A DNA stretch of 64,000 nt from Methylomonas montana (GTDB lineage Bacteria > Pseudomonadota > Gammaproteobacteria > Methylococcales > Methylomonadaceae), in the NCBI RefSeq assembly GCF_030490285.1, contig NZ_CP129884.1, positions 2,728,001 to 2,792,000 of the forward strand. Direction: 5' to 3'. Shown here piece by piece: positions 1-64,000 of the stretch; within the stretch, counting starts at the first letter, position 1; each line of letters starts with the position of its first letter. Position numbers and translations under genes: made by a program. The notes under the pieces were generated by a model. It ran no database searches. It saw nothing but the letters and a program-made list of their open reading frames with translations, and was not told where the DNA came from.

Positions 1-739
1 GAATGTTTTCGTCATTGACCAAACGGCAAGCGCCACCGCCGGACGACAACACCACGGTGTTTTTGCGCGTCCAGTCGTTGTTGCGGTGGCTGGCAGTGGG
101 GTCTTCGGCGTAGTGGCCGGTGCCCCAGCCGGAAAACTGTTCGCCGTAGCGAGCCCGCCAGTCGAAATAGCGGCTGGAGGCTTCGTCGTAACTGGCGATC
201 AACTCGGCGGTTTCTTTCAAATAACCTTTGCCGGCGAAAATTTCCGGGATGGTTTTGTCGGCCAAATCCTTGCCACGGATGATCAAGGTCTCGTTGGCGA
301 TTTTGCCTTTGCTGTTGGCTTTTAATTCGATCAATATCCGTCCGGCTTCTTCCTCGCCAGGCGGTGTGTAATCCAGGCGGGTAATCAGATAAGCCAAGGT
401 GCGGCCACCGCCTACTACCTGAAAGAACCAGCCGCGAATCGCTCCGTCCAGCAGATACTGAGCAATGTCGGGCAACAGCATCTCCAATTGCTCGGCGTTA
501 TAGCGCTTGGTGTTCTCGGCCATGGCCTGTTGCAGTGCCGCCAACAAGGCCGCTTGCTGTTGCAGCGCTTCGCCGGCTTGCTGATAAATCCCGGCCAGAC
601 TGGCCAGTTCGGTGCTGCTGAGTTGATCGAACGAGACCTGGGCTTTGTTGCCCAGGCGCAATTGATCGCTCAGGCTCTGCAAGCGCGGATGATCGGTTAG
701 CAGTTGTTCGAGATGACGTTTGTCTATGGTTAATTTCAT
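1..739 (-). CDS. Hypothetical protein, N-terminal part (runs off window)
   Basis: An uninterrupted minus-strand frame starts with ATG at 739 and is still open at base 1, so only about 246 N-terminal residues are visible. It starts MKLTIDKRHLEQLL. A glutamine- and alanine-rich helical stretch follows (around residues 50-75), then a mixed region with 'GAIRGWFFQVVGGGRTLAYLITRLDY'-like character. No signal peptide or membrane segment is seen. The start lies 4 bases after the stop of the upstream Fe-S protein, so the two are probably co-transcribed. I do not recognise the family. The plus-strand frames in this stretch are shadows. Confidence 0.7.
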   Translation of the reverse strand, partial: MKLTIDKRHLEQLLTDHPRLQSLSDQLRLGNKAQVSFDQLSSTELASLAGIYQQAGEALQQQAALLAALQQAMAENTKRYNAEQLEMLLPDIAQYLLDGAIRGWFFQVVGGGRTLAYLITRLDYTPPGEEEAGRILIELKANSKGKIANETLIIRGKDLADKTIPEIFAGKGYLKETAELIASYDEASSRYFDWRARYGEQFSGWGTGHYAEDPTASHRNNDWTRKNTVVLSSGGGACRLVNDENI

Positions 740-743
740 CGCA

Positions 744-2099
744 TCAATCCTGTGACGGTAAGGCTAAACAAAGTACTTCGGCTAAATGCAGCGGCTTGGC
801 GAAACCGCCGTTGCCGATCTGCTGTTGGCAGGAAAATCCGTTGCTGACCAGCAGCGCGTCGGGTTCGGCCCGCAACGCCGGGAACAAGGCCAATTCGGCC
901 ATGGCTTGGGCCTGATCATAATGTTCGGCTTCGACGCCGAAGTTGCCGGCCATGCCGCAGCAGGACGATTCGATCAGCTCAAATTTCAGATCGGGCAGTT
1001 GTTTGAGCAGCTTGCGCACCGACTTGATCGCGCCGACGGCTTTTTGATGGCAGTGGCCGTGCAACAGCAAACTGTTGACGCCGGGAATGGCTTGAAACTC
1101 TAACGGCCAACGTTTACCGGTTTGTTCGCGGACGATAAACTCTTCCAGCAGCAAGATTTTTTCCGCCAGTTTTTGCGCCGGCTCGCCCAGGCCCAGCTTT
1201 AAATATTCGTCGCGTAAACTGAGGATGCAGGACGGCTCCAGGCCGATAATGGTGCGGCCGGCGGCGACATGATCGGCCAGCGCCGTGACCATGCGCCCGG
1301 CTTCGGCGCGGGCCTGGTCGATCAGGCCATTGGAAAAGTATGTGCGGCCGCAGCACAGGGGGCGGTCCGAATCGTCGCCGGCTAACGGAGTGGCGATATG
1401 TACATGATAACCAGCGCTATTCAGCAGCTTTTTAGCGGCTTCGGCCGCGGCCGGATTGAAATAATAATTGAAGGTATCGACCAGCAGCACGACTTGTTTG
1501 TCGGCCAACTCCGGATGCAACCCAAGTTCGGATTGTTTAGGTACTTGGTAGGGCTGTGCAGCCGGTTCCGGCAAGCGGACTTTGGCGCTGATGCCCAGCC
1601 AGGCTTCGCCTAAACGTGCCAGCAGCGGCAAACGATTGCGCCACTGGATTAAAGACCGGATTCCGCGCCAACGCAGTATCTTCGGTAACTCCGCCCACAG
1701 CCGCCGCCTTGGCGTCAAGCCATTGCGCTGCACTTGCTGCGCCAGAAACTCGGCCTTGATCAGAGCCATATCCACTTCGTTCTCGCATTCGCGCTTGCAG
1801 CCCTTGCAACTGACGCACAAGGCCATGGTTTCGGCTAAATCGGGATTGAAAAAAGCAGTGTCGTTGTCGGCATTCAAGGCCGCTTTCAAGGCTTTCACCC
1901 GGCCGCCCGGCGATAATCCTGGATTTTGCGAAACTCTAAAACTTGGGCACATTACCCCTTTGGCGTCCCGTTCGCACTGCCGGCTACCGATGCACACCGC
2001 CACGGCCTTGGCGAAATCGGCGCCGTGTTTGGGAATATCGGCATAGGCGTCGCCCATCCCGGCGTTTTCGTAAGACGACCAATCCAGAAACAGTTTCAT
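744..2099 (-). CDS. Fe-S oxidoreductase with two CCG domains (GlpC/GlcF-like), lacking an FAD domain
   Basis: The protein has 451 residues from the ATG at 2099 (MKLFLDWSSYENAG). An in-frame extension to 2189 is rejected because it reads through a palindromic repeat. Two cysteine clusters near the N-terminus (CIGSRQCERDAKGVMC and CVSCKGCKREC) look like iron-sulfur ligands. Two CCG-type cysteine-rich domains follow (RPLCCGRTYF and SSCCGMAGNFG). This layout is that of the electron-transfer part of FAD-linked dehydrogenases such as D-lactate or glycolate oxidase. In many relatives the same module is fused behind an FAD-binding domain, and none is encoded upstream here. It is either a stand-alone subunit or a truncated remnant. 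The substrate cannot be told. Confidence 0.8.
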   Translation of the reverse strand: MKLFLDWSSYENAGMGDAYADIPKHGADFAKAVAVCIGSRQCERDAKGVMCPSFRVSQNPGLSPGGRVKALKAALNADNDTAFFNPDLAETMALCVSCKGCKRECENEVDMALIKAEFLAQQVQRNGLTPRRRLWAELPKILRWRGIRSLIQWRNRLPLLARLGEAWLGISAKVRLPEPAAQPYQVPKQSELGLHPELADKQVVLLVDTFNYYFNPAAAEAAKKLLNSAGYHVHIATPLAGDDSDRPLCCGRTYFSNGLIDQARAEAGRMVTALADHVAAGRTIIGLEPSCILSLRDEYLKLGLGEPAQKLAEKILLLEEFIVREQTGKRWPLEFQAIPGVNSLLLHGHCHQKAVGAIKSVRKLLKQLPDLKFELIESSCCGMAGNFGVEAEHYDQAQAMAELALFPALRAEPDALLVSNGFSCQQQIGNGGFAKPLHLAEVLCLALPSQD

Positions 2100-2159
2100 A
2101 GGCGCTAGGCTGATTAAAAACCTAGACCAAGCAAAAACAAAGCCAGTCGGGTCGATGTT

Positions 2160-2227
2160 GGGTGGATAAGCGTAGTGCATCCACGCCACCCTTCAATGCT
2201 TGGCGGATGCGCTACGCTTATCCGCCC
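2160..2227. repeat. Palindromic intergenic repeat (REP-like)
   Basis: Two arms, at about 2161-2183 and 2203-2226, are near-perfect reverse complements built around GCGTAGTGCATCCA and its counterpart TGCGCTACGCTTATCC. The unit sits immediately upstream of the Fe-S protein gene and could fold into a long hairpin. Such short palindromes are typical dispersed repeats in this type of genome. Confidence 0.7.
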
Positions 2228-2423
2228 TAGCTTTGGCGCTATTGTTTCATTTTGTCGCTGGATTGAAGCCCGGCCCGATGTAGCAAACCCGACAATCCGA
2301 ACCAGCGGCGAACGATTTACCACAGCATTAGCAGGCTAAATCGCCGGCAAAGCCAGGCAATCCGCGCCGCCTATTCCGGCACAAAAATTGCGGAAATTAG
2401 TTTTTTAACCTTGGAAAACCGAC

Positions 2424-2732
2424 GTGGAATTGGAAAACTGCGACTGCCGCTATTTCATCAGCTATAGCGGCGTAAAACTACCGTTGAAACTTGTCAACGA
2501 ATTGGAAGACGAAAGCCATCTGGAAAACCGTAACACTTATTTTCGCGGCTGTTACGATACCGATCAGCGCTTACTGCTGTTGGAAAAACTGGTCTACGGC
2601 GATGTGGAATTGCGCCATGTCTACACCTACCATGCCAACGGCACGCTGGCCGAAGCGGAAATTACCGATGCGGATGGCGAGATCAATGTATTGCGCTTCG
2701 ACGAAACGGGGGCGGCGTTAGCAACGGATTAA
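2424..2732 (+). CDS. Small conserved hypothetical protein
   Basis: The product has 102 residues starting at a GTG codon (MELENCDCRYFISYSGVKLPL). The sequence is acidic and strand-rich and lacks a signal peptide or membrane segment. A Tyr/Phe-rich N-terminal half and a middle 'VELRHVYTYHANGTLAEAEI' region suggest a small beta-sheet fold. No ATG start is available in the same frame before the conserved-looking N-terminus. The gene is isolated on the plus strand between minus-strand units, convergent with the PqiC-like gene. Function unknown; reality of the gene is supported by balanced composition only. Confidence 0.6.
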   Translation: MELENCDCRYFISYSGVKLPLKLVNELEDESHLENRNTYFRGCYDTDQRLLLLEKLVYGDVELRHVYTYHANGTLAEAEITDADGEINVLRFDETGAALATD

Positions 2733-2750
2733 GATGTTGAACCCAGTCTC

Positions 2751-3332
2751 TTAGCGCGCTGCTTGACGCACCGTATCCGCCAATTCGGCGCTAAACCTTG
2801 TCAAGCAACGGCTTTGCGCAGTGACTATGGCTTCGGCGTCATCGGCCGCTGCTTCGCTGCACTCAAAACGTTTACCTTTGATCACTTGTTCGGCTTTTTT
2901 CAATTGCCACTGCACCGATAAGCGGCTTTGGCCGGCGGCGGTTTGATGTAATTCCAGGATGTCGAAGCTGATTTGGTAATCGATAGCTTGGCGTGGCGCC
3001 CACGGATAGCGGACCACTTGTTCGATACCCAGCTGTTTGGCTAAGGAAAGCCCCAAGGCGCGGGTGATATTTTCATCCAGGCGCTCAGCCCAACGGCTGT
3101 GCTCGTCCAGTTGGTATTGATGCTCGCTCAAGGCCGTGACCAACTGCGGGCGATCCAGATAAGCCGGCAAATGGACTGGTCCTAAACCCAAAACGGTGCC
3201 TGCCGGCAAAGCAGTGCCCGACAGCGGCGCGCCGGTTTCGGCATTGAGCATGTAAAACTGCATCGGCGTACTACCGCAAGCATTCAGTAGCAGCGCGAAA
3301 AGTAGCATTGGCAAATAAATTATGTGTTTCAT
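2751..3332 (-). CDS. PqiC-like lipoprotein of a lipid ABC transporter
   Basis: The product has 193 residues with a clear lipoprotein signal: a short basic start, a hydrophobic core (LPMLLFALLLNAC) and the lipid-attachment cysteine at about residue 19. The mature part carries 'MQFYMLNAE', a typical opening of the ABC-transport auxiliary lipoprotein family (PqiC/YmbA, formerly DUF330). It is the last gene of an operon with MlaE-, MlaF- and MlaD-like genes, 32 bases after the MCE protein. By family it should sit in the outer membrane and receive or pass on phospholipid moved by the MCE protein. The substrate is inferred from the family, not visible here. Confidence 0.85.
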   Translation of the reverse strand: MKHIIYLPMLLFALLLNACGSTPMQFYMLNAETGAPLSGTALPAGTVLGLGPVHLPAYLDRPQLVTALSEHQYQLDEHSRWAERLDENITRALGLSLAKQLGIEQVVRYPWAPRQAIDYQISFDILELHQTAAGQSRLSVQWQLKKAEQVIKGKRFECSEAAADDAEAIVTAQSRCLTRFSAELADTVRQAAR

Positions 3333-3364
3333 ATGCGTCCGGTTAAATCTGTTAACAACCCAAT

Positions 3365-4357
3365 CTATTTGCCGTATATCAACGACTCTGGCCGCCGCTC
3401 CAGCGACTCGGTCAAATCCTTCAAGGAACGTGCGGCATTGCGCATTTCCACCAAAGTTTGACCCAGTTGCGCATCCGGCGCGGCCATCGTTTCCACTGCG
3501 GTTAAAGCATTTTGCGAGCCTTCCATCATCTTGGTCGCGGCATTCAAACTTTGTTCGGCGGCTTTCAACACCGGCAACAATTCTTTGTTAAAGTCTTGCA
3601 AGGTGGTGCGAGTCTCGGTCAGGGCGCTATTGGCGTTGACCATTAACGGCCCGATCTGATCGTTTAGCGAGCCCATCAGCCGCTGGGTTTCCTGCAAGGA
3701 ATTAGCCAAGGCCGTCATCGATTTTTTGGTCTCTTCGGACTCCAGCAAGCCATGCATCGAATTCAAGGTATCCGCCATGTTTTTGGTAATCTCTTCCAAC
3801 GGTAACTGCCGCACCCGGTTGAAGATTTCGTCAGCGGTGTTGCGAATTTCATCGACTGTGGTCGGTACGCTGGGCAGTTCCGGCAGATTCTTGTAATCCA
3901 GCTTGACCAGATTGATCGGCTTGTCGCTATAAAAATTCAAATCCACATACAGTAGGCCGGTTAGCAAACTCTGGGTCTCCAAGCGGCCCTTTAAACCGGC
4001 ATCGATCATACGTTGAGCATCCTGCATACGCTGTTTTTTGCTGTGGCCGCCGGATTGCTGTACCGACAAGTCTTGCAGCAAGGCTGGATCGATTTCGATC
4101 ACCACCGGCTTGAAAATGCGGCCGGTCGCGGAATCCATCACCAGAGAAATCTCGTTGACATTGCCGATCTGCACGCCTTGTAACTTGACCGGCGCGCCGA
4201 CGTTCAAACCGTTTAACGCGGAATCGAAAAAAATCACGAAGCGTTTTTTGTCCTTAAAAAAATCGCTGCCGCCGAAAATCATCACGCCCGCCGTCAGCAA
4301 AATCAGTGCGCCGACCAAAAACGCGCCGATGGCAAGTGGATTGGCCTGTTTGCTCAC
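3365..4357 (-). CDS. MlaD-family (MCE domain) lipid-transport protein
   Basis: The product has 330 residues with one N-terminal membrane anchor (about residues 10-28, AIGAFLVGALILLTAGVMIFGG). An MCE domain follows (FVIFFDSALNGLNVGAPVKL... through about residue 150), then a long helical, probably coiled-coil tail (about 180-320). This is the layout of periplasmic substrate-binding subunits of Mla/Pqi-type phospholipid transporters. The start ATG overlaps the stop of the ATPase gene (ATGA at 4354-4357), showing translational coupling. The tail is much longer than in E. coli MlaD and resembles the MCE proteins that pair with a PqiC-type lipoprotein, which here is the next gene. Confidence 0.9.
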   Translation of the reverse strand: MSKQANPLAIGAFLVGALILLTAGVMIFGGSDFFKDKKRFVIFFDSALNGLNVGAPVKLQGVQIGNVNEISLVMDSATGRIFKPVVIEIDPALLQDLSVQQSGGHSKKQRMQDAQRMIDAGLKGRLETQSLLTGLLYVDLNFYSDKPINLVKLDYKNLPELPSVPTTVDEIRNTADEIFNRVRQLPLEEITKNMADTLNSMHGLLESEETKKSMTALANSLQETQRLMGSLNDQIGPLMVNANSALTETRTTLQDFNKELLPVLKAAEQSLNAATKMMEGSQNALTAVETMAAPDAQLGQTLVEMRNAARSLKDLTESLERRPESLIYGK

Positions 4358-5145
4358 GCCTCGTTCCTCATATGTCGATGATTGCTATTTTGCTCGGATT
4401 GATCGCCGCGATTCAGGAACCTTATCACGTTCGGATGCTTGGATTCGTGTAACAACTTTTGCGGCGGACCGCCGTCGATGACCGTGCGGGTTTCGGCATC
4501 CAGAAACACCGAATTGCTGCCGATCGCGAAAATACTGTCCAGATCGTGGGTGACCACGACGATGGTAGCCGACAAGGCGCTGCTCAAGCTCAAGATCAGG
4601 TCGTCGAGCAATTTGGCAGTAATCGGGTCCAGGCCGGCCGACGGTTCGTCGAAAAACAGAATCTCCGGGTCCAATGCCATGGCCCGCGCCAAACCGGCGC
4701 GCTTTTGCATGCCGCCGCTCAGTTCAGAGGGATAATAATCTTCGAAACCGGCCAAGCCGACCAGCGCCAGTTTATAAGAAACAATCTCCCTCACCTTCTT
4801 GGCCGGCAACTGGGTAGCTTCGGTAATCGGCAGCGCGACGTTTTCCGCCAAGGTCATCGAGCTGAGCAAGGCACCGCTTTGAAACAGCACACCGGTGCGC
4901 GCCAAAATTTGCTGGCGGACTTTCGGGTCGGCTTGCCAGAGTCCCTGCTTGCCGTAACAGACATCGCCTTGCGCCGGTGCCTTTAAACCTATCATATGCC
5001 GCAACAGCGTGGTTTTACCGCAGCCGTTGCCGCCCATGATGATGAACACATCGCCGCGATTGATCGTAAAATTCAGATCACGCTGAATCACGAAATCGCC
5101 GTAAGTCATCGTCAAATTTTTTACCGTGATGCAGGCATCGGCCAT
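4354..5145 (-). CDS. ABC transporter ATPase, MlaF-like
   Basis: A 263-residue ATP-binding subunit. Visible motifs are the Walker A loop (GGNGCGKTT, near residue 40), the signature LSGGMQKR, Walker B (EILFFDEPSAGLDP) and the switch histidine in VVTHDL. The signature and the SAGLDP loop are those of the lipid-importing/exporting MlaF group. It starts 2 bases after the permease stop and overlaps the MCE gene, so the three form one transcription unit. The C-terminal tail is rich in Asn, Gln and His and is probably disordered. Confidence 0.92.
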   Translation of the reverse strand: MADACITVKNLTMTYGDFVIQRDLNFTINRGDVFIIMGGNGCGKTTLLRHMIGLKAPAQGDVCYGKQGLWQADPKVRQQILARTGVLFQSGALLSSMTLAENVALPITEATQLPAKKVREIVSYKLALVGLAGFEDYYPSELSGGMQKRAGLARAMALDPEILFFDEPSAGLDPITAKLLDDLILSLSSALSATIVVVTHDLDSIFAIGSNSVFLDAETRTVIDGGPPQKLLHESKHPNVIRFLNRGDQSEQNSNHRHMRNEA

Positions 5146-5147
5146 CG

Positions 5148-6314
5148 TTAAATCCCCAAGCGATTGCAGATGATGGTCATCACCGAATCGGCCACCACGA
5201 TAAAGACGATGGCCGTGACCACCGCCGAAGTGCCGGCATCACCGACCGCCGAGGCGCTGCGGCCGCATTGCATGCCGCGCATGCAACCCGACAAGGCGAT
5301 CAGAATCCCAAATACCGAACATTTAACAAAACCGATCACGAAATCCTTCATCTTGACCGCGCTGGCGGTACGGTCCAGATATTCGGTCAAGGACACGTCG
5401 AAGAAATTCACCGTCACCAGGCCGCCGCCGATAATGCCCATTAAGTCGGCGTACAAACACAACAGCGGCATGATGATAATCAAGGCCAGCATGCGCGGCA
5501 GCACCAGAAACGCCATCGGGTCCAGATTCATGGTTTTCAGCGCATCGATTTCGCTGTTGACGTGCATGGTGCCCAGTTGCGCGGCGTAGGCGGCGCCGGT
5601 GCGTCCGGACATGATGATCGCCGTCATCAGCCCGCCCATTTCACGGGTCATGCCCAGACTAACCAGATTGGCGATATAGATTTGCGCGCCGAACAAGGAC
5701 AGCTGCACCGCGCCGACGAAGGCCAGAATCAAACCGACCAGCAGGCTGATCAGGGTGACGATGGGCAGCGCCGACGGCCCGCATTCCTGGATATACAACC
5801 ATAAATCTTGGTAGCGAAAATGCGCCTGGCCGCGTAATGTCGCCAACGTGCTGGTGGTCATTTCGCCGACGAAAATCAAAATCTCTTTACCATGCTGAAT
5901 GGCATTACCCGTACTGACGGCCAATGCCTGCGACCAACTGGTTTTTTGTTGGTCGCGATGCGCATCGACGCGCTCCGGTACCGCGTAAACCAGAGCCAGC
6001 AAACCTTGAATCGCCGCCGGCAAGGTCGTTTTATCGACGGCTATGCCTTTATGGGACGCACAATCGATCAGTTTGATCAATTCGGTGACCAGCATGCTAT
6101 CCCAACGTCCTAAAGCCTCCGTCGAAAATGTTAGATTTTGGACACCCTGTTCGGTTTCGATCTGCGCCAACACGGCGTCGAGCGCTGGCATTTGCGCATC
6201 GAGTACCCAGTCGCCGCCGAACGCAACGGCCAAAGTCTGTTGTTGGCGAGTTGCGCTTATCGTACCGGGCTGTGCGCCCGAGTCGGTGAGCGCCAAGGTT
6301 TCAGCTTGTGTCAT
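5148..6314 (-). CDS. MlaE-family permease with N-terminal STAS domain
   Basis: The product has 388 residues. The first 110 or so resemble a STAS domain (LTFSTEALGRWDSMLVTELIKL). They are followed by five to six membrane segments with the MlaE family core (GLILAFVGAVQL, MSGRTGAAYAAQLGTM, EIDALKTM). Fused STAS-MlaE permeases are known in many proteobacteria, where MlaB is otherwise separate. It is the first gene of the four-gene lipid-transport set and follows ssb by 24 bases. It should act in the inner membrane, moving phospholipid between the membrane and the MCE protein. Direction of transport cannot be read from sequence. Confidence 0.9.
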   Translation of the reverse strand: MTQAETLALTDSGAQPGTISATRQQQTLAVAFGGDWVLDAQMPALDAVLAQIETEQGVQNLTFSTEALGRWDSMLVTELIKLIDCASHKGIAVDKTTLPAAIQGLLALVYAVPERVDAHRDQQKTSWSQALAVSTGNAIQHGKEILIFVGEMTTSTLATLRGQAHFRYQDLWLYIQECGPSALPIVTLISLLVGLILAFVGAVQLSLFGAQIYIANLVSLGMTREMGGLMTAIIMSGRTGAAYAAQLGTMHVNSEIDALKTMNLDPMAFLVLPRMLALIIIMPLLCLYADLMGIIGGGLVTVNFFDVSLTEYLDRTASAVKMKDFVIGFVKCSVFGILIALSGCMRGMQCGRSASAVGDAGTSAVVTAIVFIVVADSVMTIICNRLGI

Positions 6315-6338
6315 CCTTGTAGTGGTCCGAGTGACGGT

Positions 6339-6803
6339 TTAGAACGGGATGTCGTCATCGAAATCGTCGTACGAAGCCGGCGCCGATTGCGGGCCGGCAG
6401 CAGGCGCAGACTGGCGATTGTCGTAGTTGCTGGCCGGCGGCGTGTTGCTGTCGGCGTAACTAGTGGTGCCGCCGCTGCGGCTATCCAGCATATGCATGTT
6501 TTCGGCGACGATTTCGGTGGTGTAGCGTTCCTGACCGTCCTGGCCTTGCCATTTTTGGGTGCGAATCCGGCCGTCGACATAAACCTGGCTACCTTTTTTC
6601 AGATATTCGCCGGCGATTTTGGCCAAACCGCTGAAGAACACCACCCGGTGCCATTCGGTTTCTTCCTTGCGTTCGTTGGTATTGCGGTCTTTCCAGCGGC
6701 GGCTGGTGGCCAAGCGGATGGTGGTAATGGCGTCTCCGCTCGGCATATAACGTACTTCCGGATCGGCGCCGAGGCGGCCGATCAGCATGACTTTATTCAG
6801 CAT
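6339..6803 (-). CDS. ssb: Single-stranded DNA-binding protein
   Basis: The product has 154 residues and begins [19 protein letters not shown], the classic SSB oligonucleotide-binding fold start. EWHRVVFF and [16 protein letters not shown] follow. A Gln/Ala/Ser/Pro-rich linker (about 110-145) leads to the acidic tip DDFDDDIPF that recruits repair and replication partners. The length is normal for the family. It lies between the YajR-type transporter gene (36 bases upstream) and the lipid-transport operon. Confidence 0.97.
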
Positions 6804-6839
6804 GTTTGTCTCCGTGTAAAAATTGCGATGTACAGTGGC

Positions 6840-8225
6840 CTACTGCCACTGCTTTAAAAAAATACCTAATTGGTTTTTGTCGAGCTGCTGGTTATCGACT
6901 TTCAAATACGCGGCATTTTCTTCGAAATGCAGCCGCACTTCTTCGATGCCGTTGATGGCCAACAATTGCCGGGAAAATTCAGCGCCCTGCTCCGGTTTGA
7001 TGGCTTGCAACGACAGCAGCAGATTGGCCCAATAGCGCGGCGGCGACATGAACAAGGCGATCAATATCCAGCTGGCGGCAATGCCCGCCGAAAACAGGAA
7101 CACCGAAGCGGGACCAAACTCGCCGTACAGCCAGCCGCCCGCCGCGCCGCCTAAAAATGCACCGAGGAACTGGGCGCTGGAATAAATACCCATCGCCGTG
7201 CCTTTCAGATCGCCGGGCGCGGTTTTGGAAATTAAAGACGGCAAGGTCGCTTCCAACAGATTAAAGCCACAGAAAAAGAGCCACAGACAAGCAATCAAAC
7301 CGATCAACTCGCCGTGCAGCAGCACGAAGCCGACATTGGCGACCACCAAGGTGGCAATCGCGCCGATAAAGACTTTTTTCATCTGCCGCTTTTTCTCGGC
7401 AATGATCACAAACGGAATAATCATCGCCATCGAAGTCACCAATACCGGCAGGTAAACCATCCAGTGACTGCCGCCTTGCAAGCCGGCGTCGCGCATCAGC
7501 AGCGGCACCACCACGAAGCTGGCCATCAAAATCAAATGCAAGGCAAAGATGCCGTAATTCAACCGTAGCAATTCCGGGTTCTTGATGACGGAACTAAATT
7601 CCGACGGAATGTATTCGGCGTCGCGGTGGGTGGTAATTTTCTGCGGATTGGGCACCACGAACAGGATCACCAAAATCGCCATGGCCGCCAACAGCGCGAT
7701 CATCCAAAAAATGCCGGAAATGCCGAAATGATGAGCGATCACCGGCCCCATAGTGATTGCCACACCAAAGGATACGCCGATGCTGGCGCCTATGGTAGCC
7801 ATGGCTTTGGTGCGATGCACTTCTTGAGTCAAGTCGGCCAACAACGCCATTACCGCCGCAGAAATCGCTCCGCAACCTTGCAAGGCCCGGCCGATCAAAA
7901 CCCCATAAATATCGGTCGCCAGCGCAGCCCAGACACTGCCAGCCACGAATAGAATCAAACCGATCACGATGACGGTCTTGCGGCTGAAACGGTCGGACAG
8001 CAAGCCAAACGGGATTTGCAGGATGGCCTGGGTCAGGCCGTAGATTCCCATCGTCAAACCCACCAGCTTGGGCGTTGAGCCCGGCATTTGCTCGGTAAAC
8101 AGCGACAACACCGGCAACAGCATGAATAAACCCAGCATCCTGAGCGCATAGATACTGGCCAGCGATACGGTCGCCCGCTTTTCCATGGCCGTCATCGGAC
8201 TGGTAATATCCTGAACCTGTGTCAA
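6840..8225 (-). CDS. Major facilitator transporter, YajR-like
   Basis: A 461-residue protein with twelve predicted membrane segments. The motif GLLSDRFSRKTVIVIG between segments 2 and 3 is the MFS motif A. The C-terminal 70 residues (from about 390: LLLSLQAIKPEQGAEFSRQLLAINGIEEVRLHF...) form a soluble ferredoxin-like domain, which matches the YAM domain of E. coli YajR. The start is TTG at 8225, supported by a strong GGGGAG ribosome site 7 bases upstream; ATG codons 10 and 13 residues in are alternatives. It precedes ssb, a gene order seen in other gammaproteobacteria. The cargo of YajR is not established. Confidence 0.88.
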   Translation of the reverse strand: MTQVQDITSPMTAMEKRATVSLASIYALRMLGLFMLLPVLSLFTEQMPGSTPKLVGLTMGIYGLTQAILQIPFGLLSDRFSRKTVIVIGLILFVAGSVWAALATDIYGVLIGRALQGCGAISAAVMALLADLTQEVHRTKAMATIGASIGVSFGVAITMGPVIAHHFGISGIFWMIALLAAMAILVILFVVPNPQKITTHRDAEYIPSEFSSVIKNPELLRLNYGIFALHLILMASFVVVPLLMRDAGLQGGSHWMVYLPVLVTSMAMIIPFVIIAEKKRQMKKVFIGAIATLVVANVGFVLLHGELIGLIACLWLFFCGFNLLEATLPSLISKTAPGDLKGTAMGIYSSAQFLGAFLGGAAGGWLYGEFGPASVFLFSAGIAASWILIALFMSPPRYWANLLLSLQAIKPEQGAEFSRQLLAINGIEEVRLHFEENAAYLKVDNQQLDKNQLGIFLKQWQ

Positions 8226-8482
8226 ACCCTAACTCCCCTTTGCCTCGAATCGTTAAAGGTCGCTATAGTACCAGTTTATGGGCGGGACGCTCCAGCGTGT
8301 GAATGGCGGAAACAGGCGCGAGCGTATGATGATAAACGCCACGGCATCCACTCGTGAATCCGCGGTATCATGTATACCGTTTGTAGGTCATGTTGCGGCG
8401 TCAGCCGTTACGTGACATTGGCTTGGCTTTTGTCGGGTAAGGCTATCAGGTAACCTGATCTAGCCAGCTATTGACTATTTCA

Positions 8483-9292
8483 TCAATCTCCACCGCCACC
8501 CTTCCTAACCATCATACCTTTCGACGGGTTATAGCCTAAAATCGCTGCCCCGATAAACACTAAAAACGCCGCACCGGTAAAGATCAGCGCCTGCTGGTTG
8601 AACTGCTCGTACAACGCAAAACGGATCAGTTCCACGGCCTGGGAGAACGGGTTGTATTGGGCCAGGGTATGCAGCAGTTCGCTGGATTCCTTGATTTTCC
8701 AGAGCGGATACAAGGCGGTGGACATGAAGAACAATGGGAAAATTACGAAGTTCATCACCCCGGCGAAGTTTTCCAATTGTTTGATGAAAGACGACAACAA
8801 TAGGCCCAGCGCACCCAGCATCATGCCGACCAACACCAGCGCCGGCAAAATCCAGACATAGCCCATTAAAGGCGCCTGAATGTCGTACAGCCAGGCGATC
8901 CCCAGAAATGCGTAGGATTGCAACACGCCGACCGCCGTGCCGGCGATCAGTTTGCTGCATAGCAAGAACCAACGCGGCAGCGGGCAAACCATCAGCATGC
9001 GCATGCTGCCCATCTCGCGGTCGTAGACCATAGACAGCGAGCTTTGCATGCCATTGAACAGCAAAATCATGCCGAGCAGGCCGGGCGTGATGTAAACCTC
9101 GTACAAGATATAGGTTTCATAGGGCGGACTGATGGCGATGCCCAGCGCGGCGCGGAAGCCGGCGGCAAATACGAACAACCACACCAAGGGCCGCACCAAA
9201 GCCGACACAAAACGCTCGCGCTGATGCAGAAAACGCAGCAATTCGCGGCCGACGATGCCGGCCGTCGCCCGCCAGTAATGTAACACTCTCAT
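8483..9292 (-). CDS. ABC-2 type permease of a PQQ-dependent alcohol oxidation cassette (PedC-like)
   Basis: The product has 269 residues from the ATG at 9292 (MRVLHYWRATAGIVGREL). The longer frame to 9343 is rejected because ATG 9292 forms an ATGA overlap with the ATPase stop. Six hydrophobic segments and the NGMQSSLSMVYDREMGSMRMLM stretch are typical of ABC-2 permeases. With the preceding ATPase and beta-propeller it matches the conserved trio found near PQQ alcohol dehydrogenases (pedABC-type in Pseudomonas). No PQQ dehydrogenase is in the window. The transported compound is unknown; export of toxic intermediates or a cofactor-related role is inference. Confidence 0.85.
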   Translation of the reverse strand: MRVLHYWRATAGIVGRELLRFLHQRERFVSALVRPLVWLFVFAAGFRAALGIAISPPYETYILYEVYITPGLLGMILLFNGMQSSLSMVYDREMGSMRMLMVCPLPRWFLLCSKLIAGTAVGVLQSYAFLGIAWLYDIQAPLMGYVWILPALVLVGMMLGALGLLLSSFIKQLENFAGVMNFVIFPLFFMSTALYPLWKIKESSELLHTLAQYNPFSQAVELIRFALYEQFNQQALIFTGAAFLVFIGAAILGYNPSKGMMVRKGGGGD

Positions 9293-10026
9293 GCTTGCGG
9301 TCCTTGAGTCAGTTTTTGGAACACCTGTCCGGGGTCTGTCCAACCGGTGGTCTGCAAGATTTCGGACAGTTTGCCGTTAGCTTTGACCTGGCCTTTGTGC
9401 AGCACGATCAAACTGTCGTCGGCGGCGATTTCGTCGATCAAATGCGTTGCCCACAGCACCGCCAGATTTTGCCGTTTAACCAGTTCGTGTACGTGACTGA
9501 CGATGGCCTGCCGGCTGGGCATATCCAAACCGACGGTCGGCTCATCCAACAACAACAAGCTCGGTTTATGCAACAAGGCACGAGCGATTTCCACCCTGCG
9601 CTTGTGACCGCCGTTCAGTTGCCGAACCTTTTCGCCGCGCCGCTCGAACATGTTCAAACGTTCCAGTTCTTCCTGTATCCGCAGGTCGGCGGCCTTGCGG
9701 CTGATGCCGTGCAACGCGGCGTGGTAGCGCAGGTTTTGCGTGACCGACAAATCCGGATCCAGCGTAGTCTGTTGAAACACCACGCCCAGCTTGGCCAGGG
9801 CTTGCAGGCTTTGTTTCTTGATGTCGAAACCGCACAGTCCGATGCGCCCTTCCCTGGCATCGTAGAGCCGGGTGATCAGCGCAAACAGCGTACTCTTGCC
9901 GGCGCCGTTGGGGCCAAGCAAGATCGTGCATTCGCCGGCGGAAACCTGGAAAGACACCTTATCCAGGGCTTTTTTACTGCCGTAGGCAAAGCTCAGGTTT
10001 TCGACCGCTAAGGCAAATTCGGTCAT
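9289..10026 (-). CDS. ABC transporter ATPase of the PQQ-associated cassette
   Basis: The product has 245 residues from the ATG at 10026 (MTEFALAVENLSFAYGSKKAL), chosen because it overlaps the stop of the beta-propeller gene by an ATGA. Walker A is GPNGAGKST and Walker B is LLLLDEPTVGLD. The signature position reads LNGGHKRR instead of LSGGQ, a deviation also known in this subfamily. The C-terminal switch histidine lies in LWATHLIDE. It is the energy-supplying subunit for the downstream permease. Confidence 0.9.
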   Translation of the reverse strand: MTEFALAVENLSFAYGSKKALDKVSFQVSAGECTILLGPNGAGKSTLFALITRLYDAREGRIGLCGFDIKKQSLQALAKLGVVFQQTTLDPDLSVTQNLRYHAALHGISRKAADLRIQEELERLNMFERRGEKVRQLNGGHKRRVEIARALLHKPSLLLLDEPTVGLDMPSRQAIVSHVHELVKRQNLAVLWATHLIDEIAADDSLIVLHKGQVKANGKLSEILQTTGWTDPGQVFQKLTQGPQA

Positions 10027-10988
10027 GGCTTGACCGCCACGCCCCAAGGGTAACGGCCCACCGCCACCGACTTGGTCACTTTCTGGTTTTCCAGATCGAT
10101 GATCGAGACATCGTTGCTGACGCCATTGGTGGTGTACAGGCGCTTTTGATCCGGCGAGAAAGCCAGATTCCAGACCCGCTGGCCGACCAGCAGGAATTTT
10201 TCGACCTTATAGGTTTGGGCATTGATCACCGCCACTCGATTAGCCGGCCCCATCGCCACGTAACCGTAGCGGCGTTCCTTGTCGATTGCGATTCCGACCG
10301 GCTGAATTTGATCGCTGCTGACGCCTTGCACATCCAGCTTAATGTTCTGCACGACCTGTTTCGATGCCGCATCGATGATGGTCAGCGTGCCGGCCATTTC
10401 CGAAGTCGCCCACAATTGCTGGCTGTCGTCGGTAAACGCCACCGCGCGCGGTCGCGGATCGACCAGGGTGTTATCGACAATCTGCCGGGTCTTGGTATCG
10501 ATCCAATGCAGCATATTGGTGGTTTCCGACGCGCTGATGGTCCATTTGTTGTCCGGGCTGACGGTGATGCCTTCCGGCTCGACGCCAACCTTGACCTTGG
10601 CAACCGCTTTCTTGGCGGCGATGTCGATGACCGTCACTTCGGCGTCGTCCTCGTTGGAGACATACATGAATTTGCCGTCGGGACTGACGGCGAAGGTTTC
10701 CGGGTCTTCGCCGGATGGCAGCTTGCCGGTTTCTTTCAAGGTGTCCGAGTCCAACATGCGGATGGTATTGTCGTCACTGGTAGCAACGAACAGAGTCTTG
10801 CCATCCTGACTGATGGCGATGCCGCGCGGCCGCTGACCGACCGGCACGGTTTTGACCAGCTTGCCTTCGACAGGGTCGAGTACCGCTAGTGCATTGTCTT
10901 TTTCCAGCGTGACGAATACGGTTTCGGCATGCAGCCCTGCCGAGCACAGTAGAGCCAGTGCCACGCTGCTGAGTTTGAGTAATTGCAT
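10023..10988 (-). CDS. PQQ-catabolism-associated YVTN beta-propeller protein
   Basis: A 321-residue secreted protein. A signal peptide (MQLLKLSSVALALLCSAGLHA) is followed by seven or so repeats with the pattern 'xVAVSPDGKxLYVxxxxDNxVxVID', for example GIAISQDGKTLFVATSDDNTI and FAVSPDGKFMYVSNEDDAEV. This is the YVTN-type propeller of the PQQ-dependent catabolism family. It is the first gene of a tightly overlapping three-gene unit with an ABC ATPase and permease. By location it should be periplasmic. Its ligand is unknown. Confidence 0.9.
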   Translation of the reverse strand: MQLLKLSSVALALLCSAGLHAETVFVTLEKDNALAVLDPVEGKLVKTVPVGQRPRGIAISQDGKTLFVATSDDNTIRMLDSDTLKETGKLPSGEDPETFAVSPDGKFMYVSNEDDAEVTVIDIAAKKAVAKVKVGVEPEGITVSPDNKWTISASETTNMLHWIDTKTRQIVDNTLVDPRPRAVAFTDDSQQLWATSEMAGTLTIIDAASKQVVQNIKLDVQGVSSDQIQPVGIAIDKERRYGYVAMGPANRVAVINAQTYKVEKFLLVGQRVWNLAFSPDQKRLYTTNGVSNDVSIIDLENQKVTKSVAVGRYPWGVAVKP

Positions 10989-11161
10989 TTGAGTTTCCTT
11001 GGAGCCGATTAAAACACTAATTGCCCAGCGCCGTCCGAACGCTGGGCGCGGGGCGCAGTTTACCCTAAGCTCGACTGCTTGAGCAGCATTGACCGGGATT
11101 TTCCAAATGCATCAGCCCGATAAAGGAAATGTTCCCGCTAAGCTGCCAATCAAGCTGTTTC

Positions 11162-12823
11162 CTAATGCCGGTTCTGATTCCGCCAGTTATCGACGATACC
11201 TTCTACATCCAGATCGTCCGGGCCTTCCCGCCAGCTGGTGTAGTAATCGACATCATTACTCTTCGGTTCCGGATTGGGCCGGTAGATTTGTACCCTGGTC
11301 GGCAGCGGCGCGGCTTCGCCCAACACCAGCGCTTCGCCTCTGCCCAGCGAGCTGAGAATGTCGGCCAAATCGCCTTCCGCCTCTGGCACCAGACTGCGTA
11401 TGTACTCTTGATCGTCCGGGTTGGTGGTACGCAAGCAGATGAAGGAGCTGCATTGCGCCAACATGGTTTCCGAGAGTTCGGTCGGCCGTTGGCTGACCAC
11501 CCCGATGGAAACGCCATATTTGCGACCCTCCTTGGCGATACGCTCCATCATTTTCTTGGTGCCATCGAATTGGCCGCCTTTCTCACGCGGAATATAGGCG
11601 TGGGCTTCCTCGCAAATCAGCGTGATCGGAAACTCGCGGCGGCGTGGATTCCAGTAATTGAACTCATACGCCAAGCGGCCGACCTGCGCCGATACCGCCG
11701 GCCGCACGTCTGTAGGCACCGAGCTGAGATCGACCACGGTAATATTGGCTTTCTTCTCGCCCAAACCGACGAACTGTCGCAGTAAACCGGCCATGCTATC
11801 TGAGCTCGTGCGCTTTTTAGGTTTTAATAAAAAATCGTAACGCACGTCGTTGAAACGGCTCTGCATCCTGACTAGAAACTCGTCGAACTGCCCAAACAGC
11901 GCCCCTTTGGTTTTCCCAAAGTCTTTGCGTTCCTCGTTGGCGGCTTTAAATTGCATATACATTTCCGCTAGCGAGAAATAAATCGGCGTATCGATGGTGA
12001 CCGAGCCCAAGCCTATCGTTTTGGCTTCCTTACGTTTCAACTGCTGCAAAATTTCGCGCATGAACGCCATTTGGATAGACGAACCGGGATCGTCGCGGTC
12101 GATGAATAGGTCGACCAGTTCGGCATAGCTCATCATCCAGTACGGCATCTCCATTTCCAGCGCATCGACATAGTTGACCTGCTCGGCGGGAAACGCCGAT
12201 TCGATACCGCCGTCCGGGCGCTTCCAGCAATATTCGCCATGCAGATCCAGCATGATCATATGGGTCTTGGGCATGGCTTTCATGGTGTGCTGGATCAAAC
12301 TGGTCACCGTCCAGGATTTACCGGAACCGGATTGACCGACAATCGCAAAATGCCGGCCAAACAGGGCGCGCGGATCCAGACTTAAGTGATAATCCTTATG
12401 GCTAGCCAGTTGCCCGATGAAAAATTCGTAATCGCGGAATTTGGAAAAAATCGCGTTGATCTCGCTGAGTCCCACCGCATAGACCGCCGCGCCTGGCGTC
12501 GGATAATGGCGTACGCCACGAATGAACACATTGTTTTCGTTCAGCTCCCCGACCGGTACCAAGGCGATGAAGCGGTCGGTGGCACGATTGCCAGCACTGT
12601 CAAAACGGTCGCGCTCCCACATTTTGAATACCAGCGCCAACACCCCGATATGCGACTGGCGAATCACCACGTAAGAACCGATATTACCGGCCAGTATTTC
12701 CTCGTCGCCGATTTTTATGATGGGCGCCGCCGTCGAATGTTCTTCGGTGAGGCGGGCGTCCATACCGTCGCCTCTGACTTCGGTTAAATGGCCAATCAGG
12801 ATGTTTTGAGTTTGCGGCGTCAT
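11162..12823 (-). CDS. HerA-like ATPase (DUF87 family)
   Basis: A 553-residue cytoplasmic ATPase. An N-terminal HAS-barrel-like region (about 1-150) precedes Walker A (IVGQSGSGKSWTV, about residue 170). Walker B is ITLICEEAHAYIP at about residue 405 and an arginine-rich C-terminal part follows. A ribosome site AAGAGGA lies just upstream of the ATG. HerA-type ATPases are hexameric DNA translocases, often working with the NurA nuclease in archaea. Bacterial relatives occur in repair and in defence systems (with SIR2 or other effectors). No nuclease partner is next to it here: the gene stands alone, divergent from alanine dehydrogenase, so its role is open. Confidence 0.85.
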   Translation of the reverse strand: MTPQTQNILIGHLTEVRGDGMDARLTEEHSTAAPIIKIGDEEILAGNIGSYVVIRQSHIGVLALVFKMWERDRFDSAGNRATDRFIALVPVGELNENNVFIRGVRHYPTPGAAVYAVGLSEINAIFSKFRDYEFFIGQLASHKDYHLSLDPRALFGRHFAIVGQSGSGKSWTVTSLIQHTMKAMPKTHMIMLDLHGEYCWKRPDGGIESAFPAEQVNYVDALEMEMPYWMMSYAELVDLFIDRDDPGSSIQMAFMREILQQLKRKEAKTIGLGSVTIDTPIYFSLAEMYMQFKAANEERKDFGKTKGALFGQFDEFLVRMQSRFNDVRYDFLLKPKKRTSSDSMAGLLRQFVGLGEKKANITVVDLSSVPTDVRPAVSAQVGRLAYEFNYWNPRRREFPITLICEEAHAYIPREKGGQFDGTKKMMERIAKEGRKYGVSIGVVSQRPTELSETMLAQCSSFICLRTTNPDDQEYIRSLVPEAEGDLADILSSLGRGEALVLGEAAPLPTRVQIYRPNPEPKSNDVDYYTSWREGPDDLDVEGIVDNWRNQNRH

Positions 12824-13084
12824 GATGTCCTCTTAGGTAAAGCAACTGGGCTAAGCTTAGCCGATTTTCAAGGTCCGTCCGAGCATAAATGTCACGCCGA
12901 AACCTTGTGGCATCCATACGCTTTTGCGCCAAAATGACACCAAAAACCCGACAACCGCCGGCCGATGGCCACTAGCGATTGCGACAACCTAATGAAAACT
13001 CGGCTATTTCGGCATAAGCAACACGGCGGTCCAATTATTGCTATCATCAAACCGGCATTCTTAAATACGACCCAAGAGGTGAAT

Positions 13085-14200
<1,116 letters not shown>

Positions 14201-14214
14201 TGCCGCTCAATACG

Positions 14215-14253
14215 GCCGGTAATGCTCACTTGAAAACGGGCATTACCGGTGGC
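14215..14253. terminator. Hairpin between convergent ald and flagellin genes
   Basis: An inverted repeat GCCGGTAATGCTC / GGGCATTACCGGTGGC with a 10-base loop sits in the 62-base gap between the two convergent stops. There is no good T-tract on either side, so it may be a weak or Rho-aided terminator or an mRNA-stabilising hairpin. Confidence 0.5.
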
Positions 14254-14262
14254 AGGCCGCCT

Positions 14263-15477
14263 TTACTGCAATAAAGACAAAACAATATTTGCCGACTGAT
14301 TCGCTTGTGCCAAGATTGCCATGCCTGCGCGCTGTAATATTTGATGCTGCGCCAACGAGGCGGTTTCTGTAGCAAAATCCGCATCCATAATCCGACTACG
14401 CGCTGCGGCTTGATTTTCCACAGAGGATTGCAAATTAGAAATCACGGTTGACATGCGGTTTTGGGTAGCGCCATGAAGTGTTGCTTCGGTTTGCACTTCC
14501 AGCAATGCATTATCGACTGATCTGATCGCCGATAACGAGCTGGGTTGATCCAAAATTTGAATGCCTTTGGCTGCGGCATAGTGATTGAATTCAGCCGATT
14601 TGAATGCGTTAAAAGCACTTATATCGCTCGCAGTCGCAACGGCAACGGTTTGTGTAACCGGTACGCCGGCGATCATAACAACCGTGGTGGCGCTACCGGA
14701 TTTCGCCATTACTGCACTACCATCGCTAGCGCTAAAACTGCCGCCAGCACTCATAAATGCAGATTTCGCCGCATCGTAGGTTAATTGATCCTGTGTGGGA
14801 ATATTATTTTCGAATGCGGTTGCCACAGCCGCTAATGCCGCCACATCGCCTGCCGAAGGCGAGCCGTCGGATGTATCAAACAAGCCACCGTTAGCGATAA
14901 ACGCGCTTCTGGCCTTATTCAAAGTGGCCTGGGTGACGCCATTATTAATAAAAGCGGCGTTACCCGTTGCACTAGTATCTGCAATCAAGTTCTGACCTTG
15001 CGTCGTAATCTGGTTGTCGGCAGTGGTGTCGCTGCCAATTTGAAATGTCTTAGCACTGCCCGCAAATACGCTCTCACCGTTAAACTTGGTATTAACCGTT
15101 ATTCGGGTAATTTCCGCTTGTAACTGTGCGAATTCAGTATTCAACGAAACATGGTCCGCTTCGGCGTTGGTGGCATTGGCCGATTGAACGGCGAGTTCGC
15201 GCATACGCTGCAAAAGCTCGGTGATTTGACTTAAAGCGCCTTCGGCAGTTTGTGCATACGAAATCGCGTCATTGGCATTGCGAATAGCCACAGTCTGCCC
15301 TCGCACTATAGACTCCATGCGATTCGCTATGCCTAACCCAGCCGCATCGTCCTTGGCACTATTAACACGCACTCCCGATGACAGACGCCGAAAAGATGTA
15401 TCTATTGCATTCTGCGTATTCGTCAGCTTGTGCAGGGTGTTCAGCGAAACAATATTGGTGTTGATAAAAAACGCCAC
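14263..15477 (-). CDS. fliC: Flagellin
   Basis: The product has 404 residues from a GTG start (MAFFINTNIVSLNTLHKLTN). The N-terminal D0/D1 regions include RLSSGVRVNSAKDDAAGLGIANRM and LLQRMRELAVQSAN. The C-terminal D1/D0 regions end AGMAILAQANQSANIVLSLLQ. The outer part (about residues 150-310) is unusual. It is alanine-rich and contains two related units (KARSAFIANGGLFDTSDGSP and AAKSAFMSAGGSFSASDGSA, about 70 residues apart), so the exposed domain seems to have grown by internal duplication. No other flagellar gene is nearby, so it is a single flagellin gene away from the main cluster. A sigma-28-like promoter lies upstream. Confidence 0.95.
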   Translation of the reverse strand: MAFFINTNIVSLNTLHKLTNTQNAIDTSFRRLSSGVRVNSAKDDAAGLGIANRMESIVRGQTVAIRNANDAISYAQTAEGALSQITELLQRMRELAVQSANATNAEADHVSLNTEFAQLQAEITRITVNTKFNGESVFAGSAKTFQIGSDTTADNQITTQGQNLIADTSATGNAAFINNGVTQATLNKARSAFIANGGLFDTSDGSPSAGDVAALAAVATAFENNIPTQDQLTYDAAKSAFMSAGGSFSASDGSAVMAKSGSATTVVMIAGVPVTQTVAVATASDISAFNAFKSAEFNHYAAAKGIQILDQPSSLSAIRSVDNALLEVQTEATLHGATQNRMSTVISNLQSSVENQAAARSRIMDADFATETASLAQHQILQRAGMAILAQANQSANIVLSLLQ

Positions 15478-15503
15478 GCTCGTGCTTGTCGGAAATCAGT
15501 TAA

Positions 15504-15532
15504 ATATCGGCCCCATATGCTCTGCCCGTTTA
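15504..15532 (-). promoter_or_regulatory. Candidate sigma-28 promoter for flagellin
   Basis: On the minus strand, a -10-like GCCGATAT (15511-15504) is preceded by TAAA (15532-15529). The sigma-28 consensus is TAAA-N15-GCCGATAA. Here the spacer is 17, so the match is good in the -10 box but off in spacing. It lies 26 bases upstream of the GTG start. Confidence 0.45.
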
Positions 15533-15620
15533 TGAGATATGTGCATGGACCGTTATAAGATAGCGACCCATGGAAAAAAACCTTTATGGGCAGCCCAAGC
15601 GAACAGCTTCAACGCTGGGC

Positions 15621-15646
15621 AAAAAAAAGGGCCTTACGGCCCTTTC
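15621..15646 (-). terminator. Rho-independent terminator of the cytochrome c peroxidase gene
   Basis: Read on the minus strand, AAAGGGCC-GTAA-GGCCC is followed by a run of eight T. It lies about 20 bases past the stop of the peroxidase gene. Confidence 0.85.
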
Positions 15647-15666
15647 GTTTCGCGACCTTATAACGC

Positions 15667-16674
15667 TCAGTTAAAAGTCGTACCCGGTGTGCCTGGCAAT
15701 TGCGGCATGGTTTGAGCCGGGAATTCGCCGGTCAAACCGTTCAGGAAGGCCACGATGTCGGCGACATCGTCATCCGACAACTCCTTGTTCAACTGCAATT
15801 TAGCCATCAACCACACCGCTCTATCCAGGGTTTTCACGGAACCGTTATGGAAATAAGGTGCGGTCAAAGCCACGTTACGCAAAGTCGGCACTTTCCACAG
15901 ATGTTCGTCGCTGTCTTTTTTAGTCACTTCCGCCAAGCCTTTATCCTTGCTGAAGTGATACTGCGCTTCGAAATAACCGCTGGAAGTAACCGGGAATTTT
16001 TGGAATGTGCCCGGACCGTTAAATGCAGGACCGCTATGGCAACTGGTGCAGCCGATCTCCACGGCTTTTTTCATGCCGCGCACTTGCTGTTCCGTCAATG
16101 CGTCCTTATCGCCTTTGACATATTTGTCGTAAGCGCTATTTGGCGTAATCAAAGTTCTCTCGTAAGCGGCAATTGCTTTGGTGGCGTTGTCCTTGGTAAT
16201 GGCTTCCGCATCGCTGCCGAAGGCCAATTCGAAGGCCTGGCGATAACCTTTGATGGTTTTCAAGCGAGCCACCACGTCATCCCAGCTTTTCATACCCATT
16301 TCGATCGGGTTGGTAACAGGGCCGGCGGCTTGCGCTTCCAGACTGTCGGCGCGGCCGTCCCAGAACTGGACTTTATTGAACGCGGCGTTCCAAACGGTCG
16401 GCGCACTGCGGCCGCCGGTTTGGCCGTTGACGCCCATGGCGTTAGGACGGTTGTCTTCGCCGCCCAGCATGATGTTATGGCAAGACGCACAAGCCACAGT
16501 GCCAGTCGAAGACAAACGAGGATCGTGATACAGCATTTTGCCCAATGTCACTTTTTCGGCTGTTGTGGGATTGTCGGCCGGGGCCGGTGCCGTAGTCGGC
16601 AGCGCATCGGACGCTATTGCAGACAAGGAACCGGTAAGCGCTATCGCGGAAACCAGCATACGAAATTTAAACAT
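15667..16674 (-). CDS. Di-haem cytochrome c peroxidase (CcpA/MauG family)
   Basis: The product has 335 residues with a signal peptide (cleavage near residue 22, AIASDA). Two haem-binding motifs are seen, CASCH (C62, C65, H66) and CTSCH (C209, C212, H213). Conserved blocks RSAPTVWNAAFN, FWDGRADSLEAQA and KVPTLRNVALTAPYFHNGS define the bacterial peroxidase family. The periplasmic enzyme reduces hydrogen peroxide with electrons from small cytochromes. Single gene with its own terminator; upstream 16675-16768 should hold the promoter. The tail PQLPGTPGTTFN is longer than in classical enzymes. Confidence 0.94.
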   Translation of the reverse strand: MFKFRMLVSAIALTGSLSAIASDALPTTAPAPADNPTTAEKVTLGKMLYHDPRLSSTGTVACASCHNIMLGGEDNRPNAMGVNGQTGGRSAPTVWNAAFNKVQFWDGRADSLEAQAAGPVTNPIEMGMKSWDDVVARLKTIKGYRQAFELAFGSDAEAITKDNATKAIAAYERTLITPNSAYDKYVKGDKDALTEQQVRGMKKAVEIGCTSCHSGPAFNGPGTFQKFPVTSSGYFEAQYHFSKDKGLAEVTKKDSDEHLWKVPTLRNVALTAPYFHNGSVKTLDRAVWLMAKLQLNKELSDDDVADIVAFLNGLTGEFPAQTMPQLPGTPGTTFN

Positions 16675-16768
16675 GTCATCCTCCTAAGTAATTATTGTTA
16701 GCCAAGGGCTGCCGAATTGTAAGATATTGGCGCTCGGCAGGTAAATTAAATTGCATGCCCCAGCCAAA

Positions 16769-19700
16769 CTACAGCGGAAATTTTTGCCGTAATTCAGCTA
16801 ATTGTGACAGTGCATCGTCGATTGCAAACCGGTCGATTTTTTTGGCGACATCCTCGAACAGCGGCTGGTACTCACAACCGACCATGCGTAGCCGTAACTG
16901 CTCCAACAGCGTTTCCGCAGCGCCCAGGTCAGTTTCCAATAACAGAGATAGTTTGGCCAAATCCGCCGCCATATCGGCTTTTACGACCTGTTCGCTGCCG
17001 CTGGAAGCCATCACGGCATTAGCGGTTTCCACCGTCTGTAATGCCTGTATTTCCGACACCACCCGCTGCAGTAAAACTTCCATCCGCTGCAGGTGCTCGG
17101 TTGGCGGTATTTCGTTTTGCTTGAGGACGATATCGACGCCGGCAGCGGCTTCGAATAATTCGACTGCGCCCAAATTGCCGCTAACGCCTTTCAGCGCATG
17201 ACAACGTTCCTCCGCCTGCCTCAGTTCGCCAGCATTAATCAGTCCACGAATTTCCGCGACCACATCCGGATAATGTTCCCGAAACCGGTATAACTGCTTG
17301 CGATAGGCATCGGCATTCCCGCCAATCCGGCGTATGCCCTGCACGATATCCAGGCAAGTCAGCGTTTGCAAATCATCCGGATAAACACTGACACTAGCCG
17401 TCGGCGCCGGCTGTTCGCCAGCCGCGCGATCAAGGGGTAGCGGTACCCAGGTCGCCAGCGCTTGTAATAACCTATCAGGATCGATCGGCTTGGTAATATG
17501 ATCGTTCATACCTGCCTGCAAGCTTTTCTCGACATCGCGCACCATGGCATGGGCGGTCATCGCGATGATGGGGATGGTAGCGAAGCGCTGATGGCCGCTC
17601 GATTTTGCCAAACCGCGAATTTTGCCAGCCGCTTCCAAACCGTCGAGCACCGGCATTTGAATATCCATCAACACCGCATCGTAATCGCGCTGCTGAACCA
17701 TATTGACCGCCTCGTCGCCGTTAATGGCTTCGTCGACCTCGATGCCGTGACTGCGCAGCAATTCCGAGGCGAATTCCCGATTGATTTCATTATCCTCGAC
17801 CAGCAACAGCCGGATACCCTGCAAATGCTTGATGTCCGTGATTTTCGCTAAACCCGCCTGCTTGAATTTATCGACCATGCCCAAAATCCGGCCGCGGCCC
17901 AATGCCGATAGAATCGCATCCAGTAGTGACGACGGCGACACCGGCTTGATCAAAAAGCCATCGATACCGGCCCGTCCGGCCAGGCGCATCACGTCCTCGC
18001 TGCCATACGCCGTCACCATGATCACCTTGGGCTGTCTCGGCAGCATGGCGTCGGCGCGAATCAAGCGAATGGCCTCGTCGCCGTTCATGCCCGGCATTTT
18101 CCAGTCCATCAACACCACATCGTATGGCTTACCGGCTTCCGTTTCCTGCAACACGCTCAGCGCCGCCGCCGCGCTGGCCGCGCAGGTCACTTGCAATTGA
18201 AACGGCCGCAGCATATCGCTGATGATTTCCCTGGAAGCATCGTTATCATCGACGACCAGCACCCGCACGTCGGCTAGCAGGGCACCGATGGTTTGTTCCA
18301 GGGCTTGCTGACGCAACAAGGTGTCTCGGGCAATGCCCAAGCGCACGGTAAAGCAGAATGTGGTGCCCTGACCCAGGCGGGAATTTTCGATCCAAATCCG
18401 GCCCTGCATCATTTCCACCAGGGTTTTACATATCGCCAGCCCCAAACCGGTACCGCCAAAACGCCTACTGGTACCTTGATCGGCCTGGGTGAATTCCTGA
18501 AACAATTTTTGCTGATCGGCCTCGGACATGCCAATACCGGTATCTCGGATCGAAACCCGCACATCGATATGGCTATCGGTCTTGGCCAGGCACTGAAAGG
18601 CCAATTCCAGTTCACCGGCCTCGGTGAACTTCAGCGCATTACCACAAAGATTGGTCAACACCTGGCCGAAGCGCAACGAATCGCCCACTAATATCGGCGG
18701 TATTTGCGGGTCGTGACGAATCAGAAATTCGATGCCTTTCAGACCGGCTTGGTAACCAATCACATCGGTCAGTTGCTCTACCACGCTGTCGAAACGAAAC
18801 TCGGTTTCTTCCAGTGCCAATTTACCGGCCTCGATTTTGGAAAAATCCAGAATATCGTTCAGGATGCCCAGCAAAGCCCGCGCCGAGCTATGGGCCTTGG
18901 ACAAATAATTACGCTGCGATGCCGTCAACTCGGTTTGCAAAGCCAAGTGCAACATGCCTAATACGCCATTCATCGGCGTGCGGATTTCGTGCGACATATT
19001 CGCCAGGAATTGACTTTTGGTTTGGGTGGCCGCTTGGGCCGCATCTCTGGCTTCTTTCAATGCCGCTTCGGCCTGCTTACGTAGCGTCACATCCTCGTAA
19101 GTACTGACAAAGCCGCCATCGGCTATCGGTCCACCGCTGATTTCGATGACTTTGTCGTCGAGTCTGCTCTGCGTGAAATGGTGCGGTTGAAACGACCTGA
19201 TTTGCTCCAATAGATGCTTGAGATTGTCATCCGGATTTTTAAAGCGCAACTGCGGATCGTCCAGATCAAAGCGCACGAAATCGCCATGATCCCTCCCCAG
19301 TTCCAGCATGGTTTCCGGATAGCCGCGCACCTCACTAAGCTTTTTGTTCCAGACCAGCAGTTTTAAATGGCTGTCGAAAGCGATCAAACCCTGTGACATA
19401 CTGTCAAGCACCGTGGCCAGAATCACACTGTTATGCGCCAGCTTGGCGTTGCTTTCCGCCAGTTCGGCGGTTCTGGCCGCCACCCGTTCTTCCAATCCTT
19501 CGTTGATGCTCGCCAGTTGCTGCTCGTTGTCGGCCAATTGCCGATTGACCGCCAACAGCTCCCGGTCGCGGGTTTCGATGGTGGCGATCATCGTGTTAAA
19601 GGCCTGGATCAATGCTCCCAGTTCGTCATTACTCTCTTGGACGGCGCGCAAGGTGTAGTTTTTTTCCTGATTAATGGTCTCGACCGTTTTCTTGAGTCTG

Positions 19701-20278
19701 ACCAGAGGCCCGGAAACGATCAGTTGCAAGCGCGACGCCAGCAACAGCGCGACCAATCCGGACACCAGCATGATGACCGCCACCCAGGCCAGGGAGTGCT
19801 TCCACAAGGCCTTCAACTCCGCCAAACTGGCGCGTATCAAAACGCCGCCCAAGACTCGCCCCCCCATTACGATGTCCTCAGTCACCGAAGCATGACGGTC
19901 GTCGAACGCCGGCTGTCCCGGTTTCAATTGCGCCGGCCGCACCAGCGGACAGGCTTCGCCATGTTGGTAACTGGCAAACAAGGTGTCGCCGTCATCGTAG
20001 ATACAGGCGGCCACGATGGATTCCTTGACGCTCAACGCGGCCAAGGTAGCCGCCGCGACACCGGCATCGTTGAACGATAACGCTGCCGTGCTGCGGTTGG
20101 CGACGATGCGCGCCAACGAGCTTAAATCGCGACTGATATCATCTTTGACCCGCACATGCTGTTGGGCGATAAACCCTATGCCGGCTAAGATCAGCGCCGC
20201 CAGCGTGGTGGCGAGCATAATCAATACCAGCTTGGTTTTAATATTCAGATCGCGTTTGAATTCAGCCTGGTTTTTCAT
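16769..20278 (-). CDS. Hybrid sensor histidine kinase (CHASE-type sensor, HAMP, PAS, HisKA, HATPase, two REC, Hpt)
   Basis: The product has 1169 residues. Two membrane segments (about 15-37 and 165-185) flank a periplasmic sensor resembling CHASE8. HAMP, a coiled coil (about 235-280) and a PAS domain (about 290-390) follow. The phosphoacceptor is H430 in MSHEIRTPMNG, followed by an ATPase domain with DTGIGM and GTGLGL boxes. Two receiver domains have aspartates D725 (VLMDWKMPG) and D872 (VLMDIQMPV). A C-terminal Hpt domain has H1027 (RCHALKGVSGN). All phosphorelay residues are present. It is the last gene behind a TonB receptor and a YfiR-like gene, 18 bases after the latter. An output regulator is not next door; the upstream REC proteins are candidates. 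Confidence 0.94.
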   Translation of the reverse strand: MKNQAEFKRDLNIKTKLVLIMLATTLAALILAGIGFIAQQHVRVKDDISRDLSSLARIVANRSTAALSFNDAGVAAATLAALSVKESIVAACIYDDGDTLFASYQHGEACPLVRPAQLKPGQPAFDDRHASVTEDIVMGGRVLGGVLIRASLAELKALWKHSLAWVAVIMLVSGLVALLLASRLQLIVSGPLVRLKKTVETINQEKNYTLRAVQESNDELGALIQAFNTMIATIETRDRELLAVNRQLADNEQQLASINEGLEERVAARTAELAESNAKLAHNSVILATVLDSMSQGLIAFDSHLKLLVWNKKLSEVRGYPETMLELGRDHGDFVRFDLDDPQLRFKNPDDNLKHLLEQIRSFQPHHFTQSRLDDKVIEISGGPIADGGFVSTYEDVTLRKQAEAALKEARDAAQAATQTKSQFLANMSHEIRTPMNGVLGMLHLALQTELTASQRNYLSKAHSSARALLGILNDILDFSKIEAGKLALEETEFRFDSVVEQLTDVIGYQAGLKGIEFLIRHDPQIPPILVGDSLRFGQVLTNLCGNALKFTEAGELELAFQCLAKTDSHIDVRVSIRDTGIGMSEADQQKLFQEFTQADQGTSRRFGGTGLGLAICKTLVEMMQGRIWIENSRLGQGTTFCFTVRLGIARDTLLRQQALEQTIGALLADVRVLVVDDNDASREIISDMLRPFQLQVTCAASAAAALSVLQETEAGKPYDVVLMDWKMPGMNGDEAIRLIRADAMLPRQPKVIMVTAYGSEDVMRLAGRAGIDGFLIKPVSPSSLLDAILSALGRGRILGMVDKFKQAGLAKITDIKHLQGIRLLLVEDNEINREFASELLRSHGIEVDEAINGDEAVNMVQQRDYDAVLMDIQMPVLDGLEAAGKIRGLAKSSGHQRFATIPIIAMTAHAMVRDVEKSLQAGMNDHITKPIDPDRLLQALATWVPLPLDRAAGEQPAPTASVSVYPDDLQTLTCLDIVQGIRRIGGNADAYRKQLYRFREHYPDVVAEIRGLINAGELRQAEERCHALKGVSGNLGAVELFEAAAGVDIVLKQNEIPPTEHLQRMEVLLQRVVSEIQALQTVETANAVMASSGSEQVVKADMAADLAKLSLLLETDLGAAETLLEQLRLRMVGCEYQPLFEDVAKKIDRFAIDDALSQLAELRQKFPL

Positions 20279-20296
20279 CGGGTTCGCGGAATTGAA

Positions 20297-20833
20297 TTAA
20301 CGGACGATACGGGCGATTTCCATCAGCAGCGCATTGATTTTTAGCCGGGCATTGCGCACCGCCTGGGGATTGATTTCCAACTTGATTTGGCCGCTTTCGA
20401 CGTAAAAACCAATACTACCGCCCTGCGCGGCGAAACCTTCTGCATCGCTCACCGTCAGCACCTGATTACCCAACACCTGTTGCAGCAGCGGCGATAATTC
20501 CGGAACGGCGCGGTCTATGTATAGAATCTGGCAAATCTGCGGATCGTCGATACCGGACCAAATTTGCAGCAAATGCCCCTTGGTATCGCGGCTGGCCAAG
20601 TCGCTGAGCAGGTTAACGATAGGCTCCGAACCGACCACACAGATATGCAAGGTATCGTTGACCAAAGCCGGCCATTCGACGAATTTGGTGAAATTGAATA
20701 GAAAACTGGCCTTGGTTTTGTCGAGCGCATCGTCCGCTGCCACCGCTAGGCTAAGGCAGCTCAGCACGGCCAGCAAGACCGAAGCCAGCACACTGATCCG
20801 CCAAAAACGCCAAACGGTAAATTTTTTCGGCAT
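20297..20833 (-). CDS. YfiR family periplasmic protein (DUF4154)
   Basis: The product has 178 residues with an N-terminal hydrophobic export segment (VLASVLLAVLSCLSLAVAA). KASFLFNFTKFVEWP is the hallmark opening of the YfiR family, and CVVGSEPIVNLL and GSIGFYVESGQIKLEINPQA follow. In Pseudomonas YfiR is a periplasmic inhibitor of the diguanylate cyclase YfiN. In many other genomes the family is found beside hybrid kinases and TonB receptors, as here. Its start overlaps the receptor stop (TAATG), so the two are translated together. It probably senses or relays a periplasmic signal to the downstream kinase. Confidence 0.88.
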   Translation of the reverse strand: MPKKFTVWRFWRISVLASVLLAVLSCLSLAVAADDALDKTKASFLFNFTKFVEWPALVNDTLHICVVGSEPIVNLLSDLASRDTKGHLLQIWSGIDDPQICQILYIDRAVPELSPLLQQVLGNQVLTVSDAEGFAAQGGSIGFYVESGQIKLEINPQAVRNARLKINALLMEIARIVR

Positions 20834-23805
20834 TAAAACTCCAGCCGAGCGGTCAATTTCAGCGTCATGCCCGGTCCAGCTAACACCGTCAACGGTGATC
20901 CCAGACTCGCCGAGGCGAAATCACTGTTAAAAGTCGAATAGTTTTTAAAATCGAATAAATTCAACACATCCAGACGCAGCTTCATCCGGGTGTCGCGAGG
21001 GGTATCGAAACTTTTGATCAGCGCGATATCGACTTGTTTGTAACCCCACCACTGACCCGGAAAAATAAAATCGCTGCCCGGTGGCGTAAACGTATCGAAA
21101 CGGCAGGCACCGCCGCTGCAGTTGACCCCGGCGCGGGTTTCCGGCGTGGCTAGCGTCAGTTTGGTGGAAAATATCAAATCCCAGGGCAGATCGACGGTGC
21201 CGGTTGCCACCACTTTATGTTTGCGCACCCCGGCGGTATCCAGCCAGCCCAGCGTATGAGTATCGGGATGTTCGAGCAAATAACTGCTGCTGTCCATAAA
21301 CGACTGCGATTTATTTTCCTCGGAATCGGTAAAGGTATAGGCAAACGTCATCCCCCAACCGCTGTCCTTGCTATACGGCTTTTCGGCTTTCAGAAACACC
21401 GAATTGGTTTTGGTCTGCACGCCGTTATCGAACAAAATCAATTGCCCATAACCCGGCACGGCTTGAAAGGTACCGCCGAAACCAGAGCCGGCGGCGTAAA
21501 AACTGCCGTCGGCATTGCGCCCGCCCAGTAAACCGACCAGGCCGTCGTAACTATGCACATGAGAAACGGCCAGCTCGGTATTCCAGTCGCCCAAACGGTT
21601 GCGGAAACCGATGCTGAACTGGTCGGCGTATGGCGTGCGCAGATTATTGCGCATTAAATTGATTTCCCGGCTGCTGCCCAGGCTGGCGCCGGTCAAGGCC
21701 GCCAACTGCACCGGGGTATAGTTGATATAGTCCGGGTTCCAGGCGATGCAATCGACGCCGGCGATGCAATCGTAATTAGGGTCGTCCTGAAAATTGACAC
21801 TATAGCTGGGATAGCTGCCCTTGGTCCGCTCCAGCTGCAATACATCGTAGATATTTCTATCGTAGGCTCTGGCATAACCGCCAAACAACACATGCCGGCG
21901 GTCTTGATCGAGATCATAAGCAAAGCCCAGACGCGGGGCGATATTGTTGTTGTCGGCGGCCCGGTTAGCACCGTTACTGAGGTAATTCTCGATGTTATAG
22001 CCGGCATGGCTTAGATTGCTCCAACCGCGCAGCGCACTGCTGACATCGGTCGGCGTGACGAAATTCAAATAGCCGGGATTGTATTCGTAATCCCAGCGCG
22101 CACCCAGATTCAGGCTCAGATGCCGATTAACGGCCCAGTCGTCCTGTAAATACAGGCCAACCTGGGTCAGATCGGTGCTCGCCGAACCGTCACCAAAACC
22201 GGCCAAAGCCGTCGCCCAGCGCACTTGGTAAGGACTGCCGCCAGGATTGTTTAAATTGAAACTGAATTGCGGATGGTAAGGATCGCGCTCCACCGCGCCG
22301 AGCTCGATTTGTTTCAGCTTGCCGCCCAGTTTGAACACATGCTCGCCGTACCATTGCAGGCCGCTAAACGTCAGATCGTCCTGAAAGCCCGGCCCGCGCT
22401 GGCCCTTGTCTTGATAGTTGGTGGCGCCGCCAGTATTCAGCACCGCCAGGCTACTCAAATCGCCATCGCTGATACGTCCGTTCAGCCGGCGCAATAACAG
22501 ACCGGCGCTTTGGCTGGCGGGAGACTGCCGCCAATTGGCATCTTCGTAAGTAAAGCGCGCTTCGTTGACCCAATGCTCGGCGCTGTACTGATATTTAAAA
22601 TCCAGGCGCTTTTCGCTATTGCCTTTCTCCAGCGCATACGGCTGGGCGTTTTGACCGCCGATTCCCAGCGTTTCGGTTTCATCGCGCAACTTGAAAGACA
22701 CTTCGATCAAATTGCGGTCGTCAATCGCCCAATCCAGCTTGCCGAAGAACAAATCTTCCTCGAACGGCCGATTCACGTTGCCGAGTAATGCTTGATATTG
22801 GGCCGGCAAAACCGACCCGTCGCCGGCGGCGACCGCGGCATAATCGTCGTTGAGCTTACGTTCGTAGGCCATGAAAAAATGCGCGACATCCTTGGCGATG
22901 GGTCCGCTCAGCGTCACGCCGTATTGAGCTTGCTCGGTGTCGCGCTTACCGCCGCCGAGCTGTTCGGCAGGCGTCACCGCGCGCAGATCCTGGTTGGTGT
23001 GATCGTAAAACGCTTCACCGTGAAACTGATTGCCGCCGGTTTTGGTTTGCACCGAAATCGCCGCCGCGCCTACCTGGTCGAACTCGGCTTTGTAGTTCTG
23101 ACTGATCACTTTATATTCGGCGACCGCCGATTCCGGGAACACATTGCCTCGGCTGGAATCCTGGCCGGCGACGCCGCCCCTGACCACATAGTTTTTCTGG
23201 CTGACGCCGTCGATAAACAGATTGACAGCGTCCGGGCGTTGGCCACCGCTTTGCAAGCGGGTACTGCCATCCTGATCGGTGACCACGTTCACGCCGGGCG
23301 CCAAATCGGCATAATTGAGAAAATTGCGGTTAACCTGCGGCAAGCGCTGCATTTGCTCGGGCGTTAAATAAGTCGCCAATTCCGCCGAATTACCTTCGGC
23401 GGCATGATCGGCAAGCGGTTCTCCAGCGTTAGATTCACTAAGCACGATATTCACATCCGCGACCTGGCCAACTTGCAATGTGATCTCTTGACTGGTTTGC
23501 CGGCCGTCCGGTGCCAGCACTTTGAGTTGATAGCGGCCCGGCTTCAAGGCCATCAACACGTAGGAACCGTCCTGCCGGGAAAAAGTGCGCGTGGAAAATC
23601 CCCGCTCCAGACTGGTAACAATCACTTGCGCCCCGGCATTGCCGCCGAGCGTATCGAACTGAATTTGGCCGCGGATCGTCGCCGCGCTGATGTCGGCGCT
23701 AGCCTGCTTCGCCGGGCCTGTTATCGCCAGCAACATGCCAACAGTCGCCGGCAGTAAGCGATGGAAAATCCTGATGTTGAAGGGCGCTTCCATACTCCGG
23801 ACCAT
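20833..23805 (-). CDS. TonB-dependent receptor with carboxypeptidase-regulatory-like N-terminal domain
   Basis: The product has 990 residues. A signal peptide region (to about residue 38) is followed by a CarboxypepD_reg-like domain (about 40-125: IRGQIQFDTLGGNAGAQVIV..., GSYVLMALKPGRYQLKV). The plug domain comes next (about 150-260; LFIDGVSQKNYVVRGG), then a beta barrel ending in phenylalanine (LKLTARLEF). The aromatic, Asp- and Asn-rich barrel is normal for such outer-membrane receptors. ATG 23793 is an alternative start. It begins 10 bases after the stop of the EAL protein and overlaps the YfiR gene, so receptor, periplasmic protein and kinase look like one signalling unit. The ligand is unknown. 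Confidence 0.9.
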   Translation of the reverse strand: MVRSMEAPFNIRIFHRLLPATVGMLLAITGPAKQASADISAATIRGQIQFDTLGGNAGAQVIVTSLERGFSTRTFSRQDGSYVLMALKPGRYQLKVLAPDGRQTSQEITLQVGQVADVNIVLSESNAGEPLADHAAEGNSAELATYLTPEQMQRLPQVNRNFLNYADLAPGVNVVTDQDGSTRLQSGGQRPDAVNLFIDGVSQKNYVVRGGVAGQDSSRGNVFPESAVAEYKVISQNYKAEFDQVGAAAISVQTKTGGNQFHGEAFYDHTNQDLRAVTPAEQLGGGKRDTEQAQYGVTLSGPIAKDVAHFFMAYERKLNDDYAAVAAGDGSVLPAQYQALLGNVNRPFEEDLFFGKLDWAIDDRNLIEVSFKLRDETETLGIGGQNAQPYALEKGNSEKRLDFKYQYSAEHWVNEARFTYEDANWRQSPASQSAGLLLRRLNGRISDGDLSSLAVLNTGGATNYQDKGQRGPGFQDDLTFSGLQWYGEHVFKLGGKLKQIELGAVERDPYHPQFSFNLNNPGGSPYQVRWATALAGFGDGSASTDLTQVGLYLQDDWAVNRHLSLNLGARWDYEYNPGYLNFVTPTDVSSALRGWSNLSHAGYNIENYLSNGANRAADNNNIAPRLGFAYDLDQDRRHVLFGGYARAYDRNIYDVLQLERTKGSYPSYSVNFQDDPNYDCIAGVDCIAWNPDYINYTPVQLAALTGASLGSSREINLMRNNLRTPYADQFSIGFRNRLGDWNTELAVSHVHSYDGLVGLLGGRNADGSFYAAGSGFGGTFQAVPGYGQLILFDNGVQTKTNSVFLKAEKPYSKDSGWGMTFAYTFTDSEENKSQSFMDSSSYLLEHPDTHTLGWLDTAGVRKHKVVATGTVDLPWDLIFSTKLTLATPETRAGVNCSGGACRFDTFTPPGSDFIFPGQWWGYKQVDIALIKSFDTPRDTRMKLRLDVLNLFDFKNYSTFNSDFASASLGSPLTVLAGPGMTLKLTARLEF

Positions 23806-23815
23806 CCACTTTTAC

Positions 23816-25837
23816 TTAGTCGTCCGCTGGTGCCGAAAGCGGCTTAGGCGCGGGTTTGCCCAAATAAAAACCTTGCGAAAAATCGATGCCCAATTCCGTT
23901 ACCTTGGCTTGAATCTCCGCGCTACCGACAAACTCGGCGACCGTGCGCATCCCCAAGCGGCGGGCAGCATCGACAATGACGTGGGCAATCACTTCCGAAT
24001 CGGGGTTGTCGATGATATTCATGATGATCGAACCGTCGATTTTCAGATAATCGATCTTCAACCGTAGTAAATGCACAAAATTGGAATAGCCGCTGCCGAA
24101 ATCGTCTATCGCGAAATGACAGCCGTAGCCTTTCATCCGGTCGACGAACTCGCGAACTTCCTCGTAGTTTTCAATGCCTTCGGTTTCGGTGATTTCCAAT
24201 AATATCCGCGAGCCGATACCGGGCTGTGATAATTTTTCTTCCATGAAGCTCACGGTACTGGCATCGAGAATATCCTCCACCGTCAGATTGATCGCCATCT
24301 CCCCCTGATGTTCAGGCAAGGCCAGCAGCACTTGCTCCACCATCCGCCTGGTCAAGGAGGTATATTGCCGAGAACGTTTGGCAACGCCCAGAAAGGTCGG
24401 CGGAATCACCGTACCGTCGTCGTCTATCATCCGCATCAGCGCTTCGTATTTGACGATTTGACCGCTACGATTGTCGATGATCGGTTGGTAATAGGGCACG
24501 ATGCGGCCATCGGCCAACGCGCTCCGGATTTTTTGACTCCAGTGGATGTTGTCCTTGTAATGCGATTTGATCTGCATCTGATCGGTATAAATCAGATAAT
24601 CGCGGTGCTCGATTCTGGCGCGCTCCAAGGCCAGGGCCGCATGAGTATAGGGATTATCGGTGCCGGAACAAATGCCGGCGGTCACGCGAATATTGATCTT
24701 GTCTTCGCCGCAATCGATCGCTTCCGATTCCAGCTGCGTGATGATTTGGCCTATCAGCCGTTCAAAGCTGATCAGGTCGCAACAGTTTTTGGAAAACAAC
24801 GCAAATAGGTCACCGCCAATTCGGTAGGCCTGCGCGCGATCGCCACTCATGTTTCGCAAGCGTTCGCCGATCTCCAGCAACACTCTGTCGCCGTTGCTCA
24901 AGCCGTAAAAATCGTTGATAGCTTTGAATTGATCGATATTGATCATGCCCAGCATGGATTGCTCGGCTGCACTCAGATCCTGCATTAGCTTGACCCGATT
25001 CGGCAGACCGGTCAGCGCGTCAGTGGTCTGTTCATGAATCAATTCTTCTTGCTTGATCAGATAGGTAACATTGACGCTTGTGGATATGAACTCGCGGATC
25101 GATCCATCCGCATTCAGCACCGGCACGATGGTATTGTTAACGTAAACCACTTCACCGCTTTTGCTGATGTTGCTATAAGTGCCGCGCCAAATCGCGCCAT
25201 TCAGTATCGTGCTCCACAACTCCCGGTGCAGACTGGGCGCCGTGTCCGGATCTCTGATGATTTCATTGGTTTTTCCGATCAATTCTTCGCGCGAGTAACC
25301 ATAGGTATTGACGAAGGCATCGTTGACATAAGTAAACACGCCATCCGGATCGGTTCTATAGATGATATTGGAAACTTCGGTCGCATGCTTGTATTCGTTC
25401 AGGCGTTTGACCCGCCCCTCCAGGGCTCGGCGCAAGCGGCCAAGTTCCAGATGCGTTTTGACCCTGGCGCGTACTTCGTCGATATCGAACGGTTTGGTTA
25501 TAAAATCGGCGGCCCCCAAGGAAAAGCCACGGATTTTTTCGATGGAAGCATCGACGATGGTGACGAACAAAATAGGAATATCGCTGCTTTTAGGATCGCA
25601 CTTAATTCGACGACAAACCTCGTAGCCGTCCATTCCAGGCATTTTGATATCCAGCAATACCAAATCCGGCGGTATCGGACCGCGCGCCAGTTCCACCGCA
25701 CGCGAGCCATCAGTGGCAACCATGATGCTGTAGTCATCCTTTAATGCTTCCAGTAGCCCGTGGATATTTTCGGGAAGATCGTCTACGACCAATATGGTCG
25801 GCCGATAAGTGGGCGATATAGGTTCGTCTTTGATCAT
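23816..25837 (-). CDS. REC-PAS-GGDEF-EAL protein, probable c-di-GMP phosphodiesterase
   Basis: The product has 673 residues. A receiver domain (about 12-130; LVLLDIKMPGMDGYEV) and a PAS domain (about 150-260) come first. The cyclase-like domain has GGDLF at 341-345 in place of GG(D/E)EF. The EAL domain starts at E465 in EALMR, followed by INLT, EITETE, DDFGSGYSN, LKIDGS and QGFYLGKP. The GGDEF site is degenerate, so cyclase activity is unlikely. The EAL residues needed for metal and phosphodiester cleavage look intact. It would lower c-di-GMP when phosphorylated. It lies between a stand-alone receiver gene and the TonB receptor on the same strand. Confidence 0.92.
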   Translation of the reverse strand: MIKDEPISPTYRPTILVVDDLPENIHGLLEALKDDYSIMVATDGSRAVELARGPIPPDLVLLDIKMPGMDGYEVCRRIKCDPKSSDIPILFVTIVDASIEKIRGFSLGAADFITKPFDIDEVRARVKTHLELGRLRRALEGRVKRLNEYKHATEVSNIIYRTDPDGVFTYVNDAFVNTYGYSREELIGKTNEIIRDPDTAPSLHRELWSTILNGAIWRGTYSNISKSGEVVYVNNTIVPVLNADGSIREFISTSVNVTYLIKQEELIHEQTTDALTGLPNRVKLMQDLSAAEQSMLGMINIDQFKAINDFYGLSNGDRVLLEIGERLRNMSGDRAQAYRIGGDLFALFSKNCCDLISFERLIGQIITQLESEAIDCGEDKINIRVTAGICSGTDNPYTHAALALERARIEHRDYLIYTDQMQIKSHYKDNIHWSQKIRSALADGRIVPYYQPIIDNRSGQIVKYEALMRMIDDDGTVIPPTFLGVAKRSRQYTSLTRRMVEQVLLALPEHQGEMAINLTVEDILDASTVSFMEEKLSQPGIGSRILLEITETEGIENYEEVREFVDRMKGYGCHFAIDDFGSGYSNFVHLLRLKIDYLKIDGSIIMNIIDNPDSEVIAHVIVDAARRLGMRTVAEFVGSAEIQAKVTELGIDFSQGFYLGKPAPKPLSAPADD

Positions 25838-25882
25838 GGTCTAGGAAAATGGTTGAGCAGGCGTGCCACACGGCTCGAATGA

Positions 25883-26305
25883 TTATAGTCTGCCGTAGCG
25901 TTTCCGATAGGCGTGCAATTCCAAATGCAGTTTGACCCGAGCCAATAATATTTCGGGTATTACCGGCTTGGCCAGATAATCAGAGGCGCCGAGTCTGATC
26001 CCTAGTGCCTCGTCTTCCGCTTCCGTCGCCGCCGTGACAAAAATCACCGGAATATCGGCGGTTAACACATCGCTCTTCAGAGACTGCAAAACCTGATAAC
26101 CATCCATCTCCGGCATTCTAATATCCAGCAAAATCAGATTGGGGACCGGATTGCGCCGCGCCAACTCCAAGGCTTTTGCGCCGGACGTAGCCGCCAGCAC
26201 CGCATAGTCCCCGCGCAAAATTTGCAGCAAGGTATGCAGATTTTCGTGAACATCGTCGACTATCAAAATGGTCGGCTTCTCGTTTTGGGTATTAATATCG
26301 CTCAT
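25883..26305 (-). CDS. Stand-alone response regulator receiver protein
   Basis: A 140-residue single receiver domain with VDDVHENL, the phosphoacceptor in [16 protein letters not shown], the switch Thr in VIFVTAAT and the lysine in YLAKPV. There is no output domain; a short helical tail ([14 protein letters not shown]) follows. It closely resembles the receiver of the next gene, 45 bases downstream. It is likely a phosphate shuttle or modulator for the downstream c-di-GMP protein or hybrid kinase. Confidence 0.92.
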
Positions 26306-26689
26306 AAAAATCCTAATTTACGCCTACTCCAGACATCCATCGCGAACGGTACAGCCAAACGAAAATACTCCGTCCCCATCGAATCTATCCTGACCTAGGG
26401 TACCCAATTTCGATTTAACCCGCAATTACACCACCCTCCAATCGGTGTCGCTAATCGACATGTCACCTTACCAAACAACGTCATGCGCAAAAACCACGCA
26501 AGTAGCACTAGTGGTGGGAAAATGCGCATCTAAATTGCAAAAGTCGCTCGTTTCCATTATCCTAGTCTGGATTAAGTCGATGGCAGTGCGGCAAGCGGGA
26601 CACATTAAACCCGATAAAACAGTCGTTTTCTGGGTTAGGTGTAATACTCAAAAGCCAGTATCTTTACAAAAAGACTTAAAAAAACATTA
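26306..26689. other. Intergenic stretch upstream of the signalling block and tRNA-Ser
   Basis: 384 bases with no convincing gene; an 81-codon plus-strand frame here lacks coding character. It should contain the minus-strand promoter for the receiver gene and the tRNA promoter. The base composition turns AT-rich close to the tRNA. Confidence 0.5.
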
Positions 26690-26777
26690 GGAGAGATGGC
26701 CGAGCGGTCGAAGGCGCACGCCTGGAAAGTGTGTATACGGCAACGTATCGAGGGTTCGAATCCCTCTTTCTCCGCCA
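26690..26777 (+). tRNA. tRNA-Ser (anticodon GGA)
   Basis: 88 bases including encoded CCA (26775-26777). The acceptor stem GGAGAGA pairs with TTTCTCC and the discriminator is G. The anticodon loop CTGGAAA carries GGA at 26724-26726. A long variable arm (GTATACGGCAACGTAT) and the T-arm GAGGGTTCGAATCCCTC follow, as expected for serine. It reads UCC/UCU codons. It is immediately followed by the accessory region, a common integration target. Confidence 0.97.
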
Positions 26778-26782
26778 ATTAA

Positions 26783-26814
26783 TTGATTTGTAAGAAATAT
26801 TTATTACAAATCAA
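26783..26814. repeat. Inverted repeat after tRNA-Ser
   Basis: TTGATTTGTAA (26783-26793) and its exact reverse complement (26804-26814) are separated by 10 bases, directly after the tRNA 3' end. It has no strong T-tract. It could be an RNA processing hairpin or a recombination site. Confidence 0.55.
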
Positions 26815-26819
26815 GCCAT

Positions 26820-26874
26820 AAAAAAGCCTCATAAAACAGGGTTGTCATACAAACCTGTTTTATGAGGCTTTTTT
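26820..26874 (+). terminator. Strong hairpin terminator downstream of tRNA-Ser
   Basis: Two perfectly complementary 21-base arms (26820-26840 and 26854-26874; core AAGCCTCATAAAACAGG) surround a 13-base loop. The arms begin with six A and end with six T, so the structure can terminate transcription in both directions. Confidence 0.8.
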
Positions 26875-27161
26875 ATGGGTAAAACTCCACCTCTTCCGGC
26901 GAAAAACGTCTTTTATTTCCATGTGCGAGTGCACGCACAGCATTGAGACTCGCGACCAATTTTAAAGCCGTGTTTGCTGCTTCCCTACACCAGTTTCAGC
27001 CTGCTGATTTTCGTTAAACTTGGTCGAATGGCAATTCGCAAGAGCATCCCTTAAAATCCGCAGCGGCATCAGTCTGTATCCCGACAGCACACTCTAAATG
27101 GAAGCTCCCTGGCGGCTAGTCAGGGGCACGAATAAGTCAAAACCATAACTACCAAGGACGC
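26875..27161. other. Intergenic stretch upstream of hsdM
   Basis: 287 bases with no convincing gene. A short inverted motif GTGCGAGTGCACGCAC is seen around 26922-26939. The promoter of the restriction-modification operon should be here, but no textbook -35/-10 pair stands out. Confidence 0.4.
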
Positions 27162-28904
27162 ATGAATCATCAAGCCCTCTCCGCCCTGATCTGGGCGGTT
27201 GCCGACCTGTTGCGCGGCGATTACAAACAATCCGAATACGGCAAAGTCATCCTGCCTTTCACCGTGCTGCGCCGTCTGGACTGCGTGCTGGAAAACACCA
27301 AAGAAGCGGTCTTGCTGGAATACGGCGCCAAACAGCAGGCCGGCATCAATCCCGAACCCTTCCTGCTGCGCAAGGCCGGCCAAAGCTTTTTCAACACCTC
27401 GCCGCTGGACATGAAAAAACTGATGGGCGACCAGGACCACATCAAGGAAAACCTGTTCGCTTACATCCAGGCCTTTTCATTGGAAGTGCGGGATATTTTC
27501 GAGCGCTTCGACTTTTACACTCAGGTGGAACGCCTCGCCAAGGCTGGCCTGCTGTATCAGGTCACCGAGCGTTTCGCCAACGTCGACCTGCATCCGGACA
27601 TAGTCAGCAACAGTCAAATGGGATTGGTATTCGAAGAACTGATCCGCAAGTTTGCCGAGATTTCCAACGAAACCGCCGGCGAGCACTTCACCCCGCGCGA
27701 AGTGATTAAACTGATGGTCAATCTGTTGTTCATCGAGGACGACGATGTGCTGGCCAAACCCGGCGTGGTGCGCACGATTTATGACCCGACGGCCGGCACC
27801 GGCGGCATGCTGTCGGTGGCGGGCGAGTATCTGGACGAACACAACCCGCAAGCCCGGCTGACCATGTTCGGACAGGAACTCAACCCGGAGTCCTATGCCA
27901 TCTGCAAGGCCGACATGCTGATCAAGGGCCAGGATGTCGCCAACATCGTTTTCGGCAACACCTTTTCCGACGACGGCCATCTCCTGAAGAAATTCGACTA
28001 CATGCTGTCCAATCCGCCGTTTGGGGTGGAATGGAAAAAGGTCGAGAAAGAAATCCGCAACGAGCACGAAAAACAGGGCTACAACGGCCGCTTCGGCCCC
28101 GGCCTGCCGCGTGTTTCCGACGGCTCGTTGCTGTTTCTATTGCACCTGATCAGCAAAATTCGCCCGGCCAAGGACGGCGGCAGCCGTTTTGGGATTGTCT
28201 TGAACGGTTCGCCCTTGTTCACCGGCGGCGCCGGTTCCGGCGAAAGCGAAATCCGCCGTTACGTGCTGGAAAACGATTTGGTCGAAGCCATCATCGGCTT
28301 GCCGACCGATATGTTCTACAACACCGGCATTTCCACCTATGTGTGGATACTCAGCAACCGCAAACCGGCGCACCGTCAAGGCTTGCTGCAACTGATCGAC
28401 GCCTCCGGCTTCTGGCAAAAGATGCGCAAAAGCTTAGGGAGCAAGCGCAAGGAATTATCGGACGACCATATCGCCGAGGTCACCCGCCTGTTCGGCCAGT
28501 TCGTCGAAGCCACTGACGGCAAGAAGCCTATCTCCAAAATCTTCAAGAACAGCGATTTTGGCTACCGCACCATCACCGTCGAACGGCCGTTGCGCGACGA
28601 GAACGGCGACATCGTCATCGGCAGCAAAGGCAAGCAAAAAGGCAATCCGCAACCTGACAGCAGCCTGCGCGACACCGAAAACGTGCCGCTGCATGAAGAC
28701 GTAGAGACTTACTTCAAGCGCGAAGTGCTGCCGCATGCGCCGGATGCGTGGATAGACCACGACAAAACCAAGGTCGGTTACGAAATCCCCTTCAACCGGC
28801 ATTTCTATCTGTTCGAACCGCCGCGCCCGCTAGCCGAAATCGACGCCGATTTGAAGCAATGCACCGATAGAATCAAAACCATGATCGAAGGACTTTCGGC
28901 ATAA
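27162..28904 (+). CDS. hsdM: Type I restriction-modification methyltransferase subunit HsdM
   Basis: The product has 580 residues. An N-terminal helical HsdM_N domain ([33 protein letters not shown]) is followed by the methylase core. SAM-binding motif DPTAGTGG starts at residue 208 and the catalytic N6-adenine motif NPPFG at residue 284. It forms the modification complex with HsdS and adds methyl groups to adenine in a bipartite site. It is first in a long plus-strand run reaching hsdR at 33469. A palindrome and a toxin-antitoxin pair lie between hsdM and hsdS, an unusual spacing for these two genes. Confidence 0.96.
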
Positions 28905-28977
28905 TGATCGATAGCGCGTTTTGATACGCGGATCGATGATTACACCTTGGCGCCGACTGGCCGTTTCAAACAAAACA

Positions 28978-28994
28978 GATACACAACGTGTATC
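28978..28994. promoter_or_regulatory. Palindromic operator candidate upstream of the DUF1778 antitoxin
   Basis: GATACAC-AAC-GTGTATC is a perfect 7+7 palindrome 42 bases before the antitoxin start, and a related half (GCGTATC) follows at 29000-29006. Antitoxins of this ribbon-helix-helix family repress their own operon by binding such sites. The role is inferred from position. Confidence 0.6.
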
Positions 28995-29036
28995 TTGATG
29001 GCGTATCATGTCGGTTCGTCATCTTGAGGTGTTTTT

Positions 29037-29324
29037 ATGGCCCATCACATATCCAATCCGGAAAGCCCGACTCATGCCGTCAATCTGCGGGTTCGCGGCG
29101 ATGTTCGCGCCTTGATCGATCAAGCCGCCAAGGCGCAAGGAAAAACCCGCTCCGACTTTATGATCGATGCCGCACGCCGCGCGGCGGAAGAATCGTTGCT
29201 GGACCAAGCGCTGGTTCGCGTCGATTGGGAGACCTACCAACAGTTCCTGCAAGTGCTCGATCAGCCCGCCAGCGGCGACGGGTATGACCGCCTGATGGCA
29301 GCGCGCAAACCCTGGCAAGCCTAA
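29037..29324 (+). CDS. DUF1778 (TacA-type) antitoxin
   Basis: The product has 95 residues. The N-terminal half is a ribbon-helix-helix fold (AVNLRVRGDVRALIDQAAKAQGKTRSDFMIDAARRAAEESL). The C-terminal half (DWETYQQFLQVLDQPA) is the toxin-neutralising tail of the DUF1778 family. It stops directly at the start codon of the GNAT toxin. A GAGGTGTTTTT ribosome region precedes the ATG. It should bind the toxin and repress the pair. Confidence 0.92.
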   Translation: MAHHISNPESPTHAVNLRVRGDVRALIDQAAKAQGKTRSDFMIDAARRAAEESLLDQALVRVDWETYQQFLQVLDQPASGDGYDRLMAARKPWQA

Positions 29325-29861
29325 ATGCTGTCGTCGCCGGCCTTGCTGACGGCCGACCATCAACGGCATGACTTCGCTTGCGGCGTCGATGCTCTCGACG
29401 ACTGGCTGAAGCGCCGAGCGCTATCCAACCAACAGAGCGGGGCATCGCGCACCTATGTCGTTACCGATGAGTCACGGGTTGTCGGCTATTACTGCCTGGC
29501 TTCCGGCGCGATGGCACTGAATCATGCGCCCCCGACTCTCAAGCGGAATATGCCCGATCCTGTGCCGATGGCGATTCTGGGCCGTTTGGCCGTCGATTGC
29601 GCCTGGCAAGGTCAGGGACTGGGCGTGGCCTTATTGCAAGATGCGGTGTTGCGCACGCTGCGCGCCGCCAGCATTGTCGGCATCCGCGGCCTGCTGGTTC
29701 ACGCGCTGTCGGAACCGGCCACGGCCTTTTATCAACACCACGGCTTTGTCGCCTCGCCCACCCAGCCCATGACCTTGATACTCTCGCTGAAACATCCGCC
29801 AAACCCGCCCACCACGGCGTCGAACCCCGACCAACAGTCATTGAAGGATGGCCCGGCATGA
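29325..29861 (+). CDS. GNAT acetyltransferase toxin (TacT-type)
   Basis: The product has 178 residues starting immediately after the antitoxin TAA. HDFACGVDALDDWLKRRA and the acetyl-CoA loop LGRLAVDCAWQGQGLG are family hallmarks, as is the C-terminal ATAFYQHHGF. TacT toxins acetylate the amino group of aminoacyl-tRNA and stop translation. The last 23 residues (from about KHPPNPP) are a proline-rich extension whose end overlaps hsdS by an ATGA, so toxin and specificity subunit are translationally coupled. That coupling is unusual. Confidence 0.93.
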   Translation: MLSSPALLTADHQRHDFACGVDALDDWLKRRALSNQQSGASRTYVVTDESRVVGYYCLASGAMALNHAPPTLKRNMPDPVPMAILGRLAVDCAWQGQGLGVALLQDAVLRTLRAASIVGIRGLLVHALSEPATAFYQHHGFVASPTQPMTLILSLKHPPNPPTTASNPDQQSLKDGPA

Positions 29862-31279
29862 GTTTTCCGCGTTACCCGGAATATAAGCACAGCGGCGTCG
29901 AGTGGTTGGGTGAGGTGCCGGCGCATTGGAAGGTCATTTCTATTAAATGGATGTCTCCTGTGCTGCGAGGAGCATCACCAAGACCAATTGATGATCCAAA
30001 ATACTTTGATGAGAACGGTGAATACGCTTGGGTTCGTATTGCAGATGTCTCTGCCTCTGATGGATTTCTTAAAGAAACCCCTCAAAAACTTTCGGCTTTA
30101 GGAAGCTCACTCAGTGTGAAAATTGCACCGGGTGAGCTTTTTGTTAGTATCGCTGGCTCAGTTGGGAAACCATGTATATCAGGGATTAAGGCTTGCATTC
30201 ATGATGGCTTTGTTTATTTCCCAAGACTAAAAATTAATCCAAAACTTTTCTATCGTATTTTCGAGTCAGGGACTTGCTACGGTGGCTTGGGCAAATGGGG
30301 CACACAGCTAAACCTAAATACTGACACCATTGGGTCAATTAGGGTTGCGTTACCACCTCAAGAAGAACTAAATCATATTCTAGCCTTCCTCGACCAAGAA
30401 ACGGCCAAGATCGACGCGCTGATTGCCGAGCAGCAACGGCTGATAGCACTGTTGAAGGAAAAGCGGCAGGCGGTGATTTCCCACGCCGTCACCAAAGGCC
30501 TCACAAATTTGCCGGGAGCAAATTTGAACGCCGTCACAAGCGGCGGCCCGAAGGGCGAGCGCAGGGATTGCGCGAGTAGCCCCAACGCACCGATGAAGGA
30601 TTCCGGCATAGCATGGCTGGGCGAGGTGCCGGCCCATTGGGAGCTTAAGCAGTTGAAACATGTAGTTAATCCAACAACGTCAATCACCTACGGTATTGTT
30701 CAAGCAGGCCCACATTACGAAGGAGGTATCCCCTACATTAAAACAAGTGACATGTCAGGAGATTCGTTACCTCTCGAAGGATATTCACTGACTTCGCCCG
30801 AAATCGATCAGGCCTATGAAAGATCCAAAGTGGCAAAGGGGGACTTAGTTATTGCGATTCGTGCGACTGTTGGTAAATGCCTACCTGTTCCTGATGAGTT
30901 AGATGGTGCAAATCTTACCCAAGGAACCGCAAAAATTTCTCCCGGACTGAATATCAGCAAAGAGTATCTACTGCCGGCTATCAATGCTTCAGCGACTCAA
31001 GCATATTTTGATCACATGGCTAAAGGAGCAACCTTCAAAGAAATTACCTTAGATGCTCTCAGAAGAACTCCAATTGCGCTGCCGCCAATCAACGAGCAAA
31101 TCGTTATTTCTGATTACCTTAAACAAGAAACCACCAAACTCGATACCCTCACCGCCGAAGCCCAACGCGGCATAGCCTTGCTGAAAGAACGCCGCAGCGC
31201 GCTAATCTCCGCCGCCGTCACCGGCAAGATCGATGTGCGCGGCTTTGCCGATTCACTGCCCCATTCCCACCCTGCCTGA
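29858..31279 (+). CDS. hsdS: Type I restriction-modification specificity subunit HsdS
   Basis: The product has 473 residues from ATG 29858; the longer frame is rejected because this ATG overlaps the toxin stop. Two half-repeats are visible. Each opens with SG(V/I)xWLGEVPAHW (residues 12 and 249), holds a variable target-recognition domain, and closes with a helical block (ILAFLDQETAKIDALIAEQ... and ISDYLKQETTKLDTLTAEA...). Both recognition domains (about 29,940-30,370 and 30,660-31,110) are clearly richer in A+T than the conserved parts, as expected if swapped by recombination. About 30 extra residues with a palindrome in their DNA (30504-30526) lie in the central spacer. It sets the DNA site recognised by the complex. 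Confidence 0.95.
   Translation: MSFPRYPEYKHSGVEWLGEVPAHWKVISIKWMSPVLRGASPRPIDDPKYFDENGEYAWVRIADVSASDGFLKETPQKLSALGSSLSVKIAPGELFVSIAGSVGKPCISGIKACIHDGFVYFPRLKINPKLFYRIFESGTCYGGLGKWGTQLNLNTDTIGSIRVALPPQEELNHILAFLDQETAKIDALIAEQQRLIALLKEKRQAVISHAVTKGLTNLPGANLNAVTSGGPKGERRDCASSPNAPMKDSGIAWLGEVPAHWELKQLKHVVNPTTSITYGIVQAGPHYEGGIPYIKTSDMSGDSLPLEGYSLTSPEIDQAYERSKVAKGDLVIAIRATVGKCLPVPDELDGANLTQGTAKISPGLNISKEYLLPAINASATQAYFDHMAKGATFKEITLDALRRTPIALPPINEQIVISDYLKQETTKLDTLTAEAQRGIALLKERRSALISAAVTGKIDVRGFADSLPHSHPA
30504..30526. repeat. Palindrome within the hsdS central spacer
   Basis: CAAATTTGC and its reverse complement GCAAATTTG with a 5-base loop lie in frame in hsdS, between the first conserved helix and the second half-repeat. 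The surrounding residues (about 216-245, Gly/Asn/Ser/Pro-rich) have no counterpart in the usual short linker between such halves. Confidence 0.6.
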
Positions 31280-31285
31280 CACTTT

Positions 31286-31954
31286 ATGACCGACATCAGC
31301 TTCCAAGCCGCCGATTACCCCGAGATTCGCCGCGCGCTATTCGATCTGCACACCCGCATTTTGAAAAATCCCAATCTCGACGAGATCAAAACCTGCGCCA
31401 AGCATCTGGGTTTGTGGCAGCACAAAACCGTCAGCTATAAAAACGATACCGAGCTTGAGTTGCTGATGGATTACCGGGTGTATGCCTATCGGCCCAACGG
31501 TTTCAATATGGCCGAAAAATATCTGCGTCTGAACAAAAACAGCTTGAGCGACTACGAGCAAGCCTTGCTGGCACGCATGCGTCTGGCCCGTTATGCGGTC
31601 TATCAAGTGGAAGCGAGCAATGGCACCGACGCGGTCACGGTGGCCGACGTGTTCATCAAAACCCGCTTTACCCTGGTCGATCAGCATCTGGCCAAAACCG
31701 CGACCACCGGCATGGTCCTCGCCAGCCATCTCATCGACTTCGGCGACTTCTCGATTCAATCCGGCGCGTTGCTGCCGTTAAACAAAGCCTTGCTGCATGC
31801 CGATGAGGTGGTCGATGCCCTGGAACGCATCGACGATGACCATTTTGCCGATTACCTGATCGACCCGGCCAATACCGCGAAACTGGCGCGGGCGATTATT
31901 TCGGCATCGATTCGTTTAGGTCATACCGAGAGCGTCAAATACCAAGACGTTTGA
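31286..31954 (+). CDS. Protein of unknown function inside the restriction-modification operon
   Basis: A 222-residue soluble protein (MTDISFQAADYPEIRRALFDLH) 7 bases after hsdS and on the same strand, so probably co-transcribed. The N-terminal 90 residues look helical. The middle (about 95-170: LLARMRLARYAVYQVEASNG..., VADVFIKTRFTLVDQHLAKTATTGMVLASHLIDFGDFSIQSGALLPL) looks strand-rich, and the tail is helical. There are no cysteine motifs, P-loop, membrane segments or signal peptide. I do not recognise a named family. Its place between hsdS and the next toxin-antitoxin pair suggests an accessory role in defence; that is inference. Confidence 0.8.
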   Translation: MTDISFQAADYPEIRRALFDLHTRILKNPNLDEIKTCAKHLGLWQHKTVSYKNDTELELLMDYRVYAYRPNGFNMAEKYLRLNKNSLSDYEQALLARMRLARYAVYQVEASNGTDAVTVADVFIKTRFTLVDQHLAKTATTGMVLASHLIDFGDFSIQSGALLPLNKALLHADEVVDALERIDDDHFADYLIDPANTAKLARAIISASIRLGHTESVKYQDV

Positions 31955-31969
31955 CTGAACGAAAAGCTT

Positions 31970-31989
31970 GCTTAACAATACGATTAAGC
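31970..31989. promoter_or_regulatory. Operator-like inverted repeat upstream of the Phd-like antitoxin
   Basis: GCTTAA and TTAAGC with an 8-base spacer lie 45 bases before the antitoxin ATG. The position suits autoregulation by the antitoxin, but the arms are short. Confidence 0.4.
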
Positions 31990-32033
31990 ACATTACTTAG
32001 CGCGTTTATTGCCGTATTCTCCAGGAGTCTTTC

Positions 32034-32288
32034 ATGTCTCACATCAGCGCCAACGACTTAAAAACCAAAGGCATATCCGCCATCGAAGCTGCATTGAGCG
32101 AGTCGCCCGAAGCCATCGTCTCGGTGCGAGGCAAGGATAAATTCGTGGTGATGGACATTGCTCGTTACCACTATCTGCGCGAATGCGAACTGGATGCGGC
32201 ACTGGCTGAAACCCGCGCCGATCTGGCTGCCGGACGCTTTGTGCAGGAATCGCCGGAACAGCATCTGGCGCGACTGGATACGCTTTAA
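32034..32288 (+). CDS. Phd/YefM-like antitoxin
   Basis: The product has 84 residues: MSHISANDLKTKGISAIEAAL opens like the Phd/YefM fold, and AIVSVRGKDKFVVMDIARYHYL is the characteristic second half. The C-terminal helix (ETRADLAAGRFVQESPEQHLARL) is the toxin-binding part. The ribosome site CAGGAG precedes the ATG. The stop overlaps the next start (TAATG), coupling it to the RelE/ParE-type toxin. Confidence 0.88.
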   Translation: MSHISANDLKTKGISAIEAALSESPEAIVSVRGKDKFVVMDIARYHYLRECELDAALAETRADLAAGRFVQESPEQHLARLDTL

Positions 32289-32563
32289 TGGCTTACGCGC
32301 TGGTTTTTACCGAGCGATACAACCGCCGGGCGGCGCGCTTCATCCAGCAACATCCGGAAATACGCCAGCAGTATTTGAAAACCTTGCAATTACTGGCAGC
32401 CAATCCTTTTCATCCGTCGCTGCGTCTCCGTCCATTGCGCGGCAAGCTGGCGGGATTGCATTCGGTGTCCATCAAGCTGTCCTATCGAATTACATTGGAA
32501 CTGCTGATTCAGGATGAGCAAATCATCCCGGTGAATGTCGGCGACCATGATGCGGTTTATTAA
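32288..32563 (+). CDS. RelE/ParE-type toxin
   Basis: A 91-residue basic protein: MAYALVFTERYNRRAARFIQQHPEIRQQYLK is the helical N-terminal half, and LRPLRGKLAGLHSVSIKLSYRITLELL with the end PVNVGDHDAVY is the beta-sheet core of the RelE/StbE group. Such toxins usually cut mRNA on the ribosome. It is translationally coupled to the preceding antitoxin. The target cannot be read from sequence; a gyrase-poisoning ParE-like action is less likely given the GDHDxVY ending. Confidence 0.88.
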   Translation: MAYALVFTERYNRRAARFIQQHPEIRQQYLKTLQLLAANPFHPSLRLRPLRGKLAGLHSVSIKLSYRITLELLIQDEQIIPVNVGDHDAVY

Positions 32564-32605
32564 TCACATATTAAACTATGAAGTTAGGGTTTCCTTAAGT
32601 CAATC

Positions 32606-32697
32606 TCGTCGTTTCCGCGCAGCCGGGAACCCAGAAAAATCAAAAATCTGGATTCGCACCGCGCTTAGCGAGTCCCGCCTTCGCGAGGATGATGACG
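32606..32697. repeat. Decayed dispersed repeat
   Basis: A divergent inverted structure: CGTCGTTTCCGCGCAG...GGGAACCCAGAAA on the left and CCCGCCTTCGCGAGGATGATGACG on the right. It resembles the common 'CGTCATTCCCGCGAAGGCGGGAATCCAG' type of intergenic element. It separates the second and third toxin-antitoxin pairs. Confidence 0.55.
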
Positions 32698-32729
32698 TAT
32701 TCAGCGCCTCCTGAAATTGTTCTTTCTCG

Positions 32730-32757
32730 TTGTCTAATCAGAAAACATCCCTATAAT
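32730..32757 (+). promoter_or_regulatory. Sigma-70 promoter for the Phd-like/PIN pair (and possibly hsdR)
   Basis: TTGTCT (32730-32735) and a perfect TATAAT (32752-32757) with a 16-base spacer, 30 bases before the antitoxin ATG. Because the antitoxin, the PIN gene and hsdR overlap, this promoter probably also drives the restriction subunit. Confidence 0.65.
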
Positions 32758-32787
32758 CCCTAAATTAGCTAATTGGAGGATTTAATT

Positions 32788-33063
32788 ATGCGCACCATGA
32801 CATCGGCCGAAGCCCAAAACCACTTTGGCGAATTGCTGGATACCGCACAACGCGAACCCGTTACCATTACCCGCCGTGGCAGACCGGTTGCATTTATGGT
32901 GTCCAAGCAGGACATGGAAGAACTGATGGCGATACGCAAGCAACGCTCACAAGCTGTTGCCAACTTTGAGGCCTATTTTGCCGATACCGATGCTAAACTC
33001 AGTGCTGACAACGCCCTATTGACCGACGATGAGGTAACGCGCTGGGTGCATGAACTTCGCTAA
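32788..33063 (+). CDS. Phd/YefM family antitoxin
   Basis: The product has 91 residues from ATG 32788, placed 7 bases after a GGAGGA ribosome site. An upstream in-frame TTG is rejected. MTSAEAQNHFGELLDTAQREPVTITRRGRPVAFMVSKQDMEEL is the complete DNA-binding Phd/YefM domain, and the acidic C-terminal half binds the toxin. Its end overlaps the PIN gene by 14 bases. Confidence 0.94.
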   Translation: MRTMTSAEAQNHFGELLDTAQREPVTITRRGRPVAFMVSKQDMEELMAIRKQRSQAVANFEAYFADTDAKLSADNALLTDDEVTRWVHELR

Positions 33064-33472
33064 TCGTCTGGTCATCGACACTCGCACTCTGGTGAGTGCT
33101 GTGTTGCGGCCGCAGTCCATTCCCCGCCAAGCTTTTTTAAAAGCCATAGCCAGTGCCACTGTGTGTGTTTCTCCAGCGACATTGGCCGAATTGGAAAGGG
33201 TATTGATGCGCGATAAATTTGACCGTTATCTTGACAGAGATAGCCGTTGGCAATTTGTGGAACGTTATCGTTCTATCGCGACCTTGCTTCCTGTCACGAT
33301 TGAACAGGAAAAAACTTTGCTGCCGCCTTGCCGCGATCCTCAGGATCATAAGTTTCTGGCCTTGGCGCTACACTGTTCCGCGCAATTAATCATTTCCAGC
33401 GATGAGGATTTGTTGGTTCTTAGTCCTTGGCAAAACATTCCAATTCTCACCCCTGCCCAATATTTACAATGA
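33050..33472 (+). CDS. PIN-domain toxin (COG1569-type)
   Basis: The product has 140 residues. Acidic residues of a PIN nuclease site are visible: D in LVIDTRTLVSAVL, E in LAELERVL, D in CRDPQDHKFLALAL and D in IISSDEDLL. This matches the 'putative toxin component, PIN family' group paired with Phd-type antitoxins. The predicted action is metal-dependent RNA cleavage. Its stop overlaps the start of hsdR (ATGA at 33469-33472), linking toxin and restriction subunit in translation. Confidence 0.9.
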   Translation: MNFANRLVIDTRTLVSAVLRPQSIPRQAFLKAIASATVCVSPATLAELERVLMRDKFDRYLDRDSRWQFVERYRSIATLLPVTIEQEKTLLPPCRDPQDHKFLALALHCSAQLIISSDEDLLVLSPWQNIPILTPAQYLQ

Positions 33473-36400
33473 GTCTGCATAAGGAAATCCACTTCGAAAC
33501 CGAAGTTTGCGAACACTTAGCCGCTAATGGCTGGTTGTATGCATCAGGCGATGCTGGGAGTTATGACCGTGATCGCGCGCTGTTTCCGGCGGATGTGCTG
33601 ACCTGGATTCAAGCCACTGACGTGAAAGCATGGGAAACCTTGCAAAAGAATCACGGCGCTCAGGCTGGCGATGTGTTGCTGGACCGATTACGCGATTCCA
33701 TCAACCAACGCGGCACGCTAGACGTTCTGCGCCAGGGTATCGAGCTAATCGGCTTGAGGCAACCATTGAAGCTGGCACAGTTCAAGCCGGCGTTGGCGAT
33801 GAATCCAGATATTTTGGTTCGCTATGCCGCCAATCGGCTGCGAGTAGTCAGGCAGGTTCGCTATTCGCTGCATAACGAAAATGCCATCGATTTGGTGCTG
33901 TTCCTGAACGGCATTCCTGTCGCCACCGTCGAACTGAAAAGCGATTTCACCCAGTCGGTGGAAGATGCGGTGGATCAATATCGCTTCGATCGTGATCCGC
34001 GACCCAAAGGTCAAGGCGCTGCCGAGCCGTTATTGTCGTTCCCGAATGGCGCGCTGGTGCATTTTGCCGTCAGTCAGATGGAAGTGATGATGACCACCAA
34101 GCTGGAAGGTGCGGCGACGAACTTCCTACCCTTTAATCGCGGCGACCATGGCGCTGCCGGAAATCCTGCCAATGAAAACGGCGGCCACCGCACCGCCTAT
34201 TTATGGGAATGTATCTGGTCCAGGGATAGCTGGCTGGAGATTCTGGGCCGCTACCTGGTGGCGCAGAAGGATAAGAAAAACCAGATCAAGAAAATCATCT
34301 TCCCACGTTTTCATCAACTGGATGCCACACGCAAACTGGTGGCGTCGGTGTTGGCAGAAGGCACTGGCGGCAAGTATCTGATCCAACACTCCGCAGGTTC
34401 CGGCAAAACCAATTCCATCGCCTGGACCGCGCATTTTCTGGCCGATTTGCATAACGCGGGACATCAAAAGCTATTTGACACTGTGCTGGTGGTGTCCGAC
34501 CGCACGGTGCTGGATAGTCAGTTGCAGGAAGCGATTTTCGATTTCGAGCGCACCGCCGGCGTGGTGGCATCCATCAAGGGTGAATCAGCCAGCAAGAGTG
34601 GCGAATTGGCTAGTGCGTTGTCCGGCGGCAAGAAGATCGTGGTCTGCACGATACAGACCTTTCCATTCGCGCTGAAAGCCGTGCAGGAATTGGCGGCGAC
34701 CCAAGGCAAACGCTTTGCGGTGATTGCCGACGAGGCGCATTCGTCGCAAACAGGAGAAGCCGCCGCCAAACTCAAAGCCGTGCTGTCAGTGGAAGAACTG
34801 GCCGAGTTGAACGACGGCGGCGAGGTCGGCACCGAAGATGTGCTGGCGGCGCAAATGGCCAATCGGGCGGCGGATAGCGGCATCACCTATGTGGCATTCA
34901 CCGCCACGCCCAAAGCCAAGACCCTGGAATTGTTCGGTCGCAGGCCCAATCCCGATTTGCCCGCCAGCGCAGATAACCTCCCTGCCCCGTTTCATGTCTA
35001 CTCGATGCGCCAAGCCATCGAGGAAGGCTTCATCCTGGATGTGTTGAAGAATTACACGCCGTATAAATTGGCCTTCAAGCTGGCACACGACGGCAGGGAG
35101 ATCGACGACAAAGAAGTCGAGCGCAGCGAAGCGCTGAAAGGCATCATGCGCTGGGTCAAACTGCATCCTTACAACATCAGCCAAAAGGTGCAGGTGGTCG
35201 TCGAGCATTTCCGCGAGAATGTGTCGCCGCTGCTGGACGGCAAAGGCAAGGCGATGGTGGTGGTCGGTAGTCGCCTGGAAGCGGTGCGCTGGCATTTGGC
35301 GATTGATCAATACATCAAGAGCCAGGGTTACAAGATCGGCACGCTGGTGGCGTTTTCCGGCGAGGTGAACGACGCCGAATCCGGCCCCGATCCGTTCACG
35401 GAAACCAGCCGCAGCCTGAACCCGAATTTAAAAGGCTCCGACATCCGCGAAGCCTTCAAAAGCGACGATTACCAAATCCTGTTGGTTGCCAACAAGTTTC
35501 AGACCGGCTTTGACCAGCCCTTGCTGTGCGGCATGTATGTCGACAAACGCCTGGCCGGCATCGCCGCCGTGCAGACGCTGTCGCGATTGAATCGCGCTTA
35601 TCCCGGTAAGGACACCACTTATGTCGTGGATTTCGTCAACGACCCCGATGAGATTCTGGCGGCGTTCAAGACCTACTACGAGACGGCGGAACTAGCCAAT
35701 GTCACCGATCCGCATTTGGTATTCGATTTAAGGATGAAACTGGATGCGGCCGGTTTTTACGACGAGTTTGAAGTCAACCGGGTGGTTGCGGTGGAATTTA
35801 ATCCGTATGCCAAGCAAAGCGAGCTAACCGGTGCACTGGAACCGGTGGTATCTCGCCTGCTTTATCGTTACAAGGCAGCGCAGGAAAAACTGAAAGCCGC
35901 CACTGCAAAAGAAGACGGCAAGGCGATGGCAGACGCCCAAAACGAACTGAACGCGCTGATCCTGTTCAAACACGACATCGGCGCCTTCCAGCGACTGTAT
36001 GCGTTTCTGTCGCAGATATTCGATTACGGCAATACCGCCATCGAAAAGCGCTTTATCTTCTACAAACGCCTGCTGCCCTTGCTGGAGTTCGGCCGGGAAC
36101 GCGAAGGGATTGACCTATCCAAGGTCATCCTGACCCATCACACCCTGAAACGCACCGGTAAACGCGACTTGGCGTTGGAATCCGGCGATTATCCGAAATT
36201 AATGCCAATGACCGATCCAGGCACCGGCACGGTTCAGGAAAAAGAGAAAGCGTATTTGGTCGAGATCATCGCCAAGGTGAATGACCTGTTTGACGGTGAC
36301 CTGACCGACGATGACCGGCTGGTGTATGTCAACAACGTGATCAAGGGCAAGTTGTTGGAATCGCAGATTCTGGTGCAGCAGGCAACGAACAACACCAAGG

Positions 36401-36594
36401 AGCAGTTCGCCAACTCCCCCGACCTATCCAACGAATTGATGAACGCGATAATCGACGCCTTTGCCGCGCACACCACCATGAGCAAACAGGCATTGGATTC
36501 CGAAAAGGTTCGAGTTGGCTTGCGGGATATTTTGCTCGGGCCGGCACAGTTGTATGAAGCACTGCGAGCGCGCGGGGAAAATCGGATGTCTTAG
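33469..36594 (+). CDS. hsdR: Type I restriction endonuclease subunit HsdR
   Basis: The product has 1041 residues from ATG 33469; a longer frame to 33427 lies inside the PIN gene. The nuclease domain shows a PD-(D/E)xK pattern (NAIDLVLF, then E155-L-K in VELKSDF). The motor has Walker A HSAGSGKT from residue 307 and DEAH from residue 421, with helicase motifs FTATPK, VANKFQTGFDQP and QTLSRLNRAYPGK. A long helical C-terminal part binds the methylase core. Length and motifs indicate a complete, likely active subunit. It cuts unmodified DNA at a distance after translocation. Confidence 0.96.
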   Translation: MSLHKEIHFETEVCEHLAANGWLYASGDAGSYDRDRALFPADVLTWIQATDVKAWETLQKNHGAQAGDVLLDRLRDSINQRGTLDVLRQGIELIGLRQPLKLAQFKPALAMNPDILVRYAANRLRVVRQVRYSLHNENAIDLVLFLNGIPVATVELKSDFTQSVEDAVDQYRFDRDPRPKGQGAAEPLLSFPNGALVHFAVSQMEVMMTTKLEGAATNFLPFNRGDHGAAGNPANENGGHRTAYLWECIWSRDSWLEILGRYLVAQKDKKNQIKKIIFPRFHQLDATRKLVASVLAEGTGGKYLIQHSAGSGKTNSIAWTAHFLADLHNAGHQKLFDTVLVVSDRTVLDSQLQEAIFDFERTAGVVASIKGESASKSGELASALSGGKKIVVCTIQTFPFALKAVQELAATQGKRFAVIADEAHSSQTGEAAAKLKAVLSVEELAELNDGGEVGTEDVLAAQMANRAADSGITYVAFTATPKAKTLELFGRRPNPDLPASADNLPAPFHVYSMRQAIEEGFILDVLKNYTPYKLAFKLAHDGREIDDKEVERSEALKGIMRWVKLHPYNISQKVQVVVEHFRENVSPLLDGKGKAMVVVGSRLEAVRWHLAIDQYIKSQGYKIGTLVAFSGEVNDAESGPDPFTETSRSLNPNLKGSDIREAFKSDDYQILLVANKFQTGFDQPLLCGMYVDKRLAGIAAVQTLSRLNRAYPGKDTTYVVDFVNDPDEILAAFKTYYETAELANVTDPHLVFDLRMKLDAAGFYDEFEVNRVVAVEFNPYAKQSELTGALEPVVSRLLYRYKAAQEKLKAATAKEDGKAMADAQNELNALILFKHDIGAFQRLYAFLSQIFDYGNTAIEKRFIFYKRLLPLLEFGREREGIDLSKVILTHHTLKRTGKRDLALESGDYPKLMPMTDPGTGTVQEKEKAYLVEIIAKVNDLFDGDLTDDDRLVYVNNVIKGKLLESQILVQQATNNTKEQFANSPDLSNELMNAIIDAFAAHTTMSKQALDSEKVRVGLRDILLGPAQLYEALRARGENRMS

Positions 36595-36670
36595 CGGGTA
36601 GCAAATTGCATTAATCCTACCGTTTCAATATCGACGTTCAAATTTGAGATTTAAAAAAGCGGGATAACCA

Positions 36671-37177
36671 TTGAAAATACTAGCCGCACTATTGTTTGCC
36701 TGCGCCGTGGCAGCCTGTTCGTCACATCAAGTCAGGACATCGTCACCAGAAACAGTATCAAGCTATGGCAAAGACATAAAGCTATCTGTGACTGGTCAGA
36801 ATTCGGAAATCGTCGATAAGCTCTCGCGATACATCCAAGCTAATCTTCTGACAGCCGGGTTTAATGTCGTCAACGATGAAAATGCTACACACTTGGACGT
36901 AGCCATATCAGCATTCGATCCGGGAAATGCAGCATTAAGACTGACTATCGGATTTGGTGCCGGACGTGGCTCATTGGTCTATAACGCGAAATACATAAAA
37001 AATGGCCAGGTATTGGTTGATTACGATGGCGCCGAACGGTTCACAGGGATGGAAATTGCCCCCGGCACCCAATACGAACCCACCAGAAACTTTGGTGGCG
37101 CGGAAACATCGACTCTCATCCTGTTGGAAGAAGCGTCTAAACACATTGTCGATCAGGCAACAGGAAACGAGAACTGA
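36671..37177 (+). CDS. Small lipoprotein (DUF4410-like)
   Basis: The product has 168 residues from a TTG start, required to keep the lipoprotein signal (MKILAALLFACAVAAC, lipid cysteine at residue 16). The mature part alternates helices and strands (DKLSRYIQANLLTAGFNVVND, LDVAISAFDPGNAALRLTIGFGAGRGSLVYNAKY), and the pattern resembles DUF4410 envelope proteins. It follows hsdR by 76 bases but is unlikely to be functionally linked. An envelope role is likely; its function is unknown. Confidence 0.75.
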   Translation: MKILAALLFACAVAACSSHQVRTSSPETVSSYGKDIKLSVTGQNSEIVDKLSRYIQANLLTAGFNVVNDENATHLDVAISAFDPGNAALRLTIGFGAGRGSLVYNAKYIKNGQVLVDYDGAERFTGMEIAPGTQYEPTRNFGGAETSTLILLEEASKHIVDQATGNEN

Positions 37178-37216
37178 AACTATGTGGTTTCTCTTGGAAA
37201 AACCAGGTCATCGCTT

Positions 37217-38002
37217 TTAATTCTTGTCGACGGTCACCATGGTCGACGTTTCGCGTTCTTCCGAGTGCGCGCTGCCATCTGCAAGTTGCTTCGATATTAT
37301 CTCCCGCCTGCGGGCGTAAACCGGACGCGATAGGTAGGCAAAGTAAGCCCAAAAAACTGAAGAACCCAATATCACAGCCCCAATGCCTTCGGCCGTCACC
37401 TTAAATCCCCCAATCTCAAAAACTGCGCTGTTTGCAGCATTAACGCCAAGTGTTAGCACGATGGCACCGACAATCAACGCCGTGATTCCGCCAAATGCAA
37501 GAACGACGGCCACGATAGTCTTCATTTTCAAGTAGGCAATATCGACGTCGAGTGAATTGGTTTGCTGATTCATATTGAATACCCAGTTTGTTTTGTTTCG
37601 CGGTTCATACTCAGAGATGTAATCATTTACCTCGGTCACTACTTTTGAATTAGAGGTATAGCTTATTCCGGGCTCAGAAAACAGGAAAAAGTGTATATCC
37701 GCATTTAATCGAATTCTTTCAAGAACTTTTAGCAGACATACTCCTTCAACTATAACTGGCGTTGGAAACATTTCAATAGCCTTGCGAAGAGCGACAAGAT
37801 TCAAACCTTCGACATATTGCCCCGTTCCAGAGCTGCAATATTGATCCATGCTGATCACTGGGAGTTTAAACGACGCACTCAGTTGATTTGCCAGCACACT
37901 TTTTCCGACACCAAGTTCACCATCTATGCCAATAATTCTCAGATTTGCCGTTAACAGGGCTTTATGAAGCAATTTTTCGATTTCAGATTCTACTTGGATC
38001 AT
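37217..38002 (-). CDS. Membrane-anchored P-loop NTPase/kinase-like protein, unrecognised
   Basis: The product has 261 residues. The N-terminal 110 residues look like a small kinase of the uridine-kinase type: IIGIDGELGVGKSVLANQL (Walker A, 28-35), SMDQYC after the second strand and TPVIVEGVCLLKVL as a Walker-B-like strand. Two membrane helices follow at about 162-187 and 205-225, then a basic region (RPVYARRREII) and a charged, probably disordered tail. A P-loop kinase fold joined to a double membrane anchor is not an architecture I can name. It faces the lipoprotein gene and lies between two hsdR-derived sequences, suggesting it came in with them. Confidence 0.75.
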   Translation of the reverse strand: MIQVESEIEKLLHKALLTANLRIIGIDGELGVGKSVLANQLSASFKLPVISMDQYCSSGTGQYVEGLNLVALRKAIEMFPTPVIVEGVCLLKVLERIRLNADIHFFLFSEPGISYTSNSKVVTEVNDYISEYEPRNKTNWVFNMNQQTNSLDVDIAYLKMKTIVAVVLAFGGITALIVGAIVLTLGVNAANSAVFEIGGFKVTAEGIGAVILGSSVFWAYFAYLSRPVYARRREIISKQLADGSAHSEERETSTMVTVDKN

Positions 38003-38483
38003 GATTCATCATTGATTTTTTGAATAACTAATGGCGAATAGATTAAATGTCAGTCTGATATTCGATTTCAAACCGCTTGTATTCCAGCGCGAACCCTTGC
38101 GTATCAGATTATTTACCCAACCTCTGACTGGCATCGCGGTCATCATTTCATAATCCGGATTTTTAAGCAGCCATAAACTTGCTCTGTATCCGCATGCTTG
38201 GTTAACCAAGCGCTTGACCCCGGCACAGGTTCGGTGCAAGAAAAAGAAAAAGCCTATTTGGTGAAGATCATCGCCAAGGTAAATGACCTGTTTGAAGGCG
38301 AGCTTTCCGATGATGACAGACTGGTGGTTTTGCGGTATGTGTGCAATAGGGCTATTTTCTCATGGCGATAAGTTTTTCGAGGTGCCCTACTGTTTAATTG
38401 CAAAGAAAATTTATTCTAAATCAATAGGTTATTATTGAAGCTGATGAATGATAGCTATATCATTAATTTATTGCAATCGTGTG
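38003..38483. other. Gene-poor stretch containing an hsdR scrap
   Basis: 481 bases between the P-loop gene and the palindrome. Apart from the hsdR-derived fragment at 38216-38326 no coding region is convincing. The rest is AT-rich. Confidence 0.55.
38216..38326 (+). pseudogene. Duplicated fragment of an hsdR-like gene
   Basis: About 111 bases translate to DPGTGSVQEKEKAYLVKIIAKVNDLF-type residues followed by EGELSDDDRLV. They match HsdR residues near 916-952 (encoded at 36217-36327) with only a few substitutions (T/S, E/K, D/E, T/S). There is no start and the similarity stops abruptly at both ends. It differs from the local hsdR at many third positions, so it derives from a related allele rather than a fresh copy. 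Confidence 0.85.
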
Positions 38484-38535
38484 TTTTTATGTGATAAACA
38501 GATGACTAATTAGTCATCTGTTTATCACATAAAAA
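38484..38535. repeat. 52-bp perfect palindrome
   Basis: The 26-base arm 38484-38509 (TTTTTATGTGATAAACAGAT, then GACTAA) is followed with no spacer by its exact reverse complement (38510-38535). It ends 9 bases before the ATG of a small membrane protein, and the likely ribosome site (AAGG, 38535-38538) abuts its edge. It could be a regulator binding site, a cruciform or an mRNA hairpin. It does not end in a T-tract in either direction, so it is not a standard terminator. Confidence 0.9.
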
Positions 38536-38544
38536 AGGTTTGTC

Positions 38545-38745
38545 ATGAAATGGACAGGTATTTTTCTTCTCGGTTACGTTATATTGCTCTGTGGAATTCT
38601 TGCTGCACTCTGGAAATTGGGTATTCTGGCTAATATCGGGACGGCATGGGCTGTGATCGGATTCGTTATCGCGCTCGGTATTGGCATTATGCTCGCTGTC
38701 TCCAAAAGCGGTAGCAAAGAAAATATCGAAATCGACCGGAATTGA
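38545..38745 (+). CDS. Small two-helix membrane protein
   Basis: A 66-residue protein with two hydrophobic helices (about 4-26 and 31-52) and a charged tail (SKSGSKENIEIDRN). There is no family match that I know. The start ATG follows a short AAGG site that sits next to a 52-bp perfect palindrome, so translation or transcription is probably controlled by that structure. It lies at the island's distal end. Confidence 0.65.
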   Translation: MKWTGIFLLGYVILLCGILAALWKLGILANIGTAWAVIGFVIALGIGIMLAVSKSGSKENIEIDRN

Positions 38746-38981
38746 TCGATACCGCAATTACAACGTACCACCAGAAGCTTACAATTTTTCGTTTTTCATC
38801 TGGGCATAGCATGTTGGCCGATGTTCTTCAACTTGGCCTGAATAAATTCTGGGTGGCAAAAATTGTATTTTAATCGTGGCGTGGACGTTACGCGGCGGCT
38901 GTGCGCGCCTGATTTCCGCATGGAAAGCCAACCAACCGCAGAAGAAACACTACGAACAACAATTCTAATCCAATGTACGAC
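38746..38981. other. Intergenic stretch before the IS3-type remnant
   Basis: 236 bases with no convincing gene or structure. I see nothing definite in it. Confidence 0.4.
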
Positions 38982-39737
38982 TGATCTTGCCCCAAATCCC
39001 AGACACCCAGCTAAGAGAGTAATCTCGCAACCTGAGGAGTCTTATGAGAACCAACAGTCCCAAACAATCATCAATCAAACGTACTTAATATTCGCCGCAG
39101 TTTAAAGAGCAAGCAGTCGAGCGAGCTCATCGCGATGGCGTGCCCAAGGTAGCCCAACCACCAACAGCAATCATTCATTGCCGGTTGCGCTCAACCTGTT
39201 AAATCAGAACTTTGAGGCGGATCAACCAGATCAAAATGGGTATCTGACATCACTTACATCTGGACGGACGAAGGCTGGTTATTTGGCGGTTGTCCTGGAT
39301 TTGTATGCGCGGCGGGTGATTGGCTGGTCGATTTCAGAACGTATGAGCGCCACACTGGTCTGTGATGCCCTGACCATGGCACTTTGGCGGCGTCATCTGC
39401 CCAAGGACGTGCTTGTGCATTCGGATCGGGGGAGCCAGTGTTGTTCAGCAACGTATCAAAAGCTGTTGAACAGGCATCAATTGATTTGCAGTATGAGTAA
39501 GAAAGGCGATTGCTATGATAATGCCGCCATGGAAAGCTGGAACCACCGCTTAAAAGTTGAAGCGGTTCATGGCGGGCGAACGATTTGTAACTCGCCAAGC
39601 AGCCAAACAACACGTCTTCGAATATATCGAGGTGTACTACAATCGCAAACGGCTTCATTCTGAATTGGGTTATATGTCCCCTGAAGCTTATGAACTTAAA
39701 TTTGTCGCTTGGTGAACTGTCTGGGAAATAGGGGATC
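38982..39737 (+). mobile_element. Decayed IS3-type insertion sequence
   Basis: Ends are related inverted repeats: the left end reads GATCTTGCCCCAAATCCCAGACA, split here as GATCTTGCCCC and AAATCCCAGACA, and the right end in reverse complement reads GATCCCCTATTTCCCAGACA. Inside are scraps of orfA and orfB. The element is much shorter than a full IS3 member because most of orfA and the front of orfB are lost. No clear target duplication was found. Confidence 0.65.
39044..39715 (+). pseudogene. IS3-family transposase remnant (orfA scrap plus frameshifted orfB)
   Basis: From 39044 an orfA-like start (MRTNSPKQSSIKRT) meets a TAA at 39086. It resumes as YSPQFKEQAVERAHRDGVPKVAQ, typical of the HTH subunit. 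From about 39208 the DDE integrase region appears with frame changes: residues WVSDITYIWTDEGW are in one frame and YLAVVLDLYARRVIGW, VLVHSDRGSQC and GDCYDNAAMESW in another. A further shift near 39565 moves the end (HVFEYIEVYYNRKRLHSELGYMSPEAYE) into a third frame. At least three lesions make it inactive. Confidence 0.9.
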
Positions 39738-39784
39738 CGAGGACGCCATCGCCTGGGAAGAATCTACGATATAATTCCGATATT

Positions 39785-39813
39785 TTCCGGCAATACTTAT
39801 CGTATTGTCGGAA
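39785..39813. promoter_or_regulatory. Hairpin upstream of prfC
   Basis: TTCCGGCAATAC and GTATTGTCGGAA form a 12-base stem (one G-T pair) with a 5-base loop, 64 bases before the prfC start. It may be a terminator-like or regulatory element. A GTGTAC motif repeats just after it (39814 and 39842 areas). Confidence 0.5.
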
Positions 39814-39876
39814 GTGTACTTTTTATTTGCGTACATGGCTGTGTACACAATTATGCCAATCTAAATAAAACAATCA

Positions 39877-41451
39877 ATGGAACCCACTGAATTCAAGCGA
39901 AGACGCACTTTTGCAATCATCTCCCACCCCGACGCCGGTAAAACCACCATCACCGAAAAACTATTGCTGTTCGGCGGCGCGATTCAGCTAGCCGGTTCGG
40001 TCAAAGGCCGCAAAGCTGCCCGCCATGCGACGTCCGACTGGATGGAGATGGAAAAGGAACGCGGTATTTCGGTGACCACCTCGGTGATGCAGTTCGAGCA
40101 TAACGATTGCATCGTCAACCTGCTGGATACGCCAGGTCACGAAGACTTTTCCGAGGATACCTACCGCACCTTGACCGCCGTCGATTCTGCGCTGATGGTA
40201 ATCGACGTTGCTAAGGGCGTCGAGGACAGGACCATCAAGCTGATGGAAGTCTGCCGACTGCGCGACACGCCGATCCTGACTTTCATCAACAAGCTTGACC
40301 GCGAGGGCCGCGAACCGATCGAATTGCTAGACGAAGTGGAAAGCGTGCTGAAAATTCAATGTGCGCCTATGACCTGGCCAATCGGCATGGGCAAGCGCTT
40401 CAAGGGCGTGTATCAGTTATATAAAGACGAGATTCTGTTGTTCAGCCCGCATCACGGCGGCCGTATCGCCAAGGCCGAAGTTATCAAAGGCTTGAACAAC
40501 CCCAAGCTGGACGAACTGCTTGGTTATCAGGCCGAAGAGTTGCGAGACGAAATCGATCTAGTGAAGGGAGCCAGCCACGAATTCGATCACGCCAAATATC
40601 TGGCCGGCGAGCAAACGCCGGTATTTTTCGGTTCGGCGATCAATAACTTTGGCATCATCGAGTTGCTGGACGCCTTCGCCGAATACGCGCCCGGCCCGAG
40701 ATCGCGGCAAGCCGAACAACGCGAAGTCCAACCCGACGAAGAAAAATTCACCGGTTTCGTGTTCAAGATTCAGGCCAATATGGACCCTGCCCATCGCGAC
40801 CGAGTGGCGTTCATGCGGATTTGCTCGGGTAAGTTCGACAAAGGTATGAAACTGCATCATGTCCGGATTGGCAAAAGCATCCAAGTTGCTAACGCGATTA
40901 CCTTCCAAGCCGACAGCCGCAAAAACGTCGAAGAAGCACATCCCGGCGACATTATCGGCTTGCATAATCACGGCACGATTCAGGTTGGCGATACTTTCAC
41001 GCAAGGCGAAACGTTGAAATTTGGCGGCATCCCCTACTTTGCGCCGGAGCTATTCCGCCGCGTGGTATTGAAAGACCCGCTACGTGCCAAGGCCTTGCAA
41101 AAAGGCTTGGTGCAATTGACCGAGGAAGGCGCGACGCAGCTGTTCAAACCCTTGAAAAACAACGACTTGATTTTGGGTGCGGTCGGTATCTTGCAGTTCG
41201 ACGTCACCGCCCATCGTTTGAAAAACGAATATAACGTCGAGTGCGTATACGATGCCTCGCCGATCAACACCGTACGCTGGGTCAGCGCCAAAAACCCGGC
41301 CAAACTGGAAGAATTTAGAAACAAGGCCTTCGAAAATCTGGCCGAAGACGGCGGCGGCTATCTGGTCTACTTGGCCAGCAGCCGGGTCAACCTGCAACTG
41401 ACCGAAGAGCGCTGGCCGGATATTACCTTTAGCGCAACGCGAGAGCTGTAA
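39877..41451 (+). CDS. prfC: Peptide chain release factor 3
   Basis: The product has 524 residues. GTPase motifs are complete: [15 protein letters not shown] (G1), the [13 protein letters not shown] switch region, [14 protein letters not shown] (G3) and [12 protein letters not shown] (G4). The elongation-factor-like domains follow to the end [12 protein letters not shown]. It is a translational GTPase that removes RF1 and RF2 from the ribosome after termination. Length equals the family norm. A strong terminator follows the stop. Confidence 0.97.
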
Positions 41452-41463
41452 AACCGCGGACAC

Positions 41464-41491
41464 AAAAAAGGGGCTGTAAAGCCCCTTTTTT
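41464..41491. terminator. Bidirectional Rho-independent terminator
   Basis: AAAAAAGGGGC-TGTAAA-GCCCCTTTTTT lies between convergent prfC and the small membrane protein gene; the stem has A/T tracts on both sides, so it can serve both genes. Confidence 0.92.
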
Positions 41492-41508
41492 ACCAACCCA
41501 ATAAATAA

Positions 41509-41832
41509 TTATTTAACGGCTTCGGCGATTTTATTAAACGCTTCGACTTTTTGTTTACCGGTGTTGGCCAGATCGATACCATTGTCGACGATCATCTGAA
41601 TCAAACCAGGTGTGCCATAAACGATTTTACCCAAATAGGCCACGACAGGCACCGCGACGATGGCACCAAACAGCGTGCCGATACCCAATACATGCAGGAA
41701 TTTGGTGATCAACACCACGATATCCAGCGGCAGCAATATCATCGTGCCAAAGTACAACAATACGATGAAAGTGAACAGGGCGAACACCACAAACTGCAAC
41801 AGCCTTACCACTACGACATTAACGTTTTTCAT
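41509..41832 (-). CDS. Small membrane protein of unknown function
   Basis: The product has 107 residues. Two strong hydrophobic stretches (about 7-43, probably one long or two helices, and 49-68) precede an amphipathic C-terminal part (PGLIQMIVDNGIDLANTGKQKVEAFNKIAEAVK). It has no charged motif that would suggest a transporter or enzyme. It is a single gene, convergent with prfC and sharing its terminator. I do not recognise the family. Confidence 0.7.
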   Translation of the reverse strand: MKNVNVVVVRLLQFVVFALFTFIVLLYFGTMILLPLDIVVLITKFLHVLGIGTLFGAIVAVPVVAYLGKIVYGTPGLIQMIVDNGIDLANTGKQKVEAFNKIAEAVK

Positions 41833-41998
41833 GACTTATTTTTCTCGAATAAATGAAGAATCTTTTGCGCACACAAGCAACGGTCTTGATTTATATTGCC
41901 TTTTTAGCCGTTAACTGATGCCGGCATTATAAAATAAAAGCCCTACGGTTTCTCGACTTTTTGCCGCTTAGTGGCAATCTACCTGGGCTAAGATTTTA

Positions 41999-42694
41999 TT
42001 AGCACTGATATTCTTCTTGTTTTTTTTCGATGAAAAAAGGATGTAGCAAAGCTCCGGCGGCAAAACCGCCCAAATGCGCCCACCAAGCCGAATCGACCGC
42101 GACGTTATCCAGAAATGCCGCGGTAAACACGTCGCCTATCTGTACGATGACCCAAAAACCCAGAAAGGCAATCGCCGGCACCTGAAAAAACAAGGGATAA
42201 AATATGATGGGCACCAGAATCACCACCGTAGCTTGCGGAAAACGAAAGAAATACGCCCCCAACACACCGGCAATTGCACCTGAGGCGCCGACGACCGGAA
42301 TCGCCATTTTCGGATAGAAATACCATTGCGCATACGTCGCCAGCAATCCGCACAAAATATAAAACGCCAAAAAGCGTTTATGTCCCATTAAATCTTCGAT
42401 GTTATCGGCAAATATCCATAGAAACACCATATTCATCAACAAATGCCCGAAACCGCCGTGTAGGAACAAGCTAGTGAAAAACGACAGGTAATAATCAGGC
42501 GGTAAACCAAAACTGTAAGCCCAATCGGGATTGGAATAGCGAATCGGCACCATACCGTACATATAGACAAAGTGCTGCCCCACTTCGTCCGACATCAACA
42601 ACATCATCAGATACACGGCGATGCAGACAGCCATGATGCCCCACGTCACATAAGGCTTGGTATTGCAGGGGATCGAATCTCTGATGGGTATCAT
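41999..42694 (-). CDS. Rhomboid family intramembrane serine protease
   Basis: The product has 231 residues with six to seven membrane helices. The catalytic serine is S139 in GASGAIAG, and the histidine partner is H207 in AWWAHLGGFAAG. The L1-loop and helix-2 residues HGGFGHLLMNMVFLWIF are typical. It cleaves membrane proteins within or near their membrane helix; the natural substrate is unknown. Monocistronic, followed upstream by hrpA on the same strand. Confidence 0.94.
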   Translation of the reverse strand: MIPIRDSIPCNTKPYVTWGIMAVCIAVYLMMLLMSDEVGQHFVYMYGMVPIRYSNPDWAYSFGLPPDYYLSFFTSLFLHGGFGHLLMNMVFLWIFADNIEDLMGHKRFLAFYILCGLLATYAQWYFYPKMAIPVVGASGAIAGVLGAYFFRFPQATVVILVPIIFYPLFFQVPAIAFLGFWVIVQIGDVFTAAFLDNVAVDSAWWAHLGGFAAGALLHPFFIEKKQEEYQC

Positions 42695-42736
42695 CTTAAG
42701 CGTCCAAATTTAGTTAGCACATGATTGAGAGGCAGG

Positions 42737-45700
42737 TTAAAACTTTTCGTTCCATATCTTTTCCAGGCGTTGCACGGAAACCGGATAAGCCGTTTTCAGT
42801 TGCTGAGCAAACAACGATACCCGCAGTTCTTCCAATCCCCAACGGAACGCTTCGCGCTCCGGGATCGGCGCCGTCTTGGTTTGCTTTTCGATAGCTTGCC
42901 AAAAGCGTTGCCATAATCGTTGCAGGCCTTGAATATCTGCCGAATCGGGTTTTTGCTTCTCCAGACGGAACTCGATAGCCTTCAAATAACGCGGTATGGC
43001 CTGCAACTGTGCCAAGGGCGTGTGGCGAATAAATCCGCTGTACAACAAATAGCTTAGTTGCTTTCCGACATCTTCCCGCAAACTTGCACTCACGCCGGGT
43101 TGTTTCAGTCTTTGCCTGACAGTTTGGTAGTTTGCCATGATTTCAGTGAGGTGCTTGCCGACTTGATTGGCAACTGTGACCAGTGTGGATTTTTTTGCGG
43201 TCAGCACCGACTCGAACTGTTGTTGACTACGTATGCTTTTATCCTCGACGAACACGCTGCTGAATATCAAAAATAGCAGATCCTCTCTAAAATCGCCGCC
43301 CGATCGTTCCGGCAATAAAGGATGCTTGGGCAACTGGTTATACGCCAGTTGCAAAGTAGCGGCGACGCCGCTGTTTTTCAGAATGTATTGCGCATCCTTA
43401 CGGCATTGCAATTGAAACAGCTTGGTCAAACCATCGTAATGCGCCAGGTCGGCCTTACGCTGGGTATCCAGTATCTTGACGCCCACTGTCTCGCCTTCGT
43501 CGATGATAGCCGGGAAGCCCAGAAAGGTTTGGCCCTGCTGCATGAACTGCTTGGTCTCCGGCAAGTCGTCGAAGGCCCAGGCGATGCAGCCGGTGTAATT
43601 CATTTCCTCCTGCGCCAGCTTGTCGAAACTGTCGCCGGCCTTGGTCGCGTATTCGGCTTGCAGTTTCGCCAGATTGCGACCACAGCCCAGCGCCCTACCC
43701 TTATCGTCAACGACCCGAAAGTTCATCTTCAAATGTTCCGGCAAGGCGTCGGACTGCCATTCGTTGAGTGGAATCGATTCGCCGGTCAATTTGCGCAGCC
43801 TGCCGCTCAACCACTCGAACAAGGAACCTTTAAAATCAGGCTCGATCTCCAGACATTGCTGGGCAGTCTGCGGCACCGGCACGAAATGTTTGCGCAAGTG
43901 CTTGGGCAGCGACTTGATCAGCGCGACGACTTTTTCCTCCAACATACCAGGCACCAACCAGTCGAACGGTGTTTGCCTGATCTGGTTGAGCTGATGCACC
44001 GGAATAATGGCCGTAACGCCGTCCTCGTCGTGGCCGGGCTCGAAGCGATAATGTAACTCGACAGTCAGATCGCCGATCTTCTTAGCATCAGGAAAATCCC
44101 AGTCGTTGATTTTGCCGTCGTCGCTGCGAGTCAAATCTTCCTTGGTCAGGAACAGAATCTTGGGATGGTCGCGCTCGACCTTCTTGCGCCATTGATCCAA
44201 GGTGATGCCGCTGACGATCTCGGGCGGCAGCTTTTTATCGTAAAACTGATACAGCCATTCCTCGTCCTCCACCAGGTCGACGCGGCGGCCCTTGTGCTGG
44301 ATGTAACCCACCTCTTCCAGCAGTTTTTCGTTGGCCTTGAAGAACGGCGCATTGCTGTGATAATCGTGATTGACCAACGCGTGGCGGATGAACATCTCCC
44401 GCGCCGCTTTTGGGTCGACGTTCTCGTAAGGCACCTTGCGTTTGGCCTGCAGGGTCAAACCATACAACAGCGTGCGCTCGTAGACGCCGCTGCGGCCGGC
44501 GTTTTTCTCCCAATGCGGGTCGTAATAATTGCGTTTGACCAGATGCTGAGCGGCGGCTTCTATCCATTCCGGCTCGACCTTGGCGACGGTGCGGGCGTAG
44601 ACCTTGCTGGTCTCAACTTGTTCAGCGGCCATGATCCATTTCGGTTTGGCCTTATGCTGGCCGGAACCCGGGAAGATAAAAAACTTCAAGCCACGCGCGC
44701 CCAGATATTCGTATTGCTCGTGGCGAAAACCAATGTTGGACAACAGCCCTGGCAGCAGCGCGCAATGAATCTGCTCGTAATTGGCTGGATTGTCGTTGAA
44801 CTTCAGCTTCAAATCGCCGCGCGCTACCTGCATGATCTGGGCATGAATGTCGTACCACTCGCGCATGCGGATATAGGACAGGAAATTGTCCTGGCAATAT
44901 TTGCGCAGCTTGCTGTTGGACAAATGTTTTTTTTGTTCCTCAAAGGCATTCCACAAATTCAACAGACTCAAAAAATCCGAATCTTCGGCCTTGAACTGCG
45001 CATGCTTGGCTTCGGCCTGCGGCATCTTGTCGGCCGGCTTTTCGCGCGGGTCCTGAATGCTCAAGGCCGAGACGATAATCGCCACCTCCGACAACGACGC
45101 CAGTTCGGCGGCGGACAGTAGCATCCGCGCCAGTTTCGGGTCGGTCGGAATCTTCGCCAGTTGCCGGCCGGTGTCGGTCAACTGGCCTTGCTTGTCCAGT
45201 GCATCGACTTCGAACAGCGCATTCTTGCCGTCGCGTATCATCTTGTCGTCGGGCGGCTCGATGAACGGAAAATCCTCAATGTCGCCCAGCTTCAATGCCG
45301 CCATCTGCAAGATCACCGATGACAGATTGGTGCGCAGGATTTCCGGTTCGGTAAATTCCGGCCTAGCAATATAATCTTCCTTGGAATACAGCCGGATGCA
45401 GATACCTTCCGCGACCCGGCCGCAACGCCCTGCCCTTTGGTTGGCGCTGGCCTGGGAGATGCGTTCTATCGGCAGCCTTTGAATCTTGCTCTTATAGCTG
45501 TAACGGCTGATGCGGGCGTGGCCGGAATCGATCACGCAACGGATGCCCGGCACGGTCAGAGAAGTCTCGGCGACGTTGGTGGCCAGCACGATGCGCGGCT
45601 TGTTGCCGCTGGGCTTGAACACTCGTTCCTGCTCGCTGACGCTAAGTTTGGAATACAGCGGTAGCACGTCGTAACGGCTGTTGTTGTGTGATTTGCGTAA

Positions 45701-46627
45701 GGATTCTGTGGTTTCGCGAATCTCGTGTTCGCCGCTGAGGAAAATCAAAATATCGCCGCGTAAATCCCGGTGTAGCTCGTCGACCGCATCCAGGATCGCC
45801 TGCTGCAAATCGGCATCGGTTTCGTCGTCTTCCTCTATCAATTCGATGGGCCGGTAACGCACATCCACCGGATAAGTGCGCCCGGAAACGTTCACAATCG
45901 GCGCATTGCCGAAATGCTTGGCGAAACGCTCGGGGTCGATGGTCGCCGAGGTGATGACCACTTTCAAGTCGGGCCGTTTCGGCAACAACCAGCACAGATA
46001 ACCCAATAAAAAATCGATATTCAGGCTGCGCTCATGAGCCTCGTCGATGATGATGGTGTCGTACTGATTCAGGTAGGGATCGTTCTGCGACTCGGCCAGC
46101 AAGATACCGTCGGTCATCAGTTTGACCAGTGAATTGGGATGAGTCTGGTCGTGAAAGCGCACCTTGTACCCCACCGCCTGGCCGATGGTTTGGCCCAGCT
46201 CCTCGGCGATGCGGTCGGCGACGGTGCGGGCGGCGATCCGTCGCGGCTGGGTATGGCCGATCAAGCCACTGATGCCCCGGCCGATTTCCAGACAGATTTT
46301 CGGCAACTGCGTGGTCTTGCCGGAGCCGGTCTCGCCACAGACGATGGTGACCTGATTGTTCTTGATTAACTCCGCAATCTCGTCCTTCTTGCCGCTGACC
46401 GGCAAATCCGGATAGTTGATCAGCGGCACCGCCGCCCGGCGCTGGTTGCAACGGCTCACCGAACGCTCGATCTTGCCTGAAACCTGCTGCAAACCCGCCG
46501 AGACATCCTTGCCCCTGCCCGCCTCGCTGCGCAAGCGATCCAGTTGCCGCTTCAAGCCGTGGCGGTCGATGCTCATGCAGTCGTGGAGATTTTTGGCGAG
46601 GTGTTTAAGCGTGTCTTGCGCGGACAT
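42737..46627 (-). CDS. hrpA: ATP-dependent RNA helicase HrpA
   Basis: About 1296 residues from ATG 46627 (MSAQDTLKHLAKN); ATG 46636 is an equally possible start three codons earlier. It is a DEAH-box helicase with GETGSGKTTQLPK (Walker A), DEAHERSLNIDFLLGYL, SATIDPERFAKHF and QRAGRCGRVAEGICIRLYS. OB-fold and long C-terminal DUF3418-type regions follow. The length is normal for the family (about 1300). In E. coli it helps process or unwind mRNAs and rescue stalled ribosomes. It has no operon partner here. Confidence 0.96.
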   Translation of the reverse strand: MSAQDTLKHLAKNLHDCMSIDRHGLKRQLDRLRSEAGRGKDVSAGLQQVSGKIERSVSRCNQRRAAVPLINYPDLPVSGKKDEIAELIKNNQVTIVCGETGSGKTTQLPKICLEIGRGISGLIGHTQPRRIAARTVADRIAEELGQTIGQAVGYKVRFHDQTHPNSLVKLMTDGILLAESQNDPYLNQYDTIIIDEAHERSLNIDFLLGYLCWLLPKRPDLKVVITSATIDPERFAKHFGNAPIVNVSGRTYPVDVRYRPIELIEEDDETDADLQQAILDAVDELHRDLRGDILIFLSGEHEIRETTESLRKSHNNSRYDVLPLYSKLSVSEQERVFKPSGNKPRIVLATNVAETSLTVPGIRCVIDSGHARISRYSYKSKIQRLPIERISQASANQRAGRCGRVAEGICIRLYSKEDYIARPEFTEPEILRTNLSSVILQMAALKLGDIEDFPFIEPPDDKMIRDGKNALFEVDALDKQGQLTDTGRQLAKIPTDPKLARMLLSAAELASLSEVAIIVSALSIQDPREKPADKMPQAEAKHAQFKAEDSDFLSLLNLWNAFEEQKKHLSNSKLRKYCQDNFLSYIRMREWYDIHAQIMQVARGDLKLKFNDNPANYEQIHCALLPGLLSNIGFRHEQYEYLGARGLKFFIFPGSGQHKAKPKWIMAAEQVETSKVYARTVAKVEPEWIEAAAQHLVKRNYYDPHWEKNAGRSGVYERTLLYGLTLQAKRKVPYENVDPKAAREMFIRHALVNHDYHSNAPFFKANEKLLEEVGYIQHKGRRVDLVEDEEWLYQFYDKKLPPEIVSGITLDQWRKKVERDHPKILFLTKEDLTRSDDGKINDWDFPDAKKIGDLTVELHYRFEPGHDEDGVTAIIPVHQLNQIRQTPFDWLVPGMLEEKVVALIKSLPKHLRKHFVPVPQTAQQCLEIEPDFKGSLFEWLSGRLRKLTGESIPLNEWQSDALPEHLKMNFRVVDDKGRALGCGRNLAKLQAEYATKAGDSFDKLAQEEMNYTGCIAWAFDDLPETKQFMQQGQTFLGFPAIIDEGETVGVKILDTQRKADLAHYDGLTKLFQLQCRKDAQYILKNSGVAATLQLAYNQLPKHPLLPERSGGDFREDLLFLIFSSVFVEDKSIRSQQQFESVLTAKKSTLVTVANQVGKHLTEIMANYQTVRQRLKQPGVSASLREDVGKQLSYLLYSGFIRHTPLAQLQAIPRYLKAIEFRLEKQKPDSADIQGLQRLWQRFWQAIEKQTKTAPIPEREAFRWGLEELRVSLFAQQLKTAYPVSVQRLEKIWNEKF

Positions 46628-46887
46628 GATGGTCAATATCGAAAAAAGGCCGTCATTATAAGGTGTGGCCGTGTGGTTTTACATTTGCTTATCAATACAA
46701 GCAGTTAGATAAATGCACTTTATTACGTTCAGCACACCCACCCTATCGAGGTGGGCGCTATCGCAATATAATAACTTCATAAACCTAATTTGTTTTAAGG
46801 TAATTAGTTTAACTAACCTCTGTATTTCACAGCACGACACCTATTTTCAACACTTATGAGCAACATTATTTATTGAGCAGGAATCCC

Positions 46888-48082
46888 ATGGAAAATGATC
46901 CACCGAAAAACCCTTTCGATTCCTGGCACCAACAACGCTGCCACCCCAATGCTCCCGCGGGTGGCGGCGGTCCCGGCAACTTCACCAATGCCGGCCCTCT
47001 TCAGTACATTGGTCTTGATTGGGAAAGCTTACCCCATCCAAACTCGCCGGCGGGACGCCACCTTACGCCTGAAGAGATTCGTAAGCCGGCTCTCACCGAA
47101 CGGGTTCAATCCGTAGTCAAGGCCTATTTTCAGGCTCTACGCCTGGCGCCTGCGGCGGTTTACCAGGAAACCGGCTATCAATTGGGCGAAATTATTGACG
47201 GTTTATTGCCTGGGCTTCTACAGATGCTGGCGGTGCTCGGCATCAGCACCGTGGCGGGAGCAGGCGCCGGGGCCGCCGTCGGCTTCTTTCTGGGCGGTGT
47301 CGGCGCCGCACCCGGTGCGGTAATAGGCGGTGAATTAGGCCTGGAAGCCGGAACCGCTCTGCTTACTTGGATGGGATTAGGTTTTCTTGCGGTCGCCATT
47401 GGGCAGGGAATGAGCGAATTGACGGGCGTTCTAAAGAGTGCCATCCACCATGCCTGGTATGCGGCGGAACATCATCACCCTCAATTCGAAATCAATAGGG
47501 CGGCTCAAGATCTGGCCAAGGCGGTGGGTATTTTAGTCCGACTGATACTCCAAGGCCTTCTGGCGTATGTGCTCAAGAAAGGCGCGGTCAGTTCCAGCCA
47601 GGCCGCGCTCTCGACATGGCAGACCATAGCCAGAGGCGGCACCCGCGCCGCCGCAGACGAAACGCTGGCCGAAGTCTCCGCGCTGCTGCGGAAAAGCAAA
47701 CTGCCTGATGGTTTTGTCGTCTGGATAGAAAGGAACTGGGAGGATCTGAAACGAAATCCCAAACTGGCAAACAATAAAGCCAGCCCGGCTGTTTCATCTC
47801 AAGCATCGTCGGCAGTGACGCCGTCGGAACTGAAAGCGATGAGGGAAAGACAAGGGCGTGATGGTATCGGGGAAACTTCCGGCAACGAAAGTAAACCTGT
47901 CGCCGAAAAAACCAATCATGAGAAAGCGGCTTTCGGTGAACGAACTGCCCATGACAGGATGACGGAAAAAGGCTACGAACCTGTCGGAAACACCGACGGC
48001 AACTACTATCCTGGGAAGCAAGGTATAGATGGGGTATACAAAAACCCCAGTCCACCACCGGATTATATTATTACCGAAGTTA
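46888..48082 (+). pseudogene. PoNe-type polymorphic DNase effector, 5' part (interrupted by IS630)
   Basis: It starts at ATG 46888 (MENDPPKNPFDSWHQQR); an upstream TTG at 46873 is rejected. The N-terminal part is proline-rich. A glycine-zipper-like hydrophobic segment (about 115-175, VAGAGAGAAVGFFLGGVGAAPGA-type, with TWMGLGFLAVAIGQGM) resembles secreted effector trafficking regions. A helical linker follows, then the nuclease with D381 (QGIDGVY) and E397 (ITEV). The IS630 element enters immediately after the valine codon, splitting the catalytic E-V-K. Joined to 49186-49421 the frame restores exactly 476 residues. The nuclease resembles PoNe DNases, supported by the PoNi immunity gene behind it. 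Confidence 0.85.
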
Positions 48083-49183
48083 CTGCTCTTAAAGAAAGTA
48101 TTGTCACTAACCTGCATATTGACATTCTGGGTGTCTGAAAAAAGATTTCACGACATGTGGGAGTTTCTGTAAGTGATGCATGGCAGATTGAACGAGTTTC
48201 TTTAATTCGATTTTATTTTCCGGCATCTGCTTGGCCACGCGTGGTTTGATATAACCCCACACTTGTTCGTCCGGATTCAGTTGTGGCGCATATGGCGGCA
48301 GAAAGGCCAACTGCAACCGGCCTTGCTGTTGCTCCACAAACGTTTTAACGATCTTAGCCTTGTGAATCGGATGGCCATCGACGACCAGTATGATCGGCTG
48401 TTCAGCGCCACGCAGCAGGCGTTTCAAGAATTCGACAAACACGTCGGCGGTGACGTTGCCTTCCTGGACCATGAAGCGAAAATCGCCCCGCGCACTGACC
48501 GCAGAGATCAGATTCAAACCATATCGTCGCCCGGTTGTCTTCACGGTCGGCGTCCGACCGACTGGCGCCCAGGTGGTGCCAGCATGAAAGTCGGAGCGCA
48601 CGCCGGCTTCGTCGGCAAAATAAATCACTGCACCCGTGCGTTTGGCTTCGGCTTTCAAGGCAGGAAACTCCTCCGACTGCCATTTTTCCACCAAGACCGG
48701 GTCCTGCTGCCAAGCCCGATACAAGGGCTTTTGCGGCGTAAAACCCAGCAACCGCATGATCCGTCCCACACTCGGCGCGGTCAGGCGTTTGCCAAACTGG
48801 CGATAGATGACTTCCCCGATGAGCGACAAGGTCCACAAGCCAAACTCCAATTTCATTTGCCAGGGTGTTTTGTCCCGCACGGTCTCGGCGATCCAGCGCA
48901 TTTCGTCGGGCGTCACCAGCGGTGGGCGGCCCGTAATCTTCTTGGCCAGCAGGGCATTTTGACCGCCGGTTGCAAAGTCGGACAACCACCGAAACACCGT
49001 GCGAATGTTGACGCCCATCGCTGCCGCCACACTGGCCGCCGTCTGCCCATTTTTCACCGCTTTGACCGCCTGCTGTCGCATCACTTGCAGAGTATGGTGA
49101 TCAATTTCCCGGCCGTCTGAATCTCGTTTACATTTCATGGAAATATTATCTCATGAATATGGCTTAACTTATTTTAAGAGCAG
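48083..49183 (-). mobile_element. IS630-family insertion sequence, 1101 bp
   Basis: Terminal inverted repeats CTGCTCTTAAA are exact for 11 bases at both ends. The flanking TA (48081-48082 and 49184-49185) is the duplicated target typical of IS630/Tc1 elements. The uninterrupted target is seen in the duplicate copy at 57591-57600, which has a single TA. It carries one transposase gene on the minus strand. Confidence 0.95.
48107..49138 (-). CDS. IS630 family transposase
   Basis: A 343-residue single-frame transposase. The N-terminal helix-turn-helix (AVKNGQTAASVAAAMGVNIRTVFRWLSDF) is followed by the winged-helix part. DDE residues sit in IYFADEAGVRSDF, ILVVDGHPIHKAKIV and PYAPQLNPDEQVWGYIK. 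The frame is intact and ends match, so the element may still be active. It lies opposite to the effector gene it interrupts. Confidence 0.95.
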   Translation of the reverse strand: MKCKRDSDGREIDHHTLQVMRQQAVKAVKNGQTAASVAAAMGVNIRTVFRWLSDFATGGQNALLAKKITGRPPLVTPDEMRWIAETVRDKTPWQMKLEFGLWTLSLIGEVIYRQFGKRLTAPSVGRIMRLLGFTPQKPLYRAWQQDPVLVEKWQSEEFPALKAEAKRTGAVIYFADEAGVRSDFHAGTTWAPVGRTPTVKTTGRRYGLNLISAVSARGDFRFMVQEGNVTADVFVEFLKRLLRGAEQPIILVVDGHPIHKAKIVKTFVEQQQGRLQLAFLPPYAPQLNPDEQVWGYIKPRVAKQMPENKIELKKLVQSAMHHLQKLPHVVKSFFRHPECQYAG

Positions 49184-49185
49184 TA

Positions 49186-49421
49186 AATACGGGACGGCAG
49201 ATTTAGGGATGACGAAAGATGGTAAGCAGATGAGTGATGGCTGGTTAACAGATAAGAGGCTGTTTGAAAAGGTTGGTGAAGAAAATACTGATGCAATAAG
49301 GCAGTCTGCAAAAAGAGACAATGTTGAGAAATGGTTGATGAAGGTTGACGAAAATGGCTCAACAAGCATGGTCAAGCTTGATGAATATGCCAATAAACTG
49401 GGCAAATTGACTCCGTTTTAG
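49186..49421 (+). pseudogene. PoNe-type effector, 3' part
   Basis: After the IS630 element the effector resumes with KYGTADLGMTKDGKQMSDGW (its K is the lysine of the split E-V-K), continuing through LFEKVGEENTDAIRQSA to the end LDEYANKLGKLTPF and a TAG. About 78 residues complete the nuclease. On its own it has a possible start in the IS end, but without the upstream catalytic residues it cannot be a nuclease. It ends 22 bases before the immunity gene. Confidence 0.88.
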
Positions 49422-49443
49422 ATTAATTGAGTAGAGAGAAAAT

Positions 49444-50196
49444 ATGCGCGACACTATACAAACCAAAGAATATTTCGATAAAGGCATTGCCTTTAAGCAA
49501 AAAACCATAGACAGAGATAGGAATTCGGTACATGAAATACCTCGACATTCGGCAAGAGCGGTAGAGGTATATAGCTTATGCGAACGTTCCGCAATGCTTT
49601 GTGCTCAACGCTACAGTCGTGGCGATGATATTGCGGAGATGAAACCCAGCGTGACGCAAATGATGGATATGTTTGAGCTGCGTTACCTAACCATGCCTAC
49701 TCTTGATCTACCACAACAGGGATGGGAAATGTGGAGAAACCTGACCCTAAGCCAGCTTTACGATCATTTCACCTGCTTGGCCTTTGCGACCAGCCTGCGA
49801 TACCCAGCAGATGTTTATATGAAGTTGCTCCAGGCCATAGGCCATCTCGGCGAAGATGGCTTGCTGGATCGTATTGCCGTTCAATTGGGTGATACCGGCC
49901 GGCATGTCGCCGCTGCGTCAAAATTCGGTATGGAATATGACGATTTAGTGGCTGTGATCGATGCCCCGGCCGAAGCCCGGCCAGCCATGCTCAAAACTTA
50001 TATCGAAAACTGGTACAAAAAGCATATGAAAGATATGAGCTGGCATGGCAATCACAAGAGCGAGGCTTATGTAGGCTATTGGTGTTTTGAAGCAGCATTG
50101 GTTGCCATGTTATGGAATATCGACGATACGGCAATATCCTCGCATAAACACTATCCGGTCGATTTGGTACGCTACTATCGCGAGACAGGCAGCTAA
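49444..50196 (+). CDS. PoNi immunity protein (DUF1910/DUF1911)
   Basis: A 250-residue, mostly helical protein. The N-terminal half (KEYFDKGIAFKQKTIDRDRNSVHE... LYDHFTCLAFATSLRY) corresponds to DUF1910. The C-terminal half carries the DUF1911 signature HGNHKSEAYVGYWCFEAALVAMLWNIDDTAISSHKHYPVDLV. These domains define PoNi proteins, which bind and block PoNe DNases delivered by type VI secretion. A GAGAG site precedes the ATG. The frame is intact although its toxin is disrupted, so the cell may still be protected against siblings carrying the active toxin. Confidence 0.93.
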   Translation: MRDTIQTKEYFDKGIAFKQKTIDRDRNSVHEIPRHSARAVEVYSLCERSAMLCAQRYSRGDDIAEMKPSVTQMMDMFELRYLTMPTLDLPQQGWEMWRNLTLSQLYDHFTCLAFATSLRYPADVYMKLLQAIGHLGEDGLLDRIAVQLGDTGRHVAAASKFGMEYDDLVAVIDAPAEARPAMLKTYIENWYKKHMKDMSWHGNHKSEAYVGYWCFEAALVAMLWNIDDTAISSHKHYPVDLVRYYRETGS

Positions 50197-50551
50197 CGGA
50201 TTGAACAGCAAGCATAGGGTTGCAAGGTAACGCGGAATAGCAAGGGGTTCGTGAGGTCTTACTCTTGGCGAGTCAAGTCCACCGACTGGGATGTGCGTTA
50301 CTACCGCAGGTGTAAACACGGACATTGGCGGCAAATTTTAAGGGATGGAGTAGGGAGGAGGTAGAAAACGGATGAATCACAACACCAAAATTCGCCCCGA
50401 AAACCACGAAATTCGCGGGATTCAGGCTAAAAACAAAAATTCTTGAATTCCGGACAGTTTTGGCATGAAAGTGCGGAAATATTCCGATGAATATCGGAAA
50501 AATAGCCTCAACAAATCCTGAATAAATACCGTTTAAACGCCATTTATTCCC
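50197..50551. other. Intergenic stretch between immunity gene and phage remnant
   Basis: 355 bases with no convincing gene. It contains a purine-rich segment around 50339-50368 and an AT-rich end. This is the likely end of the phage-derived block, but I see no attachment site or Mu-like end. Confidence 0.5.
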
Positions 50552-51145
50552 TTATCGAACGCGCTGTAAAACACGCAATAAATGATCAGCGGTCACATTC
50601 TCGACCAAGTTTTTATCATCATCAGGAAAGCCGACCAGCTCCCGTTTCGGCAACCCAGGATGATTAACCCGTTTGGTGACAATGCCGGCGAACGACAGCG
50701 CTTTTTTATCCTTTGGAAGGATCGTATAAGGATCGGTTCCGCCATGATGCCATCCAGCCAACTTTGCATCTCTTGCATCATCGAACCCGAGAATTAACGT
50801 ATCGCTCGAAACTTGATAATTGAAACTAGCCAGCATCCGACCGGTATCCTTCAGAACACCACCCCGCTTTGAACGGATTTTTCTGGCTGTTTCGATGCTT
50901 AAAGATTTAGATTTTCGGAATGATTCATCCTGGTTTTTCCAAACAGCGCTACCCAAAGTCAACGGAGACAACGCCTTCCACTCCTTACCTTCCGGATCGA
51001 CGCCTTTTTCATGCCGCCGCCTATTCACACGTAACAACGACTCGCCGATGCTACCCAGCATCTCATCCGGTGTTGCAATTTCCCGGCGAATCGCCTCCAT
51101 CATCCGGTCTAAATGACTCGCTTCGAATTCTATTTCAAATTGCAT
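50552..51145 (-). CDS. Mu-like virion morphogenesis protein (gpG-like)
   Basis: The product has 197 residues from ATG 51145, with an AGGTGGGG ribosome site upstream (a GTG nine bases earlier is possible). FEIEFEASHLDRMMEAIRREI... LLRVNRRRHEKGVDPEGKEWKALSPLT is the signature of the phage Mu virion morphogenesis family, and LKDTGRMLASFNYQVSSDTL and AGWHHGGTDPYTI follow. In Mu this protein takes part in head assembly. It is the last gene of the phage block; no protease, scaffold or major capsid gene follows. Confidence 0.88.
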   Translation of the reverse strand: MQFEIEFEASHLDRMMEAIRREIATPDEMLGSIGESLLRVNRRRHEKGVDPEGKEWKALSPLTLGSAVWKNQDESFRKSKSLSIETARKIRSKRGGVLKDTGRMLASFNYQVSSDTLILGFDDARDAKLAGWHHGGTDPYTILPKDKKALSFAGIVTKRVNHPGLPKRELVGFPDDDKNLVENVTADHLLRVLQRVR

Positions 51146-51249
51146 AATCCCCACCTATATATATAATGAGTGCGTGGCGATAGGAGACAGGCCGACTGTA
51201 CGGCAGACCCAACCAAAACCACAGACCGGTTTACAGCACAAACCGGCCA

Positions 51250-52551
51250 TTACCTCTTAAACAGCAACTGACCAATCCGCTGTTTATCGAAATACTTCAA
51301 TCGCTGCTTTGCGCTACTTGGCTCAGCCATGAATGCTGTCGAACCTATCCAGCCAGTACGACCCCACTCGAACGCCACAATGGCATATTCACCTGTGCCT
51401 TCAATTTCAAATGCCCGCAAATACCGACGTTTTAGCCTCCACCGCTTCAGTTGATCAGGGTTTTGATTAGACCAGTTGCGATCTTCCTCCCAACGCGACC
51501 ATATTTCATCAGGCTCCAATAGGGCCATGGCCAATAAGTTGATATATTCCAACCTATCGGCTTTTTCAGGCTTAGCCAACCACTTAAATTCGCCCGACCC
51601 ATCCTCGAACAATGCTTTGGTTATTGCCAACGTGCTGCCGACTGCATCGGTAAACGCCGCCCCTTCATCCATCGTCGCCCCGAAAATCCCCAAATACTCT
51701 TCGACTGCGATTTCAGGAGCGGTACCAGGCGGAATTTTTATATTTGGCGAAACCTTGGTCGGTTTCGACATGTCAGGCACCTCAAAACCGGTCGGCCACG
51801 GTTTATCGCGAACCTTTAGCACCTCGCCATGAATATCTAAAGGCGGCACGGTCAGCGGTTCCAGGTAAGCTTTACCCGGATTGTAAGCAAATCCGGGATC
51901 AATTCCCTTGGGAACACGCACAGTACGTGGAAACGGGCCTCTTTTGCCGACGGTTTTGGTTTCCCACTCAATAGGAGGGGCCGTATCTGGACCGGTATTA
52001 CCCTTTTCTTGCCAGGCTTGCTCAGCTTCGTAATGTGACAACGAATTTACTCGGCAACGGCATAACCAGCCATTTTGCGGGTAATGCGTATCCCACCACG
52101 GATCATCAGCAGACAAAATCAGCCCATCCCATGCTTTATGCTCTAGGCGGGGGTGCTCTATTGATGTGTGGTCATATTCCCAATATGGGCGCAGATGCTT
52201 CACCTTCATCATTTGTACATAACGGCCGACGTTATAAGCCTGCATGATGTTGGTGTCGTAGATAATCCGGCTTCTCCAGCCGGGTGACCCGTTATATGTC
52301 CATCCGTGTTTTTGAGCGATATCGTCGAATTTGCTGGCAAACTCATCGTAGCCATTGCCGCTCTGTTTCGCGGTCATCATGGCGTTGAAATAATCTTCCA
52401 ATAGCGCATCTTGACTTGCACCTGCTATGACCGCAGCGTAACTATGGTGTTCTTGCCAAATGTCAGTCCAACTGGCTGTAGGCAGCTTGATTTTGTTCTT
52501 GATAAAATCAATGGCCTCTGAAAACGGCAATTGCGCCGGCGAATCCGTCAC
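51250..52551 (-). CDS. Mu-like minor head / head morphogenesis protein (gpF-like)
   Basis: The product has 433 residues from GTG 52551, chosen because it overlaps the upstream stop (GTGA); the longer frame to 52638 is rejected. The N-terminal phage head morphogenesis domain contains TNIMQAYNVGRYVQM, YDHTSIEHPRLEHKAWDGLIL and DDPWWDTHYPQNGWLCRCRV, where the Cys/Arg/Trp residues are highly conserved. The C-terminal part (from about 330) looks like a toxin-like barrel/fold common at this position. In Mu the homologue is the minor head protein gp30. Confidence 0.9.
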   Translation of the reverse strand: MTDSPAQLPFSEAIDFIKNKIKLPTASWTDIWQEHHSYAAVIAGASQDALLEDYFNAMMTAKQSGNGYDEFASKFDDIAQKHGWTYNGSPGWRSRIIYDTNIMQAYNVGRYVQMMKVKHLRPYWEYDHTSIEHPRLEHKAWDGLILSADDPWWDTHYPQNGWLCRCRVNSLSHYEAEQAWQEKGNTGPDTAPPIEWETKTVGKRGPFPRTVRVPKGIDPGFAYNPGKAYLEPLTVPPLDIHGEVLKVRDKPWPTGFEVPDMSKPTKVSPNIKIPPGTAPEIAVEEYLGIFGATMDEGAAFTDAVGSTLAITKALFEDGSGEFKWLAKPEKADRLEYINLLAMALLEPDEIWSRWEEDRNWSNQNPDQLKRWRLKRRYLRAFEIEGTGEYAIVAFEWGRTGWIGSTAFMAEPSSAKQRLKYFDKQRIGQLLFKR

Positions 52552-52856
52552 AGTTCGATCTCCCACAGGGCCAATTGGCCTTTGGTACGAATCACCCGGC
52601 CGCCATATGGCACCCGACGGCCGACTTTGCGCCAGCAATGCACCAAGGCAAAGCCGGCAGCAATCAACTCTTGTTTCAATTCGGCGATATCGCCACGCGT
52701 CAATTTGCGCTGCGTCAAATCAGCGGACAGCAGCACCGTATCGGGGCCGATCTTATCGAGTTTAATCACCGATACGAACGGATCGGCGTCTTCAAACCGT
52801 CGGCCATTGTCGAACGTGCGGGCAACGCCCTGCGTCCACTCGATATGCACGCTCAC
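52548..52856 (-). CDS. Phage-associated hypothetical protein
   Basis: A 102-residue protein between the portal and minor-head genes, overlapping the latter. MSVHIEWTQGVARTFDNGRRFEDADPFVSVIKLDKIGPDTVLLSADL then LTRGDIAELKQELIAAGFALVHCWRKVGRRVP. The second half, with HCWRKVGRRVPYGGRVI, resembles small proteins found in Mu-like prophages. No function can be assigned. Confidence 0.7.
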   Translation of the reverse strand: MSVHIEWTQGVARTFDNGRRFEDADPFVSVIKLDKIGPDTVLLSADLTQRKLTRGDIAELKQELIAAGFALVHCWRKVGRRVPYGGRVIRTKGQLALWEIEL

Positions 52857-52922
52857 GACGCACCACCAAAGATTGTTTCTTCTTTGTCGCCCTTCCTGGA
52901 GGAATCAGGCTGTGATTGTTTA

Positions 52923-54464
52923 CTAAACATCGCTGCGCCCCGCCAAATTCGCCGCCGCCATACCCAATTGCACCGACTCCGCCCAGGCCTTATTGCTGGC
53001 CGTTAACGCCTCCATCCCGGCAATCGCCTCATCAAACGACCCAGCCTCCGCAACCACCGCCGCGATCTGTTGAATCAATGCCTCTTCATGCGGCACACAC
53101 AGCGCCGCCAATTGCTGGCTATAGGATGTGGCGATATCGCCGTTTTGGTTTTGCGCGGCCAATGCCGCCAATCGGGTCAATGCCGCGTTGGCTGGTGATG
53201 GCACGGCCACCTTGCCGGATGCTGTCAATATCTTTGCGTCCTTGCCGGCTTTCGGAATCTGCAACGCTTGATGCGCCCAATCGATATCAATCTCCAGGCC
53301 CATTGCCGCACCTTTTTCCAATACATCCACCAGCGCTTTTTGATCAACCTCATCCGCCGTGTCGTACTTAAACACAGGCATGCGGTCATGGGAGAACATG
53401 CCATTCAGCAACACGATAGGCTTGATGATCTGGCTATTGGTGGTCGGCTCGATCTGCCGCACGTCGTGCAACATGATCTCGCGCCGCACCTTGTCATGAA
53501 TCACGCCCAGCGCGTTGGTGCTGGTTTTTCCGTCCGCCTGGCTGGTCAGCGTACCGCCTAAAATCGCCAGCGATTGCTTGCGCTCCCAATACTGGGTCGC
53601 GTTTAAAAAGTCGGTGACATTACCCGTCGAGGTTTGCGTAACAAAGTCGATAGTCATCGTGCTGGGCACAATGCCGGCACCGTCGTTGCCGATATTGCGC
53701 ACCGCCTTCAGCAGCTGGTCGCGCTCGGTTTTGCCGATACCAGACGGATATTTACCCAAGCGCAGCGGCATGCCGTACACCTCTAAAAACCGCTGCATAT
53801 CGCGGATGTTGTAAGCCTTATAGGCATACGTCCAGGCCAGCACCCGAAACAACGCCGCCTGCTCAATATACCCGGACTTGGCCCGATGCTCATGCACCAC
53901 CCAGCCCCATTCGCGCAACGCTTCCGGCGTACCGTTTTTAAGATACATCAGCTCGCCGGTTTTGATGTCGATGCGCAGCTCGCGTTGCGGTACCCAGTTC
54001 AACGCCTGCGGTACCCATTCCGCGCCGGTGCGCCAATCGATCTCCAACGCCGCCAAACCCTTGCCGATCGCATCGGTAATGTCGTACTGCGCATCCTCAA
54101 AGCGCGGGATTTTGCACAGCATGTCTTTTAATTCATTGGTACGATCGATCTCCGCTTGGGTCGCATCGTCCTTCGGATGCAAATCCCAACCCAGCCCGGT
54201 CACCGCGCGGCGACGCTTGCCCAGCTCGCTGAATATATGCGGGTCTTGCTCCTCCACCAGCTCGAACAGCGTCGCCTGGTCGGTGATATAGCCCTGATCG
54301 GCTTGAGCGAACGCCGATGCTAACCGGGTAGGGTCCAGCGTGTTGACGCTCATATAATTGAGCATGTGGCTTTGCGTGGATCGTGCGCCGGCTTGCAGGG
54401 TTTCCAGGCCTTTTTTGCTGACCTGGGTGAGTTTGGCTAAAGCGGCTTTGGCTTGTTTAATCAT
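52923..54464 (-). CDS. Mu-like portal protein (DUF935, gp29-like)
   Basis: The product has 513 residues. Conserved blocks of the DUF935 portal family are YITDQATLFELVEEQDPHIFSELGKRRRAVTGLGWDL, GLAALEIDWR and YGMPLRLGKYPSGIGKTERDQLLKAVRNIGNDGAGIVPSTM. They are followed by ILGGTLTSQADGKTS and an alanine-rich helical tail. The portal forms the DNA entry ring of the phage head. It overlaps its small upstream gene and belongs to the colinear head-packaging block. Confidence 0.93.
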   Translation of the reverse strand: MIKQAKAALAKLTQVSKKGLETLQAGARSTQSHMLNYMSVNTLDPTRLASAFAQADQGYITDQATLFELVEEQDPHIFSELGKRRRAVTGLGWDLHPKDDATQAEIDRTNELKDMLCKIPRFEDAQYDITDAIGKGLAALEIDWRTGAEWVPQALNWVPQRELRIDIKTGELMYLKNGTPEALREWGWVVHEHRAKSGYIEQAALFRVLAWTYAYKAYNIRDMQRFLEVYGMPLRLGKYPSGIGKTERDQLLKAVRNIGNDGAGIVPSTMTIDFVTQTSTGNVTDFLNATQYWERKQSLAILGGTLTSQADGKTSTNALGVIHDKVRREIMLHDVRQIEPTTNSQIIKPIVLLNGMFSHDRMPVFKYDTADEVDQKALVDVLEKGAAMGLEIDIDWAHQALQIPKAGKDAKILTASGKVAVPSPANAALTRLAALAAQNQNGDIATSYSQQLAALCVPHEEALIQQIAAVVAEAGSFDEAIAGMEALTASNKAWAESVQLGMAAANLAGRSDV

Positions 54465-54672
54465 CTTCGGTCACCATGGATTCAACATCGTCTGGCCATG
54501 CGCCAACGATTATTGACTCACCAGTATCTAAATGGATTTCCGTCGCAAAATTGCCGTTATAGTCCACAAGCCTCCAATACAAAATTCGTGAACAAACAAC
54601 GGTTATTGGCCTACCGTTCGGCCCATATCCTGGCAAATTAACAACGCCAGATTTTAATCGCTCAGTCATCAT
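54457..54672 (-). CDS. Small phage-associated protein
   Basis: The product has 71 residues from ATG 54672 (MMTERLKSGVVNLPGYGP), overlapping the terminase stop and the portal start, so it is embedded in the translation chain. It is strand-rich with conserved-looking tryptophans (LYWRLVDYNGNF, AWPDDVESM). No recognised family. Confidence 0.6.
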   Translation of the reverse strand: MMTERLKSGVVNLPGYGPNGRPITVVCSRILYWRLVDYNGNFATEIHLDTGESIIVGAWPDDVESMVTEDD

Positions 54673-56356
54673 CCCAATCCTCATCATAATCAGCACTACA
54701 GCGGCTGGTAGACCGGCGTTTGCCGAGTCCGCCGCCCGCCGACGTATAATTCCACTCGCCGCCGAACTGCCCGGCTATCGCCCACAACATCTCCAACGCG
54801 TCCGGGCCGTCGTCGTGGTCCGCTTCCGGCCAGAACTTCAATTGCTCGATCAGCGTGGACTGGCTGCGGTGTAACCGGATCAGCCCGTTATTGATATGCG
54901 GTTGCAAGCTGATAATCCGCAAACTCTTATCGGTATCTGGCTGCACAGGAATCCCCGGAAAGGCGATGCCCTTCAACGCCGCACGCTTGATCAACTCGCT
55001 ATGCAAAAATGCCTGGAACTGCACGGTTTCCACTGCCCAGGCCATGCAGGCGTACTCGGCCTGCAAATCAATCGCCCGGCTGATGATCAAATCCGGAACG
55101 CGGCGGGCGATATCGGCTTCCACCACATCCAGCACCATCTTTTTGCGGTCCAAACCGCCCACCAGAATCGCCGACGGGTCGCCTTTCACCGTGCCTTTCT
55201 TACCCAGCGACGGATCGAGCGAGCCGAAAAACACCCAATCTGCTAGCCGATTCACCCAGAACTGAATGTCCTTGAACGGCGCGTTTTCATCGTTTCCGGC
55301 CTCGTTTTGCTGCTCTTGAGAAAACGCATCGTGATTAATCGCCCGCATGCACATCAGTCGATACAACGGCCGCACTTCCGGCCAACTGCATACCGCGCCG
55401 GCATCCATGGCGGCCTTATGCTTTTTATAAAACGCCAGCGCTTCGGCCTCGAACTGCTCCTTTTCGTCATCCTCACCGGTTCGTGTATACAGCGCTTCCC
55501 ACTGGTCCCAAAGGTCCATCCGATCCGGCCATTTCAAAATCGACCGGAACACTTTCCGCCGCCAACCCGGCGCACGGCTGACACGGTTGATGGCCGCGTC
55601 GTAATGCAAACTGGTACCGACCCAAAACACATCCATGCCGCCGCCCGGTCCGGCCAAGCCAAGCACCGCGCTGAGTACATACTTCTGCACCTTGTCGCGC
55701 TGGCCCTTGTCCTTGACGTTCTCGTCGTTTTCCAAATCGTCCAGGAAGATCAAATCAGGCCGGTGCGGGCCGTGCTTCATGCCTCTGATCTTTTTGCCGG
55801 TACCACCGATGCGAATCTTGATGTTGTTGGCGGTGATGGCCGTGGTCGCTTGCCATACCCGGCCGCGACCGCAGGCGTCTGGGAAGTCCATCATCAGCCG
55901 CGGATTGGTATCCAGCTCGGCCTTGATGCTTTCCAGCATCTCCGCCGCTTGCTCCTCGGTGTTCATGATGATGCCGATCATGTGCTTGCGGCCGGTAACG
56001 ATGCACCACAGCGAACCCAGCTGGGTTTCGTAGGTGGATTTGGCCTCGCCGCGCGGCGCTTGATGCACCTCGCGGCCATCGGCGGCACCGTCGATCACTT
56101 GCGGAAAGCGCAGGAAAATGAACTCATGAAACTGGCTGAAATGCGGCGTCGGCACATAGTGCGGGAAATAGGTTTTGCAGAAATAGCCGTAGTCGTACCA
56201 GGCGCGTTCCCGCCGCGCGCGGCTGGCCGCCGGATCGGTAGCAAACGACTCGCACTCCAGCTCGATCTGCTGGCGAATCTGCTCGCCGAGCAGGGCCAGC
56301 TCTTTCTCGAACTCGCGCCAGTTTTTAACTTCCTGGATGTCGAGGGATTCAGACAT
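54662..56356 (-). CDS. Mu-like terminase large subunit (gp28-like)
   Basis: The product has 564 residues. The ATPase contains a degenerate Walker A (QAPRGEAKSTYETQL, near residue 105) and Walker B with catalytic acids (LIFLDDLENDENV). The nuclease domain has VFFGSLDPSLGKK and DHDDGPDALEMLW, typical of phage Mu-type terminases. It packages phage DNA into the head. Start and stop overlap the neighbouring genes. The frame is intact. Confidence 0.92.
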   Translation of the reverse strand: MSESLDIQEVKNWREFEKELALLGEQIRQQIELECESFATDPAASRARRERAWYDYGYFCKTYFPHYVPTPHFSQFHEFIFLRFPQVIDGAADGREVHQAPRGEAKSTYETQLGSLWCIVTGRKHMIGIIMNTEEQAAEMLESIKAELDTNPRLMMDFPDACGRGRVWQATTAITANNIKIRIGGTGKKIRGMKHGPHRPDLIFLDDLENDENVKDKGQRDKVQKYVLSAVLGLAGPGGGMDVFWVGTSLHYDAAINRVSRAPGWRRKVFRSILKWPDRMDLWDQWEALYTRTGEDDEKEQFEAEALAFYKKHKAAMDAGAVCSWPEVRPLYRLMCMRAINHDAFSQEQQNEAGNDENAPFKDIQFWVNRLADWVFFGSLDPSLGKKGTVKGDPSAILVGGLDRKKMVLDVVEADIARRVPDLIISRAIDLQAEYACMAWAVETVQFQAFLHSELIKRAALKGIAFPGIPVQPDTDKSLRIISLQPHINNGLIRLHRSQSTLIEQLKFWPEADHDDGPDALEMLWAIAGQFGGEWNYTSAGGGLGKRRSTSRCSADYDEDWDDD

Positions 56357-56553
56357 TATTTAATGTCTGGGCTAATCGAAATCGACACTGTATAGCCAAG
56401 ATGAGACGACAGGCTTCTTACCTCATCGGGTTTCAGACCGTAAATGCTGATGAATCGTGATGGACCGTTTGGATCATCAACTCTCACGTTCAAGCTATCA
56501 CCCGGTCTATCTTCATTAATTTGCAGGCTGGTCAAAATGCCAGTTACTTTCAT
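56356..56553 (-). CDS. Small phage-associated protein
   Basis: The product has 65 residues from ATG 56553 (MKVTGILTSLQINEDRPGDSL), with an AGGAG site 7 bases upstream. It has a beta-strand pattern ending in SISISPDIK. It overlaps the terminase start (TAATG). No recognised family. Confidence 0.55.
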   Translation of the reverse strand: MKVTGILTSLQINEDRPGDSLNVRVDDPNGPSRFISIYGLKPDEVRSLSSHLGYTVSISISPDIK

Positions 56554-56554
56554 T

Positions 56555-56764
56555 TCAATTCTCCTCATTGCAGGTTGGACACGGAATCCCGCGTTTAGCA
56601 GCCGTCACACTTTCAGCCGATGTCCAGTCGGTTTCGTGCTCGCAACGAGCACAGGCGTATCGAACAAGCTGTTCACCAGGGCCATTACTAGCCCCATCGC
56701 ATACATGCATCAGCCATTGGCGCTTTTTCCTGGGCTTATCAAAAAGGTCGATAGTCTTACCCAT
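56555..56764 (-). CDS. Small zinc-ribbon protein of the phage block
   Basis: The product has 69 residues from ATG 56764 (MGKTIDLFDKPRKKRQWLMH). Two CxxC pairs (CARCEHETDW and CPTCNEEN) suggest a zinc ribbon. It overlaps the end of the small-terminase-like gene. Such small ribbon proteins commonly sit near terminase genes in Mu-like prophages; role unknown. Confidence 0.65.
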   Translation of the reverse strand: MGKTIDLFDKPRKKRQWLMHVCDGASNGPGEQLVRYACARCEHETDWTSAESVTAAKRGIPCPTCNEEN

Positions 56765-57179
56765 ACCGCTTCCCCAACACCGCCCCAATATCATCCAAAT
56801 ACGGCTGCAAGGCCCGCAACGCCGCCGGATCGCGCTTGCGCAACTCGTCGGCGATGATGCGCAGGGTATCCAGCGCCACCGACAAGCCGGAAAATGCCGG
56901 ATTCACCCGCGAAAACGCCTTGCTAAACTTGGCATACGCATCGGCCAATTGCGCTAACAGCTGAGCCTTTTCCGCCGCCGGAATCGTCGCCGTTTCCAGC
57001 TCGCGGGTAGTGGTAATCACCTGCCTGGCAAAGTCTTCAACCAGCTGCTTGTTCAGATCATCAATGCCTTGCTCGCTGATCCGGTACGCCGCCCGCGCCG
57101 TGTGATGGGCGCGAAGGTTTTTGCCATCTGAGTTTAACCATCGCACCTGGTCAAATATTCCGGACGCAAAGGCATCCAA
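56757..57179 (-). pseudogene. 5'-truncated phage gene, small-terminase-like
   Basis: An open frame of 140 residues with only a TTG to start from and a TAG two codons before it (57183-57185). The visible part is a helical C-terminal domain (VEDFARQVITTTRELETA... LADAYAKFSKAFSRVNPAF... RALQPYLDDIGAVLG) of the kind seen in small-terminase-like proteins of Mu-like phages. The DNA-binding N-terminus expected there is missing. The break coincides with the start of a repeat-rich segment. It marks the truncated edge of the prophage. Confidence 0.6.
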
Positions 57180-57241
57180 CGCCTAACTCCCCCTGCATGA
57201 AGATTGATACGCCGGCAATAAAGTGCAGACCAAATTACCCT

Positions 57242-57343
57242 GGTTCCTACGCGTCGCGTGGAAACCCAGACTTTCCGCGTAGCGGTGAAGTTGTACCGCA
57301 GCGCGGCCAAGCCCGGCATTCCCACGCAGCGCGTGGGAACGAG
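57242..57343. repeat. REP-like palindromic repeat
   Basis: GGTTCCTACGCGTCGCGTGGAAACC and CATTCCCACGCAGCGCGTGGGAACG-type hairpins about 75 bases apart, the same family as those at 60795, 61716 and 62038. It sits exactly between the truncated phage gene and the effector duplicate, so it may mark the recombination junction. Confidence 0.7.
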
Positions 57344-57346
57344 ACC

Positions 57347-57618
57347 GCGATGAGGGAAAGACAAGGGCGTGATGGTATCGGGGAAACTTCCGGCAACGAA
57401 AGTAAACCTGTCGCCGAAAAAACCAATCATGAGAAAGCGGCTTTCGGTGAACGAACTGCCCATGACAGGATGACGGAAAAAGGCTACGAACCTGTCGGAA
57501 ACACCGACGGCAACTACTATCCTGGGAAGCAAGGTATAGATGGGGTATACAAAAACCCCAGTCCACCACCGGATTATATTATTACCGAAGTTAAATACGG
57601 GACGGCAGATTTAGGGAT
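57347..57618 (+). pseudogene. Duplicate of the PoNe effector C-terminal region (cut by an IS)
   Basis: 272 bases identical to the effector (47836-48082 joined to 49186-49210). They encode MRERQGRDGIGETSGNESKP-type residues through ITEVKYGTADLG. It lacks the IS630 insertion and so shows the intact E-V-K. The frame is cut after GGGAT by another IS. The N-terminal part of the effector is absent. Joined with 58926-58949 the duplicate is 296 bases. It resembles an orphan toxin tip. Confidence 0.9.
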
Positions 57619-58920
57619 CGAATTGCCTCAAATTAAAAGTAACCCAAGGGGTCAATAAAAACAGGTCGTTGCCTCACATTGTGTGTAACCGAAATAAAAC
57701 GGGTTACCACCATGGGAAAACACGAACGACGAGCCTATTTACAAGCGATTCAAAAGCGCTATCGACAAAGCGATAGGGCCACGAAACAAACGATCCTGAA
57801 CGAGTTTTGCGAAGTCTGCGGCTACGCCCGCAAGTACGCCATTCGTTTGCTGAATCGAAAAGCCAAGCCCGCCGCTTCTCCAACCAAACGCCCCGGGCCC
57901 AAGCGAAAATATCAAGCCGAGGTGTTGCTGGAGCCGCTGAAACGCATCTGGTTCGCCAGCGATCAACTGTGCGGCAAACGACTAAAGGCGGCGATACCGA
58001 TCTGGCTGCCTCACCACGAAGATCAATACGGCCCCTTGGCGGATGGCGTGCGCGCCGACTTGCTCAAAGTGTCGGCGGCCACCCTGGATCGCCTGCTCAA
58101 ACCCCTGCGCGTCCAGCATCCAAAGGGGTTGTCCGGCACCAAACCCGGCTCGCTGCTGAAAACCCAAATTCCCATCCGCACCCATCATTGGGACGAAACC
58201 CAGCCCGGCTTCGTCGAAGCTGATACCGTGGCTCACTGTGGCAATTCGCTGGCCGGCGATTTCGTCTGGAGTCTGACGATGACGGATATCGTCACCGGCT
58301 GGACCGAATGCCGGGCCACTTGGAACAAGGGCTCGCAAGGCGTCCTGGAACAGATTCAGGCCATCGAGAACCTGTTGCCGTTCCCTTTGAAAGGCTTCGA
58401 TTGTGATAACGGCTCGGAATTTCTCAACCAGCATTTACTGCGCTATTTCACCGATCATCCGCAACAGCCCGCCTTTACCCGCTCCAGGCCCTACAAGAAA
58501 AACGACAATGCCCACGTCGAACAGAAAAACTGGACCCACGCCAGGCAATTATTCGGCTACGACCGGCTGGATAACGCCGTGCTGGTGCCGTTGATGAATG
58601 AGGTCTACAGCACGCTTTGGTGCCCGTTGCAGAATCACTTCTGTCCCAGTCTGAAACTCCAGAAAAAACACCGAGACGGCGCCAAGATCGTTAAAAAATA
58701 CCACGTGCCGCAAACGCCTTACCAAAGGGTTCTCGATCATACTGATATTCCTGAATCCACCAAACAGGCTCTCAGAGAGCACCATACCAAGCTCAATCCA
58801 TTTGCTCTCAAGGCCGCCATTGAGCAACAATTGAAACTCATCTTTTCACAAGTCCAGGTTACCTCTAATGTGAGGCAACGACTTTGACCCTTCGGTTACC
58901 TTTTTCTATGAGGCAATACG
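57619..58920 (+). mobile_element. Insertion sequence, 1302 bp, with 5-bp target duplication
   Basis: Ends CGAATTGCCTCA and (reverse complement of the right end) CGTATTGCCTCA match in 11 of 12 bases. The target GGGAT is duplicated (57614-57618 and 58921-58925). A second, inner inverted pair with core GTCGTTGCCTCACATT is found near 57666 and 58866, so each end has two TTGCCTCA motifs. It carries one transposase gene. Confidence 0.9.
57712..58887 (+). CDS. DDE transposase with integrase core
   Basis: The product has 391 residues from ATG 57712 (MGKHERRAYLQAIQKRYRQ). An N-terminal helix-turn-helix (ATKQTILNEFCEVCGYARKYAIRLLNRK) precedes the rve-like catalytic core with PGFVEADTVAHCG, FDCDNGSEFLN and KNDNAHVEQKNWTHAR, where D, D and E are the likely metal ligands. 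The frame is intact. I do not assign the IS family with certainty. Confidence 0.88.
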   Translation: MGKHERRAYLQAIQKRYRQSDRATKQTILNEFCEVCGYARKYAIRLLNRKAKPAASPTKRPGPKRKYQAEVLLEPLKRIWFASDQLCGKRLKAAIPIWLPHHEDQYGPLADGVRADLLKVSAATLDRLLKPLRVQHPKGLSGTKPGSLLKTQIPIRTHHWDETQPGFVEADTVAHCGNSLAGDFVWSLTMTDIVTGWTECRATWNKGSQGVLEQIQAIENLLPFPLKGFDCDNGSEFLNQHLLRYFTDHPQQPAFTRSRPYKKNDNAHVEQKNWTHARQLFGYDRLDNAVLVPLMNEVYSTLWCPLQNHFCPSLKLQKKHRDGAKIVKKYHVPQTPYQRVLDHTDIPESTKQALREHHTKLNPFALKAAIEQQLKLIFSQVQVTSNVRQRL

Positions 58921-58949
58921 GGGATGACGAAAGATGGTAAGCAGATGAG
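58921..58949 (+). pseudogene. Remaining end of the effector duplicate
   Basis: 29 bases (including the duplicated GGGAT) identical to the effector at 49206-49234 (GMTKDGKQM). Similarity stops abruptly at 58950, where a different repeat-like sequence begins, so the last 62 residues of the nuclease and the immunity gene are missing from this copy. Confidence 0.85.
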
Positions 58950-59022
58950 GGCCATAGGATGTGCTGAACAACGTGAAGCGCATCGTTTTCGCGGCAATTG
59001 CTTACAGCAAAGCCTAAACCGA

Positions 59023-59162
59023 TTAACGCCCCATCTCCCGCCGAAGCCGCTTTGGATTTCGCCTACAATCCAGAATTCGAAACACAACGGCTTGATCGTC
59101 GATCACTTTGTAATAAATGGCGTAGGGAAACCGCTTTGCCAAAAGCCTATGGAATCCAAAAT
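59023..59162 (-). pseudogene. ParE-type toxin, 3' part
   Basis: Residues FGFHRLLAKRFPYAIYYKVI then DDQAVVFRILDCRRNPK are the typical second half of a RelE/ParE superfamily toxin. It is separated from its first half (59437-59598) by a non-coding insertion of about 270 bases. Confidence 0.8.
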
Positions 59163-59436
59163 GCAGACTCGGGGAGTCGCTATTTTTGCGAAAGCTTGTT
59201 TTGGGCATCCCAGCCCAATCAAGCGGCAAAAATTACGCGACCGCTTATGCCTCCGGCGGCCCCGATTCGTCCGCGTCACCTCGTTTCGACCCAACAAGGG
59301 GTCGAAACATTGGCTCTCGCATGACTTGACGCCGTTTCGCGATGCCTTGCAGGTTTTCTCCGCTTCACTACGAAAACCCGCCCGGCGCTACGGCTATCGC
59401 GGACTAAAAATCTTCACTTCGCTATCGCTCCGTTTC
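59163..59436. mobile_element. Non-coding insertion splitting a ParE toxin gene
   Basis: About 274 bases without coding potential lie between the two toxin halves. The join HPLKI-FGFHRLL reads as a normal toxin when they are removed. There are no clear terminal inverted repeats; GACTCGGGGAGTC near 59169 is a small internal palindrome. It may be a MITE-like element or rearranged DNA. Exact borders are uncertain by a few bases. Confidence 0.55.
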
Positions 59437-59598
59437 CAAGATTTTCAGCGGATGAACGCCGGCATACAGAGCTAGTGAATCAATTTCGGCGAACAGACTA
59501 TCGAAAAAATAATCGCCTACTCCTTCTTGCTGTTTATCGTAAAACAAGCGTCCTGCCGAAAAATCATCCATGGCAGTGCGCAAAATCCGAATTTTCAT
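59437..59598 (-). pseudogene. ParE-type toxin, 5' part
   Basis: It starts at ATG 59598 (MKIRILRTAMDDFSAGRLFYDKQQEGVGDYFFDSLFAEIDSL, ending in LYAGVHPLKI), which overlaps the antitoxin stop (ATGA). After HPLKI the frame runs into the insertion (LETER, stop). The remaining half is at 59023-59162. Confidence 0.85.
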
Positions 59599-59810
59599 TC
59601 GAACCGCGAGCGTAATGCCTTTTTGGCTTGCTGCCAATCGACCGCCTCGACATCCCCTGCTGTATAAGCTGCTTCTGTCCGCTGTAATTCCTCCTGATGC
59701 CAAGGTAACGCCGGGACGTCGTTTTCGTTATCGAGCAAATCGTCCCACAAAGCTTCGATAAGTTTGAGTTTTTCGGTTGCAGGTAGTTGCCGCAGTTCAG
59801 CGCTGATCAT
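59595..59810 (-). CDS. Addiction-module antitoxin (TIGR02574-like)
   Basis: The product has 71 residues from ATG 59810 (MISAELRQLPATEKLKLIEALWDDL); a longer frame to 59882 is rejected because homologous proteins start here. ALPWHQEELQRTEAAYTAGDVEAVDWQQAKKALRSRF is the diagnostic second half. It is intact while its toxin is split, leaving a harmless remnant module. Confidence 0.88.
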   Translation of the reverse strand: MISAELRQLPATEKLKLIEALWDDLLDNENDVPALPWHQEELQRTEAAYTAGDVEAVDWQQAKKALRSRFE

Positions 59811-60085
59811 GAGGGGGTTCTCGTGTCGGAATAGCCGGATCGATACTAGCCCGAAACAGCGTTGAAAGCCAAGAGTTATCAATCCGGCGCGTCAGCGTTC
59901 ATCGCTATACGTATTTAAATATGGCCTCCACATTGACGACCGTGCAGCTCATAAAGTGAGGCTTGTCCGGTTCCTTGATGATGTAGCAGCTTCTACTGAA
60001 ATGGTCGCTGCGATCTGGCCGTCACACTCGCCGCCGACGCGCCGCCCGAGCCGCGCATCGGCCCCCTTATCTGTGGAGACCCGTG

Positions 60086-60541
60086 ATGAAAAAGGTAATG
60101 TTCTTGGCCGCCGTGCTGCTGTTGAATATGCTATGGCCGTCAACAGCGTCTGCCCTCTGCTCCGTCAACAATGCGAGCCTGGCCTTTGGCAGCTTCAGCC
60201 CGCTTACCGGCAACACAGTCGACAGCACTGCCACCATCACCGTTACCTGCGCGTTGCAACTGTCGTCTTATACCATTGCGCTCTCGCCCGGCGGCAGCGG
60301 AACCTATAACCCACGGAGGATGACCAGTGGCGGCAACACTCTGGAATACAACCTCTACACCAGTGCCGGCTACAGCCAGATATGGGGCGATGGCACCGGC
60401 GGCAGCGTCATAGTTGATGCCGGCTCGACTCTCCTCGGCTCCAGAAACCATACGATATATGGCCGCATACCGCTCTCGACGCAGCGGAGTGCCATGATCG
60501 GCAGCTACAGCGACAGCATCACCGTGACGGTCGCTTATTGA
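60086..60541 (+). CDS. Spore coat protein U (SCPU) domain protein
   Basis: The product has 151 residues from ATG 60086, 7 bases after GGAG (a GTG one codon upstream is possible). A signal peptide (MKKVMFLAAVLLLNMLWPSTASA) precedes CSVNNASLAFGSFSPLTG, the SCPU/CsuA-like start, and the end AMIGSYSDSITVTVAY is the donor-strand-like last beta strand. Such proteins are secreted subunits of chaperone-usher fibres. No chaperone or usher gene is next to it, so it stands alone. Only one copy is present. Confidence 0.88.
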   Translation: MKKVMFLAAVLLLNMLWPSTASALCSVNNASLAFGSFSPLTGNTVDSTATITVTCALQLSSYTIALSPGGSGTYNPRRMTSGGNTLEYNLYTSAGYSQIWGDGTGGSVIVDAGSTLLGSRNHTIYGRIPLSTQRSAMIGSYSDSITVTVAY

Positions 60542-60794
60542 ACAGTCCATACGGCACCGCCACGACATAATCCTTATATGGACTCATCCCGTTTTGCAAG
60601 CATTTCCCTTGCGGGTTGATGGTATGACTGCACTCGTATATCCGGCCTGTGAATGGGCTTTATCCGCACTGACCATAATGGGTTATTCGCGCGTTTGCTC
60701 CCGATCCCCTTATCGTGCTTTTGGATACAGCGGATTCGGCAGATTTTGCAAATGCCGGTTCGACCGGTTACCATCAGGGCATGCTTCGCAATTA
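60542..60794. other. Intergenic stretch before a REP-like element
   Basis: 253 bases with no convincing gene. I see no promoter or terminator of good quality. The remainder of the gap to 60941 is occupied by a REP-like repeat. Confidence 0.4.
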
Positions 60795-60898
60795 TCGTTC
60801 CCGCGCTCCGGCGTGGAAACGCAGCTTGTATCGCCCAGGCAGGTCATTCAGGACGCTAGCGCGTCCGCCGCTGTGAGTCCCCACGCCGGAGGGACAAT
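60795..60898. repeat. REP-like palindromic repeat
   Basis: A composite element. CGTTCCCGCGCTCCGGCGTGGAAACG forms one hairpin, GGACGCTAGCGCGTCC a central one, and CCCCACGCCGGAGGGAC the right end. It has the same organisation as 61716-61822, but more diverged. Confidence 0.75.
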
Positions 60899-60941
60899 TA
60901 GATAATATTTCTACGACACACAAAGCCATGAGTAGCAAAAA

Positions 60942-61688
60942 ATGACACCATTATTTTCAAAAGAATCTCTTGTACGACTACCGTTAGTGGTGGCTGTAGC
61001 TTTGACCATCATCTCGCCTGCCCAGGCTGAACTGCTGGGCCGTGGCGGAGGCACGATGGTTTACGATACGGATCTAAATATTACCTGGGTAGCTGATGCA
61101 ATGTTGTTCAAAACATTAGCGAATGCCTCCGAAGATCCAAATAGCTACGTGCAAGACATTATCGACGCCAACAACGGGGTGATCTACGACACGCCTAATA
61201 GCGAGGATGGACGTGATGGCGTGTACAACCTGAGTAGCTTTGACCTCAACACAAGTAATGGCCGCACGACTTGGTTTGGAGCTTTGGCTTGGACCAACAG
61301 TCTAGTATATGGAGGGTACAGCGATTGGCGTTTACCTACCACTAGCCCCGCCGCAGAGGGTTTTAATGCGGGTAGCGAAATGGGACATTTGTTCTATACA
61401 GAACTAAATGGTTCGGCTCATAGCCATATACCTGATTCCAGTTTATTTGTTAACACCACCAATAGTTTCTGGACAAATAGGGAAAACCAGACAAGTGCTC
61501 CTTTCAATGCCTGGCTGTTTTCGCTTAGCAATGGCAGTCAAAGCCTTGCCGGCAAAACAGCCGCCTACTTTGCCTGGGCTGTACGCGATGGCGATGTAGC
61601 GGCCGTGCCTGTACCCGGCGCGGTTTGGTTATTTGGCTCGGCAATCCTCGGCTTTGCCGCTTTAAAACGCCGGTCAAGCAAAGCGTAA
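60942..61688 (+). CDS. Secreted DUF1566-like protein with PEP-CTERM-like sorting tail
   Basis: The product has 248 residues. A signal peptide (to about residue 29, SPAQAE) precedes a region with DTDLNITWVADAMLF, WTNSLVYGGYSDWRLPTT and FWTNRENQ, matching the DUF1566/Lcl-type C-terminal fold. The tail is VPVPGAVWLFGSAILGFAALKRRSSKA, a short motif, one membrane helix and a basic end, as in the VPxPGA(x)WLFGS type of PEP-CTERM signals. By family it should be exported and processed by an exosortase to the cell surface. No exosortase is in the window. Confidence 0.88.
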   Translation: MTPLFSKESLVRLPLVVAVALTIISPAQAELLGRGGGTMVYDTDLNITWVADAMLFKTLANASEDPNSYVQDIIDANNGVIYDTPNSEDGRDGVYNLSSFDLNTSNGRTTWFGALAWTNSLVYGGYSDWRLPTTSPAAEGFNAGSEMGHLFYTELNGSAHSHIPDSSLFVNTTNSFWTNRENQTSAPFNAWLFSLSNGSQSLAGKTAAYFAWAVRDGDVAAVPVPGAVWLFGSAILGFAALKRRSSKA

Positions 61689-61715
61689 TTCCTCTGGAGC
61701 GCATCGTTTGTTTAT

Positions 61716-61822
61716 CATTCCCACGCTCCAGCGTGGGAATGCAGCCCGTAACCGCTCCAGCGGTACGATTCGGGACGCTAGAGCGTCCGTAGCGGTGTCC
61801 CCACGCCGGAGCGTGGGGACAA
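61716..61822. repeat. REP-like palindromic repeat (best preserved copy)
   Basis: CATTCCCACGCTCCAGCGTGGGAATG is a perfect hairpin at the left. GGGACGCTAGAGCGTCC lies in the middle and CCCCACGCCGGAGCGTGGGG at the right. The right end can act as a stem for transcripts leaving the upstream DUF1566-like gene. Confidence 0.85.
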
Positions 61823-61889
61823 TAAAAAACCCTCACTCAATCAAATCACCAAGGCCGGCATAATTGGCCGCACGAGAATAACGCCGATG

Positions 61890-62155
61890 CTAAGGCAAAT
61901 TAACACAGCCTCGGGTGACCGGGTTGGCGTGAATGTACTCCAGCTTCTCCCGCATCATTGCCTTGCCGAAAACCAACTCGGCATGCATGCCTTCTTGCCA
62001 GAATTGAAACTCACGGTCGCGCTGGTGCGCCGCTTATGGTTCCCACGCTGAAGCCTGGGAATGACAAGCGGCAGCACTTCAATAACGCTTCCTGCCGCTG
62101 CGTTGCAGGTAATCGATGATCTGCCTTGCCGTATACGCTTTGAAACTCGCGACAC
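61890..62155 (-). pseudogene. REP-associated tyrosine transposase (RAYT/Y1) remnant
   Basis: Minus-strand codons read SFKAYTARQIIDYLQRSGRKRY (about 62150-62082), the helix that carries the catalytic tyrosine of Y1/IS200-like RAYT proteins. After a break they resume as HQRDREFQFWQEGMHAELVF and MMREKLEYIHANPVTRGCVNLP with a TAG at 61890. A REP-like palindrome lies exactly in the break. The N-terminal half and start are missing. Confidence 0.8.
62038..62070. repeat. REP-like hairpin inside the RAYT remnant
   Basis: GGTTCCCACGCTGAAGCCTGGGAATG is an imperfect copy of the hairpin at 61716 and interrupts the transposase remnant. Confidence 0.75.
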
Positions 62156-62467
62156 ATTTCCCAGTTCGGGGGCTTGGGCTATGAAATGCAGCCGTTGATA
62201 GCGGTCGTATGGGGTGAAATAGGTCATGGGTCTTCTTGGATTGGGCGTCGGCCTAGGCCGCCATTTTACCAAACACCGGGCCTTACCGTTAGAAAGTCAG
62301 GCAGGCCGCTAGACAATTAAGCTGCCGTCCACTTTAATATCTACTGTCAACGCAATAAATCCGTCGCCTTTTTTCAAACCTCCAAGACAGTCGCCGTCGT
62401 CAACTTAACGATGAAGTCGTTGACTACCATCAACTGTCACATCCGCACGTCCATAAGGAATCAGACA
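62156..62467. other. Intergenic stretch upstream of the glycine-rich gene
   Basis: 312 bases without a convincing gene. A plus-strand promoter for the glycine-rich protein must lie here; no clear -35/-10 pair was identified. An AAGGA ribosome site is present at 62456-62460. Confidence 0.5.
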
Positions 62468-64000
62468 ATGATAATACACCCATTAAGCAAAGCCATATTG
62501 GTCATTTTGATTGCAAGTGCCACAAGTATCACACCGCAGTCGGCATGGGCCGACACAATCGTTGTCGCCGGCAGTGATGGCGTCAACGGTACACATGGTG
62601 TGTCAGGCTATCTAGTAGGCACCGATGGTGGAAACGGTACAGATGGAAGCGATGCTTCGGCGCTCGCTAATGGATCAACCATAGATAACAACGCAACTGC
62701 AACCGCTGGAATCGGGGGTACTGGCGGCAATGGCGGCAATGGTACGCAGATTGGAGGAAATGGCGGGCATGGCGGTAGAGGCGGCGACGCCCACGCAACC
62801 GCGATCACCGATCTAAGCCGCGGCTTAACCACGTCGGCCTCGGCCTCGGCGTTTGCCGGTAGTGGAGGTATCGGTGGCATTGGCGGTTATGGTTCTGAAA
62901 TCGCCGGAAGCGACGGTAGTGCGGGAACCGGCGGTGACGCTTCGGCTGCCGCGTTATCCCGAAATACCGGAAGCGGCGGAAGCACCGCCGGCACGGTTGC
63001 ATACGGCGGTACCGGCAGCGTTGCCACGTCTGGCGGCAACGCGAATTCAATTGCCTCCTCAATCGCTGCCGAGAATGGAGGAAGTACTGCCAACGCAATT
63101 TCATACGGCGGTACCGGCGGCAATGGCGCTTCTGGCGGCCAGGCAAATTCAATAGCAAGCGCAACCTCTGCCGGAGGGACCGGCGTAACGACCGCGCAAA
63201 GCACCGCCCATGGCGGTAATGGTGGTCAAGGGCTGGCTCCGCAAGATCCAGTTAGCAATTATGAGAAAGGAGGAGATGGCGCGGCAAGTGAGGCGGTCGC
63301 CAGAGGCAGTTCCAGCGGCGGCGGTGATGTCCAAGTTTACGCTTACCAATTTGGGGGTAACGGTGGTAATAGTGGTGAGTACAACAGCTATAGGGGCAGT
63401 AGTGCCGGCAACGGCGCTGATTCAATTATGTCAGGTGCCGTCCATGGATCCACCACTGGCATACTGACCCTGGGCCAATATGCCTATGGCGGTGGTGGCG
63501 GTAACAGCTGGTACGGTTCCGGTGGGATGGGCGGTAAGGCCCGCTCCAGGCTATATGAAGAAAATAACGAAAGCCGTTTGCTGAACACCAGAACGAATGC
63601 CATTGGAGGTATCGGGGGCGATACTATCGGGGGCGATAGCATCTATGGCGCTGTCACCGCCTCCGGCGGCGATGCCATAGCCCTTAACACCACAATTAGC
63701 TATGGCGACGACCACAACATTAATGCCGTCAGTTACGCCGAAGGTGGTAGAGGTGGCAATCCGGTGCTTTTTAGTCTTCCCGGCGCTGGCGGTAATAGTA
63801 CTAGCCAAACCTCCGTTACCGCCACTGGTAACAGCGCGGTCCAAGTCGACGATAAAGCGGTCGGCGGTAATGGCAGCTACGATGGCCACCACCAAGTATT
63901 TTCCGGCAAAGGCGGTAGCGCCTCTTCCGACGCAAGTGCCAGCAATAGCGGCAATCGAGACGTTTCTGTTTCCAGTACGGCTATTGGCGGAGCCGGCGGT
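62468..64000 (+). CDS. Glycine-rich repetitive secreted protein, N-terminal part (runs off window)
   Basis: An open frame from ATG 62468, preceded by AAGGA, runs 511 codons to the last base without a stop. A signal peptide (MIIHPLSKAILVILIASATS... QSAWA) is followed by hundreds of residues of Gly, Ala, Ser, Asn and Thr with irregular units such as GGTGGNGGNGT, AYGGTGS and GGNANSIAS. The units resemble PE_PGRS-type or beta-solenoid adhesin repeats, with blocks of about 24-45 residues of the form 'xAxAxGGxGGxG...SxAxS'. No cysteine is visible. It is probably a surface or extracellular structural protein. The minus-strand proline-rich frames here are shadows. Confidence 0.85.
   Translation, partial: MIIHPLSKAILVILIASATSITPQSAWADTIVVAGSDGVNGTHGVSGYLVGTDGGNGTDGSDASALANGSTIDNNATATAGIGGTGGNGGNGTQIGGNGGHGGRGGDAHATAITDLSRGLTTSASASAFAGSGGIGGIGGYGSEIAGSDGSAGTGGDASAAALSRNTGSGGSTAGTVAYGGTGSVATSGGNANSIASSIAAENGGSTANAISYGGTGGNGASGGQANSIASATSAGGTGVTTAQSTAHGGNGGQGLAPQDPVSNYEKGGDGAASEAVARGSSSGGGDVQVYAYQFGGNGGNSGEYNSYRGSSAGNGADSIMSGAVHGSTTGILTLGQYAYGGGGGNSWYGSGGMGGKARSRLYEENNESRLLNTRTNAIGGIGGDTIGGDSIYGAVTASGGDAIALNTTISYGDDHNINAVSYAEGGRGGNPVLFSLPGAGGNSTSQTSVTATGNSAVQVDDKAVGGNGSYDGHHQVFSGKGGSASSDASASNSGNRDVSVSSTAIGGAGG

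Follow-up and report, generated by a model that had tools for sequence, protein, structure and literature searches.

A perfect 52-bp palindrome beside a conserved small-protein gene of Methylomonas montana: more probably a recent accident than a regulatory element

Introduction

Does a long, flawless palindrome that ends at the ribosome-binding site of a gene control that gene, or does it mark damage to it? This question is raised by a locus in the chromosome of Methylomonas montana, which we analyzed within a stretch of 64,000 nucleotides (the window; contig NZ_CP129884.1, positions 2,728,001–2,792,000). The locus provides a clean natural case of a bacterial chromosome carrying a long palindrome without spacer, and it has a clear junction with a gene for which many relatives show the ancestral leader. 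Because the relatives lack the palindrome and the palindrome cuts into the ribosome-binding site, it looks more like a recent accident of DNA than a device of control.

Structure and rarity of the palindrome

Positions 38484–38535 form a perfect palindrome of 52 bp, with 26 of 26 arm positions complementary and 0 nt between the arms. Its 3' edge lies 9 bp before the ATG (38545) of a 66-aa open reading frame. The features are:

38484..38509, unstranded: left arm, TTTTTATGTGATAAACAGATGACTAA
38510..38535, unstranded: right arm, TTAGTCATCTGTTTATCACATAAAAA, the exact reverse complement of the left arm, spacer 0

An earlier note on this DNA had described two 26-base arms with no spacer, 9 bases to the ATG and an AAGG at the palindrome edge, all of which we confirmed. 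Its description of the structure as rare also held, with about 1e-9 spacerless palindromes of such length expected by chance per 4.63-Mb genome at the base composition of the window. The runner-up in the window measures 16 bp, and in a census of 100 other genome stretches (2.0 of 4.63 Mb, in addition to the window) the longest spacerless palindromes measured 30 bp (one) and 20 bp (three). Given this census maximum, the 52-bp palindrome is an extreme outlier. For a length of 52 bp, the further statement that such a palindrome is prone to deletion lacks an established basis, as the strong evidence for palindrome instability in E. coli concerns palindromes of 246–480 bp (PMC4245961).

The sequence is highly improbable as an artefact of assembly or library preparation arising from a chimeric fold-back read. 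The assembly consists of one contig with 100% completeness and a contamination rating of 0.01, and 52 bp is short compared with typical fold-back artefacts, which are long.

A conserved, apparently horizontally scattered membrane-protein gene

The open reading frame next to the palindrome, supported by homologues and structure prediction, is:

38545..38745, plus strand: conserved, uncharacterised two-helix membrane protein of 66 aa

Structure prediction gives two long helices for the protein (mean pLDDT 80), in agreement with its hydropathy. Relatives with 58–80% identity occur in one genome of the same genus (G009) and at 19 loci spread over several phyla, among them Syntrophaceae, Desulfocapsa, Desulfobulbaceae, Methylotenera, Rhodocyclaceae, Chlorobiaceae and Holophagaceae, and the family alignment contains 11 invariant positions. 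Whether the reading frame is conserved had been raised by the earlier note; homologues at these 20 loci, with dN/dS values of 0.09–0.26 against the window copy, bear this out. By these comparisons, the gene is real and intact, and has experienced purifying selection in the past. One group of 10 apparently shared reading frames consists of overlaps of the 66-aa gene on the reverse strand.

The gene is present in 2 of the 61 genomes of the relatives search, the window's own genome included. Genes flanking the homologues are common to close pairs only, and beyond such pairs the homologous loci have no conserved neighbours that would point to an operon function. From this sparse presence and the lack of wider shared neighbours, the gene apparently behaves as a stand-alone, horizontally scattered unit.

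Searches for a known identity gave best matches below cut-off with Pfam and NCBIfam profiles, and no meaningful match in PHROGs (best E = 0.13). The term toxin-like, used previously for this protein, drew on nothing beyond size and hydrophobicity, and no test marks the protein as a toxin. Rfam yielded no match to an antitoxin of a type I toxin–antitoxin system; its matches were all sub-cut-off and nearly all to miRNA models, as expected for any long hairpin. Among described systems, a comparison can be made with WatS1–5, small transmembrane polypeptides of about 50 aa from Methylomonas sp. DH-1, of which WatS1–4 have one predicted transmembrane domain (PMC10355033). Like the 66-aa gene, they are often missed by annotation and may belong to the same genus, whereas the protein studied here is longer and has two predicted helices. 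It has no name, has apparently moved horizontally, and merits description as a family.

The palindrome is confined to one lineage and adjoins a probably truncated leader

No second copy of the palindrome or of an arm (26-mer or 20-mer) was found in its own genome with up to 3 mismatches; a search for other copies had been proposed by the earlier note. At the same tolerance, neither palindrome nor arm occurred in 60 relatives, and the 40-bp core was absent from 369 genomes sampled from the class. Viral contigs contained no exact arm match, and blastn against plasmids and phages returned no match to the palindrome. At the 20 homologous loci, no comparable palindrome precedes the gene, the best being 8–9-bp arms with spacers; the homologue in the same-genus genome G009 has an ordinary leader. 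As far as these sequence collections reach, the palindrome is private to one genome or lineage.

The leader of the relatives reads AGGAGGTTTGTC-ATG or, in a longer type, ATAAAGGTYTAATCTCATCAGGAGGTTTGTY-ATG. Comparison with AGGAGGTTTGTC defines what is left of it in the window:

38536..38544, plus strand: leader remnant AGGTTTGTC, a weak Shine-Dalgarno site

Identity between the window and its relatives covers AGGTTTGTC-ATG only and stops at 38536, the first base past the palindrome. The right edge of the palindrome is thus the very point at which half of the conserved AGGAGG is lost, leaving AGG. With the leader identity ending there, the predicted pairing of the Shine-Dalgarno site with the anti-Shine-Dalgarno sequence falls to −3.4 kcal/mol in the window. 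The relatives range from −5.0, the weakest, to −12.3 kcal/mol, mostly about −10 to −12, and joining the flanks without the 52 bp gives a predicted −6.3 kcal/mol. Judging from these models, the truncated leader probably lowers the expression, or translation, of the 66-aa gene.

The longer leader is itself informative about the gene. Its 30 nt (ATAAAGGTYTAATCTCATCAGGAGGTTTGTY) are nearly identical at L009, L010, L013, L014 and L022, loci from Syntrophaceae, Desulfocapsa and Desulfobulbaceae, which suggests that the small gene and its leader travel as a unit.

Regulatory readings of the palindrome

If transcribed from a start near 38435–38463, the palindrome would fold into a 5'-UTR hairpin that could cap the mRNA, invite RNase III cleavage or shield the 5' end, and restrict ribosomes at the AAGG. 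The RNA hairpin is predicted to be very stable (z = −6.9 for the region; −32 kcal/mol on its own), it adjoins the ribosome site, and a promoter-like site lies upstream:

38435..38463, plus strand: the sole upstream promoter-like site on this strand, TTGAAG-17-TATCAT, 9/12; the count is no higher than in shuffles

Bacterial 5'-UTR stem-loops such as that of the ompA leader protect mRNA or gate translation, and in them, as at this locus, a stable hairpin lies immediately upstream of the ribosome site. Unlike them, the hairpin here occurs in one lineage only, with no conservation; since no homologue has a comparable structure, there is no covariation either. Promoter-like sites are as frequent in shuffled sequence, and the ribosome site of the window is degraded relative to all relatives. 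The strength of the predicted fold keeps hairpin control a possibility, which we rate as rather unlikely. Of the earlier interpretation, a palindrome regulating a small membrane protein, the conserved and predicted two-helix protein stands, whereas comparative support for a regulatory palindrome is missing.

A role as the operator of a dimeric or tetrameric regulator of the small gene would suit the palindromic form, the position upstream of the gene and the outer words TGTGA/TCACA. However, the arms far exceed the usual length in operators and contain no mismatch anywhere, the sequence is single-copy in a genome where a regulon operator predicts more, and no candidate is present at any homologous locus. 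We give this reading very little credence.

Mobile-element debris and a possible element origin

Debris of mobile elements flanks the locus on both sides, with an hsdR fragment and an insertion-sequence end to the left and an IS3 remnant to the right:

38216..38326, plus strand: fragment of an hsdR-like gene (type I restriction subunit), 82% identical to 36214–36324
38322..38387, unstranded: solitary insertion-sequence end, terminus GGGCACCTCGAAAAA on the minus strand, with other copies in the genome
38982..39733, plus strand: decayed insertion sequence of the IS3 family, to the right of the gene

The hsdR-like fragment is a duplicate lying about 2 kb downstream of its matching stretch. Relatives of the GGGCACCTCGAAAAA terminus elsewhere in the genome (L074–L078) are putative IS5-type ends, and L074 has a closely similar stretch. 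Also to the left, a 261-aa reading frame of unusual architecture (37217–38002, minus strand) combines an N-terminal P-loop kinase-like stretch (weak, sub-cut-off) with subsequent hydrophobic segments.

In a locus so full of insertion-sequence debris, the palindrome could itself be a mobile-element remnant, a pair of terminal inverted repeats joined head to head into a minimal MITE, for example TA-TGTGAT...ATCACA-TA, and the inner 40 bp are indeed bordered by TA on both sides. The symmetry nevertheless runs past the TA, unlike a target duplication, and no direct repeat lies outside the 52 bp. No further copy of either arm exists in the genome with 3 mismatches allowed, and the viral, plasmid and phage collections gave no match, making an element origin distinctly unlikely. 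Membership in a repeated MITE or other repeat family was rejected, the palindrome being single-copy in the genome (26-mer and 20-mer arm, up to 3 mismatches).

A telomere-resolution site was likewise rejected, with the best protelomerase (PF16684) score in the genome at 11.7 bits against a cut-off of 27. The telRL sites of telomere phages (PMC10612081) resemble the present sequence as large palindromes, but here there is no protelomerase above cut-off, no adjacent telN and no phage match.

A rearrangement product as the best explanation

Confinement to one lineage, an exact breakpoint in the leader, surrounding mobile debris and a damaged ribosome site together point to a recent rearrangement product. 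On balance we favour, as somewhat probable, a recent lineage-specific event, most likely fold-back copying, that broke the leader. The event would be an inverted duplication or an insertion, with fold-back template switching the likeliest route. A replicating strand may have turned back on itself and copied a short stretch in inverted form alongside, which would account for flawless arms with a spacer of 0. The new DNA would have joined the gene within AGGAGG, leaving AGG with a 26-bp hairpin against it, and the gene would have stayed intact, although probably less well translated.

In E. coli, template switching is a documented route by which inverted repeats become perfect (PMC7202029). The quasipalindrome mutations described there share with our proposal the fold-back copying of a nascent strand into perfect inverted repeats with no protein-specific site. 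By comparison, the arms here are long and the mechanism is our inference.

Neither arm aligned with the relatives' leaders better than shuffles did, and an empty-site test was marginal, with p = 0.06 when all relatives were used and 0.22 with the closest five, so that insertion, replacement and duplication are indistinguishable at this locus. Three specific histories were considered and set aside. A right arm representing the ancestral leader, with the left arm its copy, was hinted at by GTTTA-TCACAT in L022, and a left arm representing it by GATAAAC in L021 and L024; neither rose above shuffles. Simple insertion at a recognizable empty site had only the marginal p values just given.

The favoured rearrangement could also have acquired a use. 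A new 52-bp palindrome born by fold-back may have been recruited as a hairpin switch replacing the ancestral ribosome site of a mobile, conserved gene; we consider this composite scenario very unlikely.

Inverted repeats as possible terminators

The arm sequence of the palindrome is 23% GC and ends in A5, and a search for an intrinsic terminator (a GC-rich stem with a run of T after it) found no terminator-like site there. Another long hairpin of the window, at 26816–26878, has 25-bp perfect arms and a 13-nt loop (CCATAAAAAAGCCTCATAAAACAGG...), and A and T runs on either side suggest a bidirectional terminator. At L015, positions 1807–1838 form a 32-bp spacerless palindrome (CAATAAAACCAGCCACGTGGCTGGTTTTATTG) that is possibly a terminator as well.
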